Below are positions 1 through 35,940 of a stretch of 35,940 bases of DNA, one piece after another. Each line of letters begins with the position of its first letter. Position 1 is the first letter of the stretch. Below the pieces are notes generated by a model. The model was given only the letters and a program-made list of their open reading frames with translations, did no database searches and was not told the origin of the DNA. This DNA is from Sphingomonas sp. GTDB taxonomy: Bacteria; Pseudomonadota; Alphaproteobacteria; Sphingomonadales; Sphingomonadaceae. The position numbers were made by a program, and so were the translations under genes. The DNA is taken from assembly GCA_013361785.1 (NCBI GenBank), contig JABFXK010000086.1, positions 1 through 35,940 on the forward strand, written 5' to 3'.

Positions 1-45
1 CCGTTCGCGGTTGCAGCATTGCAGCGGCTATCCCATAGCCCTTCT

Positions 46-819
46 ATGCGCATTTTGATCACTAATGACGACGGCGTGAACGCTCGCGGCCTGAAGCTGC
101 TCGAATCGGTCGCGCGCGAGTTCAGCGACGATGTCTGGATCGTCGCTCCGACCGAGGAGCAGTCGGGCGCGGGCCATTCGCTGACCCTGACGACTCCGGT
201 CCGGCTGCGGCGCCACGACGACCGCCGCTTTTCGGTCACCGGCACGCCCACCGACGCCGTGATGCTCGCGCTCGCGCACATCATGAAAGACTCGCCGCCG
301 GACGTGATCCTGTCGGGGATCAACCGTGGCGCGAACCTCGCCGAGGACGTCACCTACTCGGGGACGGTTTCGGCGGCGATGGAAGGCGCGCTTGCCGGTG
401 TTCGCTCGATCGCGCTGAGCCAGGCCTATTCACGTGAGGGTATGGGCGACACCGTCCCCTTCGCCGCGGCGGAAGTCTGGGCCGAGCGGGTGCTCGGACC
501 GTTGCTCGAGTTTGAGACCGAGGCTGGGACTTTGGTCAACGTCAATTTTCCGGCGTCCCCGCCTGAAGAGGTCAAGGGCATCCGGGTGTGCCGCCAGGGT
601 CTTCGCGATTACGGGCGGCTCCGGATTGTCCAGCGCACCGATCCGCGCGGTTATGAATATTACTGGTTCGGGCTGGGCTCGATGATCCAGACGCCTGGCC
701 ACTCGACGGACCTCGAGGCGATGGCGGACGGTTACGTCACCGTCAGTCCGCTACATCTCGACCTCACGCACGAACCGTCGCTCGACGCGCTCCACAAACG
801 ATTTGCGGCCGCGCCCTGA
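46..819 (+). CDS. surE: 5'/3'-nucleotidase SurE
   Basis: MRILITNDDGVNARG N-terminus, SGTVSAAMEGA and related SurE motifs; internal ATG at 46 preferred over the ORF-track start at 19. Confidence 0.95.
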   Translation: MRILITNDDGVNARGLKLLESVAREFSDDVWIVAPTEEQSGAGHSLTLTTPVRLRRHDDRRFSVTGTPTDAVMLALAHIMKDSPPDVILSGINRGANLAEDVTYSGTVSAAMEGALAGVRSIALSQAYSREGMGDTVPFAAAEVWAERVLGPLLEFETEAGTLVNVNFPASPPEEVKGIRVCRQGLRDYGRLRIVQRTDPRGYEYYWFGLGSMIQTPGHSTDLEAMADGYVTVSPLHLDLTHEPSLDALHKRFAAAP

Positions 820-835
820 CGGGCTGCGGCCGCAA
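803..835. terminator. Long perfect inverted repeat (ttgcggccgc...gcggccgcaa, plus gccc/gggc extension) between convergent genes, overlapping the surE stop codon
   Basis: Left arm 803-812 and right arm 826-835 are exact reverse complements, with an inner gccc/gggc pairing; no clear T-tract on either side. Confidence 0.45.
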
Positions 836-861
836 TTCAACGAAATGAAAGTCGCGCCGGA

Positions 862-1257
862 TTAGCGGCCGCGCTCTCCCTTCTGGCCCTGCGTCGGCGG
901 CTGGTTGGTCGACTGGGCAAGCCAGGTCTCCGTCGCGCCGCACGAGCTGGTCAGAGTCTGCGGCGTTCCGGCCTGGAACGGCGCGTTGTACGGCACGCAT
1001 TCGCGCGCGGCGCCGACTCCCATGCACAGCTGTCCGCTCGCCGCGGTCCAGGTGCCCGGAACTGTCGTGCCGCCCGGCGTCACGATCCGAAGCTGTCCGC
1101 CCGGATCGAGATAGACGGTGTTGGTGGTGCCGTTGGTGGTCACCTGTATGGGCTGACCGACGACTTCGGCGCCGGTGGCCTGCGCGAAAGCGGCTGCGGG
1201 GAGCATTGCTCCAATCGCAATTCCGAGCGCGGCACGTGTGATGAAGCAGCTCTTCAT
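862..1257 (-). CDS. Small exported hypothetical protein
   Basis: ORF with signal-peptide-like start MKSCFITRAALGIAIGAMLPAAAFAQA; two or more Cys; hydrophilic C-terminus. Confidence 0.7.
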   Translation of the reverse strand: MKSCFITRAALGIAIGAMLPAAAFAQATGAEVVGQPIQVTTNGTTNTVYLDPGGQLRIVTPGGTTVPGTWTAASGQLCMGVGAARECVPYNAPFQAGTPQTLTSSCGATETWLAQSTNQPPTQGQKGERGR

Positions 1258-1286
1258 GATCCCAATTCCTCTCTGATCAGAGCTCC

Positions 1287-1697
1287 TTACGCGGGGCTGT
1301 TGGCACCGTGATGCTTTTTGTGAAGCACCAGATAGAGCCCCACAGCCGCAGCGACGGCAATAAGGCCAAGCAGTAGCGGGCTGATGCCGAAGCCGGTGCT
1401 GACCGGTTCGACCGGCGGGACCGGAACCGGCGGCGGAGGCGCAGTCTGGACCGGCACAGGCGCGACGTCGACCTGCGGCAGTATGCACCCGGCCGCGGGC
1501 TGCACTGCAGCAGCGGCTGCAGCGGCAGCGGCCCCGCAGACCGAAGCGGCAGCGGCGCCGCCGCTCATGGCGCTGAGTACCGCCCAAGGGTCGGCGTGCG
1601 TCGCAGCGGGGGCCGCTGCGGCGATTGCACCGGTCGAACTGAAAAGGAGTGATCCTGCAATTAGCGCGCCGATTGCGCAATTCCGTCTGCCAGCCAT
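1287..1697 (-). CDS. Ala-rich exported hypothetical protein with Pro-rich linker and C-terminal TM helix plus basic tail
   Basis: MAGRRNCAIGALIAGSLLFSSTGAIAAAA signal-like; polyAla; PPPPVPVPPVEP; GISPLLLGLIAVAAAVGLYLVLHKKHHG. Confidence 0.65.
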   Translation of the reverse strand: MAGRRNCAIGALIAGSLLFSSTGAIAAAAPAATHADPWAVLSAMSGGAAAASVCGAAAAAAAAAVQPAAGCILPQVDVAPVPVQTAPPPPVPVPPVEPVSTGFGISPLLLGLIAVAAAVGLYLVLHKKHHGANSPA

Positions 1698-1877
1698 AAC
1701 TTGCTCTCCTGGCCCGAGGGGGGAGCCCCGCGGAAGGTCGAACGCCTTACTCCAAAGTGGAGTTGCATTACACCGGTCTGGACAGCAAATTTTAATGTTC
1801 GCGTCAAAAATCGCGCCGTTGTGACAGAGAGAGTGCAAGACTTGGCGCTGCTCTGATCGCCTGTTAGCGGCGCATCG

Positions 1878-2857
<980 letters not shown>

Positions 2858-2861
<4 letters not shown>

Positions 2862-3709
2862 GTAAAGTCACTGTCGCTGCACTCCAGCTCGCATTTAGTG
2901 AGGACACCGTCGGAAACATCCGCGCGGTAAGCGAGCTTGTGCGCGAAGCGGCGGCGAAGGGAGCGCAGATCGTCCTTCCGCCGGAGCTGTTCGAAGGACC
3001 GTATTTCTGCCGGGTTGAAGACGAGACGCTGTTCGCCAATGCGCGGGCGGCGAACGAACATCCATCCGTGCTTGCGATGCAGGAGCTCGCGAAGAAGCTG
3101 AAGATCTGGATTCCGACGAGCTTCTTCGAGGCCGACGGGCCGCACCATTACAATTCGCTCGCGATGATTGCCCCGGGCGGGAAGATCGCTGGCGTTTATC
3201 GCAAGAGCCACATCCCCGACGGGCCTGGGTATGAAGAGAAATTCTACTTCCGGCCGGGGAATACGGGGTTCAAGGTTTGGGACGGTCCGCATCATGCGAA
3301 GCTCGGCGTCGGTGTGTGTTGGGATCAATGGTATCCGGAAACCGCCCGGGCGATGATGCTGATGGGTGCGGACATCCTCTTCTACCCGACGGCGATCGGG
3401 ACCGAGCCGCACGATCCCGACCTGGACACGTCACGGCTCTGGCGCCGGGCGATGATTGGCCATGCCGTGTCGAATGTGGTGCCCGTCGTCGCCGCCAATC
3501 GCATCGGCAGCGAATGCGGTCAGCGCTTCTACGGTCACAGCTTCATCTGCGACGAGCGAGGCGACATCCTCACGGAGTTCGGAGCCGAGGAGACGGGAGC
3601 GCTTGTGGCCACTCTCGACCTTACGGCTGCGAAGAAGCATCGGGCCGCCTTCGGCTTCTTCCGCGACCGCAGGCCGGAACTCTACGGCCGGCTGGTCGAG
3701 GATATCTGA
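2858..3709 (+). CDS. aguB: N-carbamoylputrescine amidase (nitrilase superfamily)
   Basis: PPELFEGPYFC, GVYRKSHIPDGPGYEEKFYF, CWDQWYPE motifs; 4-nt overlap with aguA. Confidence 0.95.
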
Positions 3710-4352
3710 AGGCGCCGGCGCCGGCGGAAGATCTTCTGCGACGCGGCAAGCAGCACAACGATGGCGGCGAAGAGATTGCCGTTGACAGGCGCGTGACGCG
3801 AGATTGCCCATAAACCCAGCCCCACGAGCGCCGCTGCGATTAACGCGTGATAGAGCAGCTCCAGGCGAAATCCGCCTCGATCGACACCGGTGTGGAAAAG
3901 TCTCGGACGGAATAGGACCCACGCCTGCATCAACGCGATCGAAGCGAAAACACTGCCAACCGTGATCATGTAGAATGGAAGCCCCCGCGTGGGACCCGCC
4001 TCGGCGATCATCCGAGCGACGTAGGGAGTCAGCCCGACGAGGCCGAGCAGCACCAGGTTCAGGAGCGTGATTACACCGTCCACCTGCTCCAGCTCCGCGA
4101 ACAACCTCCGGTGTAGAACCAGAACACGCCGACCAAGGCGAATCCGAACAGATAGCCGACGAGCGGCCGACCGGTTGCTCCCAGCAGGGCGCCGGCGCTG
4201 CCGTCCCAGTGATTGGGCAGCTTCAGCTCGAGCGCGATTGCGATCGCGAACACGCCGTCGGACAGCATCAGCAGACGATCGTAATTGTGCCGGTCGACCC
4301 GAGCCCTGAGCGGCTCGTGGATGTGCAAGCTTTCGGGTTCGCCCGCCATCAT
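3682..4352 (-). pseudogene. TMEM175-like (DUF1211) potassium channel family gene, apparently frameshifted near 4113
   Basis: 4071-4352 encodes ...LMLSDGVFAIAIALELKLP...GYLFGFALVGVFWFY; the continuation (LFAELEQVDGVITLLNLVLLGLVGLTP...) is in another frame at 3682-4104. One added base near 4113 restores FWFYHRRLFAELEQVDG. Confidence 0.8.
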
Positions 4353-5020
4353 CCCCCCTTTAGCCGAAGCGCGCGTTCGAACACCTGTTCAAACATATCG
4401 TGCGTGAGCTTGCCAGTGTTCGTGTTCTGGCGTGAGCAATGGTAGCTCGCGAGGAGGACCCTTCCGCCAGGCACGGCGGCTTCGGAGCCGTGGGCGAACT
4501 TCGCGTTCGTCACGCCCAGCGCTTTCGCGCACGAAGCATGCGCGATTTGCCCGAGGGCGATGATCACCTTCACCCTCGGCAACATGGCGAACGATGCTTC
4601 GAGGTAATTGCGGCAATTCGCCACTTCGGTCGGCAACGGCCGGTTGCCCGGCGGAAGACATCTGACCGCATTGACGACGATTGTGCCGACGAGTCTCACG
4701 CCGTCGTCGGGCTCCCCGCCATAACTGCCCTCGGCGAGGCCGAATTTGAGCAACGTCGAATAGAAAAGCTCGCCCGAATAGTCGCCGGTGAACGCCCGCC
4801 CCGTTCGGTTGGCGCCCTTCGTTCCGGGCGCCAGACCGATGACCGCCAGCCATGCGCCGGAGTCGCCGAACGCAGGCACCGGCGCATTCCACCAGCCCGG
4901 GTGTTCGCCGCGAAGCTCCCGGCGCAACGCCACCAGCCGCGGGCACAAAGGACAGTCGCGCGGCGCTTCAGCCTGCGGGATCGGCGACAGGTCGGCGGGA
5001 CTGGCGAACGGCATGGTCAT
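4349..5020 (-). CDS. Uracil-DNA glycosylase, family 5 (UDGb)-like
   Basis: CPLCPRL Cys motif, GLAPGTKGANRTGRAFTGDYSGELFY, ASYHCSRQNTNTG. Confidence 0.88.
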   Translation of the reverse strand: MTMPFASPADLSPIPQAEAPRDCPLCPRLVALRRELRGEHPGWWNAPVPAFGDSGAWLAVIGLAPGTKGANRTGRAFTGDYSGELFYSTLLKFGLAEGSYGGEPDDGVRLVGTIVVNAVRCLPPGNRPLPTEVANCRNYLEASFAMLPRVKVIIALGQIAHASCAKALGVTNAKFAHGSEAAVPGGRVLLASYHCSRQNTNTGKLTHDMFEQVFERALRLKGG

Positions 5021-5037
5021 GACCTAGGCGAACCGCC

Positions 5038-5526
5038 GTGGCTGCCGCAACGCACCTCTATGCAATCGCCATCGGGTCGAACCGCTCTCACGCCCGCCAC
5101 GGCCGGCCGCCGCAGATCGTCGAAGCGGCGATCGCGCGGCTCGACCAGGAGTTCGGCTTGTTCGATGCATCGCCGATCGTGCTCAGCGCGGCGCACGGGC
5201 CCGCCGGACGCGATTTCGCAAACGCCGCGGCGCTGGTGGAAAGCGATCTCAACCCCATGGAAATGCTTGCTCGGCTGAAGGCGATCGAGCGCGAGTTCGG
5301 ACGCCGCTCAGGCCGCCGCTGGGGGCCTCGCGTGCTCGACCTGGACATTGCGCTGTGGAGCGGCGGCAAGGTCCGCTCGCGCCGGCTCACCATTCCGCAT
5401 GTCGAGCTGGCCAGGCGCAGCTTCGTCCTGCAGCCTCTGCTCGCGATCGCACCTGACTGGAGGATCGGATCGACGGCGGTGCGGCATCTCGCCGCTCGCC
5501 TTGCCCGACGCGCGCCGCGGGGCTAG
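5038..5526 (+). CDS. folK: 2-amino-4-hydroxy-6-hydroxymethyldihydropteridine diphosphokinase
   Basis: AIGSNRS, RRWGPRVLDLDIALW, IPHVELARRSFVLQPLLAIAPDW; GTG start. Confidence 0.93.
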   Translation: MAAATHLYAIAIGSNRSHARHGRPPQIVEAAIARLDQEFGLFDASPIVLSAAHGPAGRDFANAAALVESDLNPMEMLARLKAIEREFGRRSGRRWGPRVLDLDIALWSGGKVRSRRLTIPHVELARRSFVLQPLLAIAPDWRIGSTAVRHLAARLARRAPRG

Positions 5527-5541
5527 TCGCGCGCTTGAGGT

Positions 5542-5617
5542 GGGCCCATAGCTCAGTCGGTAGAGCAACTGACTTTTAATCAGTAGGTCGCTGGTTCGAA
5601 TCCAGCTGGGCTCACCA
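5542..5617 (+). tRNA. tRNA-Lys (anticodon TTT)
   Basis: Cloverleaf: acceptor GGGCCCA/TGGGCTC, anticodon loop CTTTTAA, GGTTCGAATCC T-arm, encoded CCA. Confidence 0.97.
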
Positions 5618-5619
5618 GC

Positions 5620-6984
5620 CTATTTGAATTCGACGTGGCGCTTTCGCCGGAGCTGCGCCTTTTCCTTGGGTGGAGCGGCGCGGCTGTCCGCGAGCAGCGC
5701 GGCGCACATTCCGAAGCAGGCCGCGATCGCCGCGGTTCGAAGCGGAAAATCGACAATGCTGTGGATGAGGACCGCGGCTGAAGCGATTGCCGCTGCGCGG
5801 GCGAACGGCCCAGCTTCCGCGGTTCGCCAGGCGCGCCAAACCGCCGCCGCCCACCAGGCGAGGAAAAGGCCGATCAGGATGATTCCTGCAATGCCGAGCT
5901 CGAGCGCAACCTCGAGATAATCATTGTGCGCGTGGACGACATAGACGTCCGTGACCTGCTCGGGCTGTTCATAGAGTGAATAGACGCTCCGGAACGTGCC
6001 GAGGCCCGACCCGGCAGGCATGAAATCCTTGACCGCCTCAGCCGTGGTGGCCGCAATTTCCTTCCGCGATTGGACGGAGTTCGTGGCGTGGGTGCCGATC
6101 TCGCTGCTGCCGATAGCGGTGGTCTCAAGGGCAGCGACCGAACCGATCACCAGAAGCGCCGCGAGCGCGATCAACCAAAGGCGAAGGCGGCTGCCCGGCG
6201 GGAGGATGATGAGGGCGCTGGCGACGATCACCGGCAGTGCGAGGCCGTAACCGGCGAGCGAACCGTTGAGCGCAAGCCCGACAATCACCAGGATCCCAAT
6301 CCCGGCGGCGGTCGCGACAATCGCCGAAAAACGCTGCATGCCGGCGCTTTTTCCTGCAGCCACGAGCGCCGCAAGGAAGGGGATCGTAATCACGAGCAGC
6401 GACGCCATATGGTCGGCGTTGGCGAAGAACCCGACCGCCTTGCCAAAATTGGTGTCCTCATAAAGGTACAGCGGCGATTCTAGCGGGTTTGCAGCCGCAG
6501 CCTGGAGCGCGCCCAGCGCAATTCCTGCCAACGTCCCTGCGATGAGCGCAGCCGCAAGCCATTTCGGCGCGTAAGCCCTGAGCCGCGCCATCGCGCAGAT
6601 CACTGCAAGTGGCGGGATGATCCCGAGCAGAGAGTTGAGCCCCTCGGCGGGGTTCAGGGAGACCGGCTCTGCAGGGACTGGCATGCCCAGCGCCGCAAAA
6701 CCATCGGCGATGGTTCCTCGGCCGCCAAGATGCGTCCACACAGTTGGCGGCAATGGAATCATCTGGAAGCCGACAACGAGGATCGCCAGGACCCCGAGCC
6801 ACAGGAGCTGCCGGGCAGCCAGCGACAGCGGCTGCTCGCTTTTCGCCATCGCTGCCCAGGCAATGATCGCGATGCCGGCAAGCTGCAGGATCATGTTCTG
6901 CCAGATGCCCTGCGCGCTCCCGCCCAGAATGAGGCAGGCGAACAGATAGCCCGGCGCAATGATCACTCGGGCGCGGCTAGGCAC
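5620..6984 (-). CDS. O-antigen ligase/polymerase (Wzy/WaaL-like) family membrane protein
   Basis: Polytopic hydrophobic protein with VVHAHNDYLEVALELGIAGIILIGLFLAW motif typical of O-antigen ligase family. Confidence 0.85.
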   Translation of the reverse strand: MPSRARVIIAPGYLFACLILGGSAQGIWQNMILQLAGIAIIAWAAMAKSEQPLSLAARQLLWLGVLAILVVGFQMIPLPPTVWTHLGGRGTIADGFAALGMPVPAEPVSLNPAEGLNSLLGIIPPLAVICAMARLRAYAPKWLAAALIAGTLAGIALGALQAAAANPLESPLYLYEDTNFGKAVGFFANADHMASLLVITIPFLAALVAAGKSAGMQRFSAIVATAAGIGILVIVGLALNGSLAGYGLALPVIVASALIILPPGSRLRLWLIALAALLVIGSVAALETTAIGSSEIGTHATNSVQSRKEIAATTAEAVKDFMPAGSGLGTFRSVYSLYEQPEQVTDVYVVHAHNDYLEVALELGIAGIILIGLFLAWWAAAVWRAWRTAEAGPFARAAAIASAAVLIHSIVDFPLRTAAIAACFGMCAALLADSRAAPPKEKAQLRRKRHVEFK

Positions 6985-8152
6985 TGGAACCCGCCCAAAC
7001 GAGGCTAAGTCGGGTGATCGTCACGTCGGACTGCTGCGCGATGTCTTCCGAGCGTCCCGACAATTCGAGCCACTGTGCGGGGCAGTTAGCAGGCACCTGA
7101 AAAGACCAGCCGTGATTTGCCGCCTGGTCGAGCGTGATGCTCGCCAGCGGCTGTTGCGACTTGTCGCAGCGCACCGACCAACGAAGCGATTCCGGGTGAA
7201 CCGGCGACCCGGTTAGCTGCAGTTGCAGCCGATAAGTGCCGGCGCGCAGCATCAGGAGCTCGCTTGCGAGCACACCGTCCTGATTGCCGTAAAAGATCAC
7301 GTGAAGCCGCTTGCCGGACTGGCGCTCGGCGAGGCCGACCGTGGAAGAGGTGAGCGACCAGTTGAACGGCGGCGGCGGCTGGGGTGAAGAGAAGGTCGCA
7401 TCGTATACGAGTTCATCACCCGCATTGCCGCGGCCGATCGACGTCCAGATCGCGCGCGCCTGCTGATAGTTGCCGCTGGAGACGAGGCTCTGCAGCAGGA
7501 CCGGGAGCCACTGGCTGTCCGGCGCTCGGTGAGCCTGGTCGGCGACGGCGAGGATCGCATTAGTATTGCCCGGATTGCGCGCGAGCACGGTGAGGACGTC
7601 GTCTTCGATCGCCGGCTGCGAATGGAACAGTGCACGCATTTGCGGCCAGCTGGACCGATTCTGCGCATAGGCCGCAACGAACGGGGCGACCGCGTCAGCT
7701 CCTCCCGGCGAAAGGCGAGCGAGAAGGACCGTCTGCTGCAGGCCGGGAAGCGCCTGCCCCGAGCGGAAGTAATAATCAGCTAGAAAGTAAGCTGCGGGCA
7801 ACGACCGCGGGTCGCGCGATTGCGCTGACAGAAAGGCGCGCTTTGCACCCTCGGCTTCTCCCGCGGTCTGCGCCTGCACGCCACGAACTAGGAACGGCTC
7901 CGCCGAGAGCGGAGACTTCACGGCTGCGTCCTCGATCATCGAGAACGTGCGCTGATCGATGCTCTTGCGTGCTTGGGCGTCGCGGCCAATCTGGGCCAGT
8001 CCGAGAGAGATCTCGACCGAAGGGTGGTACGGCCAGAATTGTGCAGCGATTGCGGGATGGAAGGTGGCGAGCGCCACCACAGCGGCGTTGCGGACGACCT
8101 CAACGGCCAGAAGCAGCGCAGCGGCAATAACCACGACGCGCCGGACGATCAC
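6977..8152 (-). CDS. Hypothetical membrane-anchored/TPR-like protein of the exopolysaccharide cluster
   Basis: 391-aa ORF with N-terminal hydrophobic segment and helical repeat-like region; overlaps the O-antigen ligase gene start. Confidence 0.6.
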   Translation of the reverse strand: MIVRRVVVIAAALLLAVEVVRNAAVVALATFHPAIAAQFWPYHPSVEISLGLAQIGRDAQARKSIDQRTFSMIEDAAVKSPLSAEPFLVRGVQAQTAGEAEGAKRAFLSAQSRDPRSLPAAYFLADYYFRSGQALPGLQQTVLLARLSPGGADAVAPFVAAYAQNRSSWPQMRALFHSQPAIEDDVLTVLARNPGNTNAILAVADQAHRAPDSQWLPVLLQSLVSSGNYQQARAIWTSIGRGNAGDELVYDATFSSPQPPPPFNWSLTSSTVGLAERQSGKRLHVIFYGNQDGVLASELLMLRAGTYRLQLQLTGSPVHPESLRWSVRCDKSQQPLASITLDQAANHGWSFQVPANCPAQWLELSGRSEDIAQQSDVTITRLSLVWAGSSA

Positions 8153-8174
8153 TCGGCCTTGACCTCAGCGCTGA

Positions 8175-10454
8175 TCAGGCGTCGGACTCCTCGGCCGCGG
8201 ATTCCGGCGGCGCCTCGTCCTCGGCCTGCGGGATCATCAGGATCTCGGTGCGCTTCACCTTACCCTTGCCGTAATTGTAATCGGAGCCGTAGCCATAACC
8301 GTACCCATAACCGCTATAGCCATAGCCCGCGCCGCCTTCGGTCGCCTTGGTGAGCACTGCGCCGATAATGTGGGTCCCTGTCGCTTCGAGCCGGTTCAGC
8401 GCCTCGACCGCCGCACGGGTGCGGGTCTTGGAGCTTTCGACCATGAACACCACGTTCCCGGCAGCGGCCGCGAGCAGCGGAGCATCCGCAAGGCCGAGCG
8501 TCGGCGGGCCGTCTATGACCACTAGCTCGAAGCGCTCTGCCGCCTCCGCGATGATCCTGCGAATGCGCCCGGTGGACAGCAGGTCGGCCGGACTCGGCGG
8601 AACAGGCCCGCTGGGCACCAACCACAGATTGGGATGCTGGGTCTCGACGACATGATCCTCGACTTTGTCGTCCGTCGTCAGGAGCTTGCTCAGACCCTGG
8701 TTGTCGCTTGCCGCCTTGAACGCCGGCTTGCGCAGGTCGGCGTCGATCAGCAGCACGGATTTGCCGCGCCTGGCGAAATTCTGGGCAATCGCCAGCGCAG
8801 ACGAGGATTTGCCTTCGCCGGAGCGGGTGCTCGTCAGCAGGAGGACTTTGGGCATTCCCGATTCGGTGCTGAACCGAAGCGCGGTGACAATCGCTGAATA
8901 AGCTTCTGAAATGATCGACGTCGGGTTTTTAAGGTCGTCGACGAACGCGTTCTTTGCCGGCGTCCGCGGAACTGCTCCAAGGCAGGCGAGAGCGAGCTTC
9001 TTGCGGACATCCTCGCGCGTTTTCACCGTGTCGTTGATGAATTCGAGACCGACCGCGCCGGCGATACCGGCCGCAAGGCCGAGGCCGAGGCCCACGATCA
9101 GGTTGAGCAAGAGGTTTGGTTTGAACGGAACCTTTGGAACGCCCGCGCGGTCGACGATGGACACGGGCGCAACTCCGACTCCTCCCGCAACACCGATCTG
9201 CTTGTAGCGCTGAAGCAGCGCGTCATAGAGAGCACGGTTTGTATCCACCTCGCGCTGCAGGATGGTGTACTGGATGCTGCGGCCGCGCAGGTTCAACACG
9301 TCGCCCTTGAGCTGCGCGACCCGTCCCTTCAGCGCATTCTCGGCCGAGACTGCAGCCCGGTATTGGGCAAGCAGATCGTTGTTGCGCCCGGATGTAACCT
9401 GGGCCTGATCCTTCGAAATCTGCCGCTGCAGCTCGTCGATCTGCGCGCGAAGGCTGACCATCTCGGGATGCTCCGGCTTCATGAAGGCGCGCTTCTGCTG
9501 ATATTGCGCCTGCAGCGCCGCAAGCTGCTGGATCAAGACTTGGGTGCTCTGCGTCACCTCCGAGCCCGGGCCCGCCGCCAGCGATTGCTGATAGGCGCCC
9601 TCGGCCGCGACGCGGCGCGCAGTTGCGTCCGCAAGCGCCTCGTTGAGCTTCACGAGCGATTGGCCCTGGAGCGAGTTGGTATCGCCTTGCGACTGGCTGG
9701 TCGCCGCCGGATCGGCACCCGAGGTGTTGATGATCCCCTGCTGCTGCGCATAACTGACCAGCGCGCGCTCTGAATTCTCGAGATCGCCGCGCGTCTTGCT
9801 GATCTGCCGCTCCAGGAAATTTCGCGCGTAGGCCGAGGATTCGTAGCGCCTTTGAATCGCGGTATTGATGAAACTGTCGGCGACTGCGTTGGCAACCGAT
9901 GCCGCGAGTTGCGGCGAGGTCGAATCGTAACTGAACCTGATGAGCTCGCCGATCTCGGGAGGAGTAACGTTCAGGTTTTGGGTGATCATTTGCGTCGCGG
10001 TCCACAGGCGCTTTGACGCGTCTAGGTCCTGCCGAACCACTTCCGGGTTATTGGGTAGATTGAGCTCCTGAGCCGCGCGTTCGGCTACGCTCCTGCTCTG
10101 AACCAGGCCGACCTGAGTCGCAACGAATCCGATGGGATCGCCGCCGGTGACATCAGTCTGATCACCGTCCTTAGCGTCGGTGACCTGGAACGAAGGCGGA
10201 TTCGCTTCGAGAGTGACCCAGGCCCGATAAACCGGCCGCGTCAGCAAGGTTATGAGGATCGCGCCTGCAAGGCCGAGGGCAATCGCGCCGAGGACCAGCC
10301 ATCGCCAGTGATGGATGATGCGCAGCAACGTCGCAAAATCGAGCATATTCGCTGACGAATAATTGCGTTGACCGCGCGTCAGCTGATCCGCGTCGGGATT
10401 GTAAGCTCCGACTGGCCACGGGCCGTCGTTCGGTACTGGCAGGCTTGTGTTCAC
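8175..10454 (-). CDS. Polysaccharide biosynthesis tyrosine autokinase (Wzz/Wzc-like BY-kinase)
   Basis: Wzz-like N-terminus, TSTRSGEGKSSSALAIAQNFARRGKSVLLIDADLRKP Walker motifs, Tyr/Gly-rich C-terminal cluster. Confidence 0.93.
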   Translation of the reverse strand: MNTSLPVPNDGPWPVGAYNPDADQLTRGQRNYSSANMLDFATLLRIIHHWRWLVLGAIALGLAGAILITLLTRPVYRAWVTLEANPPSFQVTDAKDGDQTDVTGGDPIGFVATQVGLVQSRSVAERAAQELNLPNNPEVVRQDLDASKRLWTATQMITQNLNVTPPEIGELIRFSYDSTSPQLAASVANAVADSFINTAIQRRYESSAYARNFLERQISKTRGDLENSERALVSYAQQQGIINTSGADPAATSQSQGDTNSLQGQSLVKLNEALADATARRVAAEGAYQQSLAAGPGSEVTQSTQVLIQQLAALQAQYQQKRAFMKPEHPEMVSLRAQIDELQRQISKDQAQVTSGRNNDLLAQYRAAVSAENALKGRVAQLKGDVLNLRGRSIQYTILQREVDTNRALYDALLQRYKQIGVAGGVGVAPVSIVDRAGVPKVPFKPNLLLNLIVGLGLGLAAGIAGAVGLEFINDTVKTREDVRKKLALACLGAVPRTPAKNAFVDDLKNPTSIISEAYSAIVTALRFSTESGMPKVLLLTSTRSGEGKSSSALAIAQNFARRGKSVLLIDADLRKPAFKAASDNQGLSKLLTTDDKVEDHVVETQHPNLWLVPSGPVPPSPADLLSTGRIRRIIAEAAERFELVVIDGPPTLGLADAPLLAAAAGNVVFMVESSKTRTRAAVEALNRLEATGTHIIGAVLTKATEGGAGYGYSGYGYGYGYGSDYNYGKGKVKRTEILMIPQAEDEAPPESAAEESDA

Positions 10455-10492
10455 GGTTGCTTGCCTCGCTTATTAGTCGCCCCGAAGCGCAC

Positions 10493-11221
10493 TCAGAACG
10501 GCCGGAAAATTCCAATCAACGGCAGAGCCTGGAAAATCTGCTTCTCGGCCTGCTTAACCTTCGATCCGTCGACCACGATGATATCGCCCGGATAGATTTG
10601 CGGATCGGGCGCTTCGCCGCGCCGAATGGCCGTGAGGTCAAACGCTGCTGCCTGCCGCTGCCCGCCGATCGTCCTGAAGACCGCAAGGCGACGGGCGTTG
10701 GCATCCTCCGTCGTTCCTTCGGCCAACGCGATAGCCTGGATGAGCGTGATCGGTCCCGCGATCGGGAACTGCCCGCCTTTCTGAACGGCTCCATCGACGG
10801 TGACCACATGGGCCGTCGACTTCTTGATCGCGACGCTGACGTCGGGATGTTCGAAATATTTGGTGCCGTACAGTTGCGACAGTTTTGTATCGAGTTGCGC
10901 TGTCGTGAGGTTGGCCGCCTCGACCTCCCCGACGAGAGGCAGGGAAATGTGGCCTGCCAGATCCACGGCATAATCGCCCGAGATCTGATCCTGGCCCGGA
11001 AGGAGATTGCCCTGGTACAGCTTGACTGCAAGCGTATCCATCGGCGCGATCTTGTAGTCTTCCGGCAGGGTTTCGAAATGCTGCTCGTCCGGCGCCGCAA
11101 GCGGCTTATCATAGGGCAGACTTCCTCCGCGCGTATCTGCGCAGGCACTCGTCAGCACCATCGCAACAATCGCGAGGCCGGCAAGTACAGGACGTTCGAC
11201 ACGATCAGCAAACACGACCAT
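10493..11221 (-). CDS. Polysaccharide export outer-membrane lipoprotein (Wza-like)
   Basis: Lipobox-like ...VLTSACAD; DYKIAPMDTLAVKLYQG, GHISLPLVGEVEAANLT, YPGDIIVVDGS. Confidence 0.9.
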   Translation of the reverse strand: MVVFADRVERPVLAGLAIVAMVLTSACADTRGGSLPYDKPLAAPDEQHFETLPEDYKIAPMDTLAVKLYQGNLLPGQDQISGDYAVDLAGHISLPLVGEVEAANLTTAQLDTKLSQLYGTKYFEHPDVSVAIKKSTAHVVTVDGAVQKGGQFPIAGPITLIQAIALAEGTTEDANARRLAVFRTIGGQRQAAAFDLTAIRRGEAPDPQIYPGDIIVVDGSKVKQAEKQIFQALPLIGIFRPF

Positions 11222-11296
11222 TCCTCCCCAAACGTCGGAGCTTCCTATTCGAAAATTCGTCGGATGTAGAGTGACTAATGTCCGAAATGGTTCAAA

Positions 11297-12109
11297 TTAC
11301 GGCGCAGCCGGCTGCTCCGCGGCCGTTCTTGTGTCGAGCAGCCAGCTGTCGCACCCTTCGATCGCGAGCGCCGTGAGCACGCCGCTTCGGTAGGCGCCAG
11401 TGTCGATTCCGATGCGGTTCGGCCGCATTTCGACCTCGGGGCTGATGGTATGCCCGTGGACGACCACGAAGCCGTGATCGGTTTCGTCGAACAGGAATTC
11501 CTCACGAATCCAGCGTAGATCGGATTGACGCTGCTGGTCGAATTCGACGCCCGGCCGAATTCCCGCGTGAACGAACAGATAGTCACCGAAGCGACAGCTG
11601 TCGTCGAAGCTTTCGAGGAATTCGACGTGGCGCTTCGGAATAGCCTCCCGGATGACGCCAAGGGCCTGCTCGTCGTCGAGGCCGGTCAGATCGGCCACGT
11701 CGACGCCGTAGCTCTTCAGGCATTCGGTGCCGCCGAAGCGCCGCCAATCCGTAACCAGGTTCGCATCTCCGGCGAGTATCCGCAGAAGGACCTCCTCGTG
11801 GTTGCCGAGCAGGAAAACGGTTCGCACTCCAGAGTGCCTGTAAGTCCGGAGTCGCTCGACCACCTGGGCCGAGTTCGGGCCACGGTCGATCAGGTCCCCG
11901 ACAAAGACGAGAAGCACCTTGCGCGCGGGCCGCCGGTGGATGTCCTCGTGGATCTTGTCGAGCAGCTGATCGAGGAGATCGAGACGACCGTGAAGGTCGC
12001 CGACGACATAGGCGCGCCATCCGCGAGCGCCGGCGGGGCCGCTTTGCCGTCGAGAAGCGAAATTGAACATGCTGCCCCGTCGATTGCGAATCTCAGGCCG
12101 GCTGCCCAT
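11297..12109 (-). CDS. Metallophosphoesterase (serine/threonine phosphatase/ApaH-like)
   Basis: YVVGDLHGRLDLLDQLL, FVGDLIDRGPNS, LLGNHEE, VVHGHT; start could be ATG at 12070. Confidence 0.9.
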   Translation of the reverse strand: MGSRPEIRNRRGSMFNFASRRQSGPAGARGWRAYVVGDLHGRLDLLDQLLDKIHEDIHRRPARKVLLVFVGDLIDRGPNSAQVVERLRTYRHSGVRTVFLLGNHEEVLLRILAGDANLVTDWRRFGGTECLKSYGVDVADLTGLDDEQALGVIREAIPKRHVEFLESFDDSCRFGDYLFVHAGIRPGVEFDQQRQSDLRWIREEFLFDETDHGFVVVHGHTISPEVEMRPNRIGIDTGAYRSGVLTALAIEGCDSWLLDTRTAAEQPAAP

Positions 12110-12174
12110 CGGACACCAGTCCGGACGAATAGCGGCCCATATACTAAACCTGCCCTGAACCCCGAGAAATGAAA

Positions 12175-12576
12175 TCAGGAGCTGAGCAGCTGAAAACGCG
12201 GGATCTCGACGTCGAACGCGGTCCCGTCCTCGTCGACCATGCGGTAAGTCCCGCTCATCGCCCCGCTCGGCGTGTCGAGTGGACAGCCGGAGACGTAATC
12301 GAAGCTCGCTCCGGGGGCGATCAGCGGCATTTCCCCGACGACGCCCTCCCCGACCACCTCGTGGACGGTTCCTCGGCCATCGACGATTGACCAGCTGCGC
12401 GACAGCAGCTGGACAGCGACATCCGAGCCGTTCTCGATCCGTACATGATAGGACCAGAACCAGCGGTTCGTGGAAGGGTCGGACTGCTCGGCAAGGAAGC
12501 TCACCGCCACACGCACGGCAATCCCGCGCGTCACGGCGAGGTTCGGAAACAGCATGGCGAGCGTATCTATGGTCAC
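12175..12576 (-). CDS. apaG: Co2+/Mg2+ efflux protein ApaG
   Basis: RWFWSYHVRIENGSDVAVQLLSRSWSIVDGRGTVHEVVGEGVVGEMPLIAPGASFDYVSG; likely GTG start within a longer ORF. Confidence 0.93.
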   Translation of the reverse strand: MTIDTLAMLFPNLAVTRGIAVRVAVSFLAEQSDPSTNRWFWSYHVRIENGSDVAVQLLSRSWSIVDGRGTVHEVVGEGVVGEMPLIAPGASFDYVSGCPLDTPSGAMSGTYRMVDEDGTAFDVEIPRFQLLSS

Positions 12577-12611
12577 GGCGCCATGTTTAGCGGGCGCGAT
12601 TGCACTGACAA

Positions 12612-13349
12612 CTAGGCAAGGCCGCCCGCTCGACAAAGCCGGTCGACGAGCCGTGCCCGCGCCTCGCCGAGCGGACGGGACCGCTCGGTCATCAGGTCGC
12701 GCATGAGGAAATGGCCGGTAAGCGCCAGGCCCTGCACGATTTCCTGCCACGACGCAGGGCCTCCATCGCGGACGAACGGAGGCAGCGGCAGAAGCTTTCC
12801 GGCATAGGGCTCGGCTTCCGCGGCGCTGACAGCCCGCCCCGATTTGGGACTGACCGCGATGAGCCCGTCGTTCGATCCGGTCACCGCACATCGCTCGAGG
12901 TCGAGACCGAAGCCGAGTTCGGCAAGCACCAGCAGCTCATAACGGACCAGCGCCGCGCCCCAGCCCCCAGCGGAGGGCGCGGCCTCGATCGCGTCGAGCA
13001 ATCCCTCAAGCGCCTCGTAGAGCCGCGGGTACGGCTGGCCCTCCGGAAGAACGGTGGCGGTGAGCACCGTCGCCCATTCGATGGCCGCCGCCGGCAGCGG
13101 TTCCGACAGCAGCGGACCGCGGCTGTGGACCAGCTCGACTGTCGCCTGGGGAAGTTGCGTGTCGGTCCTCGCGGAGAGCTGGGCCTCGACCGAATTGCCA
13201 GCGATCAGCACAGGGCGCATGCGCCGTCCGCGGGCTCCGCGGACATAGGCCGCCTGCAATCCATGGTCGGGAGTCATCAGGCGGACCACGGCGCCATGCT
13301 CGCCATGGTTCCTCAAGGCGCAAACGATTGCTGGAGTGGCGACGCGCAA
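12612..13349 (-). CDS. recO: DNA repair protein RecO
   Basis: [31 protein letters not shown] and RecO-like length/architecture. Confidence 0.9.
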
Positions 13350-15292
13350 CAGCCCGACGGATGGAAATAATCATAGACCTGCCGGGCGGTCGCGCGGCTG
13401 ATCCCGGGCGCCTTCTCCAGGTCTTCGAGCGCAGCACCCTTGACGGCGCGGGCAGTCCCGAAGTGCATCAGAAGCGCGCGCTTGCGGGTGGGACCGATGC
13501 CCGGCACATCGTCCAGCGTCGACACGGTAAGGCTCTTCGCCCGTTTCGCCCGGTGAGTGCCGATCGCGAACCTGTGAGCTTCGTCGCGCAAGCGCTGGAG
13601 ATAGAACAACAAAGCCGAATTCGGCGGCAGCGTGATCTCGCGCCCGCCAGGCAGATGGAAGACTTCGCGCCCTTCCCGGCCGTGGTGCGGCCCCTTGGCG
13701 ACTCCGACCACCGGCACGTCGTGAATGCCCGCGTCCTCCATCGCCTCGGATACGGCCGACAGCTGGCCCTTGCCGCCGTCGATCAGGACGAGATCGGGCC
13801 ATTCACCGCTCTGCCGGTCGGGATCATCCTACTCCAGCCGGCCGAAGCGGCGTTCGAGCACTTCGCGCATCATCGCGAAATCGTCGCCCGGCTGGGTCTC
13901 AGGCCGCTTGATGTTGAACTTGCGGTAGTTGTTCTTGCGAAAGCCCTCCGGCCCGGCGACGATCATCGCGCCGGTTGCGTTCGTCCCCATGATGTGGCTG
14001 TTGTCGTAGACCTCGATGCGCTTGGGCACTTCGGCAAGTTCGAACATATCGGCCAATTCCCGCAGGATCTTGCCCTGCGTCGTGGTTTCAGCGAGCCGGC
14101 GGTCGAGCGCCTCCTCGGCATTGCGCTTGGCCTGCTCCATCAGCTTGCGCCGCGAGCCGCGCTGCGGGATTTCGATCGCCACCTTGTGACCCGAGCGCTC
14201 GCAAAGCGCCTCCTCGAGCAGTGCCCGGTCGGGGAGCTCGCGGTCGGCGAGGATCCGCCGCGGCGGCGGCATGTCCTAGTAGAACTGGACGAGAAAGCTC
14301 GACAGAACATCCGCTTCGGGGATGTCATTCGTATGCGCAGGGAATAAGGCACGGTGCCCCCCAGACTGCCCGCCGCGAATGAAGAAGGCCTGGATCGACA
14401 CCGTCCCTGCCTTGCAGGCGAGCGCGAACACGTCTGCGTCGCCGAGCCCTTCCGCATGCACCGTCTGACTGCCCTGGATGTAGGTCAGCGCGCGCAGCCG
14501 GTCGCGATAGACGGCGGCGAGCTCGAAGTCCTGCTTCTCCGCCGCCTCCGCCATCAGCTTACTGAGGCGCGCCTGCACGCCGGTCGACTTGCCGGCCAGG
14601 AACGCCTTCGCGTCGTCGACCAGCTCGTCATAATCCGCTTCGCTGATGCGCCCCACGCAGGGCGCCGAGCAGCGCTTGATCTGGTAGAGCAGGCACGGCC
14701 GCGAGCGGTTTTCGAAATAGCTGTCGGAACAGCTTCTTAGCAGGAATAGTTTCTGAAGCGCATTAAGCGTCCGAGTGACCGATCCGGCGCTTGCGAACGG
14801 ACCGTAATATTGGCCCTTGATGCGACGCGCTCCGCGATGCTTCTGGACCCGCGGAAACGCGTGGTCCTCGCGCAGCAGGATGAAGGGGAAGCTTTTGTCG
14901 TCGCGCAGAAGCACGTTGTAGGGCGGGCGGAAGCGCTTGATCAGCTGCGCTTCGAGCAGCAGCGCCTCGGCCTCTGTGCGCGTCGTGACGATCGTCATCG
15001 ACCGGGTCTGCGACACCATCCGCTGCAGCCGCTTCGGCAGCTTGGCGACCTGGGTATAGTTGGTTACCCGGTTCCTCAGCGCCCGCGCCTTCCCCACGTA
15101 GAGAACGTCCCCGCGTGCATCCTGCATCCGGTAGACTCCGGGATTGCGCGGAAGCGTCTTCAGCACCTCGCGGATGGCGGCCACACCTTTCTCGAGGTCC
15201 GGCTGGTCCGCTCCGCGCACGGCGTAGGTCGCCTGCTCCTCGTTGAAGCGCTCGGCAGATTTGGGATGGTCGGGGCGGTCGGCCTTGCTCAC
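13313..15292 (-). pseudogene. uvrC: Excinuclease ABC subunit C, interrupted by two in-frame TAG codons (14276-14278 and 13829-13831)
   Basis: One continuous frame of 660 codons: LPRNPGVYRMQDARGDVLYVGKARALRNRV ... FLVQFY(TAG)DMPPPRRILADREL ... RFGRLE(TAG)[23 protein letters not shown] ... [21 protein letters not shown] start at 15292. Confidence 0.88.
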
Positions 15293-15332
15293 ATGGCCGA
15301 GATAAGCGCTAGCTGTGGCGAGCGCGAGAGGG

Positions 15333-16136
15333 TCAGGCGGCGACCCTCGCCTCCTCTTCCTCGGCGAGCATCCACTCGACGCAGGCGCGGGCATGGATCG
15401 CGGTCGTGTCGTAGACCGGAAGCACGTTGGCGCGAACATCGACGGCGAGCACCATCTCGGTGCAGCCGAGGACGACGGCCTGCGCCTTCTGCTTCGACAG
15501 CTCGGTGACCAGCGTCTTCAATTTGCGCTGGCTGTCGCGGACGACGCGGCCGGCGGCGAGCTCCTCGAAGATGATCCGGTCGACTTCGCGAATCCATGTC
15601 GGATCGACCGGAACCAGGCTGATGCCACGGCTTTCCAGGCGGCCGCGCACATGCGGCTCGGTCATGGTGAAACGGGTGCCGAGAAGCGCGATGCGGCTGC
15701 GGCCGTCGGCGACGAGCTTGTCCGCCGTCGCCTCGCCAATGTGGAGCATGGGCACACGGATGTGGGACTTCACCGCTTCATAGACTTTGTGGCCGGTGTT
15801 CGATGTGATGATCACGCCATCGACGCCGCACTTCACGAGGCGCTTCGCCGCCTCGATGTGCGTCTCGGCGACGCCGTCCCAGTCGCCGGACAGCTCCATC
15901 TCGGCGACTTGAGCGAGATTGAGGCTTTCGATCGCCAGTAGCGCGCTGTTGAGCCCGCCGAGCCGCTGCGCGACGCCGCGGTTGATATGGTCGTAATAGA
16001 GGGCGGTTGACGACCAGCTCGTCCCGCCGATGATGCCCAGCTTGCGCAACGCCTTTCCCTTCCCGCCCTTGCCCGCGAGCAATCTTCTACTCTGCAGCTG
16101 AATCGCTGCTGACGGAGTCGGCGCGATTCGCCGCAT
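15333..16136 (-). CDS. Aspartate/glutamate racemase family protein
   Basis: KLGIIGGTSWSSTALYYDHIN, ITSNTGHKVYEAV, VLGCTEM; start site uncertain. Confidence 0.9.
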   Translation of the reverse strand: MRRIAPTPSAAIQLQSRRLLAGKGGKGKALRKLGIIGGTSWSSTALYYDHINRGVAQRLGGLNSALLAIESLNLAQVAEMELSGDWDGVAETHIEAAKRLVKCGVDGVIITSNTGHKVYEAVKSHIRVPMLHIGEATADKLVADGRSRIALLGTRFTMTEPHVRGRLESRGISLVPVDPTWIREVDRIIFEELAAGRVVRDSQRKLKTLVTELSKQKAQAVVLGCTEMVLAVDVRANVLPVYDTTAIHARACVEWMLAEEEEARVAA

Positions 16137-16201
16137 TTGTCAGCCAAGTTGCTGCTGCCGACAAGGCATAAACGTTTGAGTTTACGGGAAATGAATCAAA
16201 A

Positions 16202-17641
16202 TCAACCGAGCGCTTTTACGATCTCTTCAGTCATCTTCTTGGCGTCGCCCAGCAGCATCATCGTGTTGTCGCGGTAGAAGAGCTCGTTATCGATGCCGGC
16301 ATAGCCGACTCCGCCCATCGAGCGCTTCACGAACAAGCAGGTCCGCGCCTTCTCCACGTCGAGCACCGGCATTCCGTAGATCGGCGAGCCCTTGTCGTTC
16401 TTCGCAGCGGGATTGGTGACGTCATTGGCGCCGATCACATAAGCGACGTCGGTCTGCGCGAACTCGCTGTTGATGTCCTCGAGCTCGAACACTTCGTCAT
16501 AGGGCACGTTGGCTTCGGCCAGCAGCACGTTCATGTGCCCCGGCATTCGGCCTGCCACCGGGTGGATCGCATATTTGACGGTCACGCCCTTCGCCTTGAG
16601 CAAGTCGGCCATTTCGCGCACCGCATGCTGCGCCTGCGCGACCGCCATTCCGTAGCCGGGAACGATGATGACCTGTTCCGCCTGCGCCATCAGGAAGGCC
16701 GCGTCTTCGGCCGATCCGCGCTTGTACGGCCGGTCGATCGCCGCGGCATCGCCGCTGCTCGCGACCGCTCCAAACCCGCCGGCGATGACCGAGATGAAGC
16801 TGCGGTTCATCGCCCGGCACATGATGTAGCTGAGGATCGCGCCCGAGCTTCCGACCAGGGCGCCGGTGATGATCATCGCGCTGTTGTGGAGCGTGAAGCC
16901 CATCGCTGCGGCCGCCCAGCCCGAGTAGCTGTTGAGCATCGAGATCACGACCGGCATGTCGGCGCCGCCGATCGGGATGATCAGCAGGAACCCGATGGCG
17001 AAGCTGAGCGCCGCAATAAGCCCGAAGACGACGGGCGACTGGTCCTGCGTGAAGTAAGCGATCAGCCCGAGGATCGCGGCCAGCGTGCCGAGGTTGATCA
17101 CGTGCCGAAGCGGCAGCAGGATCGGCTTGCCCGACATATTGCCGTTGAGCTTGAGGAAGGCGATCACGGAGCCGGAGAAGGTGATCGCCCCGATGGCCAC
17201 GCCGAGGCCCATCTCGACGCGGCTGACCGGCAGGATGCTCACGAACGATGGCGAGGCGATCGGGGTGATTCGAACGCCGATCCCGAACGCGAGCGGATTC
17301 AGGTAGGCGGCCGCGCCGACGAGCACCGCCGCAAGGCCGACCAGGCTGTGGAAAGCCGCCACCAGCTGCGGCATCGCCGTCATCTGGATCTTGCGCGCGG
17401 TGACGACCCCGATCCCGCCGCCGATCACCATCGCGCCGATGATCTCGGGCAGCGATGCGATCTGGTGGATCGCTAGTGTGGTGACGACCGCGATCGTCAT
17501 GCCGATCATGCCGGTCCAGTTGCCGCGCCGGCTTGTCTCCGGGCTCGACAGCCCCCTCAGCGCGAGAATGAAGCAGACGCCGGCAATGAGGTAAGCGAGC
17601 AGGACCCAGGCGGGCTGCGCGTGCGCGGCGGCCTCACCCAT
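16202..17641 (-). CDS. pntB: NAD(P)(+) transhydrogenase subunit beta
   Basis: [62 protein letters not shown]. Confidence 0.97.
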
Positions 17642-17924
17642 CCTTGCGCTCCCGCTTCTTGTACATCGAGAGCATGCGCTGGGTGACCGCGAAGCCACCG
17701 AAGATGTTCACACTGGCGAGCGTCACCGCGGCCAGGCCGAGCCATTTGGAGCTGGGGCTGCCGGCAGCCGCGGCGGCAATCAGCGCCCCGACGACGATGA
17801 CCGAGGAGATGGCGTTGGTGACGCTCATCAGCGGCGTGTGGAGCGCCGGAGTCACCGACCAAACCACATAATAGCCAACGAAACAGGCGAGCACGAAAAT
17901 CGACAGGATCGAGATGAAGTCCAT
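17634..17924 (-). CDS. pntAB: NAD(P) transhydrogenase subunit alpha part 2 (membrane segment)
   Basis: [52 protein letters not shown]. Confidence 0.95.
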
Positions 17925-18074
17925 GACCCCTCCCACGAGGCTTCGCCCACATTAGTGGCGGGTGGATTTTCGGCTGTCGAGGGGCAAGCCCGTTAATTTG
18001 AACGCGGTTAGCGGTTTCCTAACCTTTTCGCGCGCAATGCGGGGGAGACCAATTGGGAAGGAAAGTGCGCTCTG

Positions 18075-20347
18075 GTGTCGAAGCGCCAAACAGCTATCGC
18101 CGAGCAGCCGTCCTGGAAACTTCTTCTGTGGGTGGCGATCGCCGGACTTGTCTTCGGGCTGATCGGCTTCGGAGAGATCGCCGAGGACTGGCTGCGCGTC
18201 GCGCGAAACCAGCTCCATCGACACAAGGCCAGCGGCGACATCGTTCTGGTGAAAATCGACGACAATTCGTTGCACGACGTCGGCCGATGGCCTTGGCCGC
18301 GAAGCGACTTCGGCCGAATTACCGACGTCCTGACCAAGGCGGGCGCGAAGCGCATTTTCTTCGACCTCACCTTCTACGGCCCGACCAATGCCACGGACGA
18401 CACCGCTTTCGCCGAGGCGATCAAGCGTTCGAAACGGGTCTACATCGCCGTCCGAACCCGCGCCGGGACCGATAGGGAAGCGCCTAATGGACCCTCAGCG
18501 CTGCCGGAGATTGCCCGATACGCGCACCTTGGAAACATCAGCGCCCACTACAATTATCAGAACGCTATCTGGGAGCTGCCCTACGCAGTTCCGATCGGCG
18601 GGGTTGCGCTTCCGTCCTACGCGGTGCTGCTCGCCGAGCGCTCGGGCCAAGCCAATGGGACCTTCATGGTCGACTATTCGATCGACCCGAAGTCTGTCCC
18701 GTCCGTCTCCGCATCGCGCCTGTTCCGCGGCTCTTCCGCGGCAAAGATGTGATGGTCGCATGGGTCAGCGAATCTCTCGGTGACCAGGATTTCAGTCCCG
18801 GCAGCGGCAAGATGGCTGGCGCTTACGTCCAGATCCTCGGCGCCGAGACCCTCAAGCGCGGGAACCCAGTGTATTTCGGCTGGATTCCGCTGTTTCTCGT
18901 CGCTTTGGCAATTGCCACCGTGGCAGTACGTCGGCGCCGTTTAGCACATCGGATGTGGTTGCTTGGCGGTGGAGCGCTTCTGTTCCTGCTTGTGCCGGCG
19001 ATCCTCGAAGACAAACTGATTACGCTCGACGTAACGCCTGGGCTCTTCATCCTGCTGACCGTTGGCGTCGTCGTCGCTTGGCGGACATACCGCGCCCGCG
19101 GCCTGGTGAACCCCGTCTCCAACCTTCCCAACCTCGACGCGCTGCGTGCCAACCGCGAAGGCCGCAAGCACGCGATCGTTGCTGCGCGCATCCTGAACTA
19201 TGAAGAGATCGTCGCCGCGCTGCCGCCGAATAACGAGCGGCAGCTGATCGAGCAGATCGTCGCCCGGCTGAATGTCGGCTCCCCTGATCGGCTTCTCTAC
19301 CAGGGTGACGGCGGGATCTTCGGCTGGTTCGAGGAGCCGAAGCAGCCGTTCGGCAATCATCTCGAAGCTCTCCACGCGCTGTTCCGCAACCCCGCACGTA
19401 TCGCGGGTCTTTCGATCGATCTCGCCATTTCGTTCGGGGTCGAGATCGGGAGCGGCCGCTCGCTTGCCAACCGTCTCGCCAGCGCGCTCGTCGCTGCCGA
19501 CGAAGCGGCGCACCACGGCCTCAAATGGAAGTACCACGACCCCGAGACGCTCGAGAACGCGTCGTGGAAGCTGTCCATGCTCAGCCAGCTCGACGAGGCG
19601 ATCGACCGCGGAGAAGTCTGGGTCGCGTATCAACCCAAGCTCGACGTCGCGACGCGCAGGATCATCGGCGCCGAAGCGCTCGCCCGCTGGACGCACCCGG
19701 AGAAGGGCCCGATCGCGGCAACCGAGTTCGTCGCTGCCGCGGAACAGCATAATCGGATCGGCAAGCTTACCGACTTCGTTCTCGAGAAGGCGGTCGCGGC
19801 CGGTGTGCAGATGATCAAGCGCGCAGCCGACTTCGATATCGCAGTCAACCTTTCGGCGCGGCTCCTGACCGACAAGGGATTCACGCTTCGGCTTTCCGCC
19901 TTGCTCGCGCGCCACGGGCTCGCCCCAAACCATCTGACTCTCGAGCTGACCGAGACTGCCGCGCTTGCCGACACCGGCGAGGGGCTCGACATGATCAACC
20001 GGCTTCGGGACCTCGGCGTCAATATTGCGATCGACGACTACGGGACCGGACAATCGACGCTCGACTATCTGAAGAAAATCCCCGCGAACGAGATCAAGAT
20101 CGATCAGAGCTTCGTCAAAGGTATCGTCGACAACCGAAGCGACCGGCTGATGGTGCAGTCCACGATCGGCCTTGCGCATTCGCTCGGCCGGAAGGTCGTT
20201 GCCGAAGGGGTCGAGCACCGCGACATCCTCGAGACGCTGGTCGAGCTCGAGTGCGACATTGCGCAGGGCTTCGCTGTCGGTCGGCCGATGAGCCTCGAAG
20301 CCCTGGCCAAGCGCGTCTCGGCCGTCCGTCGACGCAGCGCCGCCTGA
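18075..20347 (+). pseudogene. CHASE2 / degenerate GGDEF / EAL protein gene, split by a frameshifting 11-bp tandem duplication at ~18723-18742
   Basis: 18075-18752 CHASE2 (DIVLVKIDDNSLHDVGRWPWPRSDFGRITDVL); 18749-20347 continues CHASE2 C-terminus, TM helices and EAL (GAEALARWTHPEKG, DDYGTGQSTLDYLKKIPANEIKIDQSFVKGI). Removing 11 bp joins ...RLFRGKDVMVAWVSESLGDQDF. Confidence 0.82.
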
Positions 20348-20452
20348 ATTCGCCAGCGCCTGCGGCTGAACAGCCGGCCGCGCACTGCTCCACAATCCGT
20401 TGCAAATTGAGACAGGGTGCAGGCTCACTCACCGCCCGAAATGGTGAATCGT

Positions 20453-20481
20453 TTGTCAACCATATCGATTAAGGTTAATAT
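20453..20481 (+). promoter_or_regulatory. Sigma70-type promoter (TTGTCA - 17 bp - TAATAT)
   Basis: -35 at 20453-20458, exact 17-nt spacer, -10 at 20476-20481, in an AT-rich patch between genes. Confidence 0.65.
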
Positions 20482-20522
20482 GCCCACGACTGCCGAATCG
20501 CAGTGGACAAAGGGGCATCCCG

Positions 20523-20603
20523 ATGAAGAAGACCAAAAGCGCTCGCGGATTTTGGACCTGGCTGATGGGTGGCGGCTGGACCGGCACCGGCGGGGGCGGC
20601 TGA
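20523..20603 (+). CDS. 26-aa micro-ORF MKKTKSARGFWTWLMGGGWTGTGGGG
   Basis: ATG 7 nt after AAAGGGG SD-like sequence (20509-20515), downstream of a strong promoter and upstream of a strong terminator. Confidence 0.5.
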   Translation: MKKTKSARGFWTWLMGGGWTGTGGGG

Positions 20604-20629
20604 TCGTCGCACCAATTCAAACCGTTAGA

Positions 20630-20660
20630 AAGCGCCCGCATCTCGCGGGCGCTTTTATTT
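20630..20660 (+). terminator. Rho-independent terminator
   Basis: 10-bp perfect stem aagcgcccgc/gcgggcgctt, 5-nt loop atctc, followed by ttatttt. Confidence 0.85.
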
Positions 20661-20704
20661 TGGGGCTTCTGGAACGTTCCTGCCCAGCACGCTAGTCCGC
20701 CCCG

Positions 20705-21124
20705 ATGCTCCGGCAGGCCAGCACCACCTTGTCGATTCGCGCGAGTCGCGCCGGGCTGCATGAATTTACCGATGACGTGCAGCATTTCGTCGCCGACAGC
20801 GGAATTCGCGAGGGTCTGCTGACCCTCTTCTGCCGTCACACTTCGGCGTCTCTTATCATTCAGGAGAATGCCGCGCCGGCAGCGCGGCACGACCTCGAAG
20901 CCTATTTCGAGCGCATCGCTCCCGAAGGCGCGGGATACGAGCATGACGACGAAGGACCCGACGACATGCCCGCGCACCTCCGGACAGCGCTCACCGCGAC
21001 GCAGCTTTCCATTCCCGTGAAGGACCGAAGGCCCGCGCTCGGCACGTGGCAGGGCATCTTCTTGTTCGAGCACCGCCGTAACACCCCCGAGCGCCAGATC
21101 GCGCTCCACCTGATCGGCGAATGA
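20705..21124 (+). CDS. YjbQ family protein (secondary thiamine-phosphate synthase enzyme)
   Basis: CRHTSASLIIQENAAPAARHDLE, LGTWQGIFLFEHR. Confidence 0.92.
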   Translation: MLRQASTTLSIRASRAGLHEFTDDVQHFVADSGIREGLLTLFCRHTSASLIIQENAAPAARHDLEAYFERIAPEGAGYEHDDEGPDDMPAHLRTALTATQLSIPVKDRRPALGTWQGIFLFEHRRNTPERQIALHLIGE

Positions 21125-21603
21125 GCCTCGCTTCGGTTCGGCAGTGGCTCGCTGAGAACGCGCCTGACCTCCGGCTGATCGAGGTCGAGGAAACCACCGC
21201 GACAGTCGATACGGCGGCGAAGGCCCTCGGAGTGGAACCGGGGCGGATCGCGAAAACCTTGGCAGTGCGTGCGGGCGAGCATCTCTTCCTGCTCTGCACG
21301 CGTGGCGACGCCCGGCTCGACAACCGCAAATGCAAGGACGAGTTCGGCGCGCGGCCACGGATGCTCGGGCCCGAAGAGACGTTCGAGGTGACCGGTCACC
21401 CGGTCGGCGGCGTCTGCCCGTTCGGGCTCAAGAACCCGCTGCCGGTCTATGTCGACGTTTCGCTCCAGACGTTCGAGGTCGTCTATCCGGCTGGCGGGTC
21501 GCTCAACACTTCGGTTGAAGTGCCGACCGACCGCCTGTTCGAGCTCGTAGGGAAGCGCTGGGTCGACCTATGCCGGCTGCCGGAGGAAGCGGTCGGGGAG
21601 TAG
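21121..21603 (+). CDS. YbaK/EbsC-type aminoacyl-tRNA deacylase family protein
   Basis: AKTLAVRAGEHLFLLCTRGDARLDNRK, GHPVGGVCPFGLKNPLPVYVD. Confidence 0.9.
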   Translation: MSLASVRQWLAENAPDLRLIEVEETTATVDTAAKALGVEPGRIAKTLAVRAGEHLFLLCTRGDARLDNRKCKDEFGARPRMLGPEETFEVTGHPVGGVCPFGLKNPLPVYVDVSLQTFEVVYPAGGSLNTSVEVPTDRLFELVGKRWVDLCRLPEEAVGE

Positions 21604-22689
21604 GTCCTCCCTTGCGACGTCGGGTACCGGCCAGGCCGTGCCGCCGATCAGCGATTCGGCGATCGCTGCCATTGCCGGCGAGGTCTGGAGCCCGAAGCCC
21701 CCCTGCCCCGCCAGCCAGAAGAACCCTTCCGAGTCCGGCGCAAAGCCGACCGCCGGGTGCCGGTCGGACGTGAAGGTGCGGAGGCCGGCCCATTTGCTGT
21801 GGATCTGCCGGACCTCGACAGTCGTACGCTCACCCATTCGGTAGGCGGCGAGCGCGACTTCATATTCGTCGGGCTGGGCGTCGGTCGCCTCGCTCGGCAC
21901 CTCGTCCATCGGCGAGGCGAAGAGGCGCCCGCTCTCCGACCCGAAATAGAGCTCGTCTCCGATCGTCTTGGTGAACGGCAGATGCTCGAGGTCAGTGCCC
22001 GCGGGCGCGTCGAAGGTGATGATCGTTCGGCGTTTGGGCTCGAGGCCGATCGGCTGCACTCCGGCGAGCTCGGCAATGCGATCGGCCCACGAACCGGCGG
22101 CGTTGACGAGGGTCGGAACGAAAAAGCGTTCGCCTTTTTCGCTCGTCACGGCCCACGTCGCCCCTTCCCGGGCGATCGCCGCGATCCGGTGCCCGGTATG
22201 CAGTTCGCCCCCGCGGCTCCTCAGCTTGCGCAGATTGCCTTGGAGGAGCGCGTGCGGATCGAGCCGTGTCCCGTTGAGGTCTGCGATGCCGTGCCGCGCA
22301 TCTTCCCTGAGCAGCGGGCAAAGCGTGTGCACACCCGCGGCATCGAGCCGCTCGAGTGTCGCGAAATGCGAGATTTCGGCGTCGAGCTTGTCGAGCGCCT
22401 CGCGTTCGTCCTCGCGGGCATGGACCAGGACCGGCGTGCGCCGGCCGAGCGGCACGTCGCTGAAGCCGTCGGGCGGCTCGTCGAAGAAGGGTCGGCTCGC
22501 GAGCGTCAGCGCCCTGACGAGCCGGTCGCCGAGCGCATAATGGACCATGGTCGCGCTTCGCCCCGACGAATGAAAGCCGATCTGCTCTTCGGCCTCGAGG
22601 ACCGTCACTCGAGCATGGCTCGACAGCGCGGCGGCGGCGGAAAGGCCGGCAATCCCCCCGCCGATGACGAGGATGTCGGGCGACGTCAC
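21568..22689 (-). CDS. FAD-dependent oxidoreductase (DAO family)
   Basis: DILVIGGGIAGLSAAAALSSHARVTVLEAEEQIGFHSSGRSA; GTG start overlapping the pntA1 stop. Confidence 0.9.
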   Translation of the reverse strand: MTSPDILVIGGGIAGLSAAAALSSHARVTVLEAEEQIGFHSSGRSATMVHYALGDRLVRALTLASRPFFDEPPDGFSDVPLGRRTPVLVHAREDEREALDKLDAEISHFATLERLDAAGVHTLCPLLREDARHGIADLNGTRLDPHALLQGNLRKLRSRGGELHTGHRIAAIAREGATWAVTSEKGERFFVPTLVNAAGSWADRIAELAGVQPIGLEPKRRTIITFDAPAGTDLEHLPFTKTIGDELYFGSESGRLFASPMDEVPSEATDAQPDEYEVALAAYRMGERTTVEVRQIHSKWAGLRTFTSDRHPAVGFAPDSEGFFWLAGQGGFGLQTSPAMAAIAESLIGGTAWPVPDVAREDLLPDRFLRQPA

Positions 22690-23813
22690 GCGGCGGTCAG
22701 CCGCTCGTTCACGACCTTGCCGTCCTGCGTGAGGCGGATCGCCTTCACGATCTCGTCGTCGTCGGGAAGCAGCGGCCGTCCCTGTTCCTTGTCCCAGAAG
22801 GCGCTGAGGAAATTGTAGAGGTTGCGGGCGAACAGCGCCGAGGCGTCCGCAGCGAGGCTCCGCGCGAGGTTCGACGCGCCGATGATGGCCACGCCGTGCT
22901 TGTCGACGCGCTCTCCGCTGACGGTCCCCTCGACGTTGCCGCCCGCCTCCGCGGCGAGGTCGACGATGATGCTGCCCGGCCGCATCGACGCGACCTGCGC
23001 ATCGCTGATCAGCCGCGGCGCTGGCTTGCCAGGGATCAGCGCGGTCGTGATGACGATGTCCTGCTTCGCGATATGGCCGGAGACCAGCTCCGCCTGGGCC
23101 TTCTGATATTCGGGCGACATCTCCGTCGCGTAACCGCCCGCGCCTTCGCCTTCGATCCCCGCGACATTCTCGACGAAGATCGGCTTCGCGCCGAGCGACT
23201 GGATCTGCTCCTTTGTCGCCGAGCGCACGTCGGTGGCGCTGACCTGCGCACCGAGGCGCTTGGCCGTCGCGATCGCCTGCAGGCCGGCGACTCCGACTCC
23301 CATCACGAAGACCTTGGCCGGGCTGATCGTCCCCGCCGCCGTCATCATCATCGGGAAGGCGCGGCCGTAAGCCGACGCGGCGTCGACCACCGCCTTGTAG
23401 CCGCCGAGGTTGGACTGGGAGGAGAGGATGTCCATCGACTGGGCGCGAGTGATGCGCGGCATCCACTCCATCGCCAGCGCCTCCAGGCCTGCCGCGGCAT
23501 AGGCATTGATACGCTCAGCCGAGCGTGCCGGATCGAGTGCGCCAACGAGGAGCGCTCCCTTGCCGGCGCCCGCTACCGATTCCGGATCCGGGCCGTTGAT
23601 GCACAAGATCACTCCGGCGCCCTTGAGCACATCCTTGCGTGCGGCGACCTTGGCGCCCGCATGGTCGAAATCGGAATCGGAGATCGAGGCACTTGCGCCA
23701 GCGCCCGTTTCCACCGCCATCTCGGCACCGAGGGCTGCGAACTTCTTCACGGTCTCGGGAGTCGCGGCGCAACGCGTCTCGCCGGCCGCCTCCTTCAGGA
23801 CCGCGATCTTCAT
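22686..23813 (-). CDS. pntAA: NAD(P) transhydrogenase subunit alpha part 1
   Basis: MKIAVLKEAAGETRCAATPETVKKFAALGAEMAVETGAG, VFVMGVGVAGLQAIATAKRLGAQVSATDVR. Confidence 0.96.
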   Translation of the reverse strand: MKIAVLKEAAGETRCAATPETVKKFAALGAEMAVETGAGASASISDSDFDHAGAKVAARKDVLKGAGVILCINGPDPESVAGAGKGALLVGALDPARSAERINAYAAAGLEALAMEWMPRITRAQSMDILSSQSNLGGYKAVVDAASAYGRAFPMMMTAAGTISPAKVFVMGVGVAGLQAIATAKRLGAQVSATDVRSATKEQIQSLGAKPIFVENVAGIEGEGAGGYATEMSPEYQKAQAELVSGHIAKQDIVITTALIPGKPAPRLISDAQVASMRPGSIIVDLAAEAGGNVEGTVSGERVDKHGVAIIGASNLARSLAADASALFARNLYNFLSAFWDKEQGRPLLPDDDEIVKAIRLTQDGKVVNERLTAA

Positions 23814-23823
23814 CCGTGAAGGC

Positions 23824-23985
23824 TTACCAATAGGCCTTGATGAAGATCAGCGAGAAAATGCCGATAACCAGGCACACGATCGCGCCCCTGAACATCAGCT
23901 TCGTGAAGCGCTCATAATCGCGGACGTGAACGGCGACGTCCTGCGTGGGCGGGCTGACAAGCAGCGGCTCTTCCTCGGCCATCAT
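23824..23985 (-). CDS. aa3-type cytochrome c oxidase subunit IV-like small protein
   Basis: MMAEEEPLLVSPPTQDVAVHVRDYERFTKLMFRGAIVCLVIGIFSLIFIKAYW, single TM. Confidence 0.75.
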   Translation of the reverse strand: MMAEEEPLLVSPPTQDVAVHVRDYERFTKLMFRGAIVCLVIGIFSLIFIKAYW

Positions 23986-24117
23986 TGATCCCTTTTCGTC
24001 GATTGCGGGTTGGCCGCGTCCATAACAAGGCAAGCCGCGCTCCCCAAGCCCCGTCGGATGTCGGCTTAAGGCCCCCTTTACTCCTTAGGGCCTAGGCTGC
24101 GGCTCGAAAGACGAAAA

Positions 24118-25557
24118 ATGCGCGAAGAACCCACACGCTCGCTCCTGCTTCTCGACTCCAACGCCGACGAGCGGCGGCTGATTGCGGCCATTGCGGCGCG
24201 CGCCGGTTGGAGCGTCGTGGGCGCCGCTGATGACGAGCTTGCCGTGGCGCTGCTGCAGGGTCCGCACGGGCGCGAGGTGCAGGCCGCGATCTTCGGCAGC
24301 TGGGATGTCGACGACGCGCCCGCGCTGATCGAGGTGCTGCGCGAGCACCGGCCAAACCTCCCGGTGATCGTGCTCTCGCACAGCGACACCGTTTCCACCG
24401 CGGTCGAGGCGATGCGCGCCGGCGCCTCGGATTTCCTCGTGCGGCCGGTCGCGCCGGAGCGGCTGCTCGAGGCGCTTGCCGCCAATGCCGATCGTCGTCG
24501 AGCCTCAGGCGAGCTGGCGCCGGTCTCAGAAAAGCTCGCGCCGCCGCTCGAACTCGAGCAGCTGGTCGGGTCGGCACCTGAATTTCGTGCCGCCCTCGCG
24601 ATCGCTGCCAAGTCCGCCCGCAACCGCCTCCCGGTCCTGGTTCTTGGGGAGCCCGGCACCGGTAAAGAGACGGTCGCGCGCGCGATCCACGCTGCCAGCC
24701 TTCGGAACAAGGGGCCGCTGCTCAGCCTCGACTGCAAGGCGATTCCCGCGAACATCATCGACAGCGAGCTGTTCGGCCATGAGAAAGGCGCATTCGCAGG
24801 CGCCTTCGCTCCAAAGACGGGCAAGCTCGTCCAGGCTGATGGCGGCACCTTGATCCTCGACGAGATCGCAGCGCTCCCGTCCGAGACTCAGGAACGGCTC
24901 GACCGAATGCTCGCGACGGGCGAGGTGCGGCCGGTAGGGCTGAACGGCAGTCACTCGGTGGACGTCCGAGTCATCGCCACCAGCAGCCGCCCGCTTCCCG
25001 ACGAGTTCAACCCCGGTCTTGCCGAGCGGATCGGGGCGACCACCGTATCCCTGCCGCCGCTTCGCGAACGCAGCAGCGACATTCCGGCACTCACCAAGCA
25101 TCTGCTCAGCCGGGTGGCCGAACAGGCCGATCTAAAGCCGCTTTCGATCGGCGACGACGCGCTCGCGCTGCTGATGCGCTACGGCTGGCCCGGCAACGTC
25201 CGCCAGCTCGCCGGCGTGCTGTTCCGAGCGGCGCTGCAGTGCGAGGGTCGCTCGCTCACCGCCGAGCATTTCCCGCATATCGCGGTGCAGTCGCGCTTCA
25301 CCAGCCGGCGCACCGACTTTGCTCCGACGCTCAGCAAAACGCGGAGCGAAGAAGCGATTGCCGGAGCTCCGGGCGTCACCCTTTATACGGCGGACGGCCA
25401 CCTTCGGCCGCTCGATGAGATCGAAGCCGACATCATTCGCCTCGCCATCGGCCATTACCGCGGGCGGATGAGCGAAGTTGCCCGCCGGCTCGGGATCGGC
25501 CGTTCAACGCTCTACCGGAAGCTCGGCGGCCTCGGGATCGACACGACCGCGGCTTAA
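24118..25557 (+). CDS. NtrC-type AAA+ enhancer-binding transcriptional regulator with degenerate receiver and Fis-type HTH
   Basis: GEPGTGKETVARAIH, ELFGHEKGAFAGAFAPKTGKLVQADGGTLILDEI, LPPLRERSSDIP, RRLGIGRSTLYRKL. Confidence 0.93.
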   Translation: MREEPTRSLLLLDSNADERRLIAAIAARAGWSVVGAADDELAVALLQGPHGREVQAAIFGSWDVDDAPALIEVLREHRPNLPVIVLSHSDTVSTAVEAMRAGASDFLVRPVAPERLLEALAANADRRRASGELAPVSEKLAPPLELEQLVGSAPEFRAALAIAAKSARNRLPVLVLGEPGTGKETVARAIHAASLRNKGPLLSLDCKAIPANIIDSELFGHEKGAFAGAFAPKTGKLVQADGGTLILDEIAALPSETQERLDRMLATGEVRPVGLNGSHSVDVRVIATSSRPLPDEFNPGLAERIGATTVSLPPLRERSSDIPALTKHLLSRVAEQADLKPLSIGDDALALLMRYGWPGNVRQLAGVLFRAALQCEGRSLTAEHFPHIAVQSRFTSRRTDFAPTLSKTRSEEAIAGAPGVTLYTADGHLRPLDEIEADIIRLAIGHYRGRMSEVARRLGIGRSTLYRKLGGLGIDTTAA

Positions 25558-26024
25558 GCGCCTCCAAGCGCCTCCAGCAGAATGCCATAGGCTATCGCAT
25601 AGATGTGCGGTCGCTTGCTCGCGCGCGGACCGGCGATATTGAGCCGGTGCGGTCGAATGGCGGCGATCCAATCGGAAATGGCCCCTGCCGCGGCATCCTC
25701 GTCGAGCGAGTCGACATCGACAATCAGCAGCGGCTTTCCGGCTTTCCGCGCGGTTTCCGCCGTGAGAAGCGTGCCGCCTTCGCATTCGCCCCGAGTAATG
25801 ATGAGCGTCGCGTCCGACTTTCTTACGTTCAATTTCGTCCGCTTCGAGGGTGCCGGTCTCTCGGTCTCGACAATTCCTACATAATCGCCGGGCAGCGGGC
25901 CTTGCTCGGTCCAACGGCCGTGCGGGATATAGCCTCCGTAGGGCAATCCGAGCTTTCGGGCGACGTCGAGGGCCGCGCGGTCGACGCCGGTCTGGCCGCC
26001 GCTGACGATCGTCAAGGCGGTCAC
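25554..26024 (-). CDS. Putative molybdenum carrier-like protein (Rossmann-like)
   Basis: TIVSGGQTGVDRAALDVARKLGLPYGGYIPHGRWTEQGPLP; SDATLIITRGECEGGTLLT. Confidence 0.8.
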   Translation of the reverse strand: MTALTIVSGGQTGVDRAALDVARKLGLPYGGYIPHGRWTEQGPLPGDYVGIVETERPAPSKRTKLNVRKSDATLIITRGECEGGTLLTAETARKAGKPLLIVDVDSLDEDAAAGAISDWIAAIRPHRLNIAGPRASKRPHIYAIAYGILLEALGGA

Positions 26025-27094
26025 CCAGCGCGCGGGGTCAGCGCCTGGTCGCGCATTCCGCGCCAGATTCGCAGCGCCTGCACCGTTTCGAAGACGTCGT
26101 GGACGCGGACAATCTGCACGCCCTGTTCCACGGACTTGAGCGCGAAGGCGATGCTTCCGCCGAGGCGGCGGTCGGCCGGGGCTTCGCCGGAGAGCGCGCC
26201 GACCGTGCGCTTGCGGCTTGTGCCGATCACCAGCGGGCAGCCGAGTGAATGGAATAGCGCGAGCCCGTTCATCAGCTCGAGATTGTGGCCGACGTTCTTG
26301 CCGAAGCCGAAACCCGGATCGACGAGGATACGTTCGCGCTTGATCCCTGCCGCCTCGGCAGCCGCGATCCGCTCCTCAAGCCATTCATAGACTTCGACAA
26401 GCACGTCGTCGTAGCGCGGGTCGTCCTGCATCGTCTCCGGCGGACCCTTGTGGTGCATCAGAACGACGGGAACACCGGATGCGGCGACCACTCCGGTCGA
26501 GCGGCCGTCGTAGGTCAGCGCCGACACATCGTTGATCATCCGCGCGCCGGCTTGAATCGCTGCCGTCATGACGTCAGCCTTGCGGGTGTCGACCGACACC
26601 GCCGCGCCGCCGCCTGCGAGCTGACGGATCACGGGTATGACACGCTCGATTTCGTCCCCTTCCCACACGAGCCTGGCGCCCGGACGGGTGGACTCACCGC
26701 CGACGTCGATGATTGCGGCTCCCTGCGCAGACATTTGCATCCCGGCTTCGGCCGCGGCCGCGGAATCGGCGAACTGGCCACCGTCGGAGAAACTGTCGGG
26801 GGTGGCGTTGACGATTCCCATCACCTGCGGCTGGTCGAGGCGGATCGTGCGCTCGCCCATCTGCAACGGCCCTCGTGGCGACGTGAGCGCCTTCCATTGC
26901 GCTGCCATGTCGTCGTCGAAGCGGTCCTCGATGCCTTCAATGGGCACTAGTTCGGTCGAGGTTCGCTCGTGGGCCTCGACCCGAAGCAGCTCGACCGCGG
27001 CGAACCAGCTCATCCCTCCGGCGAGCCGCGCCACTTTGCCGTCGTGCCCGAACGGCGAATCGACGAAGCCGGTGGGCCTGAGAAGCGTGCGCAT
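26021..27094 (-). CDS. folP: Dihydropteroate synthase
   Basis: QVMGIVNATPDSFSDGGQF, DVGGESTRPGA, VSVDTRKADV, ILVDPGFGFGKNVGHNLELM. Confidence 0.96.
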   Translation of the reverse strand: MRTLLRPTGFVDSPFGHDGKVARLAGGMSWFAAVELLRVEAHERTSTELVPIEGIEDRFDDDMAAQWKALTSPRGPLQMGERTIRLDQPQVMGIVNATPDSFSDGGQFADSAAAAEAGMQMSAQGAAIIDVGGESTRPGARLVWEGDEIERVIPVIRQLAGGGAAVSVDTRKADVMTAAIQAGARMINDVSALTYDGRSTGVVAASGVPVVLMHHKGPPETMQDDPRYDDVLVEVYEWLEERIAAAEAAGIKRERILVDPGFGFGKNVGHNLELMNGLALFHSLGCPLVIGTSRKRTVGALSGEAPADRRLGGSIAFALKSVEQGVQIVRVHDVFETVQALRIWRGMRDQALTPRAG

Positions 27095-27101
27095 GGCCGC
27101 G

Positions 27102-28250
<1,149 letters not shown>

Positions 28251-28332
28251 TTACTCAAGCCGCAAAGGGTGAGTCAGGCGGGAGTCGCGGTCAAGCAGAC
28301 AACGGTTAACGCGACGCTGCGGACGCCTAGGG

Positions 28333-29064
28333 TTAGGCTGCGGCGGGCGGCAAACCTACAAGATGTTGAGTCTCGATGATCTCGATGGACTCAACCGCTG
28401 GTGTGTGTGGCGCGGAAGACTCGCTTGTGCCGATTTCTTCGAACACCAGCTCGGGCTGCTTGTCGCCATCGATTGCGGCGCGGACTTTCGGAAAGCTTCG
28501 GCGGTGGAGCGGCGTCGGGCCGAGCGCGTGAAGCGCACGCCAATGCTCGGGCGTTCCGTAGCCTCTATTCGTCTCCCACCCGTAGCCGGGATATTCGCGG
28601 GCAAGATCGGCCATGATCCGGTCGCGGGTGACCTTGGCAATGATCGAAGCGGCGGCGATCGAGCGGCATTTGGCGTCCCCATCGACGATTGCCTTGGAGG
28701 GCCGCTGCCACTTCGGGCAGGCATTGCCGTCGACCAGCACCCAGGCGGGCTCAAGGCCCAGCGCCTCGACCGCGCGAGCCATCGCCAGCATGCGGGCCCA
28801 ATAGATGTTGAGCTGGTCGATTTCCTCGACGCTCGCGATTCCGACCGCCCAAGCGGAGCATTTCACCAGCTTGGCGTAGAGCGCCTCGCGCTTTTCGATC
28901 GGCAGGTTCTTCGAATCGTCGATCCCGCGGGGAAATTTGCTGCGGTCGAGGATGCAGGCGCCCGCGACCACCGGCCCCGCTAGCGGAGCGCATCCCGCCT
29001 CGTCGACCCCGGCGAGCGGCTGCGGATAGTCGAGCTCGAGCTTGAAGGAACAGCGCCGCGGCAT
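28333..29064 (-). CDS. rnhB: Ribonuclease HII
   Basis: LAGVDEAGCAPLAGPVVAGACIL, AAASIIAKVTRDRIM, GYGWETNRGYGTPEH. Confidence 0.94.
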   Translation of the reverse strand: MPRRCSFKLELDYPQPLAGVDEAGCAPLAGPVVAGACILDRSKFPRGIDDSKNLPIEKREALYAKLVKCSAWAVGIASVEEIDQLNIYWARMLAMARAVEALGLEPAWVLVDGNACPKWQRPSKAIVDGDAKCRSIAAASIIAKVTRDRIMADLAREYPGYGWETNRGYGTPEHWRALHALGPTPLHRRSFPKVRAAIDGDKQPELVFEEIGTSESSAPHTPAVESIEIIETQHLVGLPPAAA

Positions 29065-29134
29065 CGAGTCGGACTCTTGCACCCGCGCGCGGGCGGCGGT
29101 CCAGACGCTCAGCCGACAGAAGCTGTGGAAAAGT

Positions 29135-30358
29135 CTAGTTTTCCATCCGCCAAGGCGGAAAGCGGCGCGCTTCGCCGGCCTTGTAAAAGAAGATGATGTT
29201 GCCGTCGGGGTCGCGGAGCCGCGCCTCGCGCCACATCCAGGGCTGGTTTCGGGGTCCGTGTTCGAACGCGATACCGCTGCGCGCGAGCTGCTCCACACGC
29301 TCGTCGAGGTCGTCGCACTCGAGGTAGATCGCGGTCGTCGCCTGGATCTTCTCGTGCGGGTCGATCTGTACGGAGAGCGTCACTCCGCCCGCGGTCTCGA
29401 AGCGCGCGTAGCCCGTGTCGGGACTGTCGATGATCTGCTTGAGGCCGAGGCTGCGGTAGAACTCGGTCGAGCGACGGTAATTGGTGCCTGTGACAGTGAC
29501 CTGATTGAGCCTCGGGCCGGCGCCGACGTCCAGGCGCACGTTCGACTGGCCGATCGGGCCAGCGCCATTCCCCAGCCCCGGCCCGTCATGGAGCGCAACG
29601 CGCACGAACTCGCGCGCGCGGGCGACCGCGTCGGAAAGGCTCGAACCCTGGGCGAGGAACAAAGCAATCGCGCTCGCCAGCGTGCAGCCGGTGCCGTGCG
29701 TGCTGGTCGTCTCGATCCGCTGGCCCTGCCAGCTCGTCATATTGTCTTCCTCGATGAGCGCGTCGGCCAGCGCGTTCCCCTCATCGTGGCCGCCTTTGAT
29801 CAGCACCGCGCAGCCATGCTCGCCGACGAGGTGAAGCGCGGCGGCGACCGGGTCTTCTTCGGAGGTGAGGCGCTTGAGCTCGGGCAGGTTGGGCGTCGCG
29901 ACCGTCGCCACGTCCATGAGCCGGCCGAAGGCGGCAATGGTGGAATCGTCCGCGAGCGAGCCGCCGCTGGTCGACGCCATGACCGGGTCGAACACGATTG
30001 GGAGCCCCGGCTGCGCCGCTTTCATTTCCTGCAGACGGCTCGCAACCTGCTTTGCCGCGAAGGCGCTTCCGATCATCCCGATCTTGACCGCATCGACCCC
30101 GATGTCGGCGACGACCGTGTCGATCTGCGCGAGGATCATCTCGGCGGGAATCGGGTGGATTGCGTCGACGCCGAGCGTATTTTGCGCGGTAACGGCCGTG
30201 ACAGCCGTCATCGGATGGCCGCCGAGCAAAGCAACGGTCTTGATGTCGGCCTGAATGCCTGCACCGCCTCCGGAATCGGAGCCGGCGATGATGAGGATGC
30301 GAGCCGTCGGCGTCACGCTACGCGCCTTCGACCCCTTTCCCGGGGCGAAGTTTTCCAT
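29135..30358 (-). CDS. thiD: Hydroxymethylpyrimidine/phosphomethylpyrimidine kinase fused to a C-terminal VOC (glyoxalase-like) domain
   Basis: ILIIAGSDSGGGAGIQADIKT, TSTHGTGCTLASAIA (ThiD), then NQVTVTGTNYRRSTEFYRSLGLKQII...LRDPDGNIIFFYKAG (VOC) in one frame. Confidence 0.9.
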   Translation of the reverse strand: MENFAPGKGSKARSVTPTARILIIAGSDSGGGAGIQADIKTVALLGGHPMTAVTAVTAQNTLGVDAIHPIPAEMILAQIDTVVADIGVDAVKIGMIGSAFAAKQVASRLQEMKAAQPGLPIVFDPVMASTSGGSLADDSTIAAFGRLMDVATVATPNLPELKRLTSEEDPVAAALHLVGEHGCAVLIKGGHDEGNALADALIEEDNMTSWQGQRIETTSTHGTGCTLASAIALFLAQGSSLSDAVARAREFVRVALHDGPGLGNGAGPIGQSNVRLDVGAGPRLNQVTVTGTNYRRSTEFYRSLGLKQIIDSPDTGYARFETAGGVTLSVQIDPHEKIQATTAIYLECDDLDERVEQLARSGIAFEHGPRNQPWMWREARLRDPDGNIIFFYKAGEARRFPPWRMEN

Positions 30359-30401
30359 GTGCACGGCAACGTCGTTAGGCCGACAATTACCAAGAAATGG
30401 T

Positions 30402-31742
30402 TCACGCGGCCGACCGCACCGCCTCGCAGATATCGTCGACGACACGCTCAACGAGCTTCGCATCGTCGCCTTCGGCCATCACCCGGATCAGCGGCTCGGT
30501 GCCCGATTTGCGGATGACGAGACGCCCGCGGCCTTCGAGCTCCGCCTCGGCCGCGGCAATCCGCTTCCTGACGCTGTCGGTCTCGAGCGGCTCGGCGCCG
30601 CCGTTGAAGTGCACGTTCTTCAAAAGCTGCGGAAGCGGCTCGAACTGGCGCAGCAACGCGCTCGCGGGCGCTTTCGCCTCGACAAGCGCCGCCAGCACCT
30701 GAAGGCCGGCGACGAGGCCGTCGCCCGTGGTCGCATGGTCGGCAAGAATGATGTGCCCCGACTGCTCGCCTCCGACGTTGCAGCCGCGCGCGCGCATTTC
30801 CTCTAGCACGTAGCGGTCTCCGACCTTCGTCCGGAGCAGCTTCAGGCCCGCTTCGCCGAGCTTCCGCTCAAGGCCGAGGTTGGACATCACAGTCGCGACC
30901 ACCGCATCACCTTTGAGCGCGCCGCGGGCGTGCAGCCCAAGCCCGATCAGCGCCATCAACTGGTCACCGTCGACCAGCTGGCCCTTCTCGTCCGCTACGA
31001 TCAGCCGGTCAGCATCGCCGTCGAGCGCAAGACCAATGTCGGCACCGCTCGCGACCACCGTTTCCTGCATCAGCTCGGGATGGGTGGAACCGCAGCCGGC
31101 GTTGATGTTGAGGCCGTCGGGATTGACCCCCACGGCAACGACCTCGGCGCCGAGCTCCCACAGTGCCTCGGGCGCGACATGGTAGGCGGCGCCGTTCGCG
31201 CAATCGACTACGACCTTCAGGCCGTCGAGCCGGAGATGCTCGGGGAAGGTGTCCTTGGCGAACTGGATGTAGCGGCCGCGGGCATCGTCGATCCGGCGTG
31301 CGCGGCCGATCATGTCCGATTTTGCGAGCTTCGGGCCTGCTTCCAGCCGTTTCTCGATCGCCTGCTCGTCCTCGTCGCTAAGCTTGTAGCCGTCGGGCCC
31401 GAACAGCTTGATCCCGTTATCGGCGAACGGATTGTGCGAAGCGCTGATCATCACGCCGAGGTCCGCACGCATCGAGCGGGTGAGCATCGCCACCGCCGGG
31501 GTCGGCATCGGACCCAGCAGCACCACGTCCATGCCGACACTGGTGAAGCCCGCGACCATCGCCGATTCCATCATATAGCCGGAAAGCCGCGTATCCTTGC
31601 CGATCACGACGCGGTGGCGGTGGTCGCCGCGGAGGAAGTGCGCGCCCGCCGCCATGCCGACGCAGAGCGCCGTCTGTGCGGTCATCGGATGGACGTTGGT
31701 CGTTCCGCGAATCCCGTCGGTGCCGAAGAACTTGCGTGTCAT
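30402..31742 (-). CDS. glmM: Phosphoglucosamine mutase
   Basis: [58 protein letters not shown]. Confidence 0.97.
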
Positions 31743-31781
31743 CGGTGCTGATTTAGCGGCTGCGCGCCCGCAGCGCGAGTG

Positions 31782-33167
31782 TCAGGGGCGATACGCCTTC
31801 GGCATGTCGGTCCGCTGTAGGTAGCGATAGCGCTCAAGAAGACGCGACTGGTGATCGTCGAGCGGCTGCTGAACGCCGTCGATGAACACCTGTTCGGCGC
31901 CGCTCGTCACTTCGAGCGGGTCGCCCGACCAGATGACTACGTCCGCATGCTCGCCGGGAGAGAGCCGGCCGATCTGCCCGCCCAGCCCGACCGCTTCCGC
32001 GGGTTTGGACGTGATCATCGCCAGCGCGTCGCCCCAGCTGACACCGCTCGCCCCCGGGATCTTCTGCAGCGCCACGAGGTTGCCCGCAGATTGCCGCTCG
32101 TCGAAGTCACGGTGCGATTCATCGTCATCGATCATCCCGATCGACACCTTGACGCCCGCGGCGCGCATCCGGCCGATGTTCGACTGGGTCGCGGCGATCT
32201 CCTCGAAGCTCGCAGGAAGGTCGTTCATCGCCGACGCGATCACGGGGATTCCCGACCTCGCGAGTTGATCGGCGACGAGCCAGCCTTCGGTGGCGCCGAC
32301 GATCACGAACTTCATCGCGTGGAACTCACGCGCGAGATCGAGGACGTTGAGGATATCGCTGGCGCGCTCGACATGGACCAGGAGCGGCTGTCTGCCCTGG
32401 AGCACCGGAACGAGTGCCGCCGCGTCGAAGCGCGTCAGGAGCACGTCCTGGCTCCGGTCCGCGCTTCGACTGTACACGCGCGATTCGTTCGGGTTCTGGA
32501 TGGGGCGAAAGCGCACATCCGGCTCGCCCCCGGCGCCGGAGGACACAGGGGTAGCGAAGCGCGTCAGCTCCGCAGCCTCGCGAAGTGCGTTCCGGAACAG
32601 AACGTAAGCGGAAGGCCGCGATCCGCCGGCGTTCTCGGCGCCCGTTTCGCCAAGCTCGACGAACTGGAAGGCACGCGCCTTGGTGATCGGATCCATATCG
32701 GCGCCGGTGTCGATCACCGCACCCTGGCCGGCGAAAATGTTGTGCGACGCCTGAGGCGCGACCACGGCGCGGGTCACGCCGTCGGCGCGGTTCACCTTGA
32801 TCGGCTGGTAGTTGGGATTGATCGCCGGCGCGACGTCGAGCGCCGCGTTGAACGGGCTCTTGTCCGCACGCTCGTCATTCGCGCCCTTGGCGCCTCCCGA
32901 CACGTCGGTGAGACCGAGGCGCGAGAAGCCGGCGACGATCCCGGGCGTCACCCACTTGCCGGTTCCGTCGATCACTCGAGCCCCTGCCGGCACTGCGACG
33001 CCCTGTCCCGCGGCGACGATGCGCCCGTCGCGGATCACGACGGTGCCGTCCTGGATCGGTCCCGATCCGTCGCCGATCGCGACGGTGGCGTGGGTGATGG
33101 CGATGGTCTCGGCGCTCGCCGGCATGGCGACGGTGAGCAGGAGCGCGGTTGCGACAGAGCGGATCAC
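31782..33167 (-). CDS. Amidohydrolase family protein, apparently missing the N-terminal HxH metal motif
   Basis: Signal-like start; GTGKWVTPGIVAGFSRLGLTDVSG in place of PGLIDxHxH; GRLSPGEHADVVIWSGDPLEVTS. Confidence 0.87.
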   Translation of the reverse strand: MIRSVATALLLTVAMPASAETIAITHATVAIGDGSGPIQDGTVVIRDGRIVAAGQGVAVPAGARVIDGTGKWVTPGIVAGFSRLGLTDVSGGAKGANDERADKSPFNAALDVAPAINPNYQPIKVNRADGVTRAVVAPQASHNIFAGQGAVIDTGADMDPITKARAFQFVELGETGAENAGGSRPSAYVLFRNALREAAELTRFATPVSSGAGGEPDVRFRPIQNPNESRVYSRSADRSQDVLLTRFDAAALVPVLQGRQPLLVHVERASDILNVLDLAREFHAMKFVIVGATEGWLVADQLARSGIPVIASAMNDLPASFEEIAATQSNIGRMRAAGVKVSIGMIDDDESHRDFDERQSAGNLVALQKIPGASGVSWGDALAMITSKPAEAVGLGGQIGRLSPGEHADVVIWSGDPLEVTSGAEQVFIDGVQQPLDDHQSRLLERYRYLQRTDMPKAYRP

Positions 33168-34558
33168 TTCACGTCTCCTTCACCGGGCTGTCCGAGCTCG
33201 AAATCGCTGACCGGCCGCTTATGCGGGTCGTTGGCATCGTACATTTCGGCGCCATCGATCCAGACGCGCTCCGGCCGCGAGTAATCGCTGAACGGATCGC
33301 CGTTCCACATCACCACGTCGGCTGCCTTGCCGGCCGTAAGCGTGCCGGTCACGCCGAGGATTCCGAGCGCTTTGGCAGGATTGCGGCTCAGCCACTCCCA
33401 TGCGACCGCCTCAGACAGTCCGGGGATTCCGGCGCGCTGTCCTACAGCCATCGCTTTCGCGGCGGCCTGGTTCAGCCGCTGGATGCCGTTCGGATCGTCG
33501 GAGTGGACCATCGCGCAGGCGCCCGCATTGTGAACGAGGGCAATGTTCTGCGGGATCGCGTCATAGGCTTCCATCTTGAAGCCATACCAGTCGGCCCACA
33601 TCACCGCGCAAATGTCATTGTCCCGCAGCAGGTCGGCGATCTTGTACGCTTCGACGGCGTGGTGGAACGCCGTGATGTGATAGCCGAACTCCTTCGACAT
33701 ATCGATCATCTGGGCCATTTCGTCCGCGCGATAGCAGTGGTTCTGGATAAGGATCCTGCCTTCGAGGACGCCCTTCAGCGTGTCCATCGTCAGGTCGCGC
33801 TTGGGCATGTCGCCGCCCTTCGCGTAATATTTATCCCACTCGTGCTTATAGGCGACTGCCTTGGCCCAGGTCTCGCGATCGAGCGCGATATTGCCCATGC
33901 GCGTCTGGGGCATGTGGTCGTGGCTGCCGAACACGCGCTTCGGGTTTTCGCCGCACGCCATCTTGAGGCCGTAAGGGGCTCCCGGGAACTTCATCTCCTG
34001 AACCGTGCGGCCAGGGACGTTCTTGAGCACGACCGAGCGGCCGCCCATCAGGTCGCCTGAGCCGGGGAGGATCTGCATCGTGGTCACCCCGCCGTTCACC
34101 AGCGCTCGGCTGAAGCCGGGGTCCTGCGGCCATACGCTATGCTCGGCCCAGACGTCGGCGTGGATCGGATCGGTCAGCTCGTTGCCGTCAGAGTTCGCCT
34201 CCACGCCTGGCGACGGATAGACCCCGAGGTGGCTGTGGATGTCGATGATCCCCGGTGAGACGAACTTGCCCGTCCCATTGATCTCGAGCGCTCCGGCGGG
34301 CGACGGTAGGCCTGGCCCGCCGACTGCCTGGATGACTCCGTTGCCGAACACGACCGTGCCGTCGTTGATCTGCCCTCCGTCACCGGTGAACACGGTCGCA
34401 TGGCGGATGACCGTGAGCACGCCCGGGTAGCGGACATAGGTCGATGGATAGGGATTCTCATTGAGGCGGACGGCCGGGGCCGCCGGCGGCGGAGTGGTCG
34501 CGCAGGCGGTGAGGCAAAGAGCAGCCGAAAGCGCCCCGAAAACGAGCTTATTTGACAC
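33164..34558 (-). CDS. Amidohydrolase family lipoprotein (imidazolonepropionase-like)
   Basis: CLTACATTPP lipobox; GTGKFVSPGIIDIHSHLGVYPSPG; TLTAGKAADVVMWNGDPFSDYS; GTG start. Confidence 0.9.
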   Translation of the reverse strand: MSNKLVFGALSAALCLTACATTPPPAAPAVRLNENPYPSTYVRYPGVLTVIRHATVFTGDGGQINDGTVVFGNGVIQAVGGPGLPSPAGALEINGTGKFVSPGIIDIHSHLGVYPSPGVEANSDGNELTDPIHADVWAEHSVWPQDPGFSRALVNGGVTTMQILPGSGDLMGGRSVVLKNVPGRTVQEMKFPGAPYGLKMACGENPKRVFGSHDHMPQTRMGNIALDRETWAKAVAYKHEWDKYYAKGGDMPKRDLTMDTLKGVLEGRILIQNHCYRADEMAQMIDMSKEFGYHITAFHHAVEAYKIADLLRDNDICAVMWADWYGFKMEAYDAIPQNIALVHNAGACAMVHSDDPNGIQRLNQAAAKAMAVGQRAGIPGLSEAVAWEWLSRNPAKALGILGVTGTLTAGKAADVVMWNGDPFSDYSRPERVWIDGAEMYDANDPHKRPVSDFELGQPGEGDVK

Positions 34559-35940
34559 CGTGCATCCACTTCTGAAGAGGCCAGGAGAGAAGGAACAGCA
34601 CCACGCCCGCGCCGATGGCGACCCAGGCGATGGTCGTGAACGTGTGAGTATAGGTGGCGAGGCTGACCTTGAGGTTCGTGACCTGCCCGCCGACCGTCTC
34701 GACGCTCGCAAACTGGGCCACCACGCCCGCGAAATATTGAGCAACCGAGATCGACAGGAACCAGACGCCCATCATCAGACCGACGATGCGCGCGATCGAC
34801 AGCTTGGTGATCATCGACAGGCCGACCGGTGAGATGCACAGCTCGGCCAGCGAATGAATGAGATAGAGGCCCGCTAGCCACCACAGGCCAACCTGGAAAT
34901 TATTCGCCGCATCCGCGAACGTGGATCCCCAGATCAGGAACAGGAATCCTGCGCCAACGCCCACCAGTGCAATCGCGAACTTGACCGGGATCGACGGTTC
35001 CAGCCCGCGCTTGGCAAGGCCGGTCCACAGCATGCTCATTAGCGGCGCGAACAGCACGATACAGATTGGGTTGAAGTTCTGCGTCTGCGGCGCCGAGATG
35101 GTGAAGAGGCCGAAGACGCTGCGATCGGTGTTGCGGTCAGCGAACAAGGTGAGCGACGATCCGGCCTGCTCAAACAAAGTCCAGAAGAAGACGTTGAAAG
35201 TGATCAGGATCATGGCCGCGCACATCATCTGGAACTCGGTGCGTGTGCCCTTGGCGTAGGACCAGATCAGGATCGCGGGGACGCCGATCAGGAACGAGCC
35301 GAACAGCAGCTTGCCCATGAGCGAAAGCGACTCAATGTAGCCGAGGAACCCCGATCCAGGCTCGGGCTCGGGCGTGTTCATCAGGTTGACGAAGAGCAGA
35401 TAGAATAGTGGCACGGCAACGATCGCCGCGACGTAGACGAGCAGCGAGCGGTCCTTTTCCTTGGCCGGCGGCTCGCCATAACCGGCGAGACGGCCGCCGT
35501 CGAACTGCATCAGGAAGTAGGCGATCGACATGCCGACCCCGGCGAGCGCAAAGCCGGCCCACCAGCCTATCCAGTCTGCGAGTATCGGACAGGCGACTTG
35601 GCCAAGAATAGAGCCGAGGTTGATTCCCATGTAGAAAATCGTGAAGCCGGAATCGCGGCGCCGATCACCCTGGTCGTAAAGCGTGCCGACGATGGTCGAG
35701 ATGTTCGGCTTGAAGAACCCGTTGCCAACCGAAATCAGCGATAGCGCGATCAGCAGGATCGCCACGGTGAGCGGATCCCGCTGCCCATGGGACTCGAAAC
35801 CCCCCTTGGGAACCGTTCGTGCGACGCTGTTGTCGGGCCTCAGCAATGAGACGCTGCCGTCGTCATTGCCCCGGATCTGCAGCTTCTGGTTGCCAGCGAC
35901 GAGGTAGCGGACCTCATTACCCGTAGTTGGCCGGTCCTGG
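34548..35940 (-). CDS. POT/PTR2 family peptide MFS transporter (5' end outside window)
   Basis: LISVGNGFFKPNISTIVGTLYDQGDRRRDSGFTIFYMGINLGSILG; frame remains open to the window edge (QDRPTTGNEVRYLVAGNQKLQIRG...). Confidence 0.93.
   Translation of the reverse strand, partial: QDRPTTGNEVRYLVAGNQKLQIRGNDDGSVSLLRPDNSVARTVPKGGFESHGQRDPLTVAILLIALSLISVGNGFFKPNISTIVGTLYDQGDRRRDSGFTIFYMGINLGSILGQVACPILADWIGWWAGFALAGVGMSIAYFLMQFDGGRLAGYGEPPAKEKDRSLLVYVAAIVAVPLFYLLFVNLMNTPEPEPGSGFLGYIESLSLMGKLLFGSFLIGVPAILIWSYAKGTRTEFQMMCAAMILITFNVFFWTLFEQAGSSLTLFADRNTDRSVFGLFTISAPQTQNFNPICIVLFAPLMSMLWTGLAKRGLEPSIPVKFAIALVGVGAGFLFLIWGSTFADAANNFQVGLWWLAGLYLIHSLAELCISPVGLSMITKLSIARIVGLMMGVWFLSISVAQYFAGVVAQFASVETVGGQVTNLKVSLATYTHTFTTIAWVAIGAGVVLFLLSWPLQKWMHGVK

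Follow-up and report, generated by a model that had tools for sequence, protein, structure and literature searches.

In the mRNAs of type I toxins such as tisB, hok, ldr and ibs, the ribosome-binding site is occluded; the distribution of these toxins is patchy. MgrB and SafA are small membrane proteins that regulate sensor proteins, and in some streptococci short peptides with pairs of tryptophans serve as signals. In Sinorhizobium meliloti, the small RNA rnTrpL carries the Trp-rich leader peptide peTrpL, of about 14 aa, which has been shown to act in trans (PMC7298713). The Caulobacter RNA CcnA, described as noncoding and located at the replication origin, pairs through CCCC/GGGG motifs (PMC8959179).

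The locus considered here lies in a stretch of 35,940 nucleotides from Sphingomonas sp. (contig JABFXK010000086.1 of assembly GCA_013361785.1), referred to below as the window. The original prediction placed at 20453-20660 a self-contained unit with a strong promoter, a Shine-Dalgarno sequence (SD), a 26-codon ORF and a terminator; the letters named for the promoter boxes, the SD and the ORF are all present at their places (Table 1). One way to understand this locus is as an autonomous, translationally self-occluded microprotein gene that acts in trans, perhaps on c-di-GMP signalling. As judged from comparison of relatives, that account has somewhat less than an even chance of being right.

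Table 1. Features of the micro-gene unit and its surroundings in the window
Feature	Position	Strand	Basis
CHASE2 + EAL gene, c-di-GMP phosphodiesterase type	18075..20347	+	Pfam CHASE2 E=1.5e-18, EAL E=1.4e-68
Promoter/operator module TTG(CT)AACCAT-N5-TTAAGGTTAA	20453..20478	+	near-invariance in genus, once-per-genome occurrence
CtrA-like half-sites TAACCAT and, inverted, GGTTAA (putative regulator)	within 20453..20478	+	
TAATAT, proposed -10, probably not the true -10	20476..20481	+	last three bases 78/62/60% conserved
Outer helix P1, 5' arm GCCC; probable transcript start near 20482	20482..20485	+	covariation with SD flank
Apical hairpin P2, ACTGC-CGAATC-GCAGT	20489..20504	+	folding per species
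GANTC (GAATC), CcrM methylation site	20495..20499	+	leader comparison
SD AAGGGG (20510-20515) and P1 3' arm GGGC (20513-20516)	20510..20516	+	sequence, pairing prediction
Micro-ORF, 26 aa, MKKTKSARGFWTWLMGGGWTGTGGGG	20523..20603	+	genus conservation, pN/pS, homologues in other genera
Intrinsic terminator, 11-bp perfect stem + G-U, loop ATCTC, T-rich tail	20628..20661	+	sequence, fold
yjbQ (UPF0047), downstream neighbour outside the unit	20705..21124	+	TIGR00149
ccrM (N6_N4_Mtase + RAMA)	27102-28235	-	NF050803 E=1.3e-189

Conservation in relatives, on which the original prediction had been staked, is found, although not by plain DNA comparison: the 231-bp unit, searched against 201 family genomes, gave only chance matches in G-rich sequence besides the window itself. 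Within the genus the unit was uncovered by anchoring on the neighbour yjbQ and reading up- or downstream of it; the peptides obtained include MKKTQTRGFWSWLGGSGWASGGGNG, MKKVSKGRGFWTWLMGGGWTGAGGGGA and MKKVKTGRGFWSWLMGQGWDTAGGNG. A sequence model built from 23 units recovers the micro-gene in 68 of 71 genomes of the genus, at E-values as low as 1e-31. All 53 high-quality genus genomes (at least 90% complete, at most 5% contaminated) carry it, and nearly all of these have one main copy. Sphingomonas rhizophila KACC 19189 (L156) and Sphingomonas alba (L160) encode peptides identical to those of the genus units L078 and L079. Tandem copies are seen in L035 (1015-1095 and 1288-1368) and L037 (1021-1101 and 1308-1388); one copy in each has a decayed promoter module.

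Beyond the genus, a family-wide search gave weak matches, yet reading them yielded true homologues in other genera (MAKRTKQPVRGFWDWLLGGGWN, MKKRTQHQGRGFWEWLLGSGWK, MKTKKAVYPAPTKRGFWDWVMGGGWKNG), and a pattern scan tied to organism names found such peptides in Blastomonas, Sphingorhabdus, Chakrabartia and Parasphingopyxis. Reading 3' of the CHASE2-EAL gene in 40 genomes of the order brought out ultra-short forms: MWSIWDWLFGKEK, MWDFWGWLFGK, MTGFWDWLFGRSAR, MFGSIWDWIFN, MFRSIWDWIYS and MKKWPWAGWNW. Homologues range from 11 to 35 aa. With a fixed criterion (an SD, 10-40 aa and a W-motif), 20 of 40 EAL-downstream regions score in the sense orientation; the antisense strand scores in 1 of 40, and sequence lying further downstream in 0 of 40. 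Pattern matches outside the sphingomonads (Bacteroidales, Pelagibacter, Bacillota, Hymenobacter and others) were set aside as chance or unrelated frames, and weak order-wide profile matches in other families (E>0.01) were taken as chance; plasmids and phages gave no matches. The micro-gene is best read as an ancient gene of the Sphingomonadaceae.

The reading frame is almost certainly a real protein-coding gene for a translated, constrained peptide, to judge by its substitutions. A dN/dS-type check had been proposed for the 26 codons, and the signal in 63 aligned genus ORFs is purifying: pN/pS is 0.43 pooled, and pN is below pS in 348 of 353 comparable pairs. Two Gly columns are invariant or nearly so, their codons changing only, or almost only, at position 3; mean entropy at codon positions 1, 2 and 3 is 1.09, 0.93 and 1.28 bits. 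The low pN and the third-position Gly variation both point to a translated, constrained peptide. The longer overlapping frame at 20417-20695 (92 aa), already judged less likely to be real, is not conserved; in the relative L033 it ends early, as MVNRLSTISIKVNMPPTAGSQSNKGAET before a stop.

Homologues share the core [FI]W[DSE]W(L/I)xG, which the most remote members keep somewhat less strictly. In the genus alignment the Trp codons are spaced W-x-W, with no consecutive run, and Phe, Leu and Gly are conserved besides Trp. The Lys-rich start and Gly-rich tail are optional across homologues; the N- and C-termini are not conserved. In some species of the genus the Gly-rich tail or the Lys-rich start is gone (L050, L056, L048 and L040; for example MWSYLFGCGWR and MSFWNWVWGCGWSR), so constraint appears to fall mainly on the W-x-W-L-x-G core. 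Two species (L236, L237) have an expanded core with an inserted WVIWD segment, ARGWVIWDFWRELVGGGNG and TRGWVIWDFWKELVGGGSG.

The earlier description of an SD 7 nt before the ATG at 20523 stands, but it missed a 5' hairpin predicted to occlude that SD. Most leaders are predicted to fold as an apical hairpin, below which an outer helix joins the 5' end to the SD. The stem sequence of the apical hairpin changes freely between species; the leader pairing is kept. Upstream pairing of the SD (probability >0.5) is predicted for 79% of genus leaders, against 56% with shuffled upstream sequence, and for 90% of other-genus leaders, against 39%; when the seven bases after TTAATRT are set against the SD flank, own partners have a mean duplex energy of -7.58 kcal/mol, against -6.39 +/- 0.20 for swapped partners, and 0 of 500 permutations in the genus were as good as the native pairing, all of these being controls that only partly remove relatedness among species. 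Covarying duplexes include CGUCCCC:GGGGACG, UGCUUCC:GGGAGCA and ACUCUC:GAGAGU. The window's own outer helix is short (GCCC:GGGC), and its SD has a pairing probability of 0.56. These folding models make it quite likely that the transcript hides its own ribosome-binding site.

The same covariation bears on the transcript start. Bases 20482-20488 covary with the SD flank and are therefore probably transcribed; the start is thus probably near 20482, rather than near 20488 as first proposed. A start there makes TAATAT doubtful as a -10, and agrees with how poorly the last three bases of that hexamer are conserved. Of the strong promoter that had been predicted, the letters TTGTCA-17-TAATAT are indeed present (20453-20481) and the unit has its own conserved module; the -10 assignment is the part in doubt. 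The -35 box TTGTCA is this locus's version of the TTGCTA seen in the family, and TTA[AG]GGTTAA, just upstream of the last bases of TAATAT, is almost invariant in 63 genus units. A promoter scan over 5 kb gives 2 sites where 0.5 would be expected. In five of five genus genomes the 26-bp module (up to 3 mismatches) occurs once, and only at the micro-gene.

What recognizes this module may be a regulator of the CtrA type. TTAACCAT is a half-site described for CtrA (PMC6180460, PMC3692519). With at most 1 mismatch it is present in 26 of 28 other-genus promoters, against 3.1 in shuffled sequence, and in exact form in 11 of the 28, against 0.03 expected; all 63 genus units score for it as well, but they share one inherited motif. 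By eye, the two half-sites of the window promoter do not add up to TTAA-N7-TTAA, the standard full site for CtrA. From these motifs, CtrA-type control of the micro-gene has about an even chance of being real. GANTC occurs in 44 of 66 leaders, with N varying (GAATC 23, GAGTC 13, GATTC 8), and is absent from a third. The ccrM gene of the window scores 629 bits, below the 830-bit cut-off of the Caulobacter equivalog NF050803; rnhB (RNase HII; 28333-29298, minus strand) adjoins it, about 6.6 kb from the micro-gene. GcrA is encoded in the genome. Cell-cycle control of the micro-gene is plausible because the CtrA-like half-sites, the leader GANTC, ccrM in the window and GcrA in the genome would all be consistent with it.

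At the 3' end, the perfect stem with a T-rich tail had been recognized correctly, except that the stem is longer than the 10 bp given (arms 20629-20639 and 20645-20655, followed by TTTTATTTT). Most relatives have an equivalent stem 3' of the micro-gene. Many relatives (L029, L031, L036, L039, L041 and L048) have a second, non-conserved hairpin between stop and terminator, absent in the window. As the whole unit is conserved, it is more than a chance assembly of signals.

The surroundings were less well described: the original prediction missed a conserved neighbour. A CHASE2-EAL gene lies directly upstream on the same strand at 113 of 118 micro-ORF loci, at a median distance of about 150 bp; these loci are partly redundant, and nearly all were located through the sequence of the micro-gene itself. 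The adjacency persists although EAL proteins of different genera share only about 38-47% identity. Relatives have CHASE2-EAL as a single uninterrupted ORF of about 770-790 aa. In the window the CHASE2 and EAL parts are in different frames that overlap at 18749, a split that is either an assembly error or a real frameshift. The linkage to EAL suggests a functional tie. As evidence for a partner, however, it may reflect inherited gene order, and the unit survives without EAL in Blastomonas: in Blastomonas aquatica and a second Blastomonas genome (separated loci G159:C4 / L241, L157 and L168), the EAL gene is elsewhere with no micro-gene behind it, and the micro-gene is in another place. In B. 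aquatica the relocated copy was read through and still has its own promoter, leader hairpin and terminator. The unit has moved whole, and therefore is self-contained. The reading of the locus as a novel microprotein in an independent unit is thus upheld by conservation, amino-acid selection, the lack of a family match, and a promoter and terminator that stay with the ORF even where it has been relocated.

If the pieces are put together, the first nucleotides of the transcript would pair with the ribosome-binding site to form a 5'-terminal hairpin, leaving the mRNA mostly silent until opened; a CtrA-type regulator and CcrM methylation of the leader GANTC might time transcription in the cell cycle; a small amount of Trp-rich peptide would be made from the self-occluded mRNA; this short peptide may bind a membrane interface or protein surface and act in trans; and its most likely effect would be to adjust either the CHASE2-EAL protein encoded next to it or some other component of c-di-GMP signalling. 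That CHASE2-EAL or c-di-GMP is the target is a tentative proposal, with the gene order as its basis and perhaps one chance against two. The fullest version, in which a family-wide, CtrA/CcrM-timed microprotein, 11 residues at its shortest, is made from a self-silenced mRNA and directly regulates the CHASE2-EAL phosphodiesterase, is unlikely to hold in every part. The third of leaders that lack GANTC and the want of a standard CtrA full site weigh against the model in general, as does the finding that about half of sampled CHASE2-EAL genes in other genera have no micro-ORF directly downstream.

Other accounts explain part of the same evidence. The SD-occluding leader predicted here is what a type I toxin-like gene would have, its tiny aromatic peptide being harmful when overproduced and its mRNA silenced by a 5' hairpin over the ribosome-binding site; the very small aromatic peptide, the stand-alone unit and the tandem copies in two genomes fit as well. 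Presence in 53 of 53 high-quality genus genomes, with one main copy in nearly all, is not the behaviour of such toxins; 11-aa forms such as MFGSIWDWIFN are too short to span a membrane, and a consensus scan of the window found no minus-strand promoter for an antisense RNA. We regard this account as improbable. The same leader, with a C-rich 5' arm and a G-rich SD, could instead pair with target mRNAs, making the transcript a dual-function or purely regulatory sRNA. Its size is sRNA-like, it has its own promoter and terminator and a conserved structured leader, and CcnA offers a precedent for pairing of this kind (PMC8959179). Yet the ORF is constrained at the amino-acid level, the leader changes sequence freely as long as pairing is kept, and no Rfam family reaches threshold, so that a regulatory RNA too has rather little probability. 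Since no part of the unit is better conserved than the ORF, the variant first suggested, an sRNA that happens to carry one, is unlikely.

The position of the gene invites two further readings. As a tiny ORF adjoining a receptor whose sensor domain is predicted to be extracytoplasmic, it might encode a peptide, secreted or periplasmic, that the CHASE2 domain of the phosphodiesterase senses as a signal; neither a signal peptide nor an exporter or a processing protease is linked to it, the termini are not conserved, and gene and EAL are apart in Blastomonas, which makes this very unlikely. Two or three Trp codons ahead of a terminator recall trpL, and the 14-aa trpL leader peptide of S. meliloti acts in trans (PMC7298713); on that model the ORF would be a cis-acting leader peptide or Trp attenuator for the gene downstream. 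Orientation largely refutes it, since the downstream gene varies and is often convergent. In particular, yjbQ runs in the same direction as the micro-gene in the window, but the two converge in L028, L032, L038, L048 and L053, and yjbQ was not found beside the unit in other genera; the flipped orientation excludes a cis leader of yjbQ, and with it the regulatory leader peptide once envisaged. Moreover, conservation extends beyond Trp to Phe, Leu and Gly, there is no run of regulatory codons, and the unit has moved as a whole in Blastomonas; attenuation is highly improbable. A RiPP precursor, also raised at first, is without support because the neighbourhood holds no conserved maturase, CHASE2-EAL being the conserved neighbour, and no maturase or exporter was recognized in the immediate vicinity; the Gly tail is missing in short homologues. 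Finally, 26 codons and no database family might describe a spurious intergenic ORF, an idea refuted by the conservation, codon-level selection and family-wide homologues set out above and left with negligible probability.

The self-occluded microprotein gene remains the preferred reading, and the claim that it belongs to no recognized family has held up. Pfam and NCBIfam give no microprotein match at E<=10, and PDB gives none; PHROGs gives one insignificant match (E=0.055). Rfam has nothing at the gathering threshold, its best match (ncS025, 19.3 bits against a 46-bit cut-off, E=0.3) covering the terminator. A literature search found no paper describing the micro-gene. A gene present in every well-sequenced genus genome and traceable across much of the family is thus without a family description in the databases searched, because it is only 11-35 codons long. 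It would connect a microprotein with c-di-GMP signalling, and perhaps with promoter elements of the cell cycle; it also offers a small system in which to study how a transcript conceals the site where ribosomes bind it. If true, direct regulation of CHASE2-EAL would define a new class of very small peptide modulator in bacterial second-messenger signalling. The model predicts a start site, the behaviour of hairpin mutants and a partner, all testable in cultured relatives, Sphingomonas rhizophila and S. alba among them.

The micro-gene resembles several described systems in part. Like MgrB and SafA, it would be a small protein presumed to modulate a membrane sensor; those proteins are longer and have transmembrane segments, whereas the partner here is a candidate from gene order. 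It shares CCCC/GGGG pairing motifs with CcnA, but CcnA is described as noncoding and sits at the replication origin. With type I toxin mRNAs it has in common a tiny ORF in its own unit, a 5' structure hiding the SD and occasional tandems; it differs in that no antisense partner was found by the consensus promoter scan, in being too short for a membrane span, and in being usually single-copy and near-universal in the genus. Like peTrpL and rnTrpL, it is a Trp-rich peptide on a small RNA that ends at a terminator; unlike them, it has no trp gene downstream and no Trp-codon run, and it has its own SD, a leader hairpin and a different sequence. By analogy, then, this peptide family, absent from the databases searched, resembles both the small-ORF mRNAs with occluded ribosome-binding sites and the Trp-rich peptides that act in trans.
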